Positions 1 through 64,000 of a stretch of DNA of 64,000 nt are shown one piece after another (within the stretch, counting starts at the first letter, position 1; each line of letters starts with the position of its first letter). The stretch comes from Saccharothrix australiensis (GTDB taxonomy: Bacteria > Actinomycetota > Actinomycetes > Mycobacteriales > Pseudonocardiaceae). The stretch spans positions 6,287,501 to 6,351,500 of the forward strand of contig NZ_RBXO01000001.1 of NCBI RefSeq assembly GCF_003634935.1. The letters run 5' to 3'. The notes beneath the pieces are model-generated. The model saw only the letters and a list, made by a program, of their open reading frames with translations, was not told the origin of the DNA and searched no databases. Both the position numbers and the translations under genes were made by a program.

Positions 1-116
1 ACCGCGTCCCGCGCGGCCAGCGCCGCGGTCACCCAGAACCAGACCCACGCCACCGCCAGCAGGTCGGCGACCACCTGCCACGCCAGCCGCCCCGGTCGAT
101 CCGCGTACCACTTCAT
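1..116 (-). CDS. Membrane protein, N-terminal fragment (runs off left edge)
   Basis: Only the first 38 or so codons are in the window. The protein begins MKWYADRPGRLAWQ at an ATG (complement of 114-116) and then enters a hydrophobic segment, ADLLAVAWVWFWVTAALA, that reads as a first transmembrane helix. The short basic N-terminus before the helix suggests it stays in the cytoplasm. The gene is divergent from the STAND regulator at 207. The family cannot be named from this fragment. Confidence 0.6.
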   Translation of the reverse strand, partial: MKWYADRPGRLAWQVVADLLAVAWVWFWVTAALAARDA

Positions 117-206
117 GGCCGAAGCAATACCAGTTCCGCGACGCCCGCGGCGCCGGGGCGACACCGGTCGTGAGCCTTGATCGCGTTGCGCGCTAGGGTC
201 GGAGCA

Positions 207-2492
207 GTGGGGACGACGTTCGGCGATCTGCTGCGCGGGCACCGTCGGCGCGCGCGGTTGACCCAGGAGGAACTGGCGGACGGCTCCGGGGTGAGCGTCC
301 GCGCCATCAGCGACATGGAGCGCGGCCGGGCCAAGGGTCCGCAGCGGCGCACGGTGGAGGCGTTGGCCGGCGTGCTCGCGCTCGGCCCGGACGAGCTGAG
401 CGCCCTGGTCGCCGCGGCGAAGGAGGGTCGGGCGCGGCGCCCGCCGGTCGTGGTGGAGGCGTGCGCGCTGCCGCCGGACGTCGCCGACCTGACCGGGCGG
501 GAGGGCGAGTTGCGGGCGCTGGCCGAGGTCGCCGACGCCGGCGCGGCCACGTCGGTGGTCGTCGTCCACGGCCCGCCGGGCGCGGGGAAGACCAGCCTCG
601 CGGTGCGGGCCGGGTACCGGTTCGGGTCGCGGTTCGCCGACGGGTGCTTCTTCTTCAACCTCCGGGGCATGGACGCGCGCCCCGTGCACCCGACCGAGGT
701 GGTGCACCGGATGCTGCTGGCGCTGGGCGTCGAGCGCCCGCCCGCGAGCGAGGCCGAGCGGTCGGACCTCTACCGGGAGCTGTTGCGCGGGCGGTCGACG
801 TTGCTGGTGCTGGACAACGCCGCCGACGAGGCGCAGGTGCGCCCGCTGCTGGCGACCGGGCGGGGCTCGCTGGTGCTGGTGACGTCCCGGCAGGTGCTGG
901 GCGGCCTGGAGGCCGTGACGCGGCTCGGTCTGGACGTGCTCGGTCCGGCGGAGTCGGTCGACCTGCTGGCCGCGATCGCGGGCCGGTCGCGGGTGGCGGC
1001 CGAGCAGGCGGCGGCGGCGCGGGTGGCGAAGCTGTGCGGGCACCTGCCGCTGGCGCTGCGGATCGCGGGCAACCGGCTCGCGGCCCGTCCGAAGTGGACC
1101 GTCGCGCACCTGGCCGGGCAGCTGGCCGACGAGCGGCGCAGGCTGTCGGCGTTGACGGCGGGCGACCTCCAGGTGCGGGCGGCGTTCGAGATCTCCTACC
1201 GGCAGCTCGACGCGAAGGCGGCGCTGCTGTTCCGGCGGCTGTCGTTGGCGCCGGGCGCGTCGTGCACGCCGGACCTCGCGGCGGTCGCGGCCGGGGTGGA
1301 CCGGTTCGCCGCGGAGGACGGGCTGGAGGAGCTGGTGGACATGAGCCTGCTGGACACCGCCGAGACGCCCGGCCGGTACGTGTTCCACGACCTGGTCCGG
1401 GTGTTCGCGCACGAGCGGCTGGTCGACGAGGAGCCGGACCACGAGGAGTCGCGGCGGCACGTCGTCCGCTCGCTCCTGCGCACGGCGGTCGCCGCGGCGG
1501 GGTTCTTCGGCCCGGACGCGCGGGACACGCCGGTGGACTCGCTGCGCGACAAGGAGGAGGCCGACGCGTGGCTGACCGCCGAGACGGAGAACTGGTTGGG
1601 CGCGCTGCGCTGGGCGGCCGGGCGCGGGATGCACCGCGAGGTGCTTGACCTGGCCACCGCCGTGCACTGGTACTCCGACCAGCGCGGGCGCGGCGAGACG
1701 TGGGAGGAGGTGTTCACGGCGGGTGTGGCGGCGGCGCGGGCGTTGGGCAGCGTACGCGACGAGGCGGTGCAGCTGAACTTCCTGACGTGGACGCTGTGCG
1801 TGCTGCTGCGCAGGCCGCGGGAGGCGCTCGCGCTGCACGGGCAGGCGTGGCGGGCGGCGGTGGCCGCGGGTGACGTCCGGGAGCAGGGCTGGGCGATGCA
1901 CTACCGCGCGGCGTCGGAGTTGCGCGCCGGCGAGCTGGAGTCCGCCAAGCGGAGCGCGGGGCTGGCGCGGGCGTTGTTCCGGGACGCCGGGTACGTGCTG
2001 GGCGAGCAGATCTCGTTGTCGTGCCTGGGGTTGGTGCTGCACGGGTTGCGCCAGTACGAGGAGGCCGTCGACGTGCACCGGCAACTGCTGGCGATCGTCC
2101 GGTCCGGCGCGCTGGACCTGGCGCCGGTGATGGCGGACGAGATGCAGGCGAGCCTGCTCGTGCGGACGGCGGGGAGCCTGGCCGAGTTGGCGCGGTGGCC
2201 GGAGGTGTTGGAGGCGGCGACCGAGGCCCTGCAACACTCGGTCGCCGCCACCGCGCTCAACAGCATCCGGGACGCCCGGCACCTGCGCGGGTTGGCGCTG
2301 TACCGGCTCGGCGACCTCGCCCGGGCGCGTGATGAGCTGGTCGAGACGGCCGCCTTGATGGCCGGGCACCGCTACCACCGGTTGGGCGCGGTGCTCGACC
2401 TGCTCGCCGAACTGCACGGCGACCTCGGCGACCCGGCCGCGGCGAGTCGGTACCGGGCACGGGCCGCCGAACTGCGGTCAGCCGATCGGTGA
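207..2492 (+). CDS. XRE-family HTH / NB-ARC ATPase / TPR regulator
   Basis: STAND-type signalling ATPase with a DNA-binding head, of the kind common in actinomycetes as a cytoplasmic regulator. Residues about 6-70 form a Cro/C1-type helix-turn-helix (LTQEELADGSGVSVRAIS). An NB-ARC module follows, with P-loop GPPGAGKTS at residues 123-131 and a Walker-B-like LLVLDNAADEAQ about 80 residues later. The C-terminal half is rich in paired helices typical of TPR repeats. I chose the GTG at 207 because GGAG lies just upstream and the HTH starts immediately; an in-frame TTG at 177 would only add ten residues. A possible -10, TAGGGT (194-199), fits a very short leader. It has no operon partner and its target is unknown. 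Confidence 0.85.
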   Translation: MGTTFGDLLRGHRRRARLTQEELADGSGVSVRAISDMERGRAKGPQRRTVEALAGVLALGPDELSALVAAAKEGRARRPPVVVEACALPPDVADLTGREGELRALAEVADAGAATSVVVVHGPPGAGKTSLAVRAGYRFGSRFADGCFFFNLRGMDARPVHPTEVVHRMLLALGVERPPASEAERSDLYRELLRGRSTLLVLDNAADEAQVRPLLATGRGSLVLVTSRQVLGGLEAVTRLGLDVLGPAESVDLLAAIAGRSRVAAEQAAAARVAKLCGHLPLALRIAGNRLAARPKWTVAHLAGQLADERRRLSALTAGDLQVRAAFEISYRQLDAKAALLFRRLSLAPGASCTPDLAAVAAGVDRFAAEDGLEELVDMSLLDTAETPGRYVFHDLVRVFAHERLVDEEPDHEESRRHVVRSLLRTAVAAAGFFGPDARDTPVDSLRDKEEADAWLTAETENWLGALRWAAGRGMHREVLDLATAVHWYSDQRGRGETWEEVFTAGVAAARALGSVRDEAVQLNFLTWTLCVLLRRPREALALHGQAWRAAVAAGDVREQGWAMHYRAASELRAGELESAKRSAGLARALFRDAGYVLGEQISLSCLGLVLHGLRQYEEAVDVHRQLLAIVRSGALDLAPVMADEMQASLLVRTAGSLAELARWPEVLEAATEALQHSVAATALNSIRDARHLRGLALYRLGDLARARDELVETAALMAGHRYHRLGAVLDLLAELHGDLGDPAAASRYRARAAELRSADR

Positions 2493-2632
2493 TGCGTTGC
2501 TGGCCATCGCCGCTGGTCCTTCCGTGACTTGCAGTGGGGGGTCGGCACAAGTCAACCGCCGGGTCCGCCGCGGCACCACGCAGAACGACCGGCAGAAGTA
2601 CCGCGGATCACCGGGACGGGTGGGATGTGACG

Positions 2633-3016
2633 TCAGTCGACCACGGCGAGGGCGTCGATCTCGACCAGCAGGCCCTCGGGCAGGCCCACGTACACCGTGG
2701 TGCGGGCCGGGAACGGCTGCTGGGTCACGATCTCGTTGTACACCTCGTTCATCTCGCCGAAGTGCGCCGTGTCGGTGAGGTACACGCGCAGCATCACGAC
2801 GTCGGCCAGGGACGCGCCGCCCGCTTCGAGCACGGCGGACACGTTGGCCAGCGCCTGCCGGGTCTGCTCGGCCACCGTGTCGCCGATGATGGCGTTGGTG
2901 GCGGGGTCGAACGCGACCTGGCCCGCGACTTGCACCAGGTTCCCCTTGCGGACGCCCTGCGAGAACGACGCCACCGGCTTGGGCGCGTTCGCGGTCCGGA
3001 TCTCGGTCTTGGACAT
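2633..3016 (-). CDS. RidA family deaminase (reactive enamine/imine deaminase)
   Basis: RidA (YjgF/YER057c/UK114) proteins hydrolyse the reactive enamine/imine intermediates released by PLP enzymes. The 127-residue protein has family landmarks: the aromatic and glycine-rich stretch FSQGVRKGNLVQVAGQVA, the central QTRQALANVSAVLEAGG, and PARTTVYVGLP near the end, where the conserved Arg binds substrate carboxylates. ATG at 3016 has AGGAG seven bases upstream. It is the last gene of the minus-strand arm that begins with the sugar kinase, and is separated from the IclR gene by about 200 bp containing a large hairpin. Its position opposite a PLP-dependent deaminase fits a role in clearing imine by-products of D-amino acid breakdown (inference). 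Confidence 0.9.
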   Translation of the reverse strand: MSKTEIRTANAPKPVASFSQGVRKGNLVQVAGQVAFDPATNAIIGDTVAEQTRQALANVSAVLEAGGASLADVVMLRVYLTDTAHFGEMNEVYNEIVTQQPFPARTTVYVGLPEGLLVEIDALAVVD

Positions 3017-3071
3017 GTCACTCCTGTGTTGGATTGCCTCGGCTCCGCCGAGGCGGCTCGGCCGCCTGGTG

Positions 3072-3144
3072 GTCGGCCCATCGCGCCTGATTTCCCGCCG
3101 ATCGGAAAGCGTGATCGGCGGGAAATGAGGCGCGACAGGCCGAC
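3072..3144 (-). terminator. 30-bp stem-loop between iclR-like and ridA-like genes
   Basis: Inverted repeat with a 23-nt inner arm (3081-3103 against 3113-3135, one mismatch, 9-nt loop). After a CA/CA internal loop it continues with a further 7 bp (GTCGGCC 3072-3078 against GGCCGAC 3138-3144). It sits in the 200-bp gap between two genes transcribed in the same direction, with no T-run after it. It could terminate or attenuate transcription, or protect an RNA end. I cannot tell which. Confidence 0.6.
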
Positions 3145-3219
3145 GCGGCCTCGCGGGTGCGAGGCGGCGGGGGTCGTACTGGGTCGGGAAGGGCAAGGAG
3201 GCGAGGAGGGGGATCCAGG

Positions 3220-4026
3220 TCAGGGGGTGGCCGCGGTGGATTCCGGCGAGCGTCTGGGGGTGGGGCTGGTCGGGGGCTCGTCGCGGGGGGTCCAGCCGCA
3301 TTCCAGGGAGGCCGCCCTGGCCGTGGACAGCAGGTCGGGCAGGTGGCCCATCAGGCCGTCGAAGTCCAGCATCACCTTCGGCACCGACATGGAGACGGCC
3401 GCCACGACCTCGCCGCGCGCCCCCCTGACGGGCACGGCCAGGCAGTGGATGAAGTCCTCGTGCTCGGCGTTGTCCACGGCGTAGCCGCGTTGCCGCACGC
3501 GGTCCAGTTCGGCCAGGTACGCGGCGGGTGTCGTGATGGTGTTCGCGGTCAGCGGCACGTAGTCGATGGCCTCCGCGACCTCGCGGCGGCGTGACTCGGG
3601 CAGGTCGGACAGCAGCACCTTCGCCACGGCCGTGCAGTGCAGCGGCGCGCGGCGGCCGATGCGCGAGTACATGCGCATCGGGTGGGTGCTGTCGTACTTG
3701 TCGATGTAGATGACCTCGCCGCCCTCGTAGGACGCCAGGTGGACGGTGTAGCCGAGGCGCGCGTTGAGGTCGCGGAGGGCGGGTTCGGCGGCGCGGCGCA
3801 CGTCCCGTTCCTCCAGCGCCCGGTTGGCGAGGTCGAACAGCGCGGTGCCGAGCCGGTAGTGGTGCACGCCGTCGCGGCGCACGAACCGGTGCGCCTCCAG
3901 GGTGCGCAGCAGCCGCAGCGTGGTGGACTTGTGGACCTCGATGACGGCGGACAGCTCGTCCAGCGTCTTGGCCCCCGTCGCCAGCTCTCCCATCAGGGTC
4001 AACGCCCGGTCCAGGCTCTGACTCAT
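3220..4026 (-). CDS. IclR family transcriptional regulator
   Basis: Residues about 1-65 form the winged HTH (LDELSAVIEVHKSTTLRLLR) and about 75-250 the IclR effector domain. Family signatures include GYTVHLASYEGGEVIYIDK and HCTAVAKVLLSDLP. The C-terminus carries a Pro/Ser/Thr-rich tail of about 25 residues beyond the usual length. ATG at 4026 has GAGGAG upstream and overlaps the kinase stop in an ATGA tetranucleotide, so the two genes are translationally coupled. The likely target is the divergent control region at 4992-5100, which contains a 17-bp palindrome of IclR-like form. The effector is unknown; given the locus it could be a D-amino acid or keto acid. Confidence 0.88.
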   Translation of the reverse strand: MSQSLDRALTLMGELATGAKTLDELSAVIEVHKSTTLRLLRTLEAHRFVRRDGVHHYRLGTALFDLANRALEERDVRRAAEPALRDLNARLGYTVHLASYEGGEVIYIDKYDSTHPMRMYSRIGRRAPLHCTAVAKVLLSDLPESRRREVAEAIDYVPLTANTITTPAAYLAELDRVRQRGYAVDNAEHEDFIHCLAVPVRGARGEVVAAVSMSVPKVMLDFDGLMGHLPDLLSTARAASLECGWTPRDEPPTSPTPRRSPESTAATP

Positions 4027-4991
4027 GCCAGTCTCCTCAGGTGCGCGGCGGCCCACGTCGGCGGATCGGCGTCGAGCAGTGGCCCGGTGACGTCCGGCGG
4101 CAGTGGTTCCCCCACATCCTCGCTGGTGAGCAGCGCGGCGGCGGCCTGGAGGTGGCCGGCGCGCAACCGGCGTGTCGGCGACAGGCCCGCGAGGTGCCCG
4201 GCGAGGTACCCGGCGGCGAACGCGTCACCGGCCCCGACGGGTTCCACGACGTCGACCTTCAGCGCCTCCTGGAAGGTGAGGTCGCCGTCCTCGACGAGGG
4301 TCGCGCCCCGTTCGCCCTGCTTCACCACGAGGGTCGCCGGGCCGGGCAGCAGCGCCCGCAGCTTGTCGGGGTCGCCGGTGCCCCACACGGCTTCGGCCTC
4401 GTCCGCGCCGGCCAGCACGATGTCGGCCGCGTCGGCGAGTTCGAGCAGCACCGACGGGTCGCGGCCGGGCCACAGCGCCGGGCGCCAGTTGAGGTCGAAC
4501 GACACGAGGTGGTCGCGTGGTCGGGCCAGGATCGCGCGCAGCAGGTCCAGGCAGCTGTCGGACAGGGCGGCGGTGATGCCGCTGACGTGCAGCAGCCGCA
4601 CGCCGTCGAGGGAGATCCGGTCGAGGGTGTCCGGTCCGAGGGCCGAGGCCGCCGAACCGCGCCGGTAGTACCGGACGGGGCTGCCCGCCGCGTCCGCCTC
4701 CTTCACGTAGAGACCGGTGGGCCGGGTCGGGTCGACCCGCACCTCGGACACGTCCACGCCGGCGCCGCGCACGAAGTCGAGCACGGCCCCGCCGAACGCG
4801 TCGTCACCCACCGCGCCCACCCACCGGCTGCGCAACCCCAGTCGCGCCAGGTGGATGGCCACGTTGGACTCGGCGCCGCCGATAGCCCGCGTCCAGGTGC
4901 GCACCCCGCGCACCGGACCGGCTTCGGCGGGCACCAGCACCACCATGGTCTCGCCCAGGCACACCACGCCGCCCGTTAGGTCGAACCGCAT
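4023..4991 (-). CDS. PfkB family sugar kinase (2-keto-3-deoxygluconate kinase-like)
   Basis: Ribokinase/PfkB fold kinase of 322 residues. Signatures are the N-terminal GGAESNVAIHLARLGL, which lines the sugar site, and the C-terminal VEPVGAGDAFAAGYLAG with the GAGD anion hole and catalytic Asp. FDLNWRPALWP in the middle is typical of KDG kinase-like members. ATG at 4991 has GGAGGAGCGG upstream. It is first in the minus arm, coupled to the IclR gene by a 4-base overlap. A sugar-acid kinase beside D-amino acid enzymes is unexpected. A substrate such as 2-keto-3-deoxygluconate or another keto-acid-derived sugar is a family-based guess. Confidence 0.85.
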   Translation of the reverse strand: MRFDLTGGVVCLGETMVVLVPAEAGPVRGVRTWTRAIGGAESNVAIHLARLGLRSRWVGAVGDDAFGGAVLDFVRGAGVDVSEVRVDPTRPTGLYVKEADAAGSPVRYYRRGSAASALGPDTLDRISLDGVRLLHVSGITAALSDSCLDLLRAILARPRDHLVSFDLNWRPALWPGRDPSVLLELADAADIVLAGADEAEAVWGTGDPDKLRALLPGPATLVVKQGERGATLVEDGDLTFQEALKVDVVEPVGAGDAFAAGYLAGHLAGLSPTRRLRAGHLQAAAALLTSEDVGEPLPPDVTGPLLDADPPTWAAAHLRRLA

Positions 4992-5011
4992 CCGCTCCTC
5001 CGAGCTGTTGA

Positions 5012-5083
5012 TTGACGAGGCGGCAGCCGAATGTTACACAGATCAGCATCACATCGCGCAATAGCCGTTGCAGAGCATGCAAC
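5012..5083 (+). promoter_or_regulatory. Divergent control region: promoter plus 17-bp palindromic operator
   Basis: TTGACG (5012-5017), then 17 bp, then TACACA (5035-5040) gives a plausible sigma-70-type promoter for the deaminase operon. Downstream, GTTGCA-GAGCA-TGCAAC (5067-5083) is a perfect 6-5-6 palindrome between the predicted start site and the ribosome binding site. A repressor bound there would block transcription. The nearest candidate is the IclR-family protein encoded divergently. The palindrome is directly visible; its use as an IclR operator is inferred. Confidence 0.55.
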
Positions 5084-5100
5084 GTGAGGAGCGAGACACA

Positions 5101-6360
5101 GTGGACATCGACCACGACGCCGTGGCCGCGATCCGTCGGGAACGCGTGGACTGGCGATTCAAGGGCCTGCCCGCGAGCGCGTTCGGCGCCACCGTCGGCG
5201 AGGTCGCGGACCGCCGGCCGGACCTGTTCGCCGACGGTTTCGTCGGTCCGCTGGTCGTGCTGGACGCCGCCGCGCTGGAGCACAACCTGACCACGATGTC
5301 CGAGTGGTGCGCGGCGCACGGCGTGCTGCTCGCCCCGCACGGCAAGACGACGATGGCGCCCCAGCTGTTCGCCCGCCAGCTCGCGCACGGCGCGTGGGGC
5401 ATCACCGCGGCGAACACCAGCCAGCTGCGGGTCTACCGGGCGTTCGGCGTCCGCCGCGTGCTGCTGGCCAACCAGCTCGTCGACCCCGCCGGCCTGGCGT
5501 GGGTGGCGGCGGAGCTGGCCGCCGACCCGTCGTTCGAGTTCACCTGCTGGGCGGACTCCGTGGCGGGCGTGCGGCGGATGACCGAGGCGCTGGGCACGCC
5601 GGCGCGGCCGGTGGACGTCCTGGTGGAGCTGGGCGCGCCCGGCGGGCGCACCGGCGCGCGGGACCAGGACACCGCCGCGGAGGTCGCGCGGGCCGTCGCG
5701 GACAGCCCCGCGCTGCGGCTGGCCGGGGTCGCCGGGTACGAGGGCGCGCTGGCGCACGACGCGTCGCCCGCGGCGCTGTCCGCCGTGGACGGCTACCTGC
5801 GGGACCTGCGCGCGTTCACGACGCGGGTGCACGACCTGGTCGAGGTGGCCGAGCCGATCGTCACGGCGGGCGGCAGCGCCTACTTCGACCAGGTGGCGGC
5901 GGTGCTGACCGAGCCGTGGCCGTTCCCGGTGCGGCCCGTGCTGCGCAGCGGCGCGTACGTCACCCACGACGACGGCTTCTACCGGGGCATCTCGCCGTTC
6001 GGGCGGGGCGCTGGGCAGCCGTTCCGCTCGGCGCTGCGGGCGTGGGCGCAGGTGACGTCGCGCCCCGAGCCCGGCCTGGCGCTGCTGACCCTCGGCAAGC
6101 GGGACGCCTCGTTCGACGAGGGCCTGCCCGAGCCGCAGGTCGTGCGCGGCCGGGACGGCGTGGAGCGGCCCCTCGCCGCGACGGTGACCGCGCTGAACGA
6201 CCAGCACGCGTTCCTGGCGCTGCCCGCCGACTCGACCGTGGAGGTCGGCGACTGGGTGGGCCTCGGGCTCTCCCACCCCTGCACGGTGTTCGACAAGTGG
6301 CAGCTGCTCCCGGTGGTCGACGGCACCACCGTCGTCGACCTGGTGCGCACGTACTTCTGA
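5101..6360 (+). CDS. PLP-dependent D-amino acid deaminase (DSD1/alanine racemase N-terminal fold)
   Basis: Member of the fold-III PLP family that includes D-serine dehydratase, D-threonine aldolase and amino acid deaminases. The PLP-lysine region is VLLAPHGKTTMAPQLF near residue 75. The barrel continues with VDVLVELGAPGGRTGARD and ends in the D-serine dehydratase-like domain, with HPCTVFDKW near the C-terminus that probably holds the metal-binding His and Cys. GTG at 5101 is chosen because GAGGAG lies nine bases upstream. It is the first gene of a three-gene operon, 14 bp before the D-aminoacylase gene. The likely reaction is deamination of D-amino acids freed by that acylase. Confidence 0.85.
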   Translation: MDIDHDAVAAIRRERVDWRFKGLPASAFGATVGEVADRRPDLFADGFVGPLVVLDAAALEHNLTTMSEWCAAHGVLLAPHGKTTMAPQLFARQLAHGAWGITAANTSQLRVYRAFGVRRVLLANQLVDPAGLAWVAAELAADPSFEFTCWADSVAGVRRMTEALGTPARPVDVLVELGAPGGRTGARDQDTAAEVARAVADSPALRLAGVAGYEGALAHDASPAALSAVDGYLRDLRAFTTRVHDLVEVAEPIVTAGGSAYFDQVAAVLTEPWPFPVRPVLRSGAYVTHDDGFYRGISPFGRGAGQPFRSALRAWAQVTSRPEPGLALLTLGKRDASFDEGLPEPQVVRGRDGVERPLAATVTALNDQHAFLALPADSTVEVGDWVGLGLSHPCTVFDKWQLLPVVDGTTVVDLVRTYF

Positions 6361-6374
6361 GAAAGGGTGTCGGC

Positions 6375-7979
6375 GTGGACATCGTCTTCAAGGGCGCGCT
6401 CGTCGCGGACGGCACGGGCGAGCCCGGCTACCGGGCGGACGTGGGGGTGCGGGACGGCCGCATCGCGGAGATCCGCCGGGGCGGCGGCGCCCGCGCGGGC
6501 GGGCGGCGCACGGTCGACGCCGACGGGCTGGTGCTCGCGCCCGGCTTCATCGACATGCACTCGCACTCCGACCTCCAGGTGCTGGCCAACCCGGACCACC
6601 TGGCCAAGGTCTCGCAGGGCGTGACGACCGAGGTGCTCGGCCAGGACGGGCTGTCCTACGCGCCCGTGGACGACGACGTGCTGGCCGCGCTGCGCGCCCA
6701 GCTCGCCGGCTGGAACGACGACCCGGCGGGCTTCGCCTGGGACTGGCGGTCGGTCGGCGAGTACCTGGACCGCCTCGACCGGGGCATCGCCGTGAACGCC
6801 GCCTACCTGGTGCCCCAGGGCACCGTGCGGATGCTGTGCGTCGGCTGGGAGGACCGGCCCGCGACCGAGGCCGAGCTGGCCCGGATGCGGTCGGTGGTGG
6901 CGGAGTCGCTGGCGCAGGGCGCGATGGGCCTGTCCTCGGGCCTGACCTACACCCCCGGCATGTACGCCGACGCGGCCGAGCTGGTCGCGCTGTGCCGGGT
7001 CGTCGGCGAGCTGGGCGGGTACTACAGCCCGCACCACCGCAGCTACGGCGCGGGCGCGCTGGAGGCGTACGCCGAGATGGTGGACGTGTCGCTGGAGGCG
7101 GGCTGCCCGCTGCACCTCGCGCACGCCACGATGAACTTCGAGGTGAACCGGGGCCGCGCGGGCGAGCTGCTGTCGCTGCTGGACAACGCGATCGCGGCGG
7201 GCGCGGACATCACGCTGGACACCTACCCGTACCTGCCCGGCGCGACCTACCTGTCCGCGCTGCTGCCGAGCTGGAGCGGCGAGGGCGGCCCGGACGCGAC
7301 GCTGGCCCGGCTGGCCGACCCGGACACCCGCGAGCGCATCCGCGCGGAGATCGAGGAGACCGGCTCGGACGGGTGCCACGGCGTGCCGGTCGACTGGGAC
7401 ACCATCGAGATCAACGGCGTGCGCCGGGCCGAGCACGCGCACCTCGTCGGCCACAGCGTGGCGGCGTCGGCGCGGGCCGCCGGCACCACGCCCGCCGAGC
7501 TGTACTTCGACGTGCTGATCGCCGAGCGGCTCGGCACGTCGTGCCTGATGCACGTCGGGCACGAGGAGAACGTCCAGGCGATCATGCGGCACCCGGCGCA
7601 CACCGGCGGCAGCGACGGGCTGCTGGTCGGCGACCGACCGCACCCGCGCGCGTGGGGCACGTTCCCCCGCTACCTCGCGCGGTACGTGCGGGAACTGGGC
7701 GTCCTGGGCTTGGAGGAGTGCGTCGCGCACCTCACCGGGCGGGCCGCCAAGCGTTTGCGACTGACGGATCGGGGCCTGGTGAAGGAGGGTTACGCGGCCG
7801 ACCTCGTCCTGTTCGACCCGCACACCGTGGCCGACACCGCGACCTTCGAGGAGCCGCGGCAGGCCGCCGAGGGCATCCCGTACGTCGTCGTCAACGGCGT
7901 TCCCGTGATCGACGACGGCAGGCGCACCGATGCCCTGCCCGGCCACTCCCTGCGGAACAACACCCGGAGCAGTACGTGA
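6375..7979 (+). CDS. N-acyl-D-amino-acid deacylase (D-aminoacylase)
   Basis: Zinc amidohydrolase of 534 residues that cleaves N-acyl-D-amino acids to D-amino acid and carboxylate. The metal site shows as GFIDMHSHSD (HxH) near residue 60, the glutamine/His region HLAHATMNF near 245, and GSDGLLVGDRPHPRAWGTF near 415, which contains the conserved Asp. The C-terminal GYAADLVLFDP is the usual end of the composite beta-sandwich. GTG at 6375 follows GAAAGG by about nine bases. Length and motif order match D-aminoacylases. The stop overlaps the permease start by 4 bases. With the deaminase and permease it forms a compact import-and-degrade operon. Confidence 0.9.
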   Translation: MDIVFKGALVADGTGEPGYRADVGVRDGRIAEIRRGGGARAGGRRTVDADGLVLAPGFIDMHSHSDLQVLANPDHLAKVSQGVTTEVLGQDGLSYAPVDDDVLAALRAQLAGWNDDPAGFAWDWRSVGEYLDRLDRGIAVNAAYLVPQGTVRMLCVGWEDRPATEAELARMRSVVAESLAQGAMGLSSGLTYTPGMYADAAELVALCRVVGELGGYYSPHHRSYGAGALEAYAEMVDVSLEAGCPLHLAHATMNFEVNRGRAGELLSLLDNAIAAGADITLDTYPYLPGATYLSALLPSWSGEGGPDATLARLADPDTRERIRAEIEETGSDGCHGVPVDWDTIEINGVRRAEHAHLVGHSVAASARAAGTTPAELYFDVLIAERLGTSCLMHVGHEENVQAIMRHPAHTGGSDGLLVGDRPHPRAWGTFPRYLARYVRELGVLGLEECVAHLTGRAAKRLRLTDRGLVKEGYAADLVLFDPHTVADTATFEEPRQAAEGIPYVVVNGVPVIDDGRRTDALPGHSLRNNTRSST

Positions 7980-9370
7980 TCGACTGGTTGCAACACTCCA
8001 CGGGCGGGCTGCTCACGCTGTCCGGCCTCAGCATCGCCCTGTTGCTGGTGCTGATCATCAAGGTCAAGGTCGAGCCGTTCATCGCGCTGCTCGTGGTCGG
8101 CCTGCTGGTGGCGCTGGCCGCCGGGCTGCCGGTCGAGAAGCTGGTCGGCTCCGCGCAGAAGGCGTCCGGGTCGCTGCTGGAGTCCGGGTTCGGCGGCATC
8201 CTCGGGCACGTCGCCGCGATCATCGGCCTCGGCACGCTGCTCGGCGCGATCCTGGAGGCGTCCGGCGGCGCGGAGGTGCTGACGCGGGCGCTGCTGCGGG
8301 CGTTCGGCGAGAAGCGCGCGCCGCTCGCGATGGGCCTGGCCGGCCTGATCTTCGGCGTGCCCGTGTTCTTCGACATCGGCATCTTCGTCCTGGCCCCGCT
8401 GGTGTACGCGGCGGCCAAGCGCGGCGGCCGGTCGATCGTGCTGTACGCGCTGCCGCTGCTGGCCGGCCTGTCGGTGATGCACGCGTTCATGCCGCCGCAC
8501 CCCGGCCCGGTCGCGGCGGCGGGCCTGCTCAAGGTGGAGCTGGGCTGGATCATCATCATGGCGCTGGCCGTGGCGATCCCGGCGTGGTTCATCGGCGGCG
8601 TGATCTTCTCGTCGTGGGTGGGCAAGCGGGTCATCGTGCCGGTGCCGGAGGAGATGCTGGCCGCGGCGGAGGAGGTGCGGTCCGAGGAGGCGCGCGGCGA
8701 GCCGCCGCTGTCGCTGGTGCTGGGCATCATCGCGGTGCCGCTGGTGCTGATCCTGTCGGGCACGTTCGGGAGCATCCTGCTCCCGAAGGGTTCCACGCTG
8801 CTGGGCGTGTTCACGTTCTTCGGCACCCCCGCCGTCGCGCTGAGCATCGCGGTCCTGCTGGCGTTCTGGCTGCTGGGCTACCGGCGCGGCATGACGCGGG
8901 CGCAGGTCACCGAGCTGTCGGCGGCGTCGCTGCGGCCGGTGGCGATGATCCTGCTGGTCGTCGGCGCGGGCGGGTTCTTCGGCGCGGTGCTGTCGGCGAC
9001 CGGCGTGGGCACGGTGCTCGCGACCGAGCTGTCCGACCTCGGGCTGCCGGTCATCGCCCTGTCCTACGTGATCAGCTGCGCCATGCGGATCGCGCAGGGC
9101 TCGGCGACCGTCGCGATCGTGACCACGACGGGCATCGTCGCGCCCGTCGTGGCCGACCTCGGCTACTCGCAGCCCCAGCTCGCGCTGGTGGTCATGGCGA
9201 TCGCCGCGGGCTCGATCATCGCCTCGCACGTCAACGACGGCGGGTTCTGGATCGTGTCGCGGTACTTCGGCTTGTCGGTGAAGGAGACCCTACAGACGTG
9301 GACGGTCCTGGAGACCATCCTGTCCGTGGTCGCCTTCGTGGTCGCGGCGCTGCTCAGCCTCGTGGTGTGA
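7976..9370 (+). CDS. GntP family permease
   Basis: Integral membrane H+ symporter of the gluconate permease family, 464 residues with about a dozen hydrophobic segments. Family features are IFGVPVFFDIGIFVLAPL and MPPHPGPVAAAGLLK in the first half, and SHVNDGGFWIVSRYFGLSVK near the end. GTG at 7976 overlaps the D-aminoacylase stop as GTGA, showing translational coupling. GntP proteins are best known for gluconate and related sugar acids. Here the operon suggests N-acyl-D-amino acids or D-amino acids as substrates, while the neighbouring PfkB kinase leaves sugar acids possible. Confidence 0.92.
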   Translation: MIDWLQHSTGGLLTLSGLSIALLLVLIIKVKVEPFIALLVVGLLVALAAGLPVEKLVGSAQKASGSLLESGFGGILGHVAAIIGLGTLLGAILEASGGAEVLTRALLRAFGEKRAPLAMGLAGLIFGVPVFFDIGIFVLAPLVYAAAKRGGRSIVLYALPLLAGLSVMHAFMPPHPGPVAAAGLLKVELGWIIIMALAVAIPAWFIGGVIFSSWVGKRVIVPVPEEMLAAAEEVRSEEARGEPPLSLVLGIIAVPLVLILSGTFGSILLPKGSTLLGVFTFFGTPAVALSIAVLLAFWLLGYRRGMTRAQVTELSAASLRPVAMILLVVGAGGFFGAVLSATGVGTVLATELSDLGLPVIALSYVISCAMRIAQGSATVAIVTTTGIVAPVVADLGYSQPQLALVVMAIAAGSIIASHVNDGGFWIVSRYFGLSVKETLQTWTVLETILSVVAFVVAALLSLVV

Positions 9371-9406
9371 CCACCGCCCCCGGACCGGGGGCGACCGCTC
9401 GTGCGT

Positions 9407-9440
9407 CGGTGCCCGTCGGCCCTCTCCCCGACGGGCACCG
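9407..9440. terminator. Bidirectional terminator hairpin between convergent genes
   Basis: Arms 9407-9419 and 9428-9440 pair perfectly over 13 bp with an 8-nt loop. A second, smaller hairpin (7 bp, 9376-9392) lies just upstream. The site is between the convergent permease and SRPBCC genes, as expected for a shared terminator. There is no T-run on either side, only TTCTT after the plus-strand arm. Confidence 0.7.
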
Positions 9441-9465
9441 GCTTCTTCCCGGACCCTCCTCCCGG

Positions 9466-9930
9466 TCACCTGCGCCGGGCCGCCCGGAACCCCGCCACGT
9501 AGGCGCGCAGGCCGCGCTGGCCGCTGCGCATCATCAGCTCGTGGTTGGCCTTGAGCAGCGGCCGGGCCACCGGCGACAGGCCGCGCAGGAGCGGTTTGCG
9601 GACCGTGACCTCCTGGTCGTAGACGAGCCGCGAGCCCGTCCCGGACGGCTGGACGCGCCAGCTCGCCGTGCCCTCCAGGTCGCCGACCAGGTCGGCCTTG
9701 AGCAGCCCGGTCCTCGGCTCCCTGGCGTTGTGCCAGGTCTGGAACACCAGGTCGTAGGGCAGCAGGGAGCGGCAGCGCAGCTCGGCGGCGTCCTCGGCGA
9801 TCCGCCGCGCGTGCCGGACCTCCGGCCACCAGTGCGGGTAGCCGCCGAGGTCGGCGAGCACGTCGAACGCCTCGTCCGGCGGGAGGTCGGCCGACCAGAC
9901 GCTGCGGAAGCGGTACGAGTGGAACGACAT
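9466..9930 (-). CDS. SRPBCC family protein (START/polyketide cyclase-like fold)
   Basis: Small soluble protein of 154 residues with a Bet v1-like hydrophobic cavity fold. It starts MSFHSYRFRSVWSADLPPDEAFDVLADL, which in SRPBCC proteins is strand 1 followed by the short helix pair; YPHWWPEV follows, and the C-terminal long helix is PVARPLLKANHELMMRSGQRGL. These proteins bind or cyclise hydrophobic ligands, but no substrate can be assigned. It lies downstream of uvrA on the same strand, separated by a strong hairpin, so it is probably transcribed separately. Confidence 0.8.
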   Translation of the reverse strand: MSFHSYRFRSVWSADLPPDEAFDVLADLGGYPHWWPEVRHARRIAEDAAELRCRSLLPYDLVFQTWHNAREPRTGLLKADLVGDLEGTASWRVQPSGTGSRLVYDQEVTVRKPLLRGLSPVARPLLKANHELMMRSGQRGLRAYVAGFRAARRR

Positions 9931-9973
9931 GATCGCGATCGTCGTCGGGTGGCGGTGGTCGCGCCAGAGAGCC

Positions 9974-10014
9974 GATCGGGGGACGCCCCGGCGGAGCCGG
10001 GGCGTCCCCCGATC
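9974..10014 (-). terminator. Terminator hairpin downstream of uvrA
   Basis: Perfect 19-bp arms (9974-9992 against 9996-10014) with a 3-nt GGA loop, very GC-rich. It lies between uvrA (ends 10151) and the SRPBCC gene (starts 9930). The segment 10017-10050 next to it holds three partial copies of a 14-bp unit CGGCCCGCGGTCAC. It most likely ends the uvrA transcript. Confidence 0.7.
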
Positions 10015-10150
10015 ATCGGCCCGCGGTCACCGGCCCGCGGTCACCGGCCCGCTGGGGGCACCGGCCGGCAGGCGACACCGGCCCGCCGGCGGGCGACACC
10101 GACCCGTCCGGGCACGGGTCACGACCCACCGGTCACGACCGCCGGCTCGC

Positions 10151-13027
<2,877 letters not shown>

Positions 13028-13055
13028 AACGGTTCCCTTCGGTATTCGACCATCC

Positions 13056-13071
13056 CCGAACAGACGTTCGA
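13056..13071 (-). promoter_or_regulatory. LexA (SOS) box upstream of uvrA
   Basis: CGAAC-AGAC-GTTCG with a flanking A matches the actinobacterial LexA operator (CGAAC, four bases, GTTCG). It lies 30 bp upstream of the uvrA start, within the expected promoter position. Repression by LexA and induction on DNA damage are therefore expected for uvrA. The divergent isomerase gene begins 190 bp away. Confidence 0.88.
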
Positions 13072-13258
13072 AAAGCGTACTGGACCACCGCGGCGCACCC
13101 CATCGGGGAGGGGCGCGCCCCGCGCCAGGTGCGGGCACCGGCGGGAAAACGGGCGGGTCCTGCCCCGATCGTGCGCCAACGGCTCTACCGGTCGGTAGCG
13201 GACGCCCCTACGCTGGGACGATAGGCCATTCGGCCCAGACATCGGGGATGAGGTGCCC

Positions 13259-14050
13259 ATGAGCTTCGCTGATGCCGCCCAGGTCCGGTCCGCCGGTACG
13301 AGCGTACCCGCGCCGCGCGAGCAGTCCGCCGCGGTGCAGGACGCCGTAACCGGGCTCACCGAGGTGGAACGGGCGACCGAGGCCCTGTACGACGTGGTGG
13401 CCGGCCTGGACCAGGTCGCGCTGCGCGGACCGAGCCTGCTGCCCGACTGGACGCGGGCGCACGTCGTGACCCACCTCGCACGCAACGCCGACGCCCTGGT
13501 CAACCTGCTGACCTGGGCGAAGACGGGCGTCGAGCACCAGATGTACCCGAGCCCGGCCGACCGGGACGCCGACATCGCCCGCGGCGCGGGCCGGCTGCCG
13601 CAGCTGCTGCGGGCCGACCTGGACGCGGCGTGCGAGCGGTTCGCCGCGGCGGCCCGCGACCTGCCGCCGACCGCGTGGGAGGCGGAGGTCGTGCACCCGC
13701 GCACCGGGCCGTTCCTGGCGCACCGCGTCCCGTGGCTGCGGCTGCGGGAGGTGTGGGTGCACCTGGTCGACCTGGACGCCGGGGTGGACTTCGACGACCT
13801 GCCGCCGCACCTGGTGGAGGCGTTCCTGGACGACGCCGCCGGGCAGTACGCCGACCGCCCCGGCGTGCCCGCGGTGCGGTTGGAGGTCGCCCTGCCCGAC
13901 GGGCGTCAGCGCGGCTGGGAGTTGGCCGCCGGGAACGACGGGCCCGCCGTGGTGGGCGGCTCGGCCGCGGCCGTGCTCGGGTGGCTGACCGGGCGCAGCA
14001 GCGGCGCGCTGCTCGACGGTGACGCGCCGGAGCTGCCGGGGTGGCTCTGA
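13259..14050 (+). CDS. Maleylpyruvate isomerase family mycothiol-dependent enzyme
   Basis: DinB-like four-helix metalloprotein of 263 residues. WTRAHVVTHLARNADAL (residues about 62-78) has the His that starts the metal triad, and the region LRLREVWVHLVDLDAG supplies a conserved Glu and His. The C-terminal part is the small MDMPI C-domain found in actinobacterial members. Such enzymes use mycothiol, the actinobacterial thiol. ATG at 13259 has GATGAGG upstream; a GTG at 13253 lies too close to it. The gene is divergent from uvrA, and its last 145 bp are overlapped antisense by the open frame of the acyltransferase gene. Confidence 0.85.
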   Translation: MSFADAAQVRSAGTSVPAPREQSAAVQDAVTGLTEVERATEALYDVVAGLDQVALRGPSLLPDWTRAHVVTHLARNADALVNLLTWAKTGVEHQMYPSPADRDADIARGAGRLPQLLRADLDAACERFAAAARDLPPTAWEAEVVHPRTGPFLAHRVPWLRLREVWVHLVDLDAGVDFDDLPPHLVEAFLDDAAGQYADRPGVPAVRLEVALPDGRQRGWELAAGNDGPAVVGGSAAAVLGWLTGRSSGALLDGDAPELPGWL

Positions 14051-15120
14051 GCGGCGTGCAGGCGGGCGGCGTGCAGGCGGGCGGCGTGCAGGCGGGCGGC
14101 GAGCAGCAGCCGCACCAGCAGCGGGCGTGAGCCGGCGGTCAGGGCGCGGTGGGCGGGCCGTTCGACGAACTTCGTCAGCAGCCAGCCGAGCACGACCGCG
14201 AGGCCGAGGAACGTGGCCAGCTCCACGCGGGGCCCGAATCGCGCCACCTCGGCCATCGCGACGTAGCCGATCTCCTGGTGCACCAGGTAGACGCCGTAGG
14301 AGATGCCCGCGAGCCACCGGACGGGCCGGCGGACGAGCCGGACGGGCGCGACGTCCCAGTCGGGGCCCTTCGCGCACGCGGCGACGGCGACCAGCAGCAC
14401 GCCGAACCCGACCGTCGACGGCACGTCCTCGGTGTGGTGCGCCTGCGCGGCGAGCACGCCGAGCAGCAGCGCGACCAGGTGCCCGGCGCCGAGCCGGTCA
14501 CGGGACCACAGCCAGAGCCCGACACCGGCCGCGAACAGCTGCGCGCGGTGCATCCCGAGGCCGTCGTAGAGGACGCGCACGACGCCCGGCTCGGCCGTCC
14601 ACAGGCGGAGGACGAGGGGACCGGCGACCAGTGCCCACAGCAGCGCCTTGAGGGCGTTGCCGCGGACGCGGGAAGCCAGGACCGCGCCCGCGACGAAGCC
14701 GGTGACCTGCACGGGCAGCGTCCAGTAGGCGTAGTCGACCAGCCGCGCCTCCGGCAGCCAGTGCTGGAGCAGCAGGAGGTTGGCCAGCAGGTCGCGCGGC
14801 TCCACCGCGCTCCAGCCCTCCCCGGCGAACCGGGTCACGATCACGTAGGTGACGGTGGCCGCCACGGCGTAGGCGGGCAGGAGGCGGGCCAGGCGGTTGC
14901 GCAGGAAGCGGGCGGGCTCGCCCTTGGCGAGGGACGCGCAGGCGAAGAACGCCGAGATGACGACGAGCGTGCTGGCGCCCATCTCCAGGGGGAAGGTGAA
15001 CACCGGGGGCCCGAGCTCGCCGTGGGCGGCGGGACCGGCGTGGGTGGCGTGCTGGAGCAGCACGGCGGCCAGGGCGAGGACGCGCAGGACGTCCCAGTTG
15101 ATCCGGCGAGGTGTTGGCAC
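13906..15120 (-). CDS. Acyltransferase family 3 membrane protein with repeat-derived tail
   Basis: Integral membrane O-acyltransferase. It starts MPTPRRINWDVLRVLALAAV and contains about ten hydrophobic helices. VLLQHATHAG carries the expected catalytic His in the first helix region, and ISYGVYLVHQEIGY is the typical late motif. The acyltransferase domain ends near FVERPAHRALTAG. After that the frame reads through a 15-bp tandem repeat, giving LHAAR repeats, and about 45 more residues antisense to the isomerase gene before the stop at 13906. The substrate (sugar, polymer or antibiotic) is unknown. Confidence 0.85.
   Translation of the reverse strand: MPTPRRINWDVLRVLALAAVLLQHATHAGPAAHGELGPPVFTFPLEMGASTLVVISAFFACASLAKGEPARFLRNRLARLLPAYAVAATVTYVIVTRFAGEGWSAVEPRDLLANLLLLQHWLPEARLVDYAYWTLPVQVTGFVAGAVLASRVRGNALKALLWALVAGPLVLRLWTAEPGVVRVLYDGLGMHRAQLFAAGVGLWLWSRDRLGAGHLVALLLGVLAAQAHHTEDVPSTVGFGVLLVAVAACAKGPDWDVAPVRLVRRPVRWLAGISYGVYLVHQEIGYVAMAEVARFGPRVELATFLGLAVVLGWLLTKFVERPAHRALTAGSRPLLVRLLLAARLHAARLHAARLHAAQSHPGSSGASPSSSAPLLRPVSHPSTAAAEPPTTAGPSFPAANSQPR
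14051..14095. repeat. Three tandem copies of a 15-bp unit
   Basis: The unit GCGGCGTGCAGGCGG is repeated exactly at 14051, 14066 and 14081, followed by a degenerate fourth copy. It begins directly after the isomerase stop and, on the other strand, encodes the LHAAR repeats near the acyltransferase C-terminus. Confidence 0.9.
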
Positions 15121-15241
15121 GAGAGCTGAGGTACCCGGTTCGTCTCGACAGGGGTCGGGGGTGCTGTGTGAGCGTCGCCGACCCTATTGGACGAACCTGT
15201 GGGGAGCCTGAAGGGTGTCCGGTCCACTACGGTCGGCGGTC

Positions 15242-15919
15242 GTGGACGTACTAGAGGACTACACCGGCCACGTCGAGCCGAACGGCCCGGCCGCACGCCG
15301 CACGCTGGACGAACTGACCATCACGAAGATCTCGGTGGGCCCGATGGACAACAACGCCTACCTGCTCGTGTGCCGGTCGACGAACGAGGCCCTGCTGGTC
15401 GACGCGGCGGCCGACCCGACGCGCCTGTCGGACCTCGTGGGGCACTCCGTGGAGCGCCCGCGCCTGAAGACGGTGGTGACCACCCACCGCCACCAGGACC
15501 ACTGGGGTGCGCTCGGGGCGGTCGCCGGGGCGAACGGCTCGAACACCGTGGCGCACCGCCTGGACGCGGAGGTCCTGCCCGTCCCGCCGGACCAGCTGGT
15601 GGACCACGGCGACACCGTGCTGGTCGGTCGGGTGCCGCTGGAGGTGATCCACCTGCGCGGCCACACGCCGGGCTCCATCGCCCTGCTGTACCGCGAGCCG
15701 GGCGGGCGGGCGCACCTGTTCACGGGCGACTCGCTGTTTCCGGGAGGGGTGGGCAAGACCACGTCGCCCGAAACCTTCACTTCCTTGATCGACGACGTGG
15801 AGAGCCGGATCTTCGCCGAGCTGCCCGACGACACGTGGGTCTACCCGGGTCACGGCGACGACACCACCCTGGGACGTGAGCGACCTCACCTGGCCGAGTG
15901 GCGCGCCCGCGGCTGGTGA
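15242..15919 (+). CDS. MBL-fold metallo-hydrolase (intact copy)
   Basis: Glyoxalase II-like metallo-beta-lactamase-fold hydrolase of about 225 residues. Metal ligands are visible as TTHRHQDHWG (the HxHxDH motif, with RHQDH), HLRGHTPGS, LFTGDSLFP and VYPGHGDD. GTG at 15242 is preferred because TACGGT lies about eight bases upstream, a leaderless arrangement. A GTG at 15215 with GGGGAG upstream is the alternative. The last 60 codons occur twice more in the window as broken copies, which marks the gene as the apparent insertion target of the island to its right. The substrate is unknown. Confidence 0.88.
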   Translation: MDVLEDYTGHVEPNGPAARRTLDELTITKISVGPMDNNAYLLVCRSTNEALLVDAAADPTRLSDLVGHSVERPRLKTVVTTHRHQDHWGALGAVAGANGSNTVAHRLDAEVLPVPPDQLVDHGDTVLVGRVPLEVIHLRGHTPGSIALLYREPGGRAHLFTGDSLFPGGVGKTTSPETFTSLIDDVESRIFAELPDDTWVYPGHGDDTTLGRERPHLAEWRARGW

Positions 15920-15943
15920 GCCGGAGCGGGACTCACCAGCCGC
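15909..15943. terminator. Terminator hairpin overlapping the MBL stop codon
   Basis: Arms GCGGCTGGTGAG (15909-15920) and CTCACCAGCCGC (15932-15943) pair perfectly over 12 bp. The left arm contains the last codons and the stop of the MBL gene. It lies between convergent genes (vapC stop at 15949), so it can serve both. Confidence 0.75.
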
Positions 15944-15948
15944 ACTTC

Positions 15949-16353
15949 TCACACCTCGACGATCTGGACCATGCTGTCGAGTCCGGCGAAGTCCTCGGCG
16001 TTGCGGGTGTAGAGCGGCAGACCCCGGGCCGAGGCGATGGCGGCGATCATCAGGTCCAGCCGACGCGGTTTCGGGTCGCGGTTCGCTTCGAGGGTCAGCG
16101 CCACCAGCGTGCCGAAGCGAGCCGCGGCCTGACCGTCGAAGGGCAACGGCTCGAACTCGGCGATCGCCGCACCCAGCTTCTCGGTCCGCACCGCCCGCGC
16201 CGCGGCATCCTTGGCCATCGCCACACCCTGGTGCAGCTCGGCCAGGGTGATCGCGGTCAACTCGGGGACCTCCGGCAGCACCGCCGGGTCCAGCAGTCCG
16301 AGGTCGATGTACGCGCAGGTGTCCAGCACGCCCGACGCGTGCCGGTCAGCCAC
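15949..16353 (-). CDS. vapC: PIN-domain toxin, VapC-like
   Basis: Predicted Mg-dependent ribonuclease toxin of 134 residues. PIN acidic residues are in [11 protein letters not shown] (first Asp), TLAELHQG (Glu), [10 protein letters not shown] (Asp) and [10 protein letters not shown] (last Asp). Start GTG at 16353 overlaps the antitoxin stop by 8 bp, the coupling usual for such pairs. It lies between the intact MBL gene and a broken copy of its 3' end, a sign that the pair arrived with, or survives as part of, an inserted element. Confidence 0.88.
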
Positions 16354-16630
16354 GGCCTCGCTCCCACGGGTCGTCGTCGCCGATCCGGTCTTCGGAGCCG
16401 AACAACTCGTCGGCTTCACGCCGCATGAGGCCGTGGTCGACCTTCGGCAGCTTCCGGTGCCGCTCGACCAGTTCCTCGGCGGTCAGGCGCCGACGACGGG
16501 GCAGCGGGCGGACCTCGGCGATCTCCACGCCGTTGCGGGTGACGTGGTACGTCTCCCCCGCCTCGACCGCGTCCATGACCGCGGCGGAGTTGTTGCGGAA
16601 CTCCCGCTGACTGATGACCTTCACCGACAT
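16346..16630 (-). CDS. Type II antitoxin, Phd/YefM-like
   Basis: 94-residue antitoxin for the PIN toxin. The N-terminal [20 protein letters not shown] and [16 protein letters not shown] match the Phd/YefM DNA-binding fold; the C-terminal part, rich in Glu, Arg and Asp, would wrap the toxin. Start ATG at 16630. Upstream on this strand the sequence GTAGC-TTCTTGT-GCTAC followed by a second GCTACG is a likely autoregulatory operator (about 16631-16660). The pair is a complete, apparently functional toxin-antitoxin operon. Confidence 0.88.
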
Positions 16631-16694
16631 AGCGTAGCCTTACGTAGCACAAGAAGCTACACACAGCTTGACCTGTTGCCCGTTCAGGTGATCC

Positions 16695-16879
16695 GCTGTT
16701 CCGGGAGGGGTGGGCAAGACCACGTCGCCGGAGGACTTCACCTCGTTGTTCGACGACGTGAAGGAGCGGATCTTCGACGTGCTACCGCACGACACGTGGT
16801 TCTACCCGGCCACGGGGACGACTCGACGTCGGGCAAGGAACGCCCTTACCTGGACGAGTCGCGCGCCCGAGGCTGGTAA
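16695..16879 (+). pseudogene. MBL-fold hydrolase 3' remnant (copy 2, frameshifted)
   Basis: Matches the last 60 or so codons of the intact MBL gene: GVGKTTSPEDFTSLFDDV, ERIFDVLPHDTWFYP, then a lost base pair in the PGHGDD motif shifts the frame, and ERPYLDESRARGW with TAA ends it. The first codons (CTGTTCCGGG against CTGTTTCCGGG in copy 1) carry a second indel. There is no start or N-terminal domain. The sequence diverges clearly from copy 1, so it is not a recent local duplication. Confidence 0.85.
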
Positions 16880-16883
16880 GCGC

Positions 16884-16915
16884 GTGGAGTGTCGGTCGGC
16901 TCACCGGCACTCCAC
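16884..16915. terminator. Hairpin after MBL remnant 2
   Basis: GTGGAGTGTCGG (16884-16895) pairs with CCGGCACTCCAC (16904-16915), 12 bp with one G-T wobble and an 8-nt loop. It takes the same place as the terminator after the intact MBL gene, suggesting copy 2 brought its own 3' flank. Confidence 0.6.
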
Positions 16916-16959
16916 CCTCATGTCGTCCAGGCCGCCGTCCACCCCGTACAGCTCGCAGA

Positions 16960-17349
16960 TCAGCCCGATCGCCTCTCTGGCGCGTGCGTCGACGGCAGCC
17001 GGCGACGGCAGCCGGGATCTTCACGAGAATCCCGTTCCACCGCTGAACGCGTCTGTAGATCGGTACCGAACCGCGAACACCGCTGGTCGTTCCCGCTGAA
17101 ATTCTGGATGACCTGGGCGCGCTGACTCACCGGCGAAGCCGAAGAATCAAACTCCGCGGCACGTCGGTGAACAGCACCCATCTCAACCCCCTTGACGGAA
17201 CACCTGCGGACGTACACTGTCATCGCGCTTCCGAGCGTGATGCCGATCAATACGGTCGCAAGCGGTCGCACGATTACACGGAAGCGGCTCGCGATCACCC
17301 CCTTCGCTGCCGTGAGTGGCCCTTCGACTGAACGGTGGGTGTTGGGCAC
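16960..17349 (-). CDS. Small hypothetical protein, one predicted membrane helix
   Basis: No family recognised. The reading frame of 129 residues starts GTG at 17349 with a clear AGGAG seven bases upstream, the main reason to accept it. It contains one hydrophobic segment, RPLATVLIGITLGSAMTVYV, after a short basic N-terminus, then a polar tail. Codon use is weak, so the distal part may be non-coding. Downstream (16904-16960) another frame reads ARAREAIGLICELYGVDG, possibly the end of a lost gene. It lies inside the island, divergent from the SARP regulator. Confidence 0.4.
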   Translation of the reverse strand: MPNTHRSVEGPLTAAKGVIASRFRVIVRPLATVLIGITLGSAMTVYVRRCSVKGVEMGAVHRRAAEFDSSASPVSQRAQVIQNFSGNDQRCSRFGTDLQTRSAVERDSREDPGCRRRLPSTHAPERRSG

Positions 17350-17692
17350 GATCACTCCTGCACTCGACCTCGGTGTTGCGGGTGCGGTTGCCCGGCCGTG
17401 GCGGCCCGGCAACCGCAGGTGTCACGCGCCCGTCTGCGGGAGACCGCGGTCGCCGCTGGAACCTTCACCGCCGCCGCACTCGCCGGATCGGTCGCCGACG
17501 TGATTCTTGCGCACTGGCACTCCTCTTGGGATCGACGCTGGTTCAACCAGAAGTCCGCAGCCGAGGCCGGGACGCCAGAAGTATGTCGGTGCGGTGCTGC
17601 CCAAGAGCGGTTCGAGTGCGGGGCAAGTGCGGTGCTGCGGAACACCGGAGCGGCCGAATGACCGAGGAACCCGGATCTGCTTGACTCGAGAA

Positions 17693-20467
17693 ATGAGTCA
17701 GGACGAGATCGCCGTCGAACTGCTCGGCCCGGTTCGGCTTCTGGTGGGTGGTGAACCGGTCAAATTTTCCGAGAAGCGGGTTCTTGCCATGCTCGCCGTG
17801 CTCGCGTTGGCCGACGAACTCACCGCCGACCACTACGAGGTGATGAAGCACCTGGTCGGGGTGGACCGCGAACTGAAGTCAGCAACGCTGCGGAAGTACG
17901 CGTCGATGTTGCGCGACGCCCTGGGCGACAAGGCCCGGCTCATTGGACGGCAGAAGTCGTTCACGCTGGTCGTTCCCCGGATCGCTGTCGACTACTGGCG
18001 TTTCGTCGACCTGGTGGACCAGGCCGGGAGGGTGGAACCCGATCGTCGACTCGAAAAGCTGCGCGCGGCCCTGGACCTGTGGCGCGGCAGCCGTCCCCTG
18101 ACCGGGCTCGGAGACGCCCACTTCGACGACGACGTGCGCCGACTCGACGGGCTGCGGCGCTCCGCTCTCCTCGACCTCATCGACGTCCAGCACGGCCAGG
18201 GCCTGTTCCGTGAAGCCGCGGCCGACGCCGAGCTTGCCGGAACGCTGTGGCCCGTCGACGACGATGTCTGCTTGTTGCGCATGCGTGTGGTCGCCGCCCT
18301 GAGACGTCCCTCTGACGTGCGGCACGTGTACGACGAGTACGTCCAAGCCCTGGCCGCCATCGGCAGAACCCCGGAGCAGGACATGGCCGATCACGCTGAA
18401 CAGCTCGTCGAGAAAGCCCGTACGGCAAGGCACGAAATCGGACCGATCGGGACCGGCGCACCACGACAACTGCCCCCGGTCATGATGAAGCTGCACGGAC
18501 GCGACCGCGAACTGGCGAAGCTGGACAGCCTTCTCGAAGCCGACGGGGTGGGAGGGCGGGTCGCGGCACTCGTCGGAACCGCCGGTGTCGGGAAGACCCA
18601 TTTGGCGCTCTTCTGGGCGCACCGGGCGGAGGAGCGCTTCGCTGACGGTGTCCTGTACGCGGACCTGGACGGGTTCTCCACCCGCGAACCGAAGGCGACC
18701 GAGCAGGTGATGGCCGGTTTCGTCGAGGCGTTGGGCCGATCAGCGGCGGGGATCGACGCCGAGGCACTCCTCTCGACGTACCGCTCGCTGCTCGCCGGGA
18801 AGTCGGTCCTCATCATGCTCGACAACGCCGCTGGAGCGGAGCAGGTGCGGGACCTCTTACCGGCCGGGTCGGAATCGGTCGCCGTCGTCACCAGCCGCGC
18901 GAGGCTCCACGAACTGCGGTTCCGGTCGAACCTGACCGAGATCGTGGTCGCCCCACTGGCCGACGAACCCGCGCTGGTGGTCCTGGCCGGTCTGATCGGC
19001 GAGAGACGAGTGCGTGCCGACCCGGGTGCGGCGGCCCTGGTGGCGGTCTGTGGTGGGCTGCCGTTGGCGTTGGTGGTGGCGGCGGTGCAGGCCGTACGGC
19101 ACCCTCGGCGCGGGTTGGGTGACCTGGCCCGGACGTTGCGGGGGGCCACGCCGATCCTCGACGAGCCCAGTCCGGTGGCGAGCGGGGCCGAGGTGCGCAC
19201 GACGCTCGCGTGGTCCTACCAGCAACTCGGTGAGACCGCTTCGCACCTGTTCCGCATGATCGGTGTCCACCCGGGACCAACGTTGGAGCTGACCGCTCTG
19301 CTGCACCTGGCGGCGCGGACCGAGGCGGAGGTCCTGCGTGGCGTCGACGAACTGCTCGACCAACACCTCTTGACGGAGGTGACCGCCGAGCGGTTCGCGG
19401 CACACGACGTCCTGCGGGAGTACGCGTCCGAGTTGGCGTCCGAGCTTCCCCAAGTCGCTCGGGAAGCCGCGTACGAACGTGTGCTGGAGCACCTGCTGCA
19501 CGCGGGCCTCGCCGCGGACAGGGCGCTGGGTTCGGGACGCGACCTGCCGATCGGGAGGCATCCCGACGGCATGGTCCTGCCCGACTTCTTGGACGCGGAA
19601 CAGGCGGCTGACTGGTTCGAACACGAGTACCCGACGTTCCGGGCAGTGCTGCACGGCGGCGTCGCGGTGCCGTCGCGGTACCGGTGGCTCCTGCCGCTGG
19701 TCCTCGTCACCTACCAGTTGCGCACCGGCCACTGGACGGAGGCCGAGAAGATGCTCAGGAACGCGCTCCCGGTCGCCTCCGCGGACACAACACCGCGGCA
19801 CCAGGCGACCGTGCACCGGGTTCTCGGCAACGTCCGCCGCAAGCTCGGGCACCACAGCCAAGCCGCGATGACCATCGCTCGGGCGATCGAATTGAGCCGA
19901 GAGGCCCGTGACTCTCTCGGGGAGGCGCACGGTCACCAGGTGGCCGGCGTCAACGAGGAAGACCAGCGGAATTGGACATCCGCCGTCGAGCACTACGACA
20001 AGGCGTTCGAGCTGTACGACACCCTGGGTGATGTGCGGGGCAAAGCGCACGTGCTCAACGGCTACGCCAGTCACCACTTCGACGAAGGCAGGGTGCAGAA
20101 GGCCAAGGAGACGGCCATGCGAGCGCTGGAGATCGGGGACGAACGCACAGATCCCTACGGTCGGGCGTCCGTGCTGCGCAACCTCATGCGTTTCAACCTC
20201 CGATCCGGGGAATTCGATCGCGCCATCGAGTACGCGGAGTCCGCGATCGCGATCTACCGCGGTCTGCGTTCAGGGGCCAACGAGGCGCAGGTGCAGTTGA
20301 CCCGAGCCGCCGCACTCCGGTCGGCAGCACGCCACGCCGAGGAGGCCGAGGCGTTGAAGCGGGTGACGACGCTCCTGCGCTTGCTGAAGCACCCTCGTCC
20401 GGACGACCGGGAGCGCTTGGAGAAAGCGGAGACCAGACTGGCCGAACTCCGCTCGAGTCGCTCCTGA
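17693..20467 (+). CDS. AfsR/SARP family regulator with NB-ARC and TPR domains
   Basis: 924-residue cytoplasmic regulator. Residues about 5-90 resemble the OmpR-like winged helix of SARPs (VELLGPVRLLVGGEPV, then RKYASMLRDALGD). About 95-245 is the bacterial transcriptional activation domain (VDYWRFVDLVDQAGR onward). An NB-ARC ATPase follows with P-loop GTAGVGKTHLA near residue 300 and VLIMLDNAAGAEQ, and TPR repeats occupy roughly 690-900. ATG at 17693 has only CGAGAA upstream, so the start is moderately supported. It ends 10 bp before the convergent pPIWI-RE gene. It may regulate the island or respond to a cell signal; no ligand can be assigned. Confidence 0.85.
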   Translation: MSQDEIAVELLGPVRLLVGGEPVKFSEKRVLAMLAVLALADELTADHYEVMKHLVGVDRELKSATLRKYASMLRDALGDKARLIGRQKSFTLVVPRIAVDYWRFVDLVDQAGRVEPDRRLEKLRAALDLWRGSRPLTGLGDAHFDDDVRRLDGLRRSALLDLIDVQHGQGLFREAAADAELAGTLWPVDDDVCLLRMRVVAALRRPSDVRHVYDEYVQALAAIGRTPEQDMADHAEQLVEKARTARHEIGPIGTGAPRQLPPVMMKLHGRDRELAKLDSLLEADGVGGRVAALVGTAGVGKTHLALFWAHRAEERFADGVLYADLDGFSTREPKATEQVMAGFVEALGRSAAGIDAEALLSTYRSLLAGKSVLIMLDNAAGAEQVRDLLPAGSESVAVVTSRARLHELRFRSNLTEIVVAPLADEPALVVLAGLIGERRVRADPGAAALVAVCGGLPLALVVAAVQAVRHPRRGLGDLARTLRGATPILDEPSPVASGAEVRTTLAWSYQQLGETASHLFRMIGVHPGPTLELTALLHLAARTEAEVLRGVDELLDQHLLTEVTAERFAAHDVLREYASELASELPQVAREAAYERVLEHLLHAGLAADRALGSGRDLPIGRHPDGMVLPDFLDAEQAADWFEHEYPTFRAVLHGGVAVPSRYRWLLPLVLVTYQLRTGHWTEAEKMLRNALPVASADTTPRHQATVHRVLGNVRRKLGHHSQAAMTIARAIELSREARDSLGEAHGHQVAGVNEEDQRNWTSAVEHYDKAFELYDTLGDVRGKAHVLNGYASHHFDEGRVQKAKETAMRALEIGDERTDPYGRASVLRNLMRFNLRSGEFDRAIEYAESAIAIYRGLRSGANEAQVQLTRAAALRSAARHAEEAEALKRVTTLLRLLKHPRPDDRERLEKAETRLAELRSSRS

Positions 20468-20476
20468 GGGGAGCCG

Positions 20477-23383
20477 TCACTCGTTCTCCGCCTCCTCCTG
20501 TTCGTCCTCGTCCTCCATGAAGTCGATCTCCACGTCCTCGGTGTCCGACAAGGTGGGCAGCACGTATTCCTGCGCCAGTGCGGCGAGGTGGAGCGCCAAC
20601 GGCAGCCGCAAGGGGTCCGGGTAGTCAGGGGCATGGCGTTGTTGATGGATGGCGAACCCGAGGGCGACGGGGTCATCGCCCTCCGCGGGGTGACATCCCA
20701 GGACCGCGATCTCGACCAGCCCCGGGTTCCACCCGGGTACTCCCGTGTCGATGGTCGGTTTGCCTTCGTTCTTGCCCTTCAGCAACAACCTGGTGGTCAG
20801 CTTGTCGGCCGCGACAGCCGAGTCGCGGAAGGTCGCGGGCTTCGGCGTGGTGCTGTAGAACACCCGGTCGGACTCCGGGCCGGACTCGTCCGGATCGGTG
20901 ATCCAGAAGCCGGCGGCGAGACCGTTGACCCCGGACTCGGCCGGCGCCCACCACTGCGGAGTCTCCCGGTGTTGGGCCGTGCGCACCCGGACCAGTCGGA
21001 GCCCGGGGCGGAGATCGCCGGCGGGCGCGTGACCCGTCCGGAGGAGGTCTCGAACGACGACGGTGTCCTGCAACCACGGCCAGTCCGACCGACTGTTCTG
21101 GGCATGTGCCAACAACACCGTGGGACGTCCGAGCACCTCTTCCGAGAAGAGCACTTTCTGCAGGAAACGCGAAGCCTGCCCTCGACTCTCCTCCTCGCTC
21201 TTGCGGCGGATCCGCCACCACCCACGCGGCTTGTCCGGCATCACCTCCATGTCCTCGGCCTTGACCTCGGCCTGCTCGGTGAGCCGCAGCAGGAACCGGG
21301 GGTAGGGCACCCAACCCCCGACGCCACCGCCGGCCTCCTCATCCCACCCGAGCACCCGGTCGCCCTCCGGGCCGTCGTCGGCGCGGACGAGCACGGCGAC
21401 CGGAAACCGACGCGGAACCCCGGTCACGCTGTCGCGCCTGCGCTTGACCACACAGATCGCCAAGTACTGCAAACCGTCGGGCAGCCGGTCACCGAGGCTG
21501 TGCCGGGGCACGGTCCGGATGCCGAGTTGCCGGAAGCCGTCCTCCCAGGCAGACCTCGTCCGGTGTGCGAGGTTCTTGCGCGAGTCCCACCCCTTCACCT
21601 TCTTGGGCACGACCGCGAACTGGGTCAGGACCCCGGCGTCCGCGCCGCCGAGGCGCAGCGCGAACTTCGGGTCGTCCGCTGCCTGGGCGAGGTCCTCCCT
21701 GCGGTCGATCTCCACCAGGGCCAACGTCGGCACTGCGAGCCCCGCGCCGTCCGCCGTGAGAAGTTTCGCGAACCGGATCCGGCGATTCTTGATCGCATCG
21801 GCTAGATCGCGTGCCTTGTTGCGACTCTTGCGGTCCAGTCGGAACGATTCGACCAAGCCGTCGACCGCCTTGAGACAGCGCAGGCACACGACCAGTTCGG
21901 GAGTGCGCCACACGAGCAGCGCGGGACGGCCGGCGCCGGCGCTTTCGTACTCATCAGGTCGCAGTTCGCGCAGGGGGGAGGGGAGGCCGAGTCCCTGCTC
22001 CAGAGCGGAGACGCAGGCGCTCCGCCACTCGGTCGTCTGCCAGAACAGGCGCGCCTCGAAGACCGGGATGTCGTCTGGTGCGCCGCCCGCCGTCGCGAGC
22101 CTCGCCAGGGCGATCCGGCGTGCCGAGGCGAGCTGTTCCTGCACCGCTTGGCGCTCGCCGGCTTTCGGCTTCGCCCGGGAGTTGAGCGGGGCGTTGCTCG
22201 CGATGTTGCACCTGAGCAGGTTCGGCACGGAGCACCACTCCGGGCGCAGGGCCTGTTCGGCCCACTCGACGATCTCCGACCGCTGGTGGGCCATCAAGCC
22301 AACACCGACACCGTGTCCGCCCCGGCGCGTGCTGTGGACCACTCCGGCGCGTAAGCCGTCTTCGTTGAGCAGCCACTTCACCGGCGCATTGAGCAAGTCG
22401 TCGACGGCGGGGAACGGGCGACCGACGGACACCCGTTCGAACATTCCTCCGGCCTGGCCCTCTTGCCATCGGTGCCCCTGCAGGTCTCGGTCCCAAGTGA
22501 GCCGGGCGACGGCGACCCGGTCGCTCAACGGCGAGCCGGGCAGCCACGGCCGCCGCGACCGCAGGTAAACCGAGGTGTTCCGGCCGAACGCCAGATTCAT
22601 CCGGCCGACGCCGTCCTGCGCGGTGGTCGCCCAGCGACGGATCCCGGTGCACAGGTGGAGGCGTGGGACCGGGGAGAAGGGCACCGTGTGGACGAGCAGG
22701 TTGATCGTCACCGAGTACCACCACGTACGACCGTCCACCTCGTAGGGCAGCGGTTGCGACATCAACTCGGCACCCCGGTCGTCCGACCGCCTCGCCACGG
22801 CGTGGAACTTCAGCGTGCCCGCGCCGTAGTCGTACGGGGGCAGCGCCTGCACGCGGCGGGCGAAGTGGTCCGCGATCAGGGGGAACTGGCGGTCGCGCGG
22901 TGCGGCAGTTCCGCCGGCCGTGACGGGAAAGTCGAACAACCGGAGCACCGAAGGTTCCCACCGCGGCAGCTCGGCTTCCATGCGATCCCGCACGTCGAGC
23001 AACAACCTGCGGTACTCATCGTCTTGCGCGGACTGGGGGCGGAGGTCGGAGAGCCAGACGCCGAGCAGGCGGATCAATAGGTCGTCCGATAACGGTTGCC
23101 CGAGGTCGTCGGGCTGGTAGAGCCAGCGGTCGTCCGGTGACGGCTGATCAGCGCGCCGCCGCATCACCACGAGTTCCGGGAGAAGGCCCTGGAGGAACTC
23201 GTCGAGGCGCCTGGTCGGCGCGGTCCGGTAGGGCTCCGCCTCCGGGGAACGACCGAAATTGACCAGGTCGAGCACGCTCCGGTGAACGAGGTCGGGGAAC
23301 GGCAGCGCCAGGAAGGAGTGCTCCACCGACTCCACGCCCGACTCGGGTCGGTACGCGGCGCGGCGGATCTTCGAGCGAACCAC
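20477..23383 (-). CDS. pPIWI-RE module protein (prokaryotic PIWI with conserved R and E)
   Basis: 968-residue protein that I assign to the PIWI-RE family by architecture and motifs. A long N-terminal module (pPIWI_RE_X-like) is followed by a C-terminal RNase H/PIWI-like domain with RPTVLLAHAQNSRSDWPWLQ near residue 757, LVRVRTAQHRETPQWW near 797 (the conserved Arg strand) and NPGLVEIAVLG near 887 (the conserved Glu). The position usually discussed for the first RNase H acid reads LLAHAQN, so nuclease activity is doubtful. GTG at 23383 with AAAGGGG upstream is preferred; it begins 10 bp after the helicase stop. Last gene of the operon; the C-terminus is strongly acidic. PIWI-RE proteins are predicted guide-nucleic-acid binders. 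Confidence 0.85.
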   Translation of the reverse strand: MVRSKIRRAAYRPESGVESVEHSFLALPFPDLVHRSVLDLVNFGRSPEAEPYRTAPTRRLDEFLQGLLPELVVMRRRADQPSPDDRWLYQPDDLGQPLSDDLLIRLLGVWLSDLRPQSAQDDEYRRLLLDVRDRMEAELPRWEPSVLRLFDFPVTAGGTAAPRDRQFPLIADHFARRVQALPPYDYGAGTLKFHAVARRSDDRGAELMSQPLPYEVDGRTWWYSVTINLLVHTVPFSPVPRLHLCTGIRRWATTAQDGVGRMNLAFGRNTSVYLRSRRPWLPGSPLSDRVAVARLTWDRDLQGHRWQEGQAGGMFERVSVGRPFPAVDDLLNAPVKWLLNEDGLRAGVVHSTRRGGHGVGVGLMAHQRSEIVEWAEQALRPEWCSVPNLLRCNIASNAPLNSRAKPKAGERQAVQEQLASARRIALARLATAGGAPDDIPVFEARLFWQTTEWRSACVSALEQGLGLPSPLRELRPDEYESAGAGRPALLVWRTPELVVCLRCLKAVDGLVESFRLDRKSRNKARDLADAIKNRRIRFAKLLTADGAGLAVPTLALVEIDRREDLAQAADDPKFALRLGGADAGVLTQFAVVPKKVKGWDSRKNLAHRTRSAWEDGFRQLGIRTVPRHSLGDRLPDGLQYLAICVVKRRRDSVTGVPRRFPVAVLVRADDGPEGDRVLGWDEEAGGGVGGWVPYPRFLLRLTEQAEVKAEDMEVMPDKPRGWWRIRRKSEEESRGQASRFLQKVLFSEEVLGRPTVLLAHAQNSRSDWPWLQDTVVVRDLLRTGHAPAGDLRPGLRLVRVRTAQHRETPQWWAPAESGVNGLAAGFWITDPDESGPESDRVFYSTTPKPATFRDSAVAADKLTTRLLLKGKNEGKPTIDTGVPGWNPGLVEIAVLGCHPAEGDDPVALGFAIHQQRHAPDYPDPLRLPLALHLAALAQEYVLPTLSDTEDVEIDFMEDEDEQEEAENE

Positions 23384-23393
23384 GGAACCCCTT

Positions 23394-26300
23394 TCAGGAC
23401 CGGGTGGGCCGCTTTGGCGGTCCCACCTCTGGCATCTCGCACAGGGCGTTGTAGAGCGGCTGGTAGAGCCTTTGCACGAGGTCCGAGTCGGCGGGGTCGC
23501 CGGAGGGCCGTCCGGCCGAATCGGGGTCGAAGTACGGTGCGAGTACCTCACGCAGGTTCACCAGCAGGCTGGATGCGGCTGTGTCGCGCTGTCCCCGGAC
23601 CTTCGGGTCGGCATTGGGTGCCGCCGCAGCCGCGGCCCGCGGGGCGAACTTCGCGTCGACGAAGACCACGCGTGCGGGTACTCCTCCGCGAACGAGCCTG
23701 CCGATGACCTGCCACATCGTGACGAGGTGATCCCAGGCGAAGGACTGCTTGTCGTGCTTGCCGAGGCGGGTGTAGACGTACCTGCGATGCAGGACGCGGT
23801 TCCACTGGGTCCTGCCGAGCTTGCGGAACGCCTTCCCGGCGAGGTCGAGGTCGTCGTGCTTGGTGACGACGTCCTCGAAGGTCCCGTATTCCGTGTCCGC
23901 CCTGCCCAGGCCGCGCGTGTAGCGGGTGGCCCAGTCGTTGATCGCGAACACCGCCATCGCCAGGTCGTCCGGCCGGGGGTGCGGACGCGCCAGGAAGATC
24001 GCGACACCGAAAGCGGCGACCTTGCCGACGTTGAGGATGTTGTGACCGCGCTCGACGGCCATCAGCGGAGCGACGAGCACCTCGGCGTCCTCGTCCTTGG
24101 CGAAGTCGGCGACGTCGCCGCGGCGCACCCCCGTGGCGCTGCTGGTCGGCTGGGCGGCGAGTTCCTGGTCATCGGGCACCAGGGCCCGTACCCGGCCGTT
24201 CCACCGGTTGCCCGCCGCGTCGAGGAGGTTCGCCACCTCCAGCGCATCCTTGTAGCTCCCGACGAGCAGCAGAACCCGCCTGCGGTCCGAATCCGCGACA
24301 GCGGCCAACTCCTCGTCGAGGGGGCTGAACTTGCGGCCGTCAACGGGCCGGGCAAGCTGGTGGACCATCTTGCGCAGGATGTCAGCCTTCGTGCCGGGTG
24401 GCGCCCCCGACAGGCTCAGCGGACGGTTGCCGTCGTAGAGAAACCGCGTGGTGAAGACCGTCTCCTTGACCGCGTCGAGGAACTCCTCCTTGGGGCCGAG
24501 CACAGCCCGAACAGGCGCGATCACGTGCGACTTCGTCGAGGTGCCCGCCCAACTCGTCCCAGACATGAGCATCACGTGCGGGCCGTGGCGACCGTTGTGG
24601 TGGTCACGACCGATTTCGGGCAACGACAACAGCAGTTCGCGGCCGACGCCCTCGCACCGGAAGAAGCGGAGCGTGCCGGTGACCCGTCCCTGATGGTCCT
24701 CCTCCTGGTCCGGGAGGTACTGGAAGCCGAGCACGTTGCCCATCGGCGATTCGGGGATGATCGGCGCGTAGTCGTGCAGCGGGCGCCGAACCAGTTCGTT
24801 GTCCGTGCGGTCGAGCCGCAGCGCGGATTCGACCTGCGGCCAGAGCTGGGTGAGCTGGTCGAGCCGGTGGTGCAAGGCCGCGACCAACAGGGCGAACTCC
24901 AGTCTGACGACCATCCGTTCGTACCACTCCGGACTTCCGGGAACCTCCGCGGCATGGATGTCCGCGCCTTCCCGCGCCTCCGGGGTGGGGAGGCGCTCTC
25001 CGAGCGCGGGCGGCCCCTCGAGGAGGAGTTCGAGCGCTGTTCGCGTCCGCTGCCGCGCGCCCACCGAGTCGACCGTCTGCAAGAGGTCCTTGGTCGCGTC
25101 CGTCAGGGCATCGGTGATCTGCTCCGACCGAATTCCCCGATCGCCGAGCGGGTCGTCGCGGAAGTCGTCGAAGGCTTCCGCGACGTATTTCTTCCGTGCG
25201 GCCCAGGGTGTCGGCGCGGGCCCAGCGCCGGAATCCGACACCGCGTCCGCGTCCGATTCGTACCGGTCCCAATCCTCGACGGGAGCGGCGGGCGGATCAC
25301 TACCGGGAGCCTGTTCCGGGTACCAGTCGTGCAACAACTTCTCCTGGAGCGTCCAGGAGCTGAAGTACTCGATCCCCACCCACTCGCGCAGGTTCTCATC
25401 CTTGATCAACATCTCGTACAGTCGGTTGGTGGCGGTACCGACTACGGTGAGCGCCATCTCCCAGCGGGCGACGACGGGATCCGTAAGCTGCACGCGGCCC
25501 TCACGGGCCAGTTCACCGATCTTGTGCGTCAGGACCCGGTCCAACCAGGAATCCGGTCCTTTGACCACGAGGGTGGCCGACGGCGCGAAGGCGATGTCCA
25601 GGTTCGCCATGACGCGGTCCGCCTCGTCCACGACGACGATGTCGCTGCGCGCGCAGGCCAACTCCAGGTACCGCATCCGGTCGACGCTCAGGTGTCGGGG
25701 GACCCGGCTCTGGAGCAGACTGGCCGGATTGGCGACCCAGATCTTCGCGGTGACGAGGTGACGGGCTTCGAGGTGCCTCGGACAGCGGTACCACAGCGGG
25801 CACCCGCGCGCGGGTCCCAGGCCGTCGAGGGCACCCCGGTCGGGCTCCTCGTCGTCGGTGGCCTCCGGCGACGGGTCGTACAAGCCGGTGCAGGGCGCGT
25901 CGGTGAAGCGGAGCGGTGCAGTCGACGGGACGTCGCGCAAGGGGTCCGCCGGGCACGCCGTGCTCAGGCTGTCGAACCCGTCCTCGTCCGAATGCTGGAG
26001 GATGGACGGGCGGCCCCGGGCTGCCACGCGGCGGTGCAAGCGCTCGACGTGCAACTGCCGGGTCGCGGTGCCCAGCACGGGCGCCACCGCGGTGTCGTCG
26101 CCGTCCTCCGGGTCGTCGAGGATGTGGCGGAGCAGCCTGGTAAGCCGCAACTGCTCCGCGACGTCACCGACGACCAGGGTGATGCGCAGCCCGTTCTGCG
26201 CCGCCCACACCGCGAGCAGGACCATGAGGGTGCTCTTGCCGGCACCGACCATCCCCACCAGGTGAAGCAGGCGTTCCAGCCGCAGGGTGCCGGACTGCTT

Positions 26301-27014
26301 GAACTCGGACTCGCCCGCACCGCGCAGGTAGAGGTACAGGTTGTCGAACCGCTCCCGCCAGTTGTCCTCGTCCGGGATGCCGAGGCCATCGATGTGGTCG
26401 GCGACGTCCCCCAATTCGCACAGCGGGATGTCGAGGGGATCGGCGACGTTCGCCAAGCGGTGGGCGGCCCCGTGGCGTACGCGGTCGTCGTCCCGGACCC
26501 CGCATTCGTCCGGGATGGTCAGCGTGGTGATTCTCCGCTGCGCGATCAGCCGGTAGCGTCCCGGTTTCGCCAGGGTGATCGACTGCCGTGCGTGAGGCGG
26601 CAATGTCCGCAGTTCTTCCTCGTACAGCTTGTCCCGGTCAGCGGCGTGGGATGGCTTGAGGGGGGTGAACGACGTCAGTGCCGGGTCCAGGCCGTAACGG
26701 CGCAAGTGATCGGGCAGGTCGACATAACGTTGGAGCGCGTGCATCCAGTTGCGTCGTCGGCGTAGCGTCCACAGCCGATGCCGGGCACAGGTCACCATCC
26801 ACTCCGCAGCGGGGTTGTCGACGAGACCTCCGACGCGGGCGAAGTGATAGCCGCCCAGGAGCGTCCACACCGCTGTCGGTGGTTGAGTGCGGTCGAGTTC
26901 CTCCACCAGCCGCAAACCCAACTCGACCTTGGCGAGCAGCGTCAGGTCGTGCACACGGTCGGCCGGTAGGAACATCGACTCCAACCGCTTTGTCCAGCCG
27001 TTCAGATCACGCAC
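23394..27014 (-). CDS. DinG/XPD-like Fe-S helicase of the pPIWI-RE island
   Basis: 1206-residue superfamily 2 helicase. An N-terminal region of about 245 residues precedes Walker A GMVGAGKSTLM (K260). Four cysteines at 354, 375, 405 and 411 (CPLWYRCPRH) lie between Walker A and DEAD box VVDEADRVMANLD (463-466), exactly where XPD/DinG enzymes hold a 4Fe-4S cluster. The second RecA domain shows RVLLLVGSYKDALEVANLL and motif VI QVIGRLVRGG near the C-terminus. GTG at 27014 has GGAGGG upstream. It lies 28 bp after the REase gene and 10 bp before the pPIWI-RE gene. Expected role: 5'-3' unwinding of DNA or R-loops for the PIWI-RE complex. Confidence 0.88.
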   Translation of the reverse strand: MRDLNGWTKRLESMFLPADRVHDLTLLAKVELGLRLVEELDRTQPPTAVWTLLGGYHFARVGGLVDNPAAEWMVTCARHRLWTLRRRRNWMHALQRYVDLPDHLRRYGLDPALTSFTPLKPSHAADRDKLYEEELRTLPPHARQSITLAKPGRYRLIAQRRITTLTIPDECGVRDDDRVRHGAAHRLANVADPLDIPLCELGDVADHIDGLGIPDEDNWRERFDNLYLYLRGAGESEFKQSGTLRLERLLHLVGMVGAGKSTLMVLLAVWAAQNGLRITLVVGDVAEQLRLTRLLRHILDDPEDGDDTAVAPVLGTATRQLHVERLHRRVAARGRPSILQHSDEDGFDSLSTACPADPLRDVPSTAPLRFTDAPCTGLYDPSPEATDDEEPDRGALDGLGPARGCPLWYRCPRHLEARHLVTAKIWVANPASLLQSRVPRHLSVDRMRYLELACARSDIVVVDEADRVMANLDIAFAPSATLVVKGPDSWLDRVLTHKIGELAREGRVQLTDPVVARWEMALTVVGTATNRLYEMLIKDENLREWVGIEYFSSWTLQEKLLHDWYPEQAPGSDPPAAPVEDWDRYESDADAVSDSGAGPAPTPWAARKKYVAEAFDDFRDDPLGDRGIRSEQITDALTDATKDLLQTVDSVGARQRTRTALELLLEGPPALGERLPTPEAREGADIHAAEVPGSPEWYERMVVRLEFALLVAALHHRLDQLTQLWPQVESALRLDRTDNELVRRPLHDYAPIIPESPMGNVLGFQYLPDQEEDHQGRVTGTLRFFRCEGVGRELLLSLPEIGRDHHNGRHGPHVMLMSGTSWAGTSTKSHVIAPVRAVLGPKEEFLDAVKETVFTTRFLYDGNRPLSLSGAPPGTKADILRKMVHQLARPVDGRKFSPLDEELAAVADSDRRRVLLLVGSYKDALEVANLLDAAGNRWNGRVRALVPDDQELAAQPTSSATGVRRGDVADFAKDEDAEVLVAPLMAVERGHNILNVGKVAAFGVAIFLARPHPRPDDLAMAVFAINDWATRYTRGLGRADTEYGTFEDVVTKHDDLDLAGKAFRKLGRTQWNRVLHRRYVYTRLGKHDKQSFAWDHLVTMWQVIGRLVRGGVPARVVFVDAKFAPRAAAAAAPNADPKVRGQRDTAASSLLVNLREVLAPYFDPDSAGRPSGDPADSDLVQRLYQPLYNALCEMPEVGPPKRPTRS

Positions 27015-27042
27015 CCGAACCCTCCACCACCGTGTTCGAAAA

Positions 27043-28152
27043 TCAGAGCTGTTCCAGCCGCAGGGAGGCTTTCGAGACCACCGCGTCCAGCGGCAGTACG
27101 CTCGGCCGCCACATTCCCGGCGCCAAGTGGTCCAGGCACGAGGTCGCGTAGTCGGGGTCCACGTCGAACCGAGCCCGCGGCACCGCCCACAGCAGCTCGT
27201 CGGCGGGCCCGTGCCCCTCCGCGATCACGGCCTGGCCGGCGAGCAGTGCCGGGTTGACCCAGTCCTTGACGTCGATCAGCCAGCTACGCCCGTCGGGGAA
27301 CGAGACGCCCAGGTCGGCCAGCCCGAACTTCGGCCACCACTCGACCACCAGACCCAGATCGGACAGCTCTGCGGCCAACTTGACGCCGAAGCGCCCCGGG
27401 CCGGTGACGAACTGGCGAAGCGGTCGTGCGAGGTGGTGGAGTCGACCCACGTCGGCCGCGTCGAAGATGGGACCGGGTTGGGGCTTCCCGGCGAACTCAC
27501 ACAGGGCCTGTTCGCACCACCAGTCCCCTCCATCAAGGGGAAGCAGAAGGGTTCTGCACCGCGCACACGGCCGGTACTCACCTCTTCGCCGGTAGCGGTC
27601 GGGCACCGGCTCGTAGAGATCCTTCAGTGAGTCGATCACCAAGCTGAGGGTGTTGTCCGTCTCGAGCTCGAAATACTCCGCCTCGGTGATCACCGGTTTG
27701 CCGAGCAGCACACCCCGGAACGCTTGGTAGGCGGCGCGCGAGGACAGGGAGGCGCACGTGTCGCGCACGGAGTCGAGCACGCGTCCGACAGAGCCGACCG
27801 GGCCACCTCCCGGCACCTGCGACACCAACTCCAGGCATAGCTGCGTGGGGGTGAAGGAGCGGTCGTCGAGCAGCGAGGTGTTCCACACCGGGGTGCGGGG
27901 CAGCTCCAGCGGCCAGTCCTCCAGCCGCTCACCCGCGCACCAGGCGACGAGCTGCATGAGAGACGTCGGTGGACGCGCGCGACGCTGGAGGCACCTGAGC
28001 ACCAAACGGTCGAGCGCGCGCTGCGCACCGGCCGGGTAGGGCAGTCGGAAGCCCTCCAGCTCGACCAAGCCGTCCAGACCGACGATCGCCGCGGCGATCG
28101 AGGCGACCAGCTCCACGTCGGGCTGGTCGACCAGCCGTTGCTGATCAGACAC
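27043..28152 (-). CDS. pPIWI-RE-associated REase (PD-(D/E)XK) with zinc ribbon
   Basis: 369 residues. The first 180 or so form a helical region I take to be the pPIWI_RE_Y-type domain. Then comes a zinc ribbon, C196-x2-C199 and C213-x4-C218. The C-terminal third carries a restriction-endonuclease core: ADLGVSFPDG with Asp280 and SWLIDVKDW with Asp294-x-Lys296, the expected metal-binding and catalytic residues. ATG at 28152 overlaps the stop of the Cas4-like gene by 8 bp. The order REase, DinG helicase, pPIWI-RE protein is the described three-gene PIWI-RE island. It is probably the DNA-cutting subunit. Confidence 0.83.
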   Translation of the reverse strand: MSDQQRLVDQPDVELVASIAAAIVGLDGLVELEGFRLPYPAGAQRALDRLVLRCLQRRARPPTSLMQLVAWCAGERLEDWPLELPRTPVWNTSLLDDRSFTPTQLCLELVSQVPGGGPVGSVGRVLDSVRDTCASLSSRAAYQAFRGVLLGKPVITEAEYFELETDNTLSLVIDSLKDLYEPVPDRYRRRGEYRPCARCRTLLLPLDGGDWWCEQALCEFAGKPQPGPIFDAADVGRLHHLARPLRQFVTGPGRFGVKLAAELSDLGLVVEWWPKFGLADLGVSFPDGRSWLIDVKDWVNPALLAGQAVIAEGHGPADELLWAVPRARFDVDPDYATSCLDHLAPGMWRPSVLPLDAVVSKASLRLEQL

Positions 28153-29830
28153 CAGTGGCCTCGACTTCCGCTCGCTTCACGTGCGAGGAGCCGGGTGCGC
28201 ACCATGCGAGCGCCGCGCAGTGGTCGCAAGCCCTACCCGGGCGAGCGGGGAAGTCGGCGTCGGCGAGCCAGTGGTCAAGCAGCGGCCGAATCACCTCACG
28301 GGCCTCCTCCACCACCTCAGGACGACCGGGATCCACCTCCTCCAGCCCGCAATCCCCGTCGTTGAGCAGTTCGAGTTCGATCCTCGGCATCTTGGTCGTG
28401 TCACCGAGCACTCCGCCGGCGACCATCAGGACAGCCAGCGCCACCTGGGGGTACTGGCTGAGCAGCGGCTGTCCTGTCCACAGGTGGGAGCGGGTGGTCT
28501 TCGTCTCACGCCAGACCGGCGCACCCGAGCGCTCGTACACCAGGTCCGGTGTGGCGACGAAGACGAGGTCCAGCTCCGGGTCGTGCAGGGACAAGGTCCG
28601 CTGCACCCACACCCGGTCGCCTGTTCCCGGCTTGCCGATCGGGCAGAACAGCGTGTGCTGCCGGAGCATGCGAGCGGCGACCCCGGCCTCCTCGCCGTCG
28701 ATCGTGAAGCGGCCGTCCCTCCACTCCTCCAGGGAGCCCGGCACCTCATCCATCTGACACCGCCGAGCGGGGCGCGCGGCGTGCCTCCGGTTGAGCCAGT
28801 CATCGACCACGCGACCACGCACAACGGCGGGGTCCTCGACCGCACCCGGCTGCCGCAGTTTCAACTGCCGGGTGAGGTGGTAGCTCGCCGGGCAGTCCAC
28901 GTGCGCGCGAAGATCGCTCGCGGACACGCTGCGGCGCATCCACTTCGACGGTGCGATGCCCGGCTGCAACCGTGCACGGGGCACCGCGTCGCACTCCGCG
29001 ATGACCCCGCATCCGACACAGTCCCGACCGGGTGTGCGGCCGACACCCGACAGCGCTGTGGCCAGCACGGGCGCGGAGGTCTCACGGAATCCGGCCAATG
29101 CCTGCTCACGGCTGAGTTCGACCCACTCGAAGCCGCCGGAGCCGCATCCGTACTCCACCACGCGAACCCGGTGCGGCAACTCGTACGCGCCAGGAGGCAG
29201 TCCGCGTAGAGGTTCATGTCGTCGGCCGTACGCCGGATGACAGGGCTCACCGTGGGCCACCGCATAGGCGGCCAAGGCAACCTCAGCCGCACCTCGGTCC
29301 CGTTTGACCTCGCCGAAGGAAAGAAGCCAGATCTCCCTCAGTTGGCCGTCGGCGGAGGCGTAGCGTCTGCCCCAACAGGTCTGTTCGTAGTAGTCGACAC
29401 CCCGGTGGTCGACGTCGCGCAGCGAGGTGCGTACCACCCACGGGTACCCGACGGGAGCGGTGACCCAAGCGTCGTCGCCCACCGCGTATTGGCGCCGCGC
29501 GCCCAGGTAGCGCCCTACGGCCTCGACCGTCCACGCGATCAAGCCGTCGTGGGCGCGTCCACGCGAGCCGAGGGCCTCCCGAGCGCCCACCACGTCGGCG
29601 ACGACGTCGTCGACCGACCGCTCCTGATCACTGAATTCCATGAGATCCAGCACGTCCATGAAGAGTCCGAGCGTGAAGTCCTCGACGGAAGGCGGCTTCG
29701 GTCGACGCCGGGAAACGCCTGCATGCCCTGGACGTGCTTTCACCGAAGCCGCGACAACACAGTTTCCCTCACCGAAGCGTGCGATCGGCAACCCTGTTCG
29801 GATAAATCCTCGCGCCGACACACCAGCCAA
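28145..29830 (-). CDS. Two-module Cas4/RecB-like Fe-S nuclease
   Basis: Up to 561 residues; the true start is uncertain because the first 50 codons have poor codon bias (candidates TTG 29830, GTG 29743, ATG 29659). The C-terminal half is a PD-(D/E)XK exonuclease of the RecB/Cas4/AddB type: SASDLRAHVDCPASYHL (C313), TPDLVYER with D429, RETKTTRSH (E442-x-K444) and CDHCAALAWC (C535, C538, C544), together an intact iron-staple pattern. The N-terminal half shows the same plan: WLLSFGEVKRDR (E174-x-K176) followed by CVGCGVIAEC (C271, C274, C280), possibly a degenerate duplicate. First gene of the four-gene operon, coupled to the REase gene by an 8-bp overlap. Likely processes DNA ends. Confidence 0.75.
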   Translation of the reverse strand: MAGVSARGFIRTGLPIARFGEGNCVVAASVKARPGHAGVSRRRPKPPSVEDFTLGLFMDVLDLMEFSDQERSVDDVVADVVGAREALGSRGRAHDGLIAWTVEAVGRYLGARRQYAVGDDAWVTAPVGYPWVVRTSLRDVDHRGVDYYEQTCWGRRYASADGQLREIWLLSFGEVKRDRGAAEVALAAYAVAHGEPCHPAYGRRHEPLRGLPPGAYELPHRVRVVEYGCGSGGFEWVELSREQALAGFRETSAPVLATALSGVGRTPGRDCVGCGVIAECDAVPRARLQPGIAPSKWMRRSVSASDLRAHVDCPASYHLTRQLKLRQPGAVEDPAVVRGRVVDDWLNRRHAARPARRCQMDEVPGSLEEWRDGRFTIDGEEAGVAARMLRQHTLFCPIGKPGTGDRVWVQRTLSLHDPELDLVFVATPDLVYERSGAPVWRETKTTRSHLWTGQPLLSQYPQVALAVLMVAGGVLGDTTKMPRIELELLNDGDCGLEEVDPGRPEVVEEAREVIRPLLDHWLADADFPARPGRACDHCAALAWCAPGSSHVKRAEVEATGV

Positions 29831-29995
29831 GCCCGCCCCCTGCTCTGCGGCATGTGCAAACCGGAACGCTCATCTACCGGAGCGTGATAGTACTGTGGGG
29901 CAGCTCCGAGGACAACTCATCCGCAAAACTGCGGAACCAACGTCGAGCCTTACCCCGTCAGCACCAAGCCACATTTCTGCGGAAGGTCGGACCAC

Positions 29996-31183
29996 GTGAT
30001 CGGCGAAGTCGTCAAAGGGCGCTACGAGGTGCTCAGCACGCTCGGCAGCGGCGGGATGGGTGCCGTTTTTGTCGCGCTCGACCTGCACAAGGGGCGAAAG
30101 AAGGTCGTGCTCAAGACGCCATTGGTCTCTTTGGGCACCGAAAGGCAGCCGACGACCGACCTTCAACGACACCTGAACCGGTTCGCCCGCGAAGCTGCGT
30201 TTCTTTGCCGCATCCGGCATCCCAATGTCGCGCGAGGCTACGACCACGGCCACCACGGAAAAGTGCCGTACCTGGTCATGGACTGGGTCAACGGGTACGG
30301 ATTGGACAGATTCCTGGAAGACAACCCTCCCTTGCCGACGGAAGCCGTGGCAGCCGTGGTCGCCCAGATCGCCGAAGCACTTGCCGCCACCCATGCCGAA
30401 GATGTCGTCCACCGCGACTTGAAGCCCGGAAATGTGATGCTCTCGCACGCCGGCGTGGTTTACCTCATAGATTTCGGCCTCGCGAAACCGATGGACCCCG
30501 ACGTCACGAAGTTGACCGGTACGGAACACTCTCCGGGGACCGAGGAGTACATGACGCCGGAACAGTTCGGAAGCGGTGACGATATCTGCCCTCAGACGGA
30601 TCTGTACGCCTTGGGATTCATGACATACATCATGCTGACCGGAGTTCCACCATTTGCAGGGTCTAAAACCGGCATCAGCTGGAAAGAACACCACCTCCAC
30701 ACGCGGCCGGCACGGCCGGATCGCAAGGGTGACCCGATCCCGGACGCTTTGGCGGATCTCGTCCTGCACCTGCTGGAGAAACGGGTCTCCGACCGTCCTG
30801 CCGACGCCAGAGAGGTCGTCGACCGGCTCGAGCCGTTCCTTCCCGAACCCGGTTCCGCGGCCCCCTTCCCCTCGTTGAAACCCGACCCCACACGGGTGTA
30901 CCGCCACCCTGGCGAGACAAGACCGCCTGACGCGCCGCCGGTCGCACCCGATCCAGTCCGGTCAGCGGTGACCGTGCGCAGGAGCGGGCCCGCACTGTCG
31001 CGACGCGAAATCCCGGCTCTGGTGGAGGAGGCGTTGGCCGCGGCGTCGAAGGACCCGACCGGGGGGCGTCTTCGACTCGAACGGCTGCTGAAACAGGCAT
31101 CGGGGAAGTTCGGGGCCTTCGACGTAGCGGTCGAACCGATCCGTCAGGCACTGGGAGATCTGGACAACCGGCGCGTGGACTAG
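29996..31183 (+). CDS. Eukaryotic-like serine/threonine protein kinase, soluble
   Basis: Hanks-type kinase of 395 residues: GSGGMGAVFVA P-loop at residues 17-22, VVLKTP lysine near 40, VVHRDLKPGNVML catalytic loop near 138, LIDFGLAKP near 157 and GTEEYMTPEQF activation-segment end. After the kinase domain (to about 280) come a Pro-rich linker and a helical tail. No transmembrane helix is seen, unlike PknB-type kinases, so it works in the cytosol. GTG at 29996 has GGAAGG nine bases upstream. It is divergent from the Cas4-like gene across 165 bp and is the last gene before MBL remnant 3. It may regulate or act with the PIWI-RE operon (inference). Confidence 0.93.
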   Translation: MIGEVVKGRYEVLSTLGSGGMGAVFVALDLHKGRKKVVLKTPLVSLGTERQPTTDLQRHLNRFAREAAFLCRIRHPNVARGYDHGHHGKVPYLVMDWVNGYGLDRFLEDNPPLPTEAVAAVVAQIAEALAATHAEDVVHRDLKPGNVMLSHAGVVYLIDFGLAKPMDPDVTKLTGTEHSPGTEEYMTPEQFGSGDDICPQTDLYALGFMTYIMLTGVPPFAGSKTGISWKEHHLHTRPARPDRKGDPIPDALADLVLHLLEKRVSDRPADAREVVDRLEPFLPEPGSAAPFPSLKPDPTRVYRHPGETRPPDAPPVAPDPVRSAVTVRRSGPALSRREIPALVEEALAAASKDPTGGRLRLERLLKQASGKFGAFDVAVEPIRQALGDLDNRRVD

Positions 31184-31286
31184 CTGTTCAGGCGCGCGGT
31201 CGACCGTCGGCTGCGTCTACCGTTGGACATCCCGGCCGGCCTTTCGGCTGGACAGCACGCCAGTAATGGACTGTGTCCACTGTCGA

Positions 31287-31394
31287 GGCGACTCGTTGTT
31301 CCCGGGCGGGGTGGGCCGGACCACGTCGCCCGAGGACTTCGCGTCGTTGATCTCCGACCTCACCTTGGACGAGTGGCGTTCGCGCGGCTGGTGA
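31287..31394 (+). pseudogene. MBL-fold hydrolase 3' remnant (copy 3, internal deletion)
   Basis: Reads GDSLFPGGVGRTTSPEDF then ASLISD, skips the middle including the PGHGDD motif, and ends LTLDEWRSRGW with TGA. It is colinear with the end of the intact MBL gene but missing about 28 codons. It is in the same orientation as copies 1 and 2 and marks the right end of the island. Confidence 0.83.
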
Positions 31395-31408
31395 GGGAGA
31401 ACTCCTGC

Positions 31409-31440
31409 GGACGGGCCTCCTGCCGCCAAGAGGCCCGTCC
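31409..31440. terminator. Hairpin after MBL remnant 3
   Basis: GGACGGGCCTC (31409-31419) and GAGGCCCGTCC (31430-31440) form an 11-bp perfect stem with a 10-nt loop, 15 bp after the remnant stop. As with copies 1 and 2, a terminator-like hairpin follows the MBL end. Confidence 0.65.
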
Positions 31441-31593
31441 CTCTGGGGAGGAAGCCGGGCGGCCGTTCGCGAGAAGGCCACCCGACCTCACCCGGGAACC
31501 TCGACGAACGGGGTGGACCGCGAATCGGCGTAGCTGTGGACGCGTTCCACCCGCCGGATCCTCGCACCTCCGGCATCGGGTTGTCGGGTGTTC

Positions 31594-31645
31594 CCGCCGT
31601 TCGTTCGGCGGGGGTGCACCCGCACCCCCGCCGAATGAACGGCGG
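31594..31645. repeat. 24-bp inverted repeat with 4-nt loop
   Basis: Arms 31594-31617 and 31622-31645 match over 24 bases with a single mismatch; the loop is ACCC. The stem is far longer than a normal terminator needs and lies in non-coding sequence next to the island edge. It could be a strong bidirectional terminator or a small palindromic repeat element. Confidence 0.8.
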
Positions 31646-31867
31646 TGTTCGGATAGGCTGCCGGCGTGCCCGCCTCGGACAGGGTGCGCCGCCCGTAGCG
31701 GCGGCGCGAAACCCCGGCCTTCCCGGCGCGTGACTTCGCGCTCCGCCGCATCAGCGAACCCTCGCCGGTGCGGCCGTTCGAGCTGCCCGGCTCCGCCCAC
31801 GCATCCCGGAGCCTTCCGTGCACTTCCTCCTTCGTCCCCTGCTCGCCCACCCGGACCGGTGGTCGCG

Positions 31868-33226
31868 GTGAACCGTCGTGTCCTCGTGCCGATCGCCGTC
31901 CTGCTCTCGTCGGCCGCGTTCCCCCTGACCATCACCGGCGCGTCGGTGGCCCTGCCGGGGCTTGCCGACGACCTCGCCGCCTCCCCGACCGCCGCCCAGT
32001 GGGTCGTCACCGGCTACAACCTGTGCTTCGCCGCGTTCCTGGCGTTCGGCGGCTCGCTCGCCGACCTGCTCGGCAAGCGCCGCCTCTACGTCTCGGGCGT
32101 GGTGGCGTTCCTGCTCGGCAGCGCCCTGTGCGCCGTCGCGGGCGACGTCGGCGTCCTCGTCGCGGCCCGGCTGGTGGCCGGCGCGGGCGCCGCCGTCGCC
32201 ACCGCGACCGGCCAGTCGCTGCTGGCCGCCACCTTCGACGGGCGCGCCCGCGCCCGCGTGTTCGGCGCGCTCGGCACCGTCCTGGGCGCCGGGGTCGCCC
32301 TCGGCCCGACGATCTCGGGGTTCCTGGTCGACCTGGCCGGGTGGCGGGCCGTGTTCGGGGTGCCCGCCGCGCTCGCGGCCCTCGTGCTGCTGCTGTGCCC
32401 CGCCCTGCCCGCCGTGCCGGGCGCGGGCGGCGGGTCGGTCGACTGGCTCGGGGGCGGCCTGTTCACGCTCGGGCTCGGCGCGCTGATCTGGGTGTCCGTC
32501 GAGGCGCCCGCGCTCGGCGTCGCGCACCCCGCGGTGCTCGTCGGCGTGCTCGTGGTCGGGGCGGGCGCGATCGCGTTCGCCCGCGTCGAACGCCGTCGTG
32601 CCGCGCCGATGTTCGACCTGGCGCTGCTGCGCGACCGGGCGTTCCTCGGCTACTCGCTCGTCGCCGCCACCATGATGGGGCTGCTGGTGCCGCTGCTGGT
32701 GTACCTGCCGTCCTACTTCATCGACGTCATCGGGCTCGACCCGACCGAGGCGGGCCTGTGGATGCTGCTGCTCACCCTGCCGTCCGTGCTGCTGCCCGGC
32801 GCGGGCGCGGCCCTGTCGCGGCGGTCGCCCCGGCTGCTGTCGGTCGGCGCGATCCTGGTGAGCGCGGTCGGCGTGGTCGCGCTCGCCACGATCGGGCCGG
32901 GCAGCACGCCGTGGACGCTGCTGGCCCCGCTGCTGCTCGTCGGGGCCGGGGTCGGCGTCACCACGGGCGTCGTGGACGGGCTGGCGATCTCCAGCGCGCC
33001 CACCGAGCGGGCGGGCGCGGCCGCCGGCCTGTTCAACACCGCCCGCCTCACCACCGAGACCATCGCGCTGGCGACCGTCGGCTCGGCGTTGACGTCCCTC
33101 GCCGGCGGGCAGCTCGCCGGCGAGGGCTTCACCGACGCGCTGCGCGTGGTGGTCATCGCCCTCGGGTGCCTGGGGATCGTGGCCGCGGTCGGCGCGGACG
33201 CGTTGCTGCGCGAGAAGTCGGTGTGA
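31868..33226 (+). CDS. MFS transporter, DHA2-like drug:H+ antiporter
   Basis: 452-residue integral membrane exporter with about 14 hydrophobic segments. Family features: VALPGLADDLAASPTAAQWVV after helix 1, GSLADLLGKRRLYVSG (motif A between helices 2 and 3), and ARLVAGAGAAVATATGQ. A ligand cannot be assigned; such proteins export drugs, dyes or secondary metabolites. The GTG at 31868 (MNRRVLVPIAVLL) is chosen because the membrane protein starts directly there; a GTG at 31859 adds three residues. It stands alone in its direction. Confidence 0.88.
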   Translation: MNRRVLVPIAVLLSSAAFPLTITGASVALPGLADDLAASPTAAQWVVTGYNLCFAAFLAFGGSLADLLGKRRLYVSGVVAFLLGSALCAVAGDVGVLVAARLVAGAGAAVATATGQSLLAATFDGRARARVFGALGTVLGAGVALGPTISGFLVDLAGWRAVFGVPAALAALVLLLCPALPAVPGAGGGSVDWLGGGLFTLGLGALIWVSVEAPALGVAHPAVLVGVLVVGAGAIAFARVERRRAAPMFDLALLRDRAFLGYSLVAATMMGLLVPLLVYLPSYFIDVIGLDPTEAGLWMLLLTLPSVLLPGAGAALSRRSPRLLSVGAILVSAVGVVALATIGPGSTPWTLLAPLLLVGAGVGVTTGVVDGLAISSAPTERAGAAAGLFNTARLTTETIALATVGSALTSLAGGQLAGEGFTDALRVVVIALGCLGIVAAVGADALLREKSV

Positions 33227-33403
33227 CACGTCCGGTGCGGCCGTGGCGGAACCGGCGGCCGCACCGGATCACGGCACGCCACAGGACAGTCCACAGTGGA
33301 CGTACAGAGTCGAGGACGACCGTCCTGTCCGGAGGAGACGCGCGTAGCGCAAGCGGCCGGCGGTGAGGCGGCCCCGGTCGGCCGTCGGCGGTCGGCCGTC
33401 TGC

Positions 33404-33459
33404 GGTGAGGCGTCGGCGGTGAGGCGTCGGCGGTGAGGCGTCGGCGGTGAGCTGTCGAC
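33404..33459. repeat. 14-bp tandem repeat in a 375-bp non-coding gap
   Basis: The unit GGTGAGGCGTCGGC is present three times exactly (33404, 33418, 33432) with a fourth degenerate copy to 33459, within the gap from 33227 to 33601. The rest of that gap shows low-complexity GC-rich sequence and no gene. Confidence 0.85.
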
Positions 33460-33601
33460 GTCCGCCCGGCTCGGCGCGTCGATCAGGCACAGCGCGTCGG
33501 TCCGACTTGGAGCCCCTGCCCGGCTCGGGGCGCCGGTCGGGGCGTGCCGGGAACGGGCCGCGTGCGCATGGCGTAATCGGCTGAACCTCAATAACTACCG
33601 A

Positions 33602-33636
33602 TTGACTTTCGATAGCTTACTAGTGATACTCGATGC
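33602..33636 (+). promoter_or_regulatory. Promoter for a leaderless DUF2975 transcript
   Basis: TTGACT (33602-33607), 17 bp, then GATACT (33625-33630), in a locally A/T-rich stretch. The start codon at 33637 lies seven bases after the -10, and there is no ribosome binding site, so the mRNA is probably leaderless. Confidence 0.65.
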
Positions 33637-34116
33637 ATGTTCTCAGAGCATCGAGCGGTCGCCGCTCTCCGCGTGTTCCTGGTGCTGCTCTTCGGCGTCC
33701 TGGTGATGTTCCAGGTGCTGTCGCTGCCCGGTCAGTTCCGGCACATGGCCCAGGAGTCGCCCGAGCACGCGTACCTGAGGTGGCCGTTGACCGCCATCAC
33801 GGTGTTCTGGGTGCTGTGCGTGCAGGTCGTGGTCGTGTGCACGTGGAAGCTGCTCACCCTGGTGAAGAAGGACCGGATCTTCACCGAGGCGTCCCTGGTG
33901 TGGGTGGACGCGATCGTGTGGTCCATCACCGCCGCTTGGCTGGTGCTGGTGGGCGTGCTGCTCTACGTCGGGTTCACCGCGGACGACCCCGGGGCGCCCG
34001 TCCTGCTGTTCCTGATGACGATCGTCGTCACCGTGCTGGGGTTGTTGATGGTGGTGATGCGGGCCCTGCTGCGGCGGGCCACTACGCTCCGCGCCGACAT
34101 GGAAGCGGTGATCTGA
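33637..34116 (+). CDS. DUF2975 domain membrane protein
   Basis: 159-residue integral membrane protein with four hydrophobic helices (LRVFLVLLFGVLVMFQVL, ITVFWVLCVQVVVVCTW, IVWSITAAWLVLVGVLLYV, VLLFLMTIVVTVLGLLMVV). DRIFTEASL after helix 2 is the family hallmark. Such genes nearly always precede a small Xre-type repressor, as here; the following ATG overlaps the stop by one base (TGATG). Function unknown; the pair may form a membrane-sensing repressor unit like other DUF2975/YozG-type pairs. Confidence 0.85.
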   Translation: MFSEHRAVAALRVFLVLLFGVLVMFQVLSLPGQFRHMAQESPEHAYLRWPLTAITVFWVLCVQVVVVCTWKLLTLVKKDRIFTEASLVWVDAIVWSITAAWLVLVGVLLYVGFTADDPGAPVLLFLMTIVVTVLGLLMVVMRALLRRATTLRADMEAVI

Positions 34117-34322
34117 TGCCGATCGTCGTGCGCATCGACGTCGAGCTGGCCAAGCGCAAGATGAGCGTGGGCGAGTTCGCCGAGCGCGTCGGCCTGACGC
34201 CGGCGAACGTGGCGGTGCTGAAGAACGGCCGCGCCAAGGCGGTGCGGTTCAGCACCCTGGAGGCCATGTGCCGGGTCCTCGACTGCCAGCCCGGTGACCT
34301 GCTGGAGTGGGTCGACGAGTGA
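34116..34322 (+). CDS. XRE family (YozG-like) HTH regulator
   Basis: 68-residue single-domain HTH protein. MSVGEFAERVGLTPANVAVL is the recognition unit, followed by KNGRAKAVRFSTLEAMCRVL and CQPGDLLEW, the conserved ending of this subfamily. Translation is coupled to the DUF2975 gene by a TGATG overlap. It probably represses its own operon, perhaps controlled by the membrane partner. Confidence 0.9.
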   Translation: MPIVVRIDVELAKRKMSVGEFAERVGLTPANVAVLKNGRAKAVRFSTLEAMCRVLDCQPGDLLEWVDE

Positions 34323-34362
34323 CGCACCGGCGGCGGGCCGGGCGATCGGTGGTGTCGGGGGT

Positions 34363-34839
34363 TCAGCGGTCGGCGGCGTCGCGGGCCGGTCGCCCGGCCG
34401 CCTCCCGCACGCCGCGGACGGCCAGCTGGTCGGCCCGCTCGTTGTCGACGTTGCCCGCGTGGCCCTTGACCCAGTGCCACTCGACCCGGTGCGGCGCGGC
34501 GGCCTCGTCCAGCCTGCGCCACAGGTCGGCGTTCTTCACGGGTTGGCGTGCGCTGGTCAGCCACCCGTTGGCCTTCCACCTGCCCAGCCACGACAGGATG
34601 CCGTTGCGGACGTAGGTGCTGTCGGTGTATATGCGCACCGCGGACGGCCGGGTCAGGCTCTCCAACGCCTTGATCGGCGCCATCAGCTCCATCCGGTTGT
34701 TCGTGGTCGGCCCGGCGTCGCCGCCGTAGAGGTCCTTCTCGTGCCGCCCGTAGCGCAGCACCGCGCCCCAGCCGCCCGGACCGGGGTTCCCGCTGCACGC
34801 CCCGTCGGTGTAGATCTCCACCACCACGTCACCCGCCAC
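34363..34839 (-). CDS. rnhA: Ribonuclease HI
   Basis: Cleaves the RNA strand of RNA-DNA hybrids. All four acidic catalytic residues are present: [17 protein letters not shown] (Asp), [13 protein letters not shown] (Glu), IYTDSTYV (Asp) and [15 protein letters not shown] (His and last Asp). The 158-residue length with start GTG at 34839 ([13 protein letters not shown]) is normal for RNase HI; extending the frame upstream adds sequence without family similarity. Monocistronic, convergent with the XRE gene. Confidence 0.95.
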
Positions 34840-35187
34840 ACCGGGCAACCTACCGACCGACGTTCGCCGGCGGCTCACCCGCCACCGGTGCGGTGTGGAC
34901 CGCCGAGCGCATTCGAGTTCGGGTGAACGGCTGAAGCACCCGCGACCGCATTCCGGATACCGCGTCCCAATGCGGCCGTTGGAATCCGGAGTGGCCCACG
35001 CGGCGGCGCGCCCGTCAACGCGGTCGGCGTGGCGACCATCGCGCAGGTCTGCTCCGACGGCACGGGTTACACCTCGTTGCTCGCCGAGGGCGTGGTGGCT
35101 CCGCGCCAGGTGCTCGACGACACGGGTCTCCTCGTCGTCGAGGTCGGACCGAGCGGTCGCCCGCGTGGCGTCGTCACGCCGGGGGTG
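34840..35187. other. Gap with an unrecognised coding-like stretch
   Basis: 348 bp between rnhA and the aminotransferase, whose 3' end lies at 35188. From about 34998 the plus strand reads [19 protein letters not shown] then [20 protein letters not shown] and [17 protein letters not shown], which has protein-like composition but no clear start, ribosome binding site or stop before running antisense into the aminotransferase gene. It may be a gene remnant. I cannot name it. Confidence 0.3.
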
Positions 35188-36330
35188 TCACCCGCGCAGG
35201 GCGGCGGCCAACCGCCCCATGCCCTCGCCGATCTCCGCCACCGAGTTGGTGGTGAACGACAGCCGCAGGGTGGCCCGGTCCGGCGCGGTGGCGAAGAACG
35301 GCGCGCCCGGCACGAACGCCACGTCGCGCGCGAGCGCCTTCGGCAGCAGCTCCGCGGTGTCGACGCCGCCCGGCAGCGTGAGCCACACGAACATCCCGCC
35401 GTCCGGGTCGCTCCACCGGGAGCCCTCCGGGAAGGTCGACGGCAGCGCGGCCACCATCGCGTCGCGGCGTTCCCGGTAGGCCGCGCACAGTGCCCGGACG
35501 TGCGCGGACAGGTCGTGCGAGTCGAGGTAGGCCGCGGCGGCGGCCTGGTCGACGGTGGAGGTGTGCAGGTCCGCCGCCTGCTTGACGATCACCAGCGTGC
35601 GCAGCAGCTCGGCGGGCGCGCGCAGCCAGCCCAGCCGCAGGCCGGGCGCGCCGATCTTGGAGAAGCTGCCCAGGTGCAGCACCTTGGGGCTCAGCGACGC
35701 CAGCGCGGGCAGCTCCTCGCCCCGGTAGCGCAGCTCGCTGTACGGGTCGTCCTCCACCACCCACAGGTCGTGGCGCTCGGCGAGCGCGGCGACCTCGGCC
35801 CGCCGCGCGGCGGTCAGCGTCCGCCCGGTGGGGTTGGCGAACGTCGGCACCAGGTAGAGCAGCTCGGGGCGCTCGCGCTCGACCACCTCGGCCAGCGCGG
35901 CGGGCACCAGCCCGTGCTCGTCGCTCGCCACCGGCACGACCCGCGCGCCCGCGAGCTGGAACGCCTGCAACGCCGCCAGGTACGTCGGCTCCTCCACCGC
36001 CACCACCGCGCCGGGCTCCAGCAGGGCCGTGACGACCAGCGTCAGCGCCTGCTGCGAGCCGGTGGTGACGAGCAGGTCGCCCGCACCGGTGGGCAGGCCG
36101 CGCGCGGTCATCCGGGCGGCGACGTGGGCGCGCAGGTCCGCGTCGCCCTCGGTGGGCGCGTACTGGAGCGACCGCCGGGACAGCGCCCGGTCGAACGCGG
36201 CGCGGAGGCCGTCGAGGTCGAACAGCTCGGGCGCGGGCAGGCCGCCCGCGAACGAGATGACCTCGGGCCGGGCGGTGAGCGCCAGCAGGTCGCGCACGGG
36301 CGAGCTGGACACGGTGGTGATGCGCGGCAT
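35188..36330 (-). CDS. PLP-dependent aminotransferase, LysN/MocR-domain-like
   Basis: Fold-I aminotransferase of 380 residues, similar to the 2-aminoadipate aminotransferase branch. VISFAGGLPAPELF near the N-terminus, VPTFANPTGRT (PLP ring contacts), VEDDPYSELRY and SFSKIGAPGLRLGW (Schiff-base Lys) are all present. There is no N-terminal GntR HTH, so it is an enzyme and not a MocR regulator. Start ATG at 36330. It is divergent from the ArsR gene across 84 bp containing repeated CTATAT boxes, so ArsR may control it. Confidence 0.9.
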   Translation of the reverse strand: MPRITTVSSSPVRDLLALTARPEVISFAGGLPAPELFDLDGLRAAFDRALSRRSLQYAPTEGDADLRAHVAARMTARGLPTGAGDLLVTTGSQQALTLVVTALLEPGAVVAVEEPTYLAALQAFQLAGARVVPVASDEHGLVPAALAEVVERERPELLYLVPTFANPTGRTLTAARRAEVAALAERHDLWVVEDDPYSELRYRGEELPALASLSPKVLHLGSFSKIGAPGLRLGWLRAPAELLRTLVIVKQAADLHTSTVDQAAAAAYLDSHDLSAHVRALCAAYRERRDAMVAALPSTFPEGSRWSDPDGGMFVWLTLPGGVDTAELLPKALARDVAFVPGAPFFATAPDRATLRLSFTTNSVAEIGEGMGRLAAALRG

Positions 36331-36379
36331 GGGCAGTCCTCGGAGATCGCTGGGACGCCTTCACGCTACCGGCCGAAAT

Positions 36380-36407
36380 GGCCTGCTATATACCGGGCCG
36401 GCTATAT
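36380..36407. promoter_or_regulatory. Repeated operator-like boxes in ArsR/aminotransferase divergent region
   Basis: GGCCTGCTATAT (36380-36391) and GGCCGGCTATAT (36396-36407) are near-identical direct repeats 16 bp apart. They lie immediately before the ArsR start (36415) and 50 bp upstream of the aminotransferase start. They are likely the ArsR binding sites and overlap the A/T-rich promoter. Confidence 0.5.
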
Positions 36408-36414
36408 TCCCGCC

Positions 36415-36717
36415 ATGACATCCACGTTCGCGGTGCTCGCCGACCCGCGCCGTCGGGCGATCCTCGACGTGCTGCGCGCGGGCGAGCGGCCCGTCAACGA
36501 CCTGGTCGAGTGGCTGGCGCTGACCCAGCCCGCGGTGTCCAAGCACCTGAGGGTGCTCCGCGACGCGGGCCTGGTGGAGGTGCGCCGGGACGCCCAGCGG
36601 CGCTGGTACCGGCTGCGCACCGCGCCGCTGGCCGAGGTCGACGCCTGGCTCGCGCCGTACCGGCGGATGTGGGCGGACGACCTCGGCGGACCGGGGCCGG
36701 ACCGGGGCGGGCAATGA
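36415..36717 (+). CDS. ArsR/SmtB family transcriptional regulator
   Basis: 100-residue winged-helix repressor. LADPRRRAILDVLRAGERPV, then WLALTQPAVSKHLRVLRDAG (recognition helix) and VRRDAQRRWYRLR (wing) are typical. There is no metal-binding CxC or ELCVCDL motif, so it belongs to the non-metal ArsR members often found with aminotransferase or SRPBCC genes. ATG at 36415. Confidence 0.92.
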   Translation: MTSTFAVLADPRRRAILDVLRAGERPVNDLVEWLALTQPAVSKHLRVLRDAGLVEVRRDAQRRWYRLRTAPLAEVDAWLAPYRRMWADDLGGPGPDRGGQ

Positions 36718-36954
36718 TTCCAATGGCCGAGTCGAGGCACCCGAACCGCTCGCGGCCATTCACATGAAGAAGTACCGTGAATCACGCGTTCCCGCAGGCG
36801 GGAAGGCGTTCCAGGGGCACCCACGAGCATTCTAACGCGGGGCTATGACCAATTCGGTATATCCCCTGCGCAGTTTTCGGGTGGTACGACTCATCGTGAC
36901 CAAAGACACCCTGTGCGCGAGCAATCGCGCTGTCTTTCGGAAACGAGGAACACC

Positions 36955-37665
36955 TTGCGTATCACCAGGTTGCTCCCTGCGCTCGCAGCCGCCGCGCTCT
37001 CCCTGCTCAGCCTCGCGCCCAACGCCTCCGCCGCCCCGGCCGCCGCGGACACCGAGGTGTCGCCGTACATCATCGGCGGCGGGTACGCCTCGAACGCGCC
37101 GTGGGCCGCGCGGCTGTTCTCCAACGGCAGGCAGACGTGCTCCGCGACCATCATCGCGCCCACGTGGATCCTGACCGCCAAGCACTGCGTCAGCGGCGGT
37201 GGCCTGTCCTTCCGGATCGGCAGCCTCAACCAGTCGTCCGGCGGCACCCTGGCCAACGGCGTCCAGACCCACACCCACTCGTCGGACCTGGCCCTGGTCC
37301 GGCTCGACAAGTCCGTCTCGGGCACCTACGCCACGCTCGCGTCCAGCTCGCCCGGCGCGGGCACGTCCGTCCAGGTCTACGGCTGGGGCGCCACGTCCCG
37401 GTGCGGCTCGGAGATCAACTGCCAGTCCGAGCGCCTGAAGGTCGCGAACGTGACCGTGTCCGGCAGCTGCACCGACGCCTACGGCGGCACGGCGATCTGC
37501 GCCCGGCGGGGCAACGGCATCACCGCCGGCGGTGACTCCGGCGGCCCGATGATGTCGGGCGGCCAGCAGATCGGCGTCGCGTCCACCAGTGACCGGCAGA
37601 CCACCACCGCGTACACCAACGTGACGCGTTACCGCTCCTGGATCCAGTCCATCGCCGGGGTCTGA
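36955..37665 (+). CDS. Secreted trypsin-like serine protease (S1)
   Basis: Signal peptide LRITRLLPALAAAALSLL ending at NASA|AP, a short propeptide, and a mature N-terminus IIGGGYASNAP typical of activated trypsins. Catalytic triad: LTAKHC (His), SSDLALVRL (Asp) and GGDSGGPM (Ser). Three disulfides are likely (TCSATI/KHC, RCGSEINC, SCTDAY/ICARRG). TTG at 36955 has GAGGAA at good spacing and begins exactly at the signal peptide, so I prefer it to the more upstream frame. Followed by a strong intrinsic terminator. Extracellular; substrate unknown. Confidence 0.92.
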   Translation: MRITRLLPALAAAALSLLSLAPNASAAPAAADTEVSPYIIGGGYASNAPWAARLFSNGRQTCSATIIAPTWILTAKHCVSGGGLSFRIGSLNQSSGGTLANGVQTHTHSSDLALVRLDKSVSGTYATLASSSPGAGTSVQVYGWGATSRCGSEINCQSERLKVANVTVSGSCTDAYGGTAICARRGNGITAGGDSGGPMMSGGQQIGVASTSDRQTTTAYTNVTRYRSWIQSIAGV

Positions 37666-37682
37666 TCACCTCGCACAGCACG

Positions 37683-37735
37683 GGCCCGCCCGCGCGACCA
37701 CACGGCACATCGCCGGTCGCGCGGGCGGGCCTTTT
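37683..37735 (+). terminator. Intrinsic terminator after the protease gene
   Basis: Perfect 17-bp stem (37683-37699 against 37715-37731), 15-nt loop, followed directly by TTTT (37732-37735). This is the most canonical rho-independent terminator in the window. On the other strand the surface-protein gene ends at 37754. Confidence 0.92.
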
Positions 37736-37753
37736 CCGTGCCCGGGGGCGGTG

Positions 37754-39226
37754 TCAGCCGCGACGCCTGCGGCTGATCAGCATCAGCAGCATCGCGCCGC
37801 CCGCCACCAGCAGGGTGCCGATGAGGACGTACCAGCCGACGTCCGCGCCGGTGGTGGACAGGTGGTGGTCCTTGCCGATGCCGTGGCCCTCGTCGCCGTC
37901 GCCGTGGCCGAACGGCGCGATGGGCGAGGTGGTGAAGCGCGTCGGGAGGGTGGGCAGCGTCAGCGTCGGGAGGGTCGGCTTGCTCGTCGTGCCCGTCGCC
38001 GAGGGTGCGGTCGTCGGCCGGGTCGTCGTGGTCGGCTCCGTCGTGGTGGTCGGCTCCGTCGTGGTCGGCTGGGTCGTGGTCGTCGGGTCAGTGGTGGTGG
38101 TCGTCGGGTCGGTCGTGGTCGTGGTCGGGTCGGTCGTGGTGGTGGTCGGATCGGTGGTGGTGGTCGTGGGCGTGGTCGTCGTGGTCGGGTCGGTCGTCGT
38201 GGTCGGCGCCGCGCACGACGGCAGGTCTCCGTTGAACGGGTAGGCGTGGATCTCCTGGCCGCCGTTCGACGGGCCGCCGTGGGTCAGCGAGCCCACCGTG
38301 AAGAAGCGACCGGCGAAGCCCGGCACGGTCAGGTTCGTCATGCTGCCCGCGTTGCCCACCAGCGTGCTGCCCTGGAACTGCGCCGTGCCGCCGATCGTCA
38401 CGTCGGTCGCGTCCGGGAAGTTCCACAGCAGGCGCTCGCGCATCCGGTTGAGCTGCCCGTCGTCGGTCAGCTCGCCGGTGTAGGTGAGGATCCGGCGCGC
38501 CGGGCCCACCAGGTTGACCAGCACCGTGGCGCCCTCCGGGATGCCCTCGAACACGATGCCCTGCTGGCCGCCGTTCGGCGAGACGAGGTCGAAGTCCAGG
38601 GTGAACACCTGGATCGGCGACTGGCCGTCACCCGTGAACAGGGTGTGGTCGCCCTGGTTCCGGGCCGTGCCGGTCACGGGCGCGTCCTTGTAGCACTGGC
38701 TGGCCGAGGTGAGCTGCGCGGCCAGCCCGGCGTACGGGTCGAACGCGTTCGGGTCCGGCGCGTCCGTGCCGGCGACGGTGCCGGTGAGCGGACCGGCGTG
38801 GCGCACGACGCCGCCCTCCGCGAGCAGCCGCTGCCCCTCGGCGACGGACACCCCGCCGCCGGTGACCAGGAAGTCCGACCCCTCGGGCGGTGGCACGCGC
38901 GAGCCGACGCCGACGATGCCGATGTTGTAGACGGCCGACCCGCCGGCCGCCTTGTTCTGGTCGAAGTCGCCACCCACCACGACGCGGCCCTCCGCCTCCG
39001 CCGCCGCGTAGCGGACCAGGAAGTCCCCGCCGACGAAGACGCTGACCGCGTCGTCCCGGCCGGCGAAGTCGCCGTTGTGCACCGGCGGGAACTTCTCCGG
39101 GCACTGCGGGCCGACGCACGGGCCGAGCCCGCCGGGCAGCGGGTCCGCGACGCCGATCCCGGCGAGCACTACCGCGGCGACCAAGGCCATCGCGCCGAAA
39201 ACACCGAACATGTGGGTGCGGGACAT
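37754..39226 (-). CDS. Choice-of-anchor A family surface protein with Thr/Pro-rich stalk
   Basis: 490-residue exported protein. The signal segment is [20 protein letters not shown]. The central choice-of-anchor A domain (about 30-335) has [19 protein letters not shown] and [13 protein letters not shown] stalk of TTTTDP-type repeats follows (about 345-405). The C-terminus has LSTTG, a hydrophobic helix ([19 protein letters not shown]) and SRRRRG, a sortase-type sorting signal with a non-canonical LSTTG in place of LPxTG. ATG at 39226 is used; a second ATG lies 15 bases in. Probably displayed on the cell wall. Confidence 0.88.
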
Positions 39227-39426
39227 GACCTTGATGCTGTGCGCACCCGTCCCAGGACGCGCGGGCAAACCCGAACGGCCAACCCTCAGGGGGAAGCAGA
39301 ACCCCCGGTGGGGTGACTGCCCGATCACGCCGCACCGAAACGCGGACGACGAACCGTGACCTGTCCGGGGGTGCCGCACGGGCGGTCCCGGAGTCGTCAC
39401 ACCGGCCGCGCGGTGCCGCGGGGCCG

Positions 39427-39458
39427 CCGACCGGGTGGTGCCGGCTTCACCCGGTCGG
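39427..39458 (-). terminator. Hairpin at the dinB stop codon
   Basis: CCGACCGGGTG (39427-39437) and CACCCGGTCGG (39448-39458) form an 11-bp stem with a 10-nt loop; the right arm overlaps the last codons of dinB. Probable dinB terminator. Confidence 0.6.
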
Positions 39459-40502
39459 TTCGGACGGGTCGGGCGGCACGGCGAACTCCGCGCGCACGCC
39501 CAGCAACCGGACCGCCCGCGTCAGCTCGAACCTCGCCAGCGCCGCCAGCGCGCACCGCTCGATCACCTCCGCCTCGGCGCTCGGCTCGGGCAGCGGCACG
39601 CCGTGCGTGGCGGTGGAGAACGGCGCGAACCGCACCTTCACCACGACCCGCACGGCCGGCCGCCCCTCCTCCCGCAGGTCCCGCGCCACCCGCCGGGCCA
39701 GCGCCGACACCTGCCCGCGGATCTCGTCGACCGACGTCAAGTCCTCCTGGAAGGTGGTCTCCCGGCCCCGTGACCGCGCCACCCACGGCGTCGCGCTCAC
39801 CACCGGGTCGCCCGCGCCGAGCGCCAACCGGCGCAGGTGCGGCCCGGTCGCGGGTCCGAAGTGGCCGGCCAGCTCCGCCGGGTCGGACCGCGCCAGGTCC
39901 GCGACCGTGCGGACGCCCACGCCCGCGAGCTTCGCCGCCGTCCGGCCGCCGACGCCCCACAGCGCCGTCACGGGCCGGTCGGCCATCACCGCCACCCAGT
40001 TGCCCGCGGTCAGCCGGTAGACGCCGGCGGGCTTGGCGAAACCGGTCGCGAGCTTGGCCCGCAGCTTGTTGTCCCCGATGCCGACCGAGCAGGACAGCCC
40101 CGTCCGCTCGGCGACGGTCGCGCGCACCACCGCCGCCAACGCCTCCGGGTCGGCCGTCCGCGCGCCCAGGAACGCCTCGTCCCACCCGATGACCTCGACC
40201 ACGGCGGGCAGTTCCCGCAACACGGCCATCACCCGCTCGGACACCGCCTCGTAGGCGGGCGCGTCGGACGGCAGGAACACCGCGTCCGGGCAGCGCCGCG
40301 CGGCGACCCGCAACGGCATCCCGGAGCGGACGCCGAACTCGCGCGCCTCGTAGGACGCGGTCGCCACCACGCCGCGCCGGGTCGGGTCGCCGACGCCGCC
40401 GACGACCACCGGCCTGCCCCGCAACCAGGGCCGCCGCGCGACCTCGACCGCCGCGACGAACTGGTCGAGGTCCACGTGCAGGACCCAGTCCTGTTCGGAC
40501 AC
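39447..40502 (-). CDS. dinB: Y-family DNA polymerase IV (DinB-like)
   Basis: Translesion polymerase of about 351 residues. Catalytic acids are in [12 protein letters not shown] (first Asp pair) and [10 protein letters not shown] (Asp-Glu). ARKLCSVG-like [24 protein letters not shown] is the palm/fingers, and [21 protein letters not shown] is the thumb HhH motif. The little-finger domain follows, with RETTFQEDL. The usual SIDE motif is GWDE here. GTG 40502 gives [15 protein letters not shown]; a GTG at 40508 adds two residues. No LexA box is evident upstream. Confidence 0.92.
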
Positions 40503-40846
40503 GCCCACCAGTATCCGCGCGCCACGCCGACCGCGTGGCGCGGCGGAACCCGCGTGCCCGGCACCGGTTGCCACCCGTCCCACCGTCCCGACCGGACGGC
40601 GGGACCGCGCCGTCCGGTCACGGCACGCTCCCCGGGCCGGTGCGCGGCACGGCGCGGCCTCCAGCGCGCGGGACCGCGTGTCCCGCGACCCGCTCCTCGC
40701 GGTCCGGTGCGCGGCAAGGCGCGTTCACCAGGGCGCGGGACCGCGTGATCCCCCGACCCGTCCGGCCGGTCCTCGCGCGGTCCGGTGCGCGGCGGCGAGT
40801 CCGCGACGAGTGCGCGGCAGCCGCCGCCCGTGCCACGATCGGGGGT
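40503..40846. repeat. Imperfect long tandem repeats in non-coding gap
   Basis: 344-bp GC-rich gap. Units beginning CCGGTGCGCGGC recur at 40637, 40704 and 40782 (about 67 and 78 bp apart) and share GCGCGGGACCGCGTG within. No gene, promoter motif or hairpin stands out. The divergent DUF309 start lies at 40847. Confidence 0.6.
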
Positions 40847-41296
40847 GTGGAAGGCAACCCCCGCGACCGCGACGACACCGGCCGAGCCCGCAACGCACGC
40901 CCCCGCGACGGCCTGGGCCGACCGCTGCCCTACGGCGCGCCGGGCGTCGAACGCCAACCCGAGGGCGTGCCGCGCACCGCGGGCGAGGCGTTGACCGAGG
41001 CGCAGCGGCTGCTCGACGACGGCAAGCCGTTCCACGCGCACGAGGTGCTGGAGGACGCGTGGAAGTCCGCGCCCGAGGAGGAGCGCGAGCTGTGGCGCGG
41101 GCTGGCGCAGCTCGCGGTCGGCCTGACCCACCTGGCGCGCGGCAACCGCAAGGGCGCGCGGAGCCTGCTGGAGCGGGGAGCGCGCAACATCGAGCCGTAC
41201 CGCGCCTCACCTCCGCACGGCGTGGACGTGGCCGGGCTGGTGGCGTGGGCGGAGACGGGCACCCCCGCGCCGCCCCGCCTGACCGGCGAGGCATGA
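40847..41296 (+). CDS. DUF309 domain protein
   Basis: 149-residue helical protein. The DUF309 signature FHAHEVLEDAWKSAPEEE and LAQLAVGLTHLARGNRKGAR is intact. An N-terminal extension of about 40 residues is charged and low-complexity. GTG at 40847 is preferred. The family is widespread, and its biochemical role is unknown. Confidence 0.85.
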   Translation: MEGNPRDRDDTGRARNARPRDGLGRPLPYGAPGVERQPEGVPRTAGEALTEAQRLLDDGKPFHAHEVLEDAWKSAPEEERELWRGLAQLAVGLTHLARGNRKGARSLLERGARNIEPYRASPPHGVDVAGLVAWAETGTPAPPRLTGEA

Positions 41297-41539
41297 CACC
41301 GCCCGCGAGCCGCGACACCGCGCAACACGACACCGCGCCATCCCGCCCGACCCGGCTGGCCGCGCACCGCACCACCCGTGGGACCGCACCGGTCCTGCCG
41401 ACGGTCGGGCGAGGCGGCGGGCCGGGGCGCGAGGCGGCGCGCGGAGGCGGGGAGGAGTGCGCCCGAATTGGGCCGAATGCCTGCTTGGCGCGCGATGACG
41501 CGGGGTAGAGACAGGGCACCTACTCCCTAGGAGGCTCCT

Positions 41540-41722
41540 GTGTTCGCGATCATCGCCGCGGTCATCTTCGGGCTCGCCCTCCTGCTGGACCTCGCCGACG
41601 CGACGCTGGGTTCCGTCATCGACGGCGGCACGCTGCTGGTGGCTGGCCTGCTGTGCGTGGCGCTGCACCTGGCAGGGGTGGGCGCCGGCGCGCGCCCGTT
41701 CTCCTTCCGCCGCCGGCGCTAG
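41540..41722 (+). CDS. Small membrane protein (60 aa)
   Basis: FAIIAAVIFGLALLLDLAD and GTLLVAGLLCVALHLAGVG are two transmembrane helices, ending in a basic FSFRRRR tail. GTG at 41540 has a perfect AGGAGG (41529-41534) upstream, strong support for a real gene. Unnamed family, common in actinobacteria. Confidence 0.82.
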   Translation: MFAIIAAVIFGLALLLDLADATLGSVIDGGTLLVAGLLCVALHLAGVGAGARPFSFRRRR

Positions 41723-41800
41723 CGGCCGGCGCCCGCGCCGGGCCCGTCCCAGGTCGCCGGATCGCACCGCCCGCAACCGGATGACCGTTATGCTCCGCCG

Positions 41801-42562
41801 GTGACCAGGGTGCTGCGCGACTTCTCCACCGGCGTCGGGTTGTTGGCCAAGGGCTTCGGGTTGGTGTTCCGGTCGCCGAAGCTGCTGCTGATCGGCGCGA
41901 TCCCGGCGCTGATCACGAGCGCGCTGCTGATCGGCAGCCTGGTCGCGCTGGGCGTGTGGATCGACGACATCGCCGCGTGGGTCACCCCCTTCGCCGACGG
42001 CTGGAACGAGGCGCTGCGCACGGCCACCCGGTTCGCGGCGGGCGTGTCGATCATCGGCGCGTACGTGGCCGTCGGGCTGCTGCTGTTCTCCGCGCTCACG
42101 CTGGTCATCGGCGGACCGTTCTACGAGCACATCGCCGAGACCGTCGAGGACGAGCAGCTCGGCGGCGTGCCCGAGGCGCAGCGGGTGAGCTGGGGCCGCT
42201 CGGCCGCCGTGGGCATCCGGGACGCGGTCGTGCTGGTGGGCCTGGCGGTCCTGTGCGCGATCCCGCTGTTCCTCGCCGGGTTCATCCCGGTCGTCGGGCA
42301 GACGGTGGTGCCGGTGGTCGCGGTCTGCGTCAACGCCACGCTGCTCGGCATCGAGCTGACCGGCATCCCGTTCACCCGGCGCGGCCTCAAGCTGGACGTG
42401 CGCCGCCGGGTGCTGCGCAAGCGCCGCGCCCTGACGCTCGGGTTCGCCGTGCCCACCTACCTGCTGACCCTGATCCCGCTGGCGGCGCTGGTGGTCTTCC
42501 CGGCGGCGATGGCGGGCGGCACGGTCCTCGCGCACCGCCTGCTCCACGACGACCTCAGGTGA
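41801..42562 (+). CDS. EI24 domain membrane protein (CysZ-like)
   Basis: 253 residues with six hydrophobic helices. GLLAKGFGLVFRSPKLLLIG at the start and IGGPFYEHIAETVEDEQ in the centre are typical of EI24/CysZ proteins, some of which carry sulfate. TATGCT (41789-41794) and the GTG seven bases later suggest a leaderless transcript. Its 3' end overlaps the convergent beta-propeller gene by 8 bp. Confidence 0.88.
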   Translation: MTRVLRDFSTGVGLLAKGFGLVFRSPKLLLIGAIPALITSALLIGSLVALGVWIDDIAAWVTPFADGWNEALRTATRFAAGVSIIGAYVAVGLLLFSALTLVIGGPFYEHIAETVEDEQLGGVPEAQRVSWGRSAAVGIRDAVVLVGLAVLCAIPLFLAGFIPVVGQTVVPVVAVCVNATLLGIELTGIPFTRRGLKLDVRRRVLRKRRALTLGFAVPTYLLTLIPLAALVVFPAAMAGGTVLAHRLLHDDLR

Positions 42563-44480
42563 ACGGCACCCACGCCCGCTCCGCCAGCCCGTCGAGCCCG
42601 CTCACCCGCAGTCCCGCCGCCGACACCGTCCACAGGTCGTCGCCGACGACCAGCGCCCGCCGCACACCGGGGTCGTGGTCCGGCGCGGACGCGTGCCGCA
42701 CCGTCCCGACCTCCGTGAAAGCGTTGTCCCGCAAGCGGAGCACCAGCACGCCGCCCGACGGCGGAGCGGTCGACCGCTCCGCCGTCGGGTAGGTCAGGAC
42801 CGGCAGCACCAGCAGGTCGCGGGCGGGCCAGTGCAGGAACGCGTGCGGGTCGTACTCGGCCTCCGAGCTGCCGCCCGGCACGTGGTGGGCGGCGACCCGC
42901 TTCGGCGCGGCGGCGTCCGACACGTCGAACAGCGACACCTGCGTGCCCAGCGCGCGGCCCTGGTCGGTGGCCTCCTGGCCGACGCCGATCAGCTTCCCCT
43001 CGCCCGCCGGGTGCAGGTGGGCGGAGTACCCGTTGATCTTCAGCTCGCCGGACCGGCGCGGGTTCGCCGGGTCGGCGAGGTCGAGGGTGTAGAGGGGGTC
43101 GGTCTCCCGGAACGTCACGACGTACCCGAGCGGCCCCAGGAACCGGACGGCGTGGACGCGCTCGCCGAGGCCCAGCCCGTCGACCCGGCCGACCTCGACC
43201 AGGTCCGCGCCGTCGCGCCGGAGCACCGTCACGGCGCTCTGCGAGGCGGGCGGGCGCTCCGGGATGCCGGGCGCGTCGAACGAGGTCGTCGCGACCCGCA
43301 GGTGCCCCTCGTGCTCGGACAGCGAGTACTGGTTGAGCAGCGTCCCCTTCACCCGGCCCGACGCCACGTGCCGGGGCGGGCCGGGCGCGGACACGTCGAA
43401 CTGGTGGACCGCGGTCTCGGCGGGCGGCGCGGGCAGCCGGGGCGCGCCGGGCGACAGGTGGTGGTCGTCGGCGATGTAGAGCGAGCCGCCCGTGCCGTAG
43501 ACGGTGTCGCCGTCGGCGACGATCGACACCGCGTCGCCCGTGCCCAGCTCGCCGGGGAAGTCGAAGGTCAGCACCGACAGCAGGGACGTCGCCGAGTGCC
43601 GCGCGGGGTGGCTGACCCGGTCGCACGCGACCAGCGCGCCGGTGTCGCGCGTGCCGTCGGCGGTGGTGCGCGCGTAGCGCGGCAGCCACGCGTCGACGGG
43701 CGCGGTGGCGACGACCTCGCGGTTGCGGAGCAGGGCCTCCGCCTCCGACCGGCCGCCCTCCGGGTACACCCACGGCAGCCGCGGCGCGGAGTGGACGACC
43801 ACCCGCACGACGTCGCCGACCTGCCGCGCGTCGACGTACCGCCCGTCGACCTCCAGCGTGCCGGCGACCTTCGGCGCGCCCGCCAGGTCGACCAGGGTCA
43901 GGGTCGCGCCCTGCTCGGGCGCGAACCCGCCGGGCGCGATGCCGATGTCGTCGACGACCTGCGGCGACGCGGAGACCACCAGCGCGCGGTCGCCGTGCAG
44001 CAGCAGGTTCGACGCGTTCCCGGCGGGCAGGTCGAGCGTGCCGGTGAGCGCGCGGGACGCGACGTCGACCACGCGCAGCCTGCCGTCGACCACCGTGACC
44101 ACCCGGCCGCCGTCGGTCTTCACCAGGTCCGGCTCGTCCACGCCGGCCTCGTGCACGGTGGTCGACGAGTGCTCCGGCACGGCCTTTTGCGCGACGCCCG
44201 CCGGCGCGGGCAGCGCGTCGGCGGCGGTCGTCTCCAGGTGCGCGTAGGCCCGGCCGGCCGGCCCGTACGCGCCGACGTGCGGCGCCATCGCCGCCCGCAG
44301 CCCCGCCAGCGCCGCGTCGCAGCCGTCGAACGCGACCAGCTCCACCGGCACGTCCCGCCCGGCGGGCGGTGGCGCGCCGCCGTCGAGCACCGCGGGCACG
44401 GCGGACGCCGCGCTCGTCACCGCCACCAGGGCCGCGCCACCGAGCAGCCCCGCCCGCCTGCCCCACGTCCATCGCGTCAT
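42555..44480 (-). CDS. Secreted beta-propeller domain protein
   Basis: 641 residues. The N-terminus MTRWTWGRRAGLLGGAALVA is a signal peptide or anchor. VDEPDLVKTDGGRVVTVVDG and ILTL-like strands begin a family-typical beta-propeller; HAVRFLGPLGYVVTFRETDP is a strong family motif near the C-terminal half. Start ATG at 44480 is set by the signal peptide; the frame is open upstream only because of high GC. Extracellular, function unknown; divergent from the FKBP gene. Confidence 0.85.
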   Translation of the reverse strand: MTRWTWGRRAGLLGGAALVAVTSAASAVPAVLDGGAPPPAGRDVPVELVAFDGCDAALAGLRAAMAPHVGAYGPAGRAYAHLETTAADALPAPAGVAQKAVPEHSSTTVHEAGVDEPDLVKTDGGRVVTVVDGRLRVVDVASRALTGTLDLPAGNASNLLLHGDRALVVSASPQVVDDIGIAPGGFAPEQGATLTLVDLAGAPKVAGTLEVDGRYVDARQVGDVVRVVVHSAPRLPWVYPEGGRSEAEALLRNREVVATAPVDAWLPRYARTTADGTRDTGALVACDRVSHPARHSATSLLSVLTFDFPGELGTGDAVSIVADGDTVYGTGGSLYIADDHHLSPGAPRLPAPPAETAVHQFDVSAPGPPRHVASGRVKGTLLNQYSLSEHEGHLRVATTSFDAPGIPERPPASQSAVTVLRRDGADLVEVGRVDGLGLGERVHAVRFLGPLGYVVTFRETDPLYTLDLADPANPRRSGELKINGYSAHLHPAGEGKLIGVGQEATDQGRALGTQVSLFDVSDAAAPKRVAAHHVPGGSSEAEYDPHAFLHWPARDLLVLPVLTYPTAERSTAPPSGGVLVLRLRDNAFTEVGTVRHASAPDHDPGVRRALVVGDDLWTVSAAGLRVSGLDGLAERAWVPFT

Positions 44481-44723
44481 GCACCCAGGACGGAACCGGG
44501 GCCGCGGCGCGTTGCGCGCCGGCCGGAACCCCGCGCCGGTGGGCCGACCGGCGCGTGGTTGACTCGCTGCCGGACGTACCCGCCCGCGAGGTCGCGCCGG
44601 GAGGTCGTGGCCTCGTCCCCGCGACGGCGCCGCCGTCACCGGGGCACCGCGCGGCGACCCGGCGGCCCCGGGCGACCCCGCCCGCCCCGACGCCGTCGGG
44701 GCCAGTGAACGACAGGAGCGAAG

Positions 44724-45092
44724 ATGACCAAGCCCGTGGTCGAACCGCACGACGGTCCGGCGCCCGCGGACCTGCTGGTCGAGGACATCACCGTCGGCGA
44801 CGGCCCCGTGGCCGAGTCCGGTCGGCAGGTGCACGTGCACTACGTCGGCGTCTCCCACTCGACCGGCGAGCAGTTCGACGCCTCCTGGGACCGCGGCGAG
44901 GCGTTCAGCTTCCCGCTCGGCGGCGGCCGGGTCATCGCGGGCTGGGACCGCGGCGTCCAGGGCATGAAGGTCGGCGGGCGGCGCAAGCTGGTCATCCCGC
45001 CGCACCTCGGCTACGGCGACCGCGGCGCGGGCGGCGTGATCAAGCCCGGCGAGACGCTGGTCTTCGTGGTGGACCTGCTGGGCGTGAACTAG
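44724..45092 (+). CDS. FKBP-type peptidyl-prolyl cis-trans isomerase
   Basis: 122-residue single-domain FKBP, cytoplasmic (no signal). VHVHYVGVSHSTGEQFDASW, VIAGWDRGVQGMKVGG, RRKLVIPPHLGYGDR and ETLVFVVDLLGV cover the whole fold including the Asp, Trp and Tyr of the active site. ATG at 44724 follows AGGAGCGAAG. Accelerates proline isomerisation during folding. Confidence 0.95.
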   Translation: MTKPVVEPHDGPAPADLLVEDITVGDGPVAESGRQVHVHYVGVSHSTGEQFDASWDRGEAFSFPLGGGRVIAGWDRGVQGMKVGGRRKLVIPPHLGYGDRGAGGVIKPGETLVFVVDLLGVN

Positions 45093-45198
45093 CCCGGCGC
45101 GCCCGGTTCCGCCCCTCGGCCCGGAGCATCCGGGCGGGTGCCGGAACCGGGCCGTCCACCGCCGCGTCATCCTGGAGCGAAGTACCGAGCGCGATCGA

Positions 45199-45209
45199 GG
45201 GGGGGGGGG
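45199..45209 (+). repeat. G11 homopolymer at the ribosome binding site
   Basis: Eleven consecutive G followed by AGCGCC and the GTG of the YbaB-like gene at 45216. It supplies the Shine-Dalgarno sequence and is long enough to slip during replication. Confidence 0.9.
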
Positions 45210-45215
45210 AGCGCC

Positions 45216-45740
45216 GTGCCCGAGGACATCGGTGGGTCCGAGCGGATGCTCGAGCAGTGGCAGGCGAACATCGAGCAGAAGGCCGCCCGCTACCAGCAGA
45301 TGGCCGAGCGCGTGCAGGACCTGTCCATCACGGAGGCGTCGAAGGACGGCCTGATCCGGCTCACCATCGGCTCGAACGGCATCCTGCGCGACCTGGAGAT
45401 CGCCGAGGGCGCGGCGGGCAAGCGCATGGCCGAGGTGTCGGCCGAGGTGATGCGGACCCTGCAACGCGCGCAGTCCCGCATCCCGGAGCTGCTGCGGCAG
45501 GCGATGGCCGAGACCATCGGCACGCAGGACGAGACGGCGAACGTGCTGTTCGACGAGGCCAGGAAGAACTTCCCCGCGCCGCCGCAGGAGGACGCGCCGC
45601 CCCCGGTGCACCGGGAGATGCGCTTCGGCATCGACGACGAGTACCAGCCGCCGCCTCCCCCGCCGCCGACCACCCGCCGCCCGCCCGCGCGCAGGCCGGA
45701 GGAGGACGACGACTTCGGCGGGCAGTCCTTCCTGTCCTGA
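45216..45740 (+). CDS. YbaB/EbfC family nucleoid-associated protein
   Basis: 174 residues. The N-terminal helix MLEQWQANIEQKAARYQQMA and the sheet ITEASKDGLIRLTIGSNG with ILRDLEIAEGA belong to the YbaB fold, which binds DNA. A long acidic and Pro-rich C-terminal tail (PPPPPPPTTRRPPARRP) is added. GTG at 45216 is used; SD is within a G11 tract. YbaB-like proteins with such tails often accompany WXG100 or polymorphic-toxin loci; the next gene fits that setting. Confidence 0.82.
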   Translation: MPEDIGGSERMLEQWQANIEQKAARYQQMAERVQDLSITEASKDGLIRLTIGSNGILRDLEIAEGAAGKRMAEVSAEVMRTLQRAQSRIPELLRQAMAETIGTQDETANVLFDEARKNFPAPPQEDAPPPVHREMRFGIDDEYQPPPPPPPTTRRPPARRPEEDDDFGGQSFLS

Positions 45741-45905
45741 GGCGCACCGCCCCGGAGCGCCGCCGGCGACCCGGGGCCCGTGCCCGACCGCCCCGTCCCC
45801 GCTCGTCCGCGCACCGCGGGCTCGCTCGACCCGACCACGGCCGGGTCGTGTGGCCGTTAAGATCAGCGGCACCGTGTCGGGGGGAGCCGAAGGGGTGTTC
45901 GACGC

Positions 45906-46739
45906 ATGAGCCAGCCGGCCACACCGCTGTCCGAGCAGGAGCAGCAGCAGCTGGTCCGGCAGATCGGGCGCGCCATGCTCCCCGTGCTCCCGCAGGGCTG
46001 GCAGCGCGTCCGGGCCGAGTACCGGGCGGCCGGGCGGCACATCGAGGTCGACCTCGCGTTCGCCGGCCCGGACGGGCAGTGGCGGCCGGTCCGCCCGCCG
46101 ATGGACGTCGTCGGGCTGTTCGGCCGGTTGCGCACCGGCATGTACGCGGCGGACCGCGGCACCTGGCTCAGCGCCGTCTACGAGATCGAGGCGCCCAGCC
46201 AGTTCACCGTCGACTTCAACGCCGAGGACGAGCCGCGCTGGCGCAACGCTCCGCCCGTGATCGGCTTCCAGGACGAGCTGCGCGCGTTCCCCCGCGCCGA
46301 CGACCGCATCCCGGACTGGCTGCGCCACCGGCTCGGCCTGCCACCGCGCGCGGAACCCGTGCCGCCCGGCGAGCTGCGCACCGCCCACGTCTACGACGGG
46401 CGCGACGAGGAAGGCCGCCCCGTGGTGCGCCGCCAGGCCGTGGACCCGCGGCTGCGGGAGGCGCTGCTGACCTACCTGGAGGCCGCGCCGGTCGTGCTGG
46501 CCGCGCGGGACCTGGACGTGGACGAGTTCGCGCCCGGCGACCGGGACGTGCCGCTGAACTTCCGCACCGACGGCACCTGGGTCTGGGCCGGCGCGGTGCC
46601 GCACTACCTGCGCAAGCACGGCCTGCCACCGGAGCCCGCCCTGGTGCGCCACATCCTGGACCGCGACTTCCGGGTGTCCGAGGTCGACGACGCCGTCCGG
46701 GACCGCGCGGTCGCCCTGATCACCGGGTCCGGCGACTGA
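45906..46739 (+). CDS. YezG-like (DUF600) immunity-type protein
   Basis: 277 residues. QIGRAMLPVLPQGWQRVRAE, HIEVDLAFAGPDGQ and SAVYEIEAPSQFTVDFN resemble the YezG/DUF600 immunity fold. A C-terminal module with DGTWVWAGAVPHYLRKHGLP resembles domains found next to TNT-type toxins. ATG at 45906 has GAAGGGG upstream and a TAAGAT -10. No partner toxin is seen nearby. Assigned by sequence pattern only. Confidence 0.6.
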   Translation: MSQPATPLSEQEQQQLVRQIGRAMLPVLPQGWQRVRAEYRAAGRHIEVDLAFAGPDGQWRPVRPPMDVVGLFGRLRTGMYAADRGTWLSAVYEIEAPSQFTVDFNAEDEPRWRNAPPVIGFQDELRAFPRADDRIPDWLRHRLGLPPRAEPVPPGELRTAHVYDGRDEEGRPVVRRQAVDPRLREALLTYLEAAPVVLAARDLDVDEFAPGDRDVPLNFRTDGTWVWAGAVPHYLRKHGLPPEPALVRHILDRDFRVSEVDDAVRDRAVALITGSGD

Positions 46740-46871
46740 CCACCCGCCACCGGTCCACCGCCCGCACGCCCCGCGACCGGTGTCCGGCGCCCGGATGAGC
46801 CGGCACCGCCGCCCCCTCACGGAGAGTCCCGGCCCACACCCGAACGGCGCACGGACTGCGACATCCGGGCT

Positions 46872-46907
46872 ATCCGAGCGCACAGAAGCGCACGCTCGGG
46901 ATAACCT
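46872..46907 (+). promoter_or_regulatory. Promoter and imperfect palindrome of the RES/Xre-type operon
   Basis: ATCCGAGCG (46872-46880) and CGCTCGGGAT (46893-46902) are an inverted repeat with one extra base. The right arm runs into -10 ATAACCT, and the ATG at 46914 begins seven bases further on, so translation is probably leaderless. An autorepressing antitoxin would bind here. Confidence 0.5.
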
Positions 46908-46913
46908 GTGCGC

Positions 46914-47498
46914 ATGACTCCCGCGCTGGAGGCGGTGTTGGCCGAGGCAGGTCTACAGGTGACCCCTGGCGAGTTCCTGTCCCTCGTCGCGGACGCGGCC
47001 AAGCGGCTCGCCCCACCGCACCCCGACCCCGCCGGCTACTTCACCCCGGACCAGCGCGCCGCCCTGACCGACGTCGGCCTCGACCTGCGCCCCCACCGCG
47101 CCGCGGACGACCGGCCCCGCGCGCGGACCGTCGTCGCCCACGCGGTGCTCCGCGACTCGGCGATGACCGTCGCCGAAGCCGCCCGCCGGCTGGGCGTGGA
47201 CACCAGCCGCATCCGGCACCGGCTCGGCGTGGGCAGGCTCGTCGGCTGGAAGGACCGGGGCTCCTGGCGCCTGCCCGCGTGGCAGTTCGCGGGCAGCGGC
47301 GTCCTGCCGGGCCTGGAAGCGGTGCTGGCGGCGGTGCCTGCCGACCAGCCCGCGCTGGTCGTGGCCGGTTTCATGACCACCGAGCAGGAGGACCTGCCGG
47401 TGGAGGGCGACCGCGTGTCGCCGCGCGACTGGCTGCTGGCGGGCGGCGACCCGCGCCGCGTGGCCGACCTGGCCGCCCGCCTGGGCACCCCGGCCTGA
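46914..47498 (+). CDS. Antitoxin-like HTH protein of a RES toxin pair
   Basis: 194 residues. A middle HTH, MTVAEAARRLGVDTSRIRHR, is followed by a C-terminal region (PRDWLLAGGDPRRVADLAARLG) like the toxin-binding part of Xre/MbcA-type antitoxins. ATG at 46914 (GTG at 46908 possible). The toxin gene follows 21 bp downstream. Confidence 0.78.
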   Translation: MTPALEAVLAEAGLQVTPGEFLSLVADAAKRLAPPHPDPAGYFTPDQRAALTDVGLDLRPHRAADDRPRARTVVAHAVLRDSAMTVAEAARRLGVDTSRIRHRLGVGRLVGWKDRGSWRLPAWQFAGSGVLPGLEAVLAAVPADQPALVVAGFMTTEQEDLPVEGDRVSPRDWLLAGGDPRRVADLAARLGTPA

Positions 47499-47519
47499 CA
47501 CCCACCCGACAGGACTCGA

Positions 47520-48176
47520 ATGTCACGGCTACCCCAGCCGCCCGCCCCTGCCGTGCTGCAGGCGAACCTGCGCCGCGCCGAGGACGTCGTGGCCGTGCAC
47601 CGGGCGACCCGCCTGGTCCGCATCTTCACGGCCAAGGGCCTGCACCCGCAACGCTGGAACAGCTTCCGCCACACCGGCCCGCTGCCCCACGCGCGCTTCG
47701 ACACCCAACCACCGTCACCGGACGGCGCGCCGACCCACGCCCAGGACCAGGGCGTGCTGTACTTCGGCCTGTCCGTGCGGACGAGCGTCGCCGAGGTCTT
47801 CCAGGCGACCTCGGTGGTGGACCGCCGCACGCGGAGCCCCTTCCTGGTCGTGCTGCGCCCCAGGCGAACCCTGCGCCTGCTCGACCTGACCGGCCTGTGG
47901 CCGACCAGGGTGGGCGCGTCCCAGGAGATCAGCACCGGCCCCAAGCACCTGACCCAACAGTGGGCGAGGGCCATCAGGGCGGCATACCCGGAACTCGACG
48001 GCCTCTGGTACCGCTCGTCGATGGACGCGGCAGCCCCGGCCGTCTGCCTGTGGAACCCACCCGCCGGCTCGGGCCTACCCCCCGCGCCGGACGTCCTGCT
48101 CCCCTTGGAACACCCGGGACTCGACCTACCTCTGTCCAGGATCTGCGAGGAACTCAACTACACCCTGCTGGGCTGA
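47520..48176 (+). CDS. RES domain toxin (NAD+-phosphorylase-like)
   Basis: 218 residues. RIFTAKGLHPQRWNSFRHTG, GVLYFGLSVRTSVAEVFQ (Arg and Glu) and LDGLWYRSSMD (Ser region) match the Arg-Glu-Ser core of RES toxins, which deplete NAD+. The neighbouring antitoxin supports it. Followed by the large palindromic element at 48231. Confidence 0.85.
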   Translation: MSRLPQPPAPAVLQANLRRAEDVVAVHRATRLVRIFTAKGLHPQRWNSFRHTGPLPHARFDTQPPSPDGAPTHAQDQGVLYFGLSVRTSVAEVFQATSVVDRRTRSPFLVVLRPRRTLRLLDLTGLWPTRVGASQEISTGPKHLTQQWARAIRAAYPELDGLWYRSSMDAAAPAVCLWNPPAGSGLPPAPDVLLPLEHPGLDLPLSRICEELNYTLLG

Positions 48177-48230
48177 CCGAGAACCATTCACACCACCACC
48201 CGCCCCAACAGGCACACCTCGGGCGGCTGC

Positions 48231-48354
48231 GTGTCATCCCCGTACGGCCTGCCCGCAGGGCGACCACAGTCGCCGGAGGGGCGCAAGCACGCTTCACCGC
48301 TTGCGCCCCTCTGGCGACTGTGGTGGTCTTTGACAGGCCGTACGGGGATGACAC
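48231..48354. repeat. Hairpin A of the palindromic element
   Basis: Outer arms 48231-48251 and 48334-48354 pair over 21 bp. An asymmetric internal loop follows (GCCCGCAGGGC side against TTTGA side). The inner arms 48263-48288 and 48299-48324 pair over 26 bp with one wobble and a 10-nt loop. Confidence 0.85.
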
Positions 48355-48361
48355 ACAGCCA

Positions 48362-48545
48362 AGCTTTTCAAGCTTCGAAGAAGCTTGAAAAGCTCGCAAA
48401 GCTTCGAAGAAGCTTTGCCCTCATCCTTGGTGGCCTGCCCAGCGGCGAGCGCCCTTCTTTAAGCTTTGACCCGCTCAAACCGAAGAACTTCCGCGCGGAA
48501 GGCGCCCGCACAAGCTTTAAAGAAGCGCTCGCCGCTGGGCAGGCC
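48362..48545. repeat. Central hairpins B1-B3
   Basis: B1 arms 48362-48376/48380-48394; B2 arms 48396-48405/48409-48418; B3 outer arms 48432-48451/48526-48545 with further AAGCTT-containing pairing inside and a TTCCGCGCGGAA palindrome near its centre. Confidence 0.8.
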
Positions 48546-48577
48546 GCCGGGGAGGAAAAACAAAAGCCAAGGGCGTC

Positions 48578-48701
48578 GTGTTCTCCCCGCATGGCCTGTC
48601 AAAGACCACCACAGTCGGTCAGGGGGCGCAAGCGGTGAAGCGTGCTTGCGCCCCCTGACCGACTGTGGTTGCCCTGCGGGCAGGCCATACGGGGAGAACA
48701 C
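48578..48701. repeat. Hairpin C, inverted copy of A
   Basis: Outer arms 48578-48598 and 48681-48701 (21 bp, one wobble); inner arms 48608-48633 and 48644-48669 (26 bp perfect, 10-nt loop). Its reverse complement differs from A at only a few positions, many of them paired compensatory changes. Confidence 0.85.
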
Positions 48702-48810
48702 GAGACCAGAGGTCTGTGCTGCGCGGTGCAGTGGGCTTAGGTCTGCGCGGCACGAGCAGGGGCATTGGTCGGTGCGGCACGAGCAGGGTTGGCGTGCTGC
48801 CGCGATCGGG

Positions 48811-49374
48811 TCACCTGCGAGCGGCTGTCGCGCGTTTTCGCGGTGCCGGCAGGAAGCGGCCGTAGCGGACCTCCGGGAGTTCCTGCCCGCCCAGCTCGTA
48901 CCGGTGCACGAGGCCGTCGTGGCGCCAGCCGTGGGCCTCGTAGAAGTCGCGGCTCCTGGTGTTGTCCTGGAACACCCAGAGCACGGCGTAGCGGAAGCCC
49001 TGGTCCAGGAGGTGCCGCACGCCGGCCTCGTGGACCTCGTGCCCGGCCCCGGTCCCCTGGTAGCGCGGGTCGGCGTAGATCGCGACCAGTTCGCCGGTGT
49101 GCAGGTCGGGGTGCGCGTCCTTCGTCTCGCGCACCGCGTCGACCGCGCTGTAGGCCCCGATCCGCCCGCTCTCCTCGTCCACCGCCACGAACACGCGACT
49201 CGGGTCGGGCAGCCGCAGCACGCGTGCCCACGCGGGCAGTCGGCTCTCCGGCAGCATCCGGTCGAGCACCGGGTCGTCGACGATCCCCCGGTACGAGTGC
49301 TGCCACGCGTCGACGTTGATCCTGGCGATCTCGGGCGCGTCGTCGGGACGGCCGGGCCGCACGGTCCACTGCAT
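48811..49374 (-). CDS. GNAT family N-acetyltransferase
   Basis: 187 residues, acetyl-CoA-dependent. VRPGRPDDAPEIARINVDAW at the start, VAIYADPRYQGTGAGHEVHE with the CoA-binding loop (Q/RxxGxG/A) and LWVFQDNTRSRDFYEAHGW are canonical. ATG 49374 is preferred to a TTG at 49392. Substrate unknown. Confidence 0.9.
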   Translation of the reverse strand: MQWTVRPGRPDDAPEIARINVDAWQHSYRGIVDDPVLDRMLPESRLPAWARVLRLPDPSRVFVAVDEESGRIGAYSAVDAVRETKDAHPDLHTGELVAIYADPRYQGTGAGHEVHEAGVRHLLDQGFRYAVLWVFQDNTRSRDFYEAHGWRHDGLVHRYELGGQELPEVRYGRFLPAPRKRATAARR

Positions 49375-49407
49375 CCGGTGAGCGTGCCGCAACCGCCGTG
49401 CGGCCCG

Positions 49408-50058
49408 CTAGGTTTCCACCAACTCGGCCCGCGGAGCGCCCGCGCACAGGTAGCCCGCGTAGCTCGCGCCCTTGGCCGAGAAGCGGGCGGCGCGGAAGCG
49501 GGACGGGTCCAGCTCGTGGAACCGCGTGCGCACCACGTCGTCGAACAGGCGTCGGGAGATCACCAGCACGAGGTCGCCGTCGCCGTGCGCCAGCTCCTTG
49601 CGCACGACCCTGGAGTCGAGCAGCCGGCACGTCACGATCGGCGCGTCGCCGACGAGGCCGAACCGGCCCGTGGTGAGGGTGCCGCAGTGCATGGCGAGCC
49701 GGATGCGCAGCGGTGTGCCGTTGCGGCGTTGCTCGCGCAGCGCGCGGCCGACCTCCTCGGTGAAGTGAGCGATCACCGACGCCGTGTCGACGTCGGGTGG
49801 CAGCACGGCCAGTTCCCCGTCGCCGCGCAGCTGGCGGTACCACCGGGCGCGGTCCAGCCCGGCGTTGCGGGCGGCCACGTCCAGCACCTCGCCCAGCCTC
49901 GACTGCGCCAGGGACTGGTCCAGCGCGTCGAGCTTGCTGTAGCCCTCGACGTCCACGGCGACCACGAGCCGGTAGACCAGCCCGTCGAATGGTGTCTCGG
50001 TATCCGGCTTCACCACCACAGGATCTGCCCGGCGTCCCGGCGGAACCAGCGGTATCAC
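49408..50058 (-). CDS. Class III nucleotide cyclase homology-domain protein
   Basis: 216 residues. VVAVDVEGYSKLDALDQ carries the first metal Asp region, RGDGELAVLP the second (GDG), and RIRLAMHCGTLTTGRFGLVG the next strand of the cyclase fold. Both metal Asp positions appear kept; base and ribose-binding residues cannot be judged. GTG at 50058 overlaps the crp stop as GTGA. It may produce or bind a cyclic nucleotide sensed by the partner regulator. Confidence 0.7.
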   Translation of the reverse strand: MIPLVPPGRRADPVVVKPDTETPFDGLVYRLVVAVDVEGYSKLDALDQSLAQSRLGEVLDVAARNAGLDRARWYRQLRGDGELAVLPPDVDTASVIAHFTEEVGRALREQRRNGTPLRIRLAMHCGTLTTGRFGLVGDAPIVTCRLLDSRVVRKELAHGDGDLVLVISRRLFDDVVRTRFHELDPSRFRAARFSAKGASYAGYLCAGAPRAELVET

Positions 50059-50768
50059 CGGGTTTCCGACCAGTCGTACGCGATGCTGTTCAACACCGGG
50101 CGATCCACGATCGTGATCGTCCGATACCCCATTCGTATGACGCCCCGGTCACGCAGCGACCGGAGTTCCTTGCGGGCGGTGTCCTCCTCGGCGCCCACGA
50201 GCGCGCCGAGCTCGCGTTGCGTCAGGCCGAGGTCGAGCGTGACGCCCCCCGGCACCGCGCGGCCGTAGCCGTCGGCGAGTTCGTCCAGGACCCGTGCCAA
50301 ACGGACGAACGCGGGGTAACCGTTGAAGTCGGTGCGGCGCTTGTCGGCCCACCGCAGCGTCTGCATGATCACCCTGGTCAGGGCGGGCCCCGCGTCGGCG
50401 AACCGGTTCAGGTACTCGCGGAACACCACCGCCGGGATCACCCGGACGTGGGCGTCGCCGCACACCGTGACCGTCGCCGAGCGCGGCTCGCCGCTCAGCG
50501 CCGCCATCTCGCCGACGACGTCGCCGCCGACCTTGATGCCGAGCAGGGCGACCCGGCCGTTCTCCAGGGTCACGGTCGCCTTGACCACGGCGCGCACCAG
50601 CAGCACGACGTGGTCGGACCGCTCGGCCTCGCGGAGCATGACGTCGCCGCGCCGGTACGCCCTGGGCACGCCGAGGCCGAGCAGCGCGGCCTGGCTCGCG
50701 GGCGACAGCAGGTCCAGGAACGTCCCCGCGGGCCAGGCGTCGGCCCTGGGTGGTGGGATCGCGGTCAT
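50055..50768 (-). CDS. Crp/Fnr family transcriptional regulator
   Basis: 237 residues. The cNMP-binding domain (VMLREAERSDHVVLLVRAVV to VGEMAALSGEPRSATV) carries GEM-x-ALSGEPRSAT in the position of the phosphate-binding cassette. A dimer helix follows, then the winged HTH LTQRELGALVGAEEDTARKE. ATG at 50768 has GGGAGG upstream. Followed by the coupled cyclase-homology gene. Confidence 0.9.
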   Translation of the reverse strand: MTAIPPPRADAWPAGTFLDLLSPASQAALLGLGVPRAYRRGDVMLREAERSDHVVLLVRAVVKATVTLENGRVALLGIKVGGDVVGEMAALSGEPRSATVTVCGDAHVRVIPAVVFREYLNRFADAGPALTRVIMQTLRWADKRRTDFNGYPAFVRLARVLDELADGYGRAVPGGVTLDLGLTQRELGALVGAEEDTARKELRSLRDRGVIRMGYRTITIVDRPVLNSIAYDWSETR

Positions 50769-50845
50769 GCCAGACCTCCCTCGCAGGTCACCAGTGTCCC
50801 GCGAAACGAGGGGGGCCAATCAGTGATTCGACCGCATTCCGGGTG

Positions 50846-52750
50846 TCACGCCAGGTGGCGGTCCCACCACTCCAGCACGGCGTCGAACCGCTGCTTGCGG
50901 TGCCGGGGCTTGCCGGACCGGGTCAGCTCGTGCCCCTCGCCGGGGAACAGCAGCAGCTCCGCCTCGACCCCGTTGCGCCGCAGCGCGACGAACATCCGCT
51001 GCGCCTGCTCCAGCGGGCACCGCCAGTCGTGCTCGGAGTGCGCGACCATGAACGGCATGGAGACCTTCTCGGCGTAGGTCAGCGGCGACATGGCCTTGTG
51101 CGCCTCCGGGTCGGGCCCGCAGTACGCCTCGGTGAAGAACCAGCCGATGTCCGACGACCCGGAGAACGAGTCCCACGCGTTGACCGCGCGCTCGCTCCAC
51201 GCCGCCCGGAACCGCTCGCCGTGGTGCGCGGCCAGCCACGACGTCATGAACCCGCCGTAGGAGCCGCCCATCACGCCGACGCGGTCGGCGTCGAGGTCGG
51301 GCCGCTCCAGCGCCACGTCGAGCACGGACAGCACGTCGTCCACGTCGACGGTGCCGAACCCGCCGATCACGGCCTGCCCGTGCGCCTGCCCGTAGCCGGC
51401 GGAGCCGCGCGGGTTGGGCAGCACCACGGCGTACCCGGCGCCCGCGTACACCTGGGCCTCGTCGAAGAAGCCCCACCCGTGGTACATGAACGGCCCGCCG
51501 TGGACCACCAGCAGGACCGGGTGCGGGCCCTCGCCCTCGGGCAGCACGAGCCAGCCGTGCACGGGGTAGCCGTCCGACGCCGAGCCGGTCAGCTCGACCA
51601 GGGGCCGCGCCGGCACGGCGGACCCGAACGACGTCAGCACGCCGCCGCCGACGCGCACGACCTCGCCGGGGTTGTCGGCGCGCGAGACGACCGCGACGAC
51701 GGTGTCGCCGTCCGCCGCGAACGCCCGCACCTCGGCCTGCTCGCCGGCCAGCACCTCCAGCGCCGACAGCGGCAGCTCGACCCCGTCCAGGGGCACGCGG
51801 CGCAGCTCGACCGCGCCCCGGTGGCGCACCGCGACGAGCACGTCGTCACCGACGACGACCGGCGGGCCCGCGGCCTTCTCGCAGTCGACGCCCTCCACGT
51901 CGGTGAGGCGGACGAGCGTGCCGCCGGAGTGCCGCCACAGGCTCATGTTGCGCGCGATGCTGTGCACGCCGTCGGACTCGGTGCCGTAGAACACGACGCC
52001 GCCGTCGGGCAGCGCCACCGGGTACGCCGCCAGCCCCCGCGTGCGCACCAGCAGCTCGGGCTCGCCGCCGGCGGCGGGCACCGAGTAGATGTCCTGGTGC
52101 AGCGTCTCGACCACGCCGAGGTCGCGGTCGGCGACGAACACCAGCGCGGTGCCGTCGGCCGTCCACTCCGGCTCGACCACGTCGCACGCGCCGTCGGTGA
52201 GCTGGACCGGGCCGGCGTCGCCGTCGAGGTCGACGGTGAACAGCCGGGCGTGCCGGTCGGCGGTGAAGCCGAGGTCGTCGAGCCGGTAGTCCAGCCGCTG
52301 GATGTGCCGGGGCGCCTCGGCGTCGGGCGTCGGCGGGTCCTCGCCCTCGGCCGCGGCGGTGCCGTAGCGGCCGGGCTCGGGCACGCGGGCGGTGAACGCG
52401 ACGCGCCGGGAGTCCGGCGACCACACCGGCGTGCCGACGCCCAGCGGGAGGTCGGTGAGGCGGCGCGCGTCGCCGCCCGCCGTCGGCATGACGTGCAGCT
52501 GGGGCGCCTCGCCAGGCGCGCCGGCGCGGAGGAACGCGACCCACCGGCCGTCCGGCGAGATCCGGGGCGCGAGGTCGCGCTCGGCCCACGTCCAGCGCCG
52601 CGCGCCACCGCCGTCGAGGGGCACGGCGTACAGGCCGCCCCGGTAGGCGTTCGCGGCGACGTCCGGCGTGGCGGCGTTCACCAGGACCAGCTCACCACGC
52701 ACCGACACGGAACCGGGCAGGATCAGCGACTGCAAGTCATCGGGGCGCAC
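50846..52750 (-). CDS. S9 family prolyl oligopeptidase-type peptidase
   Basis: 634 residues, cytoplasmic. An N-terminal beta-propeller with repeated DPSPDG/WSPDSRR-like turns (DLAPRISPDGRWVAFLR, VWSPDSRRVAFTARV) precedes an alpha/beta-hydrolase domain: VVHGGPFMYHGWGFF (oxyanion region), MGGSYGGFMTSW (Ser), SEHDWRCPLEQ (Asp) and PGEGHELTRSG (His). GTG at 52750 is my choice; a TTG at 52783 adds 11 residues. Single gene between crp and terC-like genes. Confidence 0.9.
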   Translation of the reverse strand: MRPDDLQSLILPGSVSVRGELVLVNAATPDVAANAYRGGLYAVPLDGGGARRWTWAERDLAPRISPDGRWVAFLRAGAPGEAPQLHVMPTAGGDARRLTDLPLGVGTPVWSPDSRRVAFTARVPEPGRYGTAAAEGEDPPTPDAEAPRHIQRLDYRLDDLGFTADRHARLFTVDLDGDAGPVQLTDGACDVVEPEWTADGTALVFVADRDLGVVETLHQDIYSVPAAGGEPELLVRTRGLAAYPVALPDGGVVFYGTESDGVHSIARNMSLWRHSGGTLVRLTDVEGVDCEKAAGPPVVVGDDVLVAVRHRGAVELRRVPLDGVELPLSALEVLAGEQAEVRAFAADGDTVVAVVSRADNPGEVVRVGGGVLTSFGSAVPARPLVELTGSASDGYPVHGWLVLPEGEGPHPVLLVVHGGPFMYHGWGFFDEAQVYAGAGYAVVLPNPRGSAGYGQAHGQAVIGGFGTVDVDDVLSVLDVALERPDLDADRVGVMGGSYGGFMTSWLAAHHGERFRAAWSERAVNAWDSFSGSSDIGWFFTEAYCGPDPEAHKAMSPLTYAEKVSMPFMVAHSEHDWRCPLEQAQRMFVALRRNGVEAELLLFPGEGHELTRSGKPRHRKQRFDAVLEWWDRHLA

Positions 52751-52860
52751 GAGGGAGCACGGTACCCCAGAAGTCTTTAGCAAGGCTCACGAGATTTTTC
52801 ACGCTCACAGTTGCGTCGCCCCGGTGTCGCAGCGCGCCACGCCACCGGGGCGAACCCGTG

Positions 52861-53856
52861 TCATTTGGCGACGGGCTTGGCCGCCTCCGGGTCGCGCCGG
52901 ACCTTGATCAGCGACGCGACCGTGGTGATCGCGAGGACGCCCACGATGACCGACAGCGACAGCTCGATCCCGATCACCGGCACCGGCAGCGGCTCGCCGC
53001 CGTTGAGGAACGGCAGCGAGTTCTGGTGCAGCGCCTCCAGGATCAGCTTCACGCCGATGAAGCCCAGGATCACCGACAGGCCGATCGACAGGTAGACCAG
53101 CTTGCTGAGCAGGCCGCCGAGCAGGAAGTACAGCTGCCGCAGGCCCATCAGGGCGAACGCGTTGGCGGTGAAGACCAGGAACGGCTCCTTGGTCAGGCCG
53201 AAGATCGCGGGGATCGAGTCGAGCGCGAACAGCAGGTCGGTGGTGCCGATGGCGACCATGACGATGAACATCGGCGTGACGAACCGCTTGCCGTCGACCT
53301 TCACGAACGACTTCGAGCCGTGGTAGCGGTCGGCCACCGGGAACACCTTGCGCACGAACCGCAGCGCCGCGTTCTCCTTGTAGTCCTCTTCCTCCTCGTC
53401 GTGGTCGGTGCGCGCGAGCTTGTAGCCGGTGTAGATGAGGAACGCGCCGAAGAGGTAGAAGACCCAGCTGAACTGCGCGATGACCGCCGCGCCGACGGCG
53501 ATGAAGATGCCGCGCATGACCAGCGCCATCAGGATGCCGACCAGCAGCACCTTGTGCTGGTGGATGGCAGGCACCTTGAAGGTGGTCATGATGATCAGGA
53601 AGATGAAGAGGTTGTCGACGCTGAGCGAGTACTCCGTGATGTACCCGGCGAAGAACTCGCCCGCGTACGTGCCGTTGGCGAAGTACCAGATGCCCAGGCC
53701 GAACGCGATCGCGACCGCCACGTAGAAGGTGACCCACCTGCCGGCTTCGCCGATGGTGACCTCGTGCGGTTTGCGGTCGACGATGAACAGGTCGATCGCA
53801 AGCAGGACGAGCAGACCTGCGATCGTCGCGATCCACAACCACGCGGGAACAGCCAT
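52861..53856 (-). CDS. TerC family membrane protein
   Basis: 331 residues, about nine helices. The acidic TerC motifs SLSVDNLFIFLIIMT and LLFALDSIPAIFGLT are intact, as in manganese exporters of the Alx/TerC family. ATG at 53856 has GGAGG upstream. A yybP-ykoY-like leader precedes it, consistent with manganese response. The C-terminus is basic and cytoplasmic. Confidence 0.93.
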   Translation of the reverse strand: MAVPAWLWIATIAGLLVLLAIDLFIVDRKPHEVTIGEAGRWVTFYVAVAIAFGLGIWYFANGTYAGEFFAGYITEYSLSVDNLFIFLIIMTTFKVPAIHQHKVLLVGILMALVMRGIFIAVGAAVIAQFSWVFYLFGAFLIYTGYKLARTDHDEEEEDYKENAALRFVRKVFPVADRYHGSKSFVKVDGKRFVTPMFIVMVAIGTTDLLFALDSIPAIFGLTKEPFLVFTANAFALMGLRQLYFLLGGLLSKLVYLSIGLSVILGFIGVKLILEALHQNSLPFLNGGEPLPVPVIGIELSLSVIVGVLAITTVASLIKVRRDPEAAKPVAK

Positions 53857-53893
53857 CGAATACCTCCGGTACATCGCGCGCACGCCAATGACC

Positions 53894-53993
53894 GGAGGTC
53901 TCCTCCATCGGTTGGCTCACCGACCGGCGGCACCGGGACCCCCACGCTGGGCTCCGTGCTGACGACACCGCCGCTTAGGGAGTACTCCCCTCC
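53894..53993 (-). promoter_or_regulatory. yybP-ykoY-type manganese riboswitch
   Basis: In the minus-strand leader of terC the order is: GGAGGGGAGTACTCCC (53978-53993), GTCGTCAGCACGG, then CGGTCGGTGAGCCAACCG, then GGAGGAGACCTCC. The first GGAGG and last CCTCC can pair as P1. This order is what I recall for actinobacterial yybP-ykoY elements. The spacing to the terC ATG is about 40 nt. Identification is by recalled consensus, not a covariance model. Confidence 0.72.
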
Positions 53994-54152
53994 ACGCTCA
54001 CCCCAGTCTCACGCATGATTGCGGGTTCGCGCCAGCCGGGGTGATCAGACCCACCCGGCCGGGCGCGTCTTTCCTGAGAAAGAGCACCTCCGCCCACACC
54101 GCGTTCTCAGTGAACACGGCCCCTTGACACGTCTCACCCTAAGGTCGACGGG

Positions 54153-57005
54153 GTGGCCCCCTCCTCCCGCCTCGGCGGCAGGTGGTCGCTCCCCGCGCTG
54201 GTCGTGCTGGTCGCCCTGCTGGGCGCCGTCGTGGTCTGGACGCGGCAGGGCGACGACCCGCCCCCGGTGAGCACCCGCGACGCGGTGATCGACGTGCCGG
54301 AGAGCCCCGGCAGCGACCGGGCGATCCAGCTCGACACCACCCTCCACCTGCCCGAACGCACACCCGCGCCGGCCATCCTGCTGCCGCACGGCTTCGGCGG
54401 CAGCAAGGAGGGCGTGGCCGCCCAGGCGACCGAGCTGGCGCGGCGCGGGTTCGTCGTGCTGACCTACTCCGCCCGCGGCTTCGGCCGCAGCACCGGCCGG
54501 ATCGCGCTGAACTCCCTCGACCACGAGGTCCGCGACGCGCAGAAGCTGCTGGACTGGCTCGCGACCCGCGAGGAGGTGCGCACCGACGCGGCGGGCGACC
54601 CGAGGGTCGGCGTCACCGGCGCGTCGTACGGCGGCGCGCTGGCGCTGTCGCTGGCCGGCGTGGACCGGCGGGTCGACACGATCGTCCCGGTGATGACGTT
54701 CAACGACCTGGGCCAGGCGCTGCTGCCGAACGCCGGCCGCGCCGACCGGGTGGACGCGACGTCGGTCGCGCCCGGCGCGTTCGGCGACGACGGCGTGTTC
54801 AAGCGGTCTTGGGCGGGCCTCCTGTTCTCCGCCGGGCTGTCCGGCGGCGACGTGGCGGGCCCCGGCCAGGAGGCGCAGGAGCCGGGCCAGGACGGCCGCG
54901 GGCAGGCCCCGAGCGACACCGCGGCCGTGCCCCCGGCGCAGCCCGGCCCGACGGCACCGCGCCCCGGCGCCGCCGACGGCGCGTGCGGCCGGTTCCAGGC
55001 CGACGTCTGCGCGGCGTACACCGACGTGGCGACCACGGGGCGGGCCGACCCGCGCACCCTGGAGGTGCTGCGGCGCTCCTCGCCCGCGGCGGTGACCGGC
55101 CGCATCACCCAGCCGACGATGATCGTGCAGGGCGAGCAGGACACGCTGTTCGGCCTGGACCAGGGTGACGCCAACGCGCGCCAGATCGCCGCGAACGGCG
55201 CGAAGGTCAAGGTCGTCTGGTACGCGGGCGGCCACGACGGCGGCTCGCCCGGCCCCGAGCTGCGCGGGCGCATCGCCGACTGGATGGCCTTCCACCTCGA
55301 CGGCAAGGGCGCCGACCCCGGCACGGGCTTCGAGTACACCGTCGTGGGCGCGTTCCGCAGCAGCGGCACGCCGTCGCTGCGCGACGTGGTCGCGCCGCAC
55401 TACCCCGGCCTGCCGGGCGCGGACCCGGTCGAGCGCCGGGGCGTGCCGCTGGCCGGCGGCGAGCAGGTGGTGGTCAACCCGCCGGGCGGCAACCCGGCGG
55501 CGGTGAGCAGCCTGCCCGGCCTCGGCTCGGCGCTGTCGCGGTCCAGCGCGGTCTCGTCGCGGCTGGCGGTCGACCTGCCGGGCCAGGCGGCGGTGTTCAC
55601 CTCCGAGCCGCTCACCTCGCAGCTGCTGCTGACCGGCGCGTCGACCGTGCGGCTGCGGGTGGCGGCGGTGCCCGGCCGCCCCGTGCCGGACGAGGGCGCG
55701 GTGCTGTTCGCGAAGCTGTACGACGTCGACGCGAGCGGGGTGCGCACGCTGCCCGGCTCGGCCGTCGCGCCGATCCGCGTCACCGGCCTGCCCGCCGACG
55801 GCACGCCCGTCGACGTGCACGTGACGCTGCCCGGCGCGGTGCGGCCGGTGGAGAGCGACCACCGGCTCCAGCTCGTGGTCGCCACCACGGACCAGGCGTA
55901 CGCGAACGCGACGACGCCCGCCGCCTACCGCGTCTCGCTGGCGACGCCGGAACTCGCGGCGCCGGTCGTGCCGGGCGTGAACGCGACCAGCGACGTGCCG
56001 ACCGGTGCGCTGTGGGGCATCGCGATCGTGCTGGTCGCGTGCGCGATCGCGGCGGTGGTGGCGTGGTTCCGGCGGCGGCTGGCCGCCGACGTCGACCCCG
56101 CGCTGACCGGCGTGCCGCTGGTGATCTCCGGGCTGACCAAGTCCTACCCCGGCGGGCTGACGGCGGTGCGGGACCTGTCGTTCCGGGTCGAGCACGGCCA
56201 GGTGCTCGGCCTGCTCGGGCCCAACGGCGCGGGCAAGACGACCACCCTGCGGATGCTGATGGGCCTGATCACGCCCTCCGAGGGCGAGATCAGGGTGTTC
56301 GGGCACCGGGTGAGCCCCGGCGCGCCCGTGCTGTCGCGCGTCGGGTCGTTCGTGGAGGGCTCCGGTTTCCTGCCCCACCTGTCCGGCCTGGCCAACCTGC
56401 GGCTGTACTGGGCGGCGACCGGCCGCCCGGTCGAGCAGGCGCACTTCGACGAGGCGCTGGAGATCGCGGGCCTCGGTGACGCGGTGCACCGCCGCGTCCG
56501 CACCTACAGCCAGGGCATGCGGCAGCGGCTGGCCATCGCGCAGGCGATGCTGGGCCTGCCGGACCTGCTGGTGCTCGACGAGCCGGCCAACGGGCTCGAC
56601 CCGCCCCAGATCCACCAGATGCGCGAGGTCCTGCGGCGCTACGCGGCGGCCGGGCGCACGGTGCTGGTGTCCTCGCACCTGCTCGCCGAGGTCGAGCAGA
56701 CGTGCAGCCACGTCGTGGTGATGCACAAGGGCACCCTGGTCGCGGCCGGTCCGGTCGAGGAGATCGCGACGGGCGGCGGCGAGGCCAGCTTCCGGGTCGA
56801 CCGGCCCGAGGAGGCGGCCGAGGTGCTGCGCGGCCTGGAGGGCGTGCGGGGCGTGTCGGTGGACGGCGAGCACGTGCACGCCGGCCTCAACGGCACCCCG
56901 CGCGCGACGGCCCTGCGGGCGTTGGTGCGGGCGGGGGTGGCGGTCGACCAGGCCGGCCCGCGCCGCAAGCTGGAGGACGCGTTCCTGGAACTGGTGGGCG
57001 AGTGA
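54153..57005 (+). CDS. Extracytoplasmic alpha/beta hydrolase fused to ABC ATPase
   Basis: 950 residues with an unusual order. TM helix (residues about 14-30), then a CocE/NonD-like alpha/beta hydrolase facing outward: LLPHGFGGSKEG (oxyanion), VTGASYGGALALS (Ser158 nucleophile), IVQGEQDTLFGL (Asp) and AGGHDGGSPG (His). A beta-rich domain follows (to about 600), a second TM helix (about 620-640), then a cytoplasmic ABC ATPase: GPNGAGKTT (near 690), YSQGMRQRLAIAQAML (signature), LVLDEPANGLD, SSHLLAEVEQ. GTG at 54153. Stop overlaps the permease ATG by one base. Confidence 0.85.
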   Translation: MAPSSRLGGRWSLPALVVLVALLGAVVVWTRQGDDPPPVSTRDAVIDVPESPGSDRAIQLDTTLHLPERTPAPAILLPHGFGGSKEGVAAQATELARRGFVVLTYSARGFGRSTGRIALNSLDHEVRDAQKLLDWLATREEVRTDAAGDPRVGVTGASYGGALALSLAGVDRRVDTIVPVMTFNDLGQALLPNAGRADRVDATSVAPGAFGDDGVFKRSWAGLLFSAGLSGGDVAGPGQEAQEPGQDGRGQAPSDTAAVPPAQPGPTAPRPGAADGACGRFQADVCAAYTDVATTGRADPRTLEVLRRSSPAAVTGRITQPTMIVQGEQDTLFGLDQGDANARQIAANGAKVKVVWYAGGHDGGSPGPELRGRIADWMAFHLDGKGADPGTGFEYTVVGAFRSSGTPSLRDVVAPHYPGLPGADPVERRGVPLAGGEQVVVNPPGGNPAAVSSLPGLGSALSRSSAVSSRLAVDLPGQAAVFTSEPLTSQLLLTGASTVRLRVAAVPGRPVPDEGAVLFAKLYDVDASGVRTLPGSAVAPIRVTGLPADGTPVDVHVTLPGAVRPVESDHRLQLVVATTDQAYANATTPAAYRVSLATPELAAPVVPGVNATSDVPTGALWGIAIVLVACAIAAVVAWFRRRLAADVDPALTGVPLVISGLTKSYPGGLTAVRDLSFRVEHGQVLGLLGPNGAGKTTTLRMLMGLITPSEGEIRVFGHRVSPGAPVLSRVGSFVEGSGFLPHLSGLANLRLYWAATGRPVEQAHFDEALEIAGLGDAVHRRVRTYSQGMRQRLAIAQAMLGLPDLLVLDEPANGLDPPQIHQMREVLRRYAAAGRTVLVSSHLLAEVEQTCSHVVVMHKGTLVAAGPVEEIATGGGEASFRVDRPEEAAEVLRGLEGVRGVSVDGEHVHAGLNGTPRATALRALVRAGVAVDQAGPRRKLEDAFLELVGE

Positions 57006-57934
57006 TGGCGGACGAGCACGGCGTGCACACCGACCCGACGGCGATCGCCGACCTGGCCGACGCGGCCGAGCACGAGCACCCCGGTGTCGCGCCGGACGGG
57101 TCGAGGGTCGGCTACCGGGCGGGGCGGACGCTGCCGATCCGGGTGGAGCTGGCGCGCCAGCTGCGCCGCAGGCGGACGCAGCTGGTGCTGGGCTTCCTGG
57201 TGCTGCTGCCGTTCATCCTGGTGGTGGCGTTCGAGCTGGGGCAGGCGTCGCCGAACCGGCGCTCGGGCGGGTTCGTGGACCTCGCGACGGCCAGTGGCGT
57301 GAACTTCGTGGTGCTCACGCTGTTCGTGAGCGGCAGCTTCCTGCTGCCGATGATCGTGGCGCTGTTCTTCGGCGACACGATCGCGTCCGAGGCGTCCTGG
57401 TCGAGCCTGAAGTACCTGCTGGCGGCGCCCGTGCCGCGGCACCGGCTGCTGCGCCGCAAGGCGCTGGCGTCCGGGCTGCTGTCGGTGGCCGCGCTGGTCC
57501 TGCTGCCCGCCGTGGCGCTGGCGGTCGGCGTCGCCTGGTACGGGGCGGGCGAGGCGGTCAGCCCGACGGGCGAGGCGACGTCGTTCGGCGCGGGCGTGTC
57601 CGGGGTGGCGCTGGCGGTCTGCTACCTCTGCGTCCACCTGTTCTGGGTGGCGGGGTTGGCGCTGTTCCTGTCGGTGTCGACGGACGCGCCGCTGGGCGCG
57701 GTCGGCGGCGCGGTGCTGGCGTCGATCCTGTCGCAGATCCTGGACCAGATCACGGCGTTGGAGGGACTGCGGGACTACCTGCCGACGCACTACGCGCTGG
57801 CGTGGGCGGACCTGCTGTCGACCGAGGTGGACTGGTCGCAATTGGCGAAGGGCGCGTTCTCGGCGCTGGCCTACGGCGCGTTCTTCACGCTGCTGGCGGC
57901 CCGGAAGTTCGCGCGCAAGGACATCACGAGCTGA
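57005..57934 (+). CDS. ABC transporter permease
   Basis: 309 residues, six or so helices (LVLGFLVLLPFILVVAFELG, FVVLTLFVSGSFLLPMIVAL and others). FFGDTIASEASWSSLKYLL and VPRHRLLRRKALASGLLSV are typical of ABC-2 permeases. The ATG at 57005 overlaps the preceding stop (TGATG), so it pairs with the hydrolase-ATPase fusion in one exporter. The N-terminus is acidic and cytoplasmic. Confidence 0.88.
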   Translation: MADEHGVHTDPTAIADLADAAEHEHPGVAPDGSRVGYRAGRTLPIRVELARQLRRRRTQLVLGFLVLLPFILVVAFELGQASPNRRSGGFVDLATASGVNFVVLTLFVSGSFLLPMIVALFFGDTIASEASWSSLKYLLAAPVPRHRLLRRKALASGLLSVAALVLLPAVALAVGVAWYGAGEAVSPTGEATSFGAGVSGVALAVCYLCVHLFWVAGLALFLSVSTDAPLGAVGGAVLASILSQILDQITALEGLRDYLPTHYALAWADLLSTEVDWSQLAKGAFSALAYGAFFTLLAARKFARKDITS

Positions 57935-58164
57935 GCGGGCGGCCCGGTTCCAGGTCTCGCCGACCACCGCCGTCCACCGGGGCCGGCGTTGCCGCGAGCC
58001 GGGCGAGCCGGGTCTGGTCGACCGGTCCGGCCGCCCGCACCGCGGTCCGCGTCGCCTGCCCACCCGCCGCGAACGCCGGATCGTCAAGGTCCGCCCGGCG
58101 CGGCGGTGGGGGCCGGCCCGCATCGGCCCCCTGCCCGGCTTGCATCCCTCCACGGTGCACGGGT

Positions 58165-58343
58165 GCCGGCCGCTTCGACTTCGGCAGCTTGGCGACCACC
58201 GCGTCGTAGGACCGGTCGAGCAGTTCGCGCACGTCCTCCGCCGGCTGGCCGCACCCGGTTCCAGCCGTAGCGGCCGACGTAGGCGCTGATCGTGACGTCG
58301 TCGGGGAAGCGCTCCCGCCACTCGGCGTCGCCGCACCAGCCGC
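58165..58343 (-). pseudogene. MmcQ/YjbR-like fragment with frameshift
   Basis: Reads WCGDAEWRERFPDDVTI then SAYVGRYGWNRV in one frame and continues after a shift as ELLDRSYDAVVAKLPKSKRP in another. These ends belong together in MmcQ/YjbR-fold proteins. There is no N-terminal part. It lies in the 580-bp gap 57935-58514, whose remaining sequence shows no gene. Confidence 0.65.
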
Positions 58344-58514
58344 CTCTCCCCCGTCCGCGGAGACCGCGTACCGCGGTGGTCCCGCCGGCCTTCGGCAAGA
58401 GCTGTCCCCCGCGGCAACGGCCCGCGCTGAAGGGCTCCCACCGGCCCCGGTGCTCGGTCGCGCCAGGGCCGGTGGGAGCTGTGGTGGGAGCGGAACCGGT
58501 GGGGGGCGTCGGCC

Positions 58515-60671
58515 CTACTTCACGCCGGCCGCGTCCATGCCCCGCAGCTCCTTCTTCAGGTCCTGGATCTCGTCGCGCAGCCGCGCCGCCAGCTCGAACT
58601 GCAGCTCGCGGGCCGCGTTCATCATCTGGTCGGTCAGCTGCTGCACCAGGTCGGCCAGCTCGGACCGCGCCATGCCGCTGGTGTCGCGGTCGGCCAGGAC
58701 GCCCGAGCTGCGACCGCTCGCGCCGGGGTCGCCGGCCGGCTTCTTGCCGCGCGACGCGTTGCGCCCCGAGCCGCCCGGCTCGATGACGTCCTCCGCCTCC
58801 GCGTACACCTGCTCCAGGATGTCGGTGATCTTCTTCCGCAGCGGCTGCGGGTCGAGGCCGCGCTCCTCGTTGTACGCGATCTGCTTGGCCCGCCGCCGGT
58901 TGGTCTCCTCGATCGCGTGCCGCATCGAGTCGGTGACGCGGTCGGCGTACATGTGGACCTGGCCGGACACGTTGCGGGCCGCGCGGCCGATGGTCTGGAT
59001 CAGGCTCGTGCCCGACCGGAGGAAGCCCTCCTTGTCGGCGTCCAGGATCGACACCAGCGAGACCTCGGGCAGGTCCAGGCCCTCGCGCAGCAGGTTGATC
59101 CCGATCAGGACGTCGTACTCGCCCAGCCGCAGCTGCCGGAGCAGCTCGACGCGGCGCAGCGTGTCGACCTCGGAGTGCAGGTAGCGGACCCGGATGCCCA
59201 GCTCCAGCAGGTAGTCGGTGAGGTCCTCGGCCATCTTCTTGGTCAGGGTGGTGACCAGGACGCGCTCGTCGCGCTCGGCCCGCACGCGGATCTCGTGGAC
59301 CAGGTCGTCGATCTGGCCCTCCGTCGGCTTGACGACCACCTCCGGGTCGACCAGGCCCGTCGGGCGGATGACCTGCTCGACGAACTCGCCGCCCGCCTGG
59401 CCCATCTCGTACGGGCCGGGCGTCGCCGACAGGTACACCGTCTGCCCGATGCGGTCGGCGAACTCCTCCCAGGTCAGCGGCCGGTTGTCCAGCGCGCTGG
59501 GCAGCCGGAAGCCGTGCTCGACGAGGTTGCGCTTGCGGGACGCGTCGCCCTCGTACATGCCGCCGATCTGCGGCACCGTCACGTGGGACTCGTCGATGAC
59601 CAGCAGGAAGTCGTCCGGGAAGTAGTCGATCAGCGTCGCGGGCGCGGTGCCGGGGCCGCGGTCGTCGATGTGGCGCGAGTAGTTCTCGATGCCCGAGCAG
59701 AAGCCGACCTGGCGCATCATCTCGATGTCGTACGAGGTGCGCATCCGCAGCCGCTGCGCCTCCAGCAGCTTGCCCTGCCGCTCCAGCCTGCCCAGCTGCT
59801 CGGCCAGCTCGGCCTCGATGTTGGCGATCGCCTTCTCCATGCGCTCCGGGCCGGCCACGTAGTGCGTCGCCGGGAAGATGCGCAGCTCGTCGACCTCCTT
59901 GACCACGTCGCCGGTGAGCGGGTGCAGGTAGTACAGCTTGTCGATCTCGTCGCCGAAGAACTCGACGCGCAGCGCCAGCTCCTCGTACGCCGGGATGATC
60001 TCCACCGTGTCGCCGCGCACCCGGAACGTGCCCCGGTTGAACGCCACGTCGTTGCGCGCGTACTGGATGTCGACCAGGGCACGCAGCAGCAGGTCGCGGT
60101 CGATCTCGCCGCCCACCGCGAGCTGGATCGAGCGGTCGAGGTAGGACTGGGGCGTGCCCAGGCCGTAGATGCACGACACCGAGGCGACCACGATCACGTC
60201 CCGCCTGGTGAGCAGGCTCATGGTGGCCGAGTGGCGCAGCCGCTCCACGTCCTCGTTGATCGAGGAGTCCTTCTCGATGTAGGTGTCCGTCTGCGGGATG
60301 TACGCCTCGGGCTGGTAGTAGTCGTAGTAGCTGACGAAGTACTCCACCGCGTTCTCGGGGAAGAACTCCCGCAGCTCGTTGGCCAGCTGCGCGGCCAGCG
60401 TCTTGTTCGGCGCCATCACCAGCGTGGGCCGCTGCAACTTCTCCACGAGCCACGCCGTGGTGGCCGACTTGCCGGTGCCCGTCGCGCCGAGCAGCACGAC
60501 GTCCTTCTCGCCCTCCGTGATGCGCCGTTCCAGCTCCGCGATCGCGGCGGGCTGGTCACCGGCCGGCTGGTAGTCGCTGACCACGCGGAACTTCCCGTCG
60601 GTGCGGGGGATGTCGCCGACGGGACGGTGCGCCGAGTGCGCCTTGACCGGGATCTCGGTTGGGAAAGCCAC
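58515..60671 (-). CDS. uvrB: UvrB, excinuclease ABC subunit B
   Basis: 718 residues, nucleotide excision repair. Walker [20 protein letters not shown] near residue 60, [20 protein letters not shown] (beta-hairpin), [14 protein letters not shown] (Walker B), [21 protein letters not shown] (motif VI), and the C-terminal UVR/UvrC-binding helix pair ([20 protein letters not shown]). GTG 60671 ([13 protein letters not shown]) is the start; TACCGT lies just upstream and points to a leaderless mRNA. No LexA box is evident here, unlike uvrA. Confidence 0.97.
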
Positions 60672-60797
60672 GGACACGACGGTACGCCTGGGGTACGACA
60701 AAGTCCGATCGGCCCAGGTCGGAGCGGTGCTCGGCTTGTCGCGCCCGGCGGCGACCGGCCCCGGGGCGACCGTCGGCGACCGGGCGCGCGGCGGTCG

Positions 60798-62186
60798 TCA
60801 GCAGTCGCACCCGCAGCAGTCGCAGCAGCCGCCGTCGCCGCCGCCCCGGCCGCTGCCGCCGCCGCAGTCGCAGCCCGAACCGCAGTCGCAGGGGTTGTGC
60901 CGCCACTTGCCGCTCCACGGGCCGGGGAACGGGTCGCGGCAGCAGTACTGGCACGTGCCGCACTGGTAGAGCACGGCCAGGCAGCCGAGCAGCGCGCCCC
61001 GCGGGCGGGGCGGGTGGACCAGCGCCGGCCAGCACCACAGGCCGCCGCCGGGGCCGGGCGGCTCGCCACGCCGGTCCCACTCGGTCGGGCGCGGCGGCGG
61101 TCCGCCGCCGTCGTCACCGCCGTCGTCACCGCCGTGGCCCGCGGCGGCGTGCGGCGGCACCGGGCCGGGTGGTGGCACGCTGCCGTGCCGGTCACCGCCG
61201 TGCGGGGCCTGGTGCGGCGGGTACGCGGCGGGCGCGGGATGCCAACCCGGCGGCGGCGTCCCCTGCGGGCCGTGCCCGTGCGGGCCGTGCCCGTGCGGGC
61301 CGTGCCCGTGCGGGCCGTGCGTGTGCGGGCCGTGCGTGTGCGGGCCGCCGAACGCCCGCCGGATCGACTCGCGCACCTCGTGCACGAGCAGCGCGTGCAC
61401 CAGCCGCCCGTCGGTGAACTCCACGTCCTTCAGGGCCAGTTCGATGCCCATCGCGGCGTCCTCGCACAGCCGCCGCGCCTCCGCCAACGACGTGCCGGTG
61501 GCCTCCAGCGGGTTCCACGCGCCCGCCGCGCGGTCCTCCGCCAGGTCCTCCACGGCGTCGACCAGGTGCGCCAGGCGCCCGAACAGCCGCCCGACCTCGC
61601 GCAACGCGTCGGCGTTGCCCGGTCGCCCGGCCAGCAGGGCGGTCCGCGCCACCGCCTCGCCGGCGGCGGTCTCGGTCGGCTCGGTCACCAGCAGCACCGA
61701 GCCGCCCGGCCCGGCCGCCGCCTCCACCTCCGCCTGCCGCTCCACCGCCGCGACCAGCACGCCGGTGTCGAAGCCCAGGTCGGACCCGGTGGTCGCGGCC
61801 TGCGCGGCCCACCGCCGCGCCACCCGCCTGCCCAGGCCCCGGACGGGCACCCGCGCGAAGGCGCCGTCCCGGTCCGCCACGTGGTCGCCGACCTTCGCCG
61901 ACGCCAGCACCAGCGACACCGTCGCGGCCAGCCGCGCGCCCGCGCCCACGGCCACGTCGGCCGACCTCATGCCGCGCAGCGCGCACGGGCCCGCCGAGCG
62001 CCGCGAACGGACCGTCTGGGCCTCGACGAGGGCGGACACGACCAGCCCGTCGTAGTTGGTGACCACGCGCGCCAGGTGGCCGTGGTCGTCGCGCAGCGCC
62101 AGGCACAGCCCGCACAGGTGCGCCAGCCACGATTCGCGCAGGTCCGCGCCCAGTCGGTGGCGGCACGGCCGGATGATCCCGAACAT
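60798..62186 (-). CDS. DUF5685 family protein with His-rich and Cys-rich tail
   Basis: 462 residues. FGIIRPCRHRLGADLRESW, HLCGLCLALRDDHGHLARV and NYDGLVVSALVEAQ mark the family N-terminus. A His-rich tract of HGPHGHGPHGHGP type follows (near 285), and the tail holds CQYCCRDPFPG, CDCGSGCDCGGG and CCDCCGCDC. The His tract corresponds to a 15-bp DNA repeat. A metal-binding role is likely for the tail. ATG at 62186. Confidence 0.85.
   Translation of the reverse strand: MFGIIRPCRHRLGADLRESWLAHLCGLCLALRDDHGHLARVVTNYDGLVVSALVEAQTVRSRRSAGPCALRGMRSADVAVGAGARLAATVSLVLASAKVGDHVADRDGAFARVPVRGLGRRVARRWAAQAATTGSDLGFDTGVLVAAVERQAEVEAAAGPGGSVLLVTEPTETAAGEAVARTALLAGRPGNADALREVGRLFGRLAHLVDAVEDLAEDRAAGAWNPLEATGTSLAEARRLCEDAAMGIELALKDVEFTDGRLVHALLVHEVRESIRRAFGGPHTHGPHTHGPHGHGPHGHGPHGHGPQGTPPPGWHPAPAAYPPHQAPHGGDRHGSVPPPGPVPPHAAAGHGGDDGGDDGGGPPPRPTEWDRRGEPPGPGGGLWCWPALVHPPRPRGALLGCLAVLYQCGTCQYCCRDPFPGPWSGKWRHNPCDCGSGCDCGGGSGRGGGDGGCCDCCGCDC
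61265..61339. repeat. 15-bp tandem repeat encoding the His-rich tract
   Basis: Five units: GCGGGCCGTGCCCGT three times (61265, 61280, 61295) and GCGGGCCGTGCGTGT twice (61310, 61325). Encodes the GPHGH / GPHTH repeats of the DUF5685 protein. Confidence 0.9.
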
Positions 62187-62266
62187 GGGGGAAGACTAAG
62201 CGATCATCATACTTTCGGGTGACAGAAACGGGTGTTCGACGGCCGGCGGTGCATAAGGTGCCGATC

Positions 62267-62809
62267 GTGACGCTGAGCACGGCAGGGACCTCGAAGATGC
62301 ACATCCACCCGCCGAAGGTCGAGTACTTCGACCTGGACGCCAAGAGCAACACGGACCCCAAGGGCCACCTGCGCGGCGTCGAGGAGTACCGGTTGACCCG
62401 GCACGGGCTCTACATGTTCCGCCCGGTGCCCGGCCACCCGCGGCTGTCGCACTTCGAGTCGTGGCTGCTGCCCGCCCACGGCCTCCGCGTCACCCGCCAG
62501 TCCTGGCACCCCGGCCAGGAGCGCGACTACGACCACTACGTGGACGTCGTGGAGATCACCTCCAGCGGGTCGGTGTGGAAGACCGTCGACCTCTACCTGG
62601 ACCTGATCGTGCGCACCGGCCGCAGCGTCACGGTGGTCGACACCGACGAGCTGCTGACCGCCCTGGAACGGGGCCTCATCCAGCCGCACCGGGCGCAGTG
62701 GGCGCTGGAGACCACCTACCGCGCGGTGGCGGGCATCGCGGCGAACGGGCACGACGCGGTGCGCTGGCTGGCCTCCCAGGGCACGGTCACCACCTGGCGG
62801 CGGCGGTGA
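62267..62809 (+). CDS. DUF402 domain protein
   Basis: 180 residues. IHPPKVEYFDLDAKSNTDP, LYMFRPVPGHPRLSHFESW, DYDHYVDVVEITSSGSVWK and TVDLYLDLIVRTGRSVTVVD cover the DUF402 fold. GTG at 62267 is used (AAGG upstream); an ATG at 62297 is possible. Next to uvrB/coaE as in other actinobacteria. Family members include a ribonuclease/pyrophosphatase-like activity, but no function can be assigned here. Confidence 0.85.
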   Translation: MTLSTAGTSKMHIHPPKVEYFDLDAKSNTDPKGHLRGVEEYRLTRHGLYMFRPVPGHPRLSHFESWLLPAHGLRVTRQSWHPGQERDYDHYVDVVEITSSGSVWKTVDLYLDLIVRTGRSVTVVDTDELLTALERGLIQPHRAQWALETTYRAVAGIAANGHDAVRWLASQGTVTTWRRR

Positions 62810-62944
62810 TGCGGACGGTGAGCGCCGCCGGCAACCGCCCTCCGGGTTTGTCACCTGACCGAGACCCTCTCCGGCACAGACCGTGATGTAACAAATCGAC
62901 CCGCAGTGTTACGGGCCGCATACTTACGGCTACGCTCGGATCGC

Positions 62945-63463
62945 GTGGGAGCGGTCATCACACCTCAGCTCGTCGACGTGGTCGACACCGTCAGCGCAGT
63001 TCGGAGCTACTCCTCGGGCATGTCCCGGCACCTGACGACCTGCCGCGTCGAGCACTGGGGCCTGCGGCTGGAGTGCCCGACCCCCGAGGACCCGTTCTCC
63101 GACTCCGAGGTCACCTGGTTGATACCGGACCTGGGGTTGCGCCTCACCCACCACCGCCCCCGCTCGCGGCACGCCCGCGGCGGCCCGAGCGTGCTCAGCG
63201 CCGTGCGCGTGCACCGCGACGGCCGCTCCTGGCGGACGACCGACCTCCTGCTCGGCTTGGCGGTGCCCGGCGGGACGACCGCGCGCATCGTGCGCTCGGA
63301 GGAGTTCGCGGCGGCCGTCGCCGGCGGGGTCCTGAGACCCGACGACGCCGACCAGGCCCTGCGCACCGTGCACCGCACCCTGGAGGAGGTCAGCCTCCAC
63401 CGCCACGACCTCGGCGCGTGGCTGACCCACCGGGGCATCTACGACGTCTGGCCGTCCGCGTAG
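62945..63463 (+). CDS. DUF402-like paralogue
   Basis: 172 residues, a diverged paralogue of the preceding gene: SWRTTDLLLGLAVPGGTTAR aligns with VWKTVDLYLDLIVRTGRSVT, and the C-terminal DQALRTVHRTLEEVSLHRHD aligns with the equivalent helix. The N-terminus is less similar, and the metal-site residues seen in DUF402 are partly lost. TACGCT just before the GTG at 62945 suggests a leaderless transcript. Its 3' end overlaps the convergent coaE by 25 bp. Confidence 0.7.
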   Translation: MGAVITPQLVDVVDTVSAVRSYSSGMSRHLTTCRVEHWGLRLECPTPEDPFSDSEVTWLIPDLGLRLTHHRPRSRHARGGPSVLSAVRVHRDGRSWRTTDLLLGLAVPGGTTARIVRSEEFAAAVAGGVLRPDDADQALRTVHRTLEEVSLHRHDLGAWLTHRGIYDVWPSA

Positions 63464-64000
63464 CGGGCGTCCACCCGCGCCGCCACCCACGACCGCTTGG
63501 CCTCCGCGTAGCCGGACCCGTCCGCGCCGCCCGCGTGCCGGAGCTTCACCGCCTCGTACTCGCGGCGGGCGGCCTCGTCGGCGCGCAGCCGGTCCCGCAG
63601 CCGCAGCGCCCGCTCCCACGCCGGGCCGCCCTCCACCCGGACGCGCAGGTCGACCGGCCGCAGCGGGTCCGCGCCCACGTGCCGCCGCTGCCAGTCGCCC
63701 GCCGGGTCGTCCGGTTCCGCACCGCCCGACGCGGGGAAGCCCGCCTCGGCCAGGGCGTCGGCGAGCCCGTCGGCCTCCGCCGGCGACGCGACGCCCAGCT
63801 GGAGGTCCAGCACGTCCCTCGCCGCCAGGCCGGGCACCGACGTGGACCCGATGTGCTCGACCCGCCGGTGGCCCGCGACGAGCGCGATCCGCCCGGCGAC
63901 GCGGGCCGCCTGCGCCTGCCACGTGTCGTCGTGCGGCACGACCCGCGGCGCGCCGACCGCGCCGCGCCGGAGCCGGACGTTCGCCTCGTAGGGCACCAGC
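63439..64000 (-). CDS. coaE: CoaE C-terminal GrpB-like domain (partial)
   Basis: The frame runs off the window (right edge). HIGSTSVPGLAARDVLDLQ is the GrpB/UPF0157 nucleotidyltransferase-like motif; the preceding LVPYEANVRLRRGA fits the end of an actinobacterial dephospho-CoA kinase linked to the GrpB domain. The kinase domain lies outside, so the CoaE name rests on the domain fusion and synteny with uvrB. Confidence 0.75.
   Translation of the reverse strand, partial: LVPYEANVRLRRGAVGAPRVVPHDDTWQAQAARVAGRIALVAGHRRVEHIGSTSVPGLAARDVLDLQLGVASPAEADGLADALAEAGFPASGGAEPDDPAGDWQRRHVGADPLRPVDLRVRVEGGPAWERALRLRDRLRADEAARREYEAVKLRHAGGADGSGYAEAKRSWVAARVDARYADGQTS

Follow-up and report, generated by a model that had tools for sequence, protein, structure and literature searches.

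A single gene of Saccharothrix australiensis encodes a hydrolase that is joined, in one polypeptide, to an ABC ATPase, and the next gene encodes an ABC-2 permease. We read this pair as a type V ABC exporter equipped with an extracytoplasmic esterase of its own, which would sit at the exit and process the exported substrate, and we assign to this reading a probability of about 45%. The window analyzed is a stretch of 64,000 nucleotides, and the features are collected in Table 1, with positions counted from its first nucleotide. What the sequence itself shows is the fusion, a conserved triad, a pair of hydrophobic segments and the permease as partner.

Table 1. Features of the fusion gene and its permease partner in the window.
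Feature	Position	Strand	Basis
Fusion gene: membrane-tethered S15/CocE-like hydrolase and ABC ATPase	54153..57005	+	one open reading frame, GTG start, 950 aa
Predicted membrane helix 1 (residues 12-31), a signal anchor with Arg6 and Arg10 ahead of it	54186..54245	+	model helix; hydropathy
Presumed extracytoplasmic hydrolase and PepX_C-like domain, residues 38-608 (start about 38); putative Ser158/Asp330/His361; Cys278, Cys286	54264..55976	+	Pfam, conservation, fold match
Predicted membrane helix 2, residues 617-643, Arg-rich end	56001..56081	+	model helix; hydropathy
ABC ATPase domain, residues 654-950: Walker A GPNGAGKTT, signature YSQGM, Walker B Asp809/Glu810, His842	56112..57002	+	Pfam, conservation, fold match
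ABC-2 permease, 309 aa, type V exporter fold	57005..57934	+	Pfam, fold match, synteny

Pfam places Peptidase_S15 at residues 58-189, PepX_C at 476-589 and ABC_tran at 673-813 of the fusion, all above their gathering cut-offs. Together with the single reading frame and the predicted helices, these matches confirm the architecture proposed in a preliminary description of this DNA, namely a transmembrane segment, a CocE-like hydrolase, a second transmembrane segment and an ABC ATPase, followed by an ABC-2 permease. A fusion caused by sequencing, the finding that the same description had named as fatal to its proposal, is excluded. In all 80 named loci the two parts lie in one unbroken, stop-free frame with a relative of the permease as the next gene, and fused matches occur throughout the phylum; chance, sequencing or assembly as the origin of the fusion is thus ruled out, with a negligible residual probability. 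The ATG of the permease overlaps the TGA of the fusion by one base in the window. In 20 of the 80 named loci the permease starts 77-696 bases past the end of the fusion, and the gene overlap is therefore not universal. The sole annotated record that we examined names the fusion just "alpha/beta fold hydrolase", a label under which its transporter half can be overlooked.

The pairing of hydrolase and ATPase is old and widespread in actinobacteria. Of 80 genomes sampled within the family, 76 carry the fusion; wider samples contained both parts in 62 of 81 genomes at the level of the order, 22 of 118 at that of the class and 8 of 119 at that of the phylum. The fusion occurs in the antibiotic producers Saccharothrix, Amycolatopsis and Lentzea, and also in two small genomes (about 1.35 Mb each). 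A permease relative follows the fusion in each of 20 diverse loci as well, and the hydrolase tree is compatible with one fused group. Co-divergence, measured by Spearman coefficients that include the shared ancestry of the genomes, was 0.83 for hydrolase-ATPase, 0.87 for hydrolase-permease and 0.77 for ATPase-permease over 43 genomes, and 0.48, 0.66 and 0.43, respectively, over 17 diverse genomes. Among 20 loci fetched by the hydrolase, 18 showed no split hydrolase gene beside a matching ATPase, some of these stretches ending at contig ends; the remaining two are a frame-shifted fused locus (L170) and a fused one (L174). In three genomes (L177-L179) an ATPase and permease of this kind occur and no hydrolase was detected in the vicinity; the core transporter can thus stand alone in this clade, where coupling is not obligatory. 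The chain might also be cut after synthesis, or its halves might work independently, with the fusion serving stoichiometry or placement. Little conservation is seen in the short linker from helix 2 to the ATPase, and free S15 relatives as well as free ATPase-permease pairs exist, all of which would suit such an arrangement; we nevertheless consider it unlikely, as the join has been kept with both halves across the phylum.

The hydrolase part of the window protein scores 67.2 bits with Peptidase_S15 (gathering cut-off 23) and 27.6 bits with PepX_C (22.5), and among 45 fused proteins these families were found at E-values of at most 0.001 in 45 and 42, respectively. The putative catalytic residues Ser158, Asp330 and His361 directly follow predicted strands (152-157, 322-327 and 352-357), an arrangement like that of alpha/beta hydrolases. 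None of the three varies in the 81 aligned rows (the window and 80 loci), in the 20 fused loci of greater distance (L142 included) or in the seven others (L180 included), which suggests that catalysis by this putative triad is under selection. The nucleophile elbow, G156-x-S158-Y-G-G with Ala (45 rows) or Gly (36 rows) at residue 157, is likewise invariant in all 81 rows; the elbow motif of S15/CocE-NonD enzymes is G-x-S-Y-x-G. Cys278 and Cys286 are invariant in the same rows and kept in 18 of the 20 distant loci, as expected for an exported domain.

The closest solved fold to the hydrolase is the lipase PaL (8yzn, 8yzo; Z 32.2, rmsd 2.8 over 452 residues, 24% identity), which we take from its name to be the Pseudomonas alcaligenes enzyme. 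According to PMC9902596, PaL hydrolyses L-menthyl propionate. Its 505-residue crystal chain matches residues 36-606 only, and the profile alignment likewise spans the hydrolase and the C-terminal domain; PaL thus shares the fold of both and lacks the second membrane helix and the ATPase. Further fold matches are CocE (Z 27.5, rmsd 3.1, 463 residues), the X-Pro peptidase 1lns (Z 26.1) and 1mpx (Z 26.0). The group of CocE/NonD and X-Pro dipeptidyl-peptidases has the same domain order (S15 and PepX_C) and fold, whereas the hydrolase of the fusion is tethered, joined to an ATPase and narrowly below the cut-off of NCBIfam TIGR00976 (CocE_NonD; 64.6 versus 66.3 bits for the isolated domain). The "CocE-like" of the preliminary description therefore holds for the fold, with PaL being closer and the family cut-off missed. 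The fusion also has an HGFGG motif in the presumed position of Tyr44, the oxyanion-hole residue of CocE. A search of the PDB with the hydrolase profile returned MHETase first (E 3.6e-28) and PaL second (E 7e-28), and the best matches of another PDB sequence search were an MHETase, an "alpha/beta hydrolase" and PaL. A lipase is the closest solved fold, and MHETase and PaL lead the sequence matches in the PDB, which makes a peptidase less likely than an esterase; the Pfam S15 label does include peptidases, and nothing else speaks for one. A phage link was considered and dropped, as a PHROGs search returned just two generic esterase families.

The two predicted membrane helices fit the topology given in the preliminary description, and the hydrolase probably lies outside the cell and the ATPase inside. 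Helix 1 has a mean hydropathy of 2.38 over 19 residues. The segment ahead of the ATPase is hydrophobic (19-residue mean of at least 1.82) in 20 of 20 diverse rows and seven of seven further rows, with an Arg-rich end in most. An N-terminal hydrophobic segment is clear in 18 of the 20 and in all seven; the exceptions are L132 (1.57) and L134 (1.21), in which the maxima inside the hydrolase are comparable (1.52 and 1.22). The N-termini of the relatives L131, L132 and L134 resemble cleavable or lipoprotein signals.

The ATPase matches ABC_tran with 101.4 bits, its Walker A is invariant in 81 of 81 rows, and Ser786, Asp809, Glu810 and His842 are invariant in 20 of 20 diverse rows, so that Walker B, signature and H-loop are present. 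The permease is above the cut-offs of ABC2_membrane_4 (36 bits versus 27) and ABC2_membrane_2, and its fold is nearest to NosY (Z 18.0) and then ABCG2 (Z 17.1), with weak Foldseek E-values (best 9e-4). In the folds of ATPase and permease the unit resembles type V systems of the NosDFY, ABCG and DrrAB types, whose ATPase chains are not known to carry an extracytoplasmic enzyme. NosDFY is not known as a clear small-molecule exporter. It is conceivable, though rather unlikely, that nothing, or nothing essential, is exported and that the ATPase cycle would move the permease and helix 2 so as to switch or gate an outer hydrolase acting on the cell envelope. ATP-driven gating of this kind is attributed to FtsEX and NosDFY. 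FtsEX and RipC are separate polypeptides, with a MacB-like permease and a peptidoglycan hydrolase. RipC is an extracellular hydrolase regulated by FtsEX (PMC10694151), which offers an actinobacterial precedent for gating; FtsEX with RipC-type hydrolases is also another case of an ABC machine paired with a hydrolase outside the cell. Gating would also suit the position of NosY as the top structural match of the permease, that of NosF ahead of all other ABC chains when the ATPase matches are ranked by Foldseek E-value, and helix 2, which ties the hydrolase directly to the ATPase and not to the permease. By Z score, however, the ATPase is closer to 1vpl (29.0) and ABCA4 (28.7) than to NosF (27.1), and by sequence ABCA3 outscores NosF; the permease fold is common to exporters, including ABCG2 and PmtCD; and ATPase-permease pairs lacking a hydrolase exist. 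S15/PaL-like enzymes, moreover, act on small esters and not on the cell wall, which we count against such gating.

The best NCBIfam matches of the ATPase are drrA (172.6 bits) and a lantibiotic protection family (167.3 bits), a family-level likeness to drug and lantibiotic exporters that might point to self-protection, with the hydrolase destroying and the transporter expelling toxic esters or antibiotics at the membrane and the fusion keeping both activities at one site. The hydrolase fold matches include an alpha-amino acid ester hydrolase (1mpx), and enzymes of this class act on beta-lactam side chains. We regard this role as improbable: both scores fall well short of the respective thresholds (312.45 and 309.75), the occurrence in nearly all of the sampled family genomes and in the two small genomes points to a general role and not to a niche one, and the 20 diverse loci share no resistance or biosynthesis neighbor. 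In those loci, where open reading frames of at least 120 aa in stretches of 9-19 kb were clustered rather than annotated, no neighbor beyond the fusion and the permease was common to more than three loci, shadow frames over the same genes excepted, and no conserved neighbor hinted at a substrate. With the permease next in every locus and no other neighbor shared by more than three of the 20, the gene pair seems to form a unit of its own. The named loci also hold TerC (80/80) and an S9 peptidase (73/80). As a candidate defence system the fusion was rejected, since the four PADLOC matches all fell in the ATPase region and none in the hydrolase part or the permease.

The exporter with an esterase at its exit is favored because the fusion is unbroken, the permease always follows and the triad is invariant; the hydrophobic segments, the cysteine pair, the PaL fold, the NosY/ABCG2 fold and the co-divergence fit as well. 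Against it stand the weak N-terminal segments of L132 and L134, the hydrolase-less L177-L179, the NosDFY top match and the non-universal overlap. In such a machine, two fusion chains and two permeases would assemble into the transporter, with a serine esterase or lipase-like enzyme on the extracytoplasmic side of the membrane as part of each ATPase chain. The substrate that permease and ATPase would move outward is most likely a small molecule or lipid bearing an acyl group or some other ester. The hydrolase, with a membrane helix at either end, could then encounter the substrate as it exits and cut an ester bond (an amide being less likely), by which the product would be released or matured.

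In PCAT, too, an ABC exporter is covalently linked to a processing enzyme, there a cytoplasmic cysteine peptidase (C39) on the chain of the transmembrane domain. The fusion differs in having a serine hydrolase, presumed to lie outside, on the ATPase chain; no C39 family is among its Pfam matches at E-values of at most 0.01. Neither PCAT nor FtsEX is among the structural matches listed for a query that comprised hydrolase and ATPase in a single chain, and this excludes nothing. Among the titles listed in a search of the open-access literature, none concerns this hydrolase-ATPase fusion. Catalytic domains on the inner side of ABC exporters are known, as in PCAT, and an outer one on the ATPase chain would couple transport and processing differently. 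We tentatively suggest a phylum-wide ABC machine, fused perhaps once, whose ATPase chain would itself span the membrane and carry an esterase outside, and would thereby combine ATP hydrolysis on one side with ester hydrolysis on the other. It could be an exporter that completes its product on the way out, or an extracellular esterase gated by ATP. If this is true, the machine, which is retained even in genomes as small as about 1.35 Mb, would serve a core pathway of actinobacteria, of the envelope or of a metabolite, that is yet to be described.

The hydrolase and the ABC ATPase, which the preliminary description had placed on one polypeptide, proved to be a real fusion. We scanned the genome collection and retained the best 80 of 202 relative-encoding loci, nearly all from Pseudonocardiaceae going by their record titles. 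Both domains lie in one stop-free frame in 80/80 of these named loci, and a relative of the permease follows downstream in 80/80. In the window the permease ATG and the fusion stop have one base in common. A permease start codon is within 60 bases of the fusion end in 60 of the named loci; the gap measures 77–696 bases in the other 20 (18 from Lentzea or Lentzea-like records).

Coordinates of the features (nucleotides of the window or of the named locus; residues for domains)
Feature	Position	Strand	Remark
Fusion gene	54153-57005	+	single frame, 950 codons
Peptidase_S15	residues 58-189 of fusion		Pfam, above gathering score
PepX_C	residues 476-589 of fusion		Pfam, above gathering score
ABC_tran	residues 673-813 of fusion		Pfam, above gathering score
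ABC-2 permease gene	57005-57934	+	next gene after fusion
DUF5685 gene	60798-62186	-	
PprPIWI	within 20477-29830	-	E 1e-281
PprDinG	within 20477-29830	-	E 6e-252
PprRE	within 20477-29830	-	E 3e-75
PprPDDEXK	within 20477-29830	-	E 2e-131
Ser/Thr protein kinase gene	29996-31183	+	best PADLOC match PD-T4-6, 4e-73
Fused relative, locus L134	7457-9970	-	
ATPase-permease pair, locus L177	6922-8636		no hydrolase, same clade
ATPase-permease pair, locus L178	1035-2749		no hydrolase, same clade
ATPase-permease pair, locus L179	138-1900		no hydrolase, same clade

Upstream of the fusion stands a divergent TerC gene with an S9 peptidase beyond it (TerC in 80/80 and S9 peptidase in 73/80 named loci), and downstream of the permease uvrB and a DUF5685 gene converge on the pair. 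Across 20 more diverse loci the fusion and the permease alone are common to all; the unit thus appears to stand on its own, with no clue to the substrate from its neighbours. The DUF5685 protein carries a His-Gly repeat (GPHTHGPHTHGPHGHG) in its C-terminal part and a very Cys-rich tail, features suggestive of metal binding. Elsewhere in the window, a run of four neighbouring genes matches the pPIWI-RE system and lies in a stretch with a G+C of 0.67–0.69, below most of the window. The kinase gene adjoins them in the opposite direction, and its PADLOC match may reflect the kinase fold only.

The AlphaFold2 model of the fusion (45 sequences, mean pLDDT 83.8, pTM 0.64) has helices at residues 12–31 and 617–643. 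Between them lie an α/β hydrolase and a mostly-β C-terminal domain, and the ABC ATPase comes after the second. The 19-residue hydropathy is 2.38 and 2.72 in the two helices, and peaks outside them at 1.35 (hydrolase part) and 1.12 (ATPase). Residues ~231–280 are weakly modelled (blocks of pLDDT 36–69) and form a Pro/Ala/Gln-rich insert that is 0–79 residues long across relatives. The putative catalytic Ser158, Asp330 and His361, each placed after a predicted strand, are invariant in 81/81 aligned rows, 20/20 distant loci and 7/7 others. Cys278 and Cys286 are invariant in 81/81 rows and 7/7 others, and occur in 18/20 distant loci (absent from L128 and L130). The segment preceding the ATPase is hydrophobic in 20/20 rows scored for hydropathy and 7/7 others, mostly with an Arg-rich end. 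The N-terminal segment is clear in 18/20 and 7/7, and is weak in loci L132 (1.57) and L134 (1.21), perhaps because these carry cleavable signals. The L134 protein has LGACSS in its N-terminus, which resembles a lipoprotein signal, hinting that some members may be lipid-anchored there. The predicted helices and the hydrophobic segments support, without proving, a hydrolase outside and an ATPase inside.

On re-alignment, the top solved-chain match of the fusion model was the lipase PaL (Z 32.2, rmsd 2.8, 452 aligned), and CocE was the next hydrolase (27.5, 3.1, 463). The hydrolase half also matched X-Pro dipeptidyl aminopeptidase 1lns (26.1, 3.4, 462) and α-amino acid ester hydrolase 1mpx (26.0, 3.0, 450). 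A PaL of P. alcaligenes hydrolyses L-menthyl propionate (PMC9902596). For the ATPase half, 1vpl (29.0, 2.3, 233), ABCA4 7lkz (28.7, 6.6, 329) and NosF 7o0y_B (27.1, 3.4, 292) are each one among many matches. Built from 44 sequences (mean pLDDT 82.9, pTM 0.79), the permease model matched NosY (18.0, 3.3, 227) and ABCG2 (17.1, 6.0, 263).

Whole-genome samples were searched with the full-length fusion query at E ≤ 1e-70. Matches were found in 76/80 genomes of the family (counting G310 and G355, whose gene is cut by contig ends), 62/81 of the order, 23/118 of the class (22 without G161, an ATPase-alone match) and 10/119 of the phylum (8 without G238 and G274, both ATPase-alone matches); these samples overlap, the window's genome being in each and genomes of the order recurring within the class and phylum samples. 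All four family genomes without a match are from the genera g236 and g238. The class matches include the single-contig genomes G104 and G139 (1.34 and 1.35 Mb). A Tsukamurella tyrosinosolvens plasmid bears the pair, with the fusion annotated as 'alpha/beta fold hydrolase' and the second gene as 'ABC transporter permease', and its fusion frame has both parts. Four genomes (G353, G354, G330 and G095) each hold two fusion copies, those of G354 at 75% and 62% identity; paralogues therefore exist, possibly with different substrates.

In the hydrolase-domain tree, which is unrooted and omits L151 and L172 as too short, one branch separates 48 fused rows from 17 free-standing relatives (support 100/99; 200/200 bootstrap trees); the fused rows L150 and L143 sit on long branches. 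The free-standing hydrolases are ~29–36% identical to that of the window, and for 18 of 20 such loci the stretches covered contained no matching ATPase or permease. Genome G161 has a free S15 hydrolase (L168) on another contig than its ATPase match. In the ATPase-domain tree the clade includes the three hydrolase-less pairs, which group next to one set of fused rows (94/79, short of the star threshold). There the fused rows require two changes, and are one-sided in only 3% of bootstrap trees, a pattern that fits either one fusion with later loss or two fusions. At L178 a separate hydrolase gene could be cut off, because the stretch starts only 1 kb before the ATPase. The identities of hydrolase, ATPase and permease co-vary, for part of which shared ancestry alone accounts.

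Each part of the unit is of a known kind. We did not find the combination of hydrolase and ATPase on one ATPase chain in searches of the open-access literature, though earlier reports may exist. None of the 25 top-ranked NCBIfam models (of 199) for the whole chain, and none found for the hydrolase alone, reached its cut-off. Judged from sequence and models, the permease and the ATPase are most likely parts of a type V exporter. The linkers in the model are short (8 residues from helix 1 to the first hydrolase strand, 11 from the last strand to helix 2) and so would hold the esterase near the membrane, presumably at its outer face. In the simplest working model the substrate would be exported and then hydrolysed at the exit. 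A resemblance to NosFY, the ATPase and permease of NosDFY, also allows by analogy an arrangement in which the ATPase cycle would gate the tethered enzyme. The existence of hydrolase-less relatives mildly favours export followed by hydrolysis over such gating.
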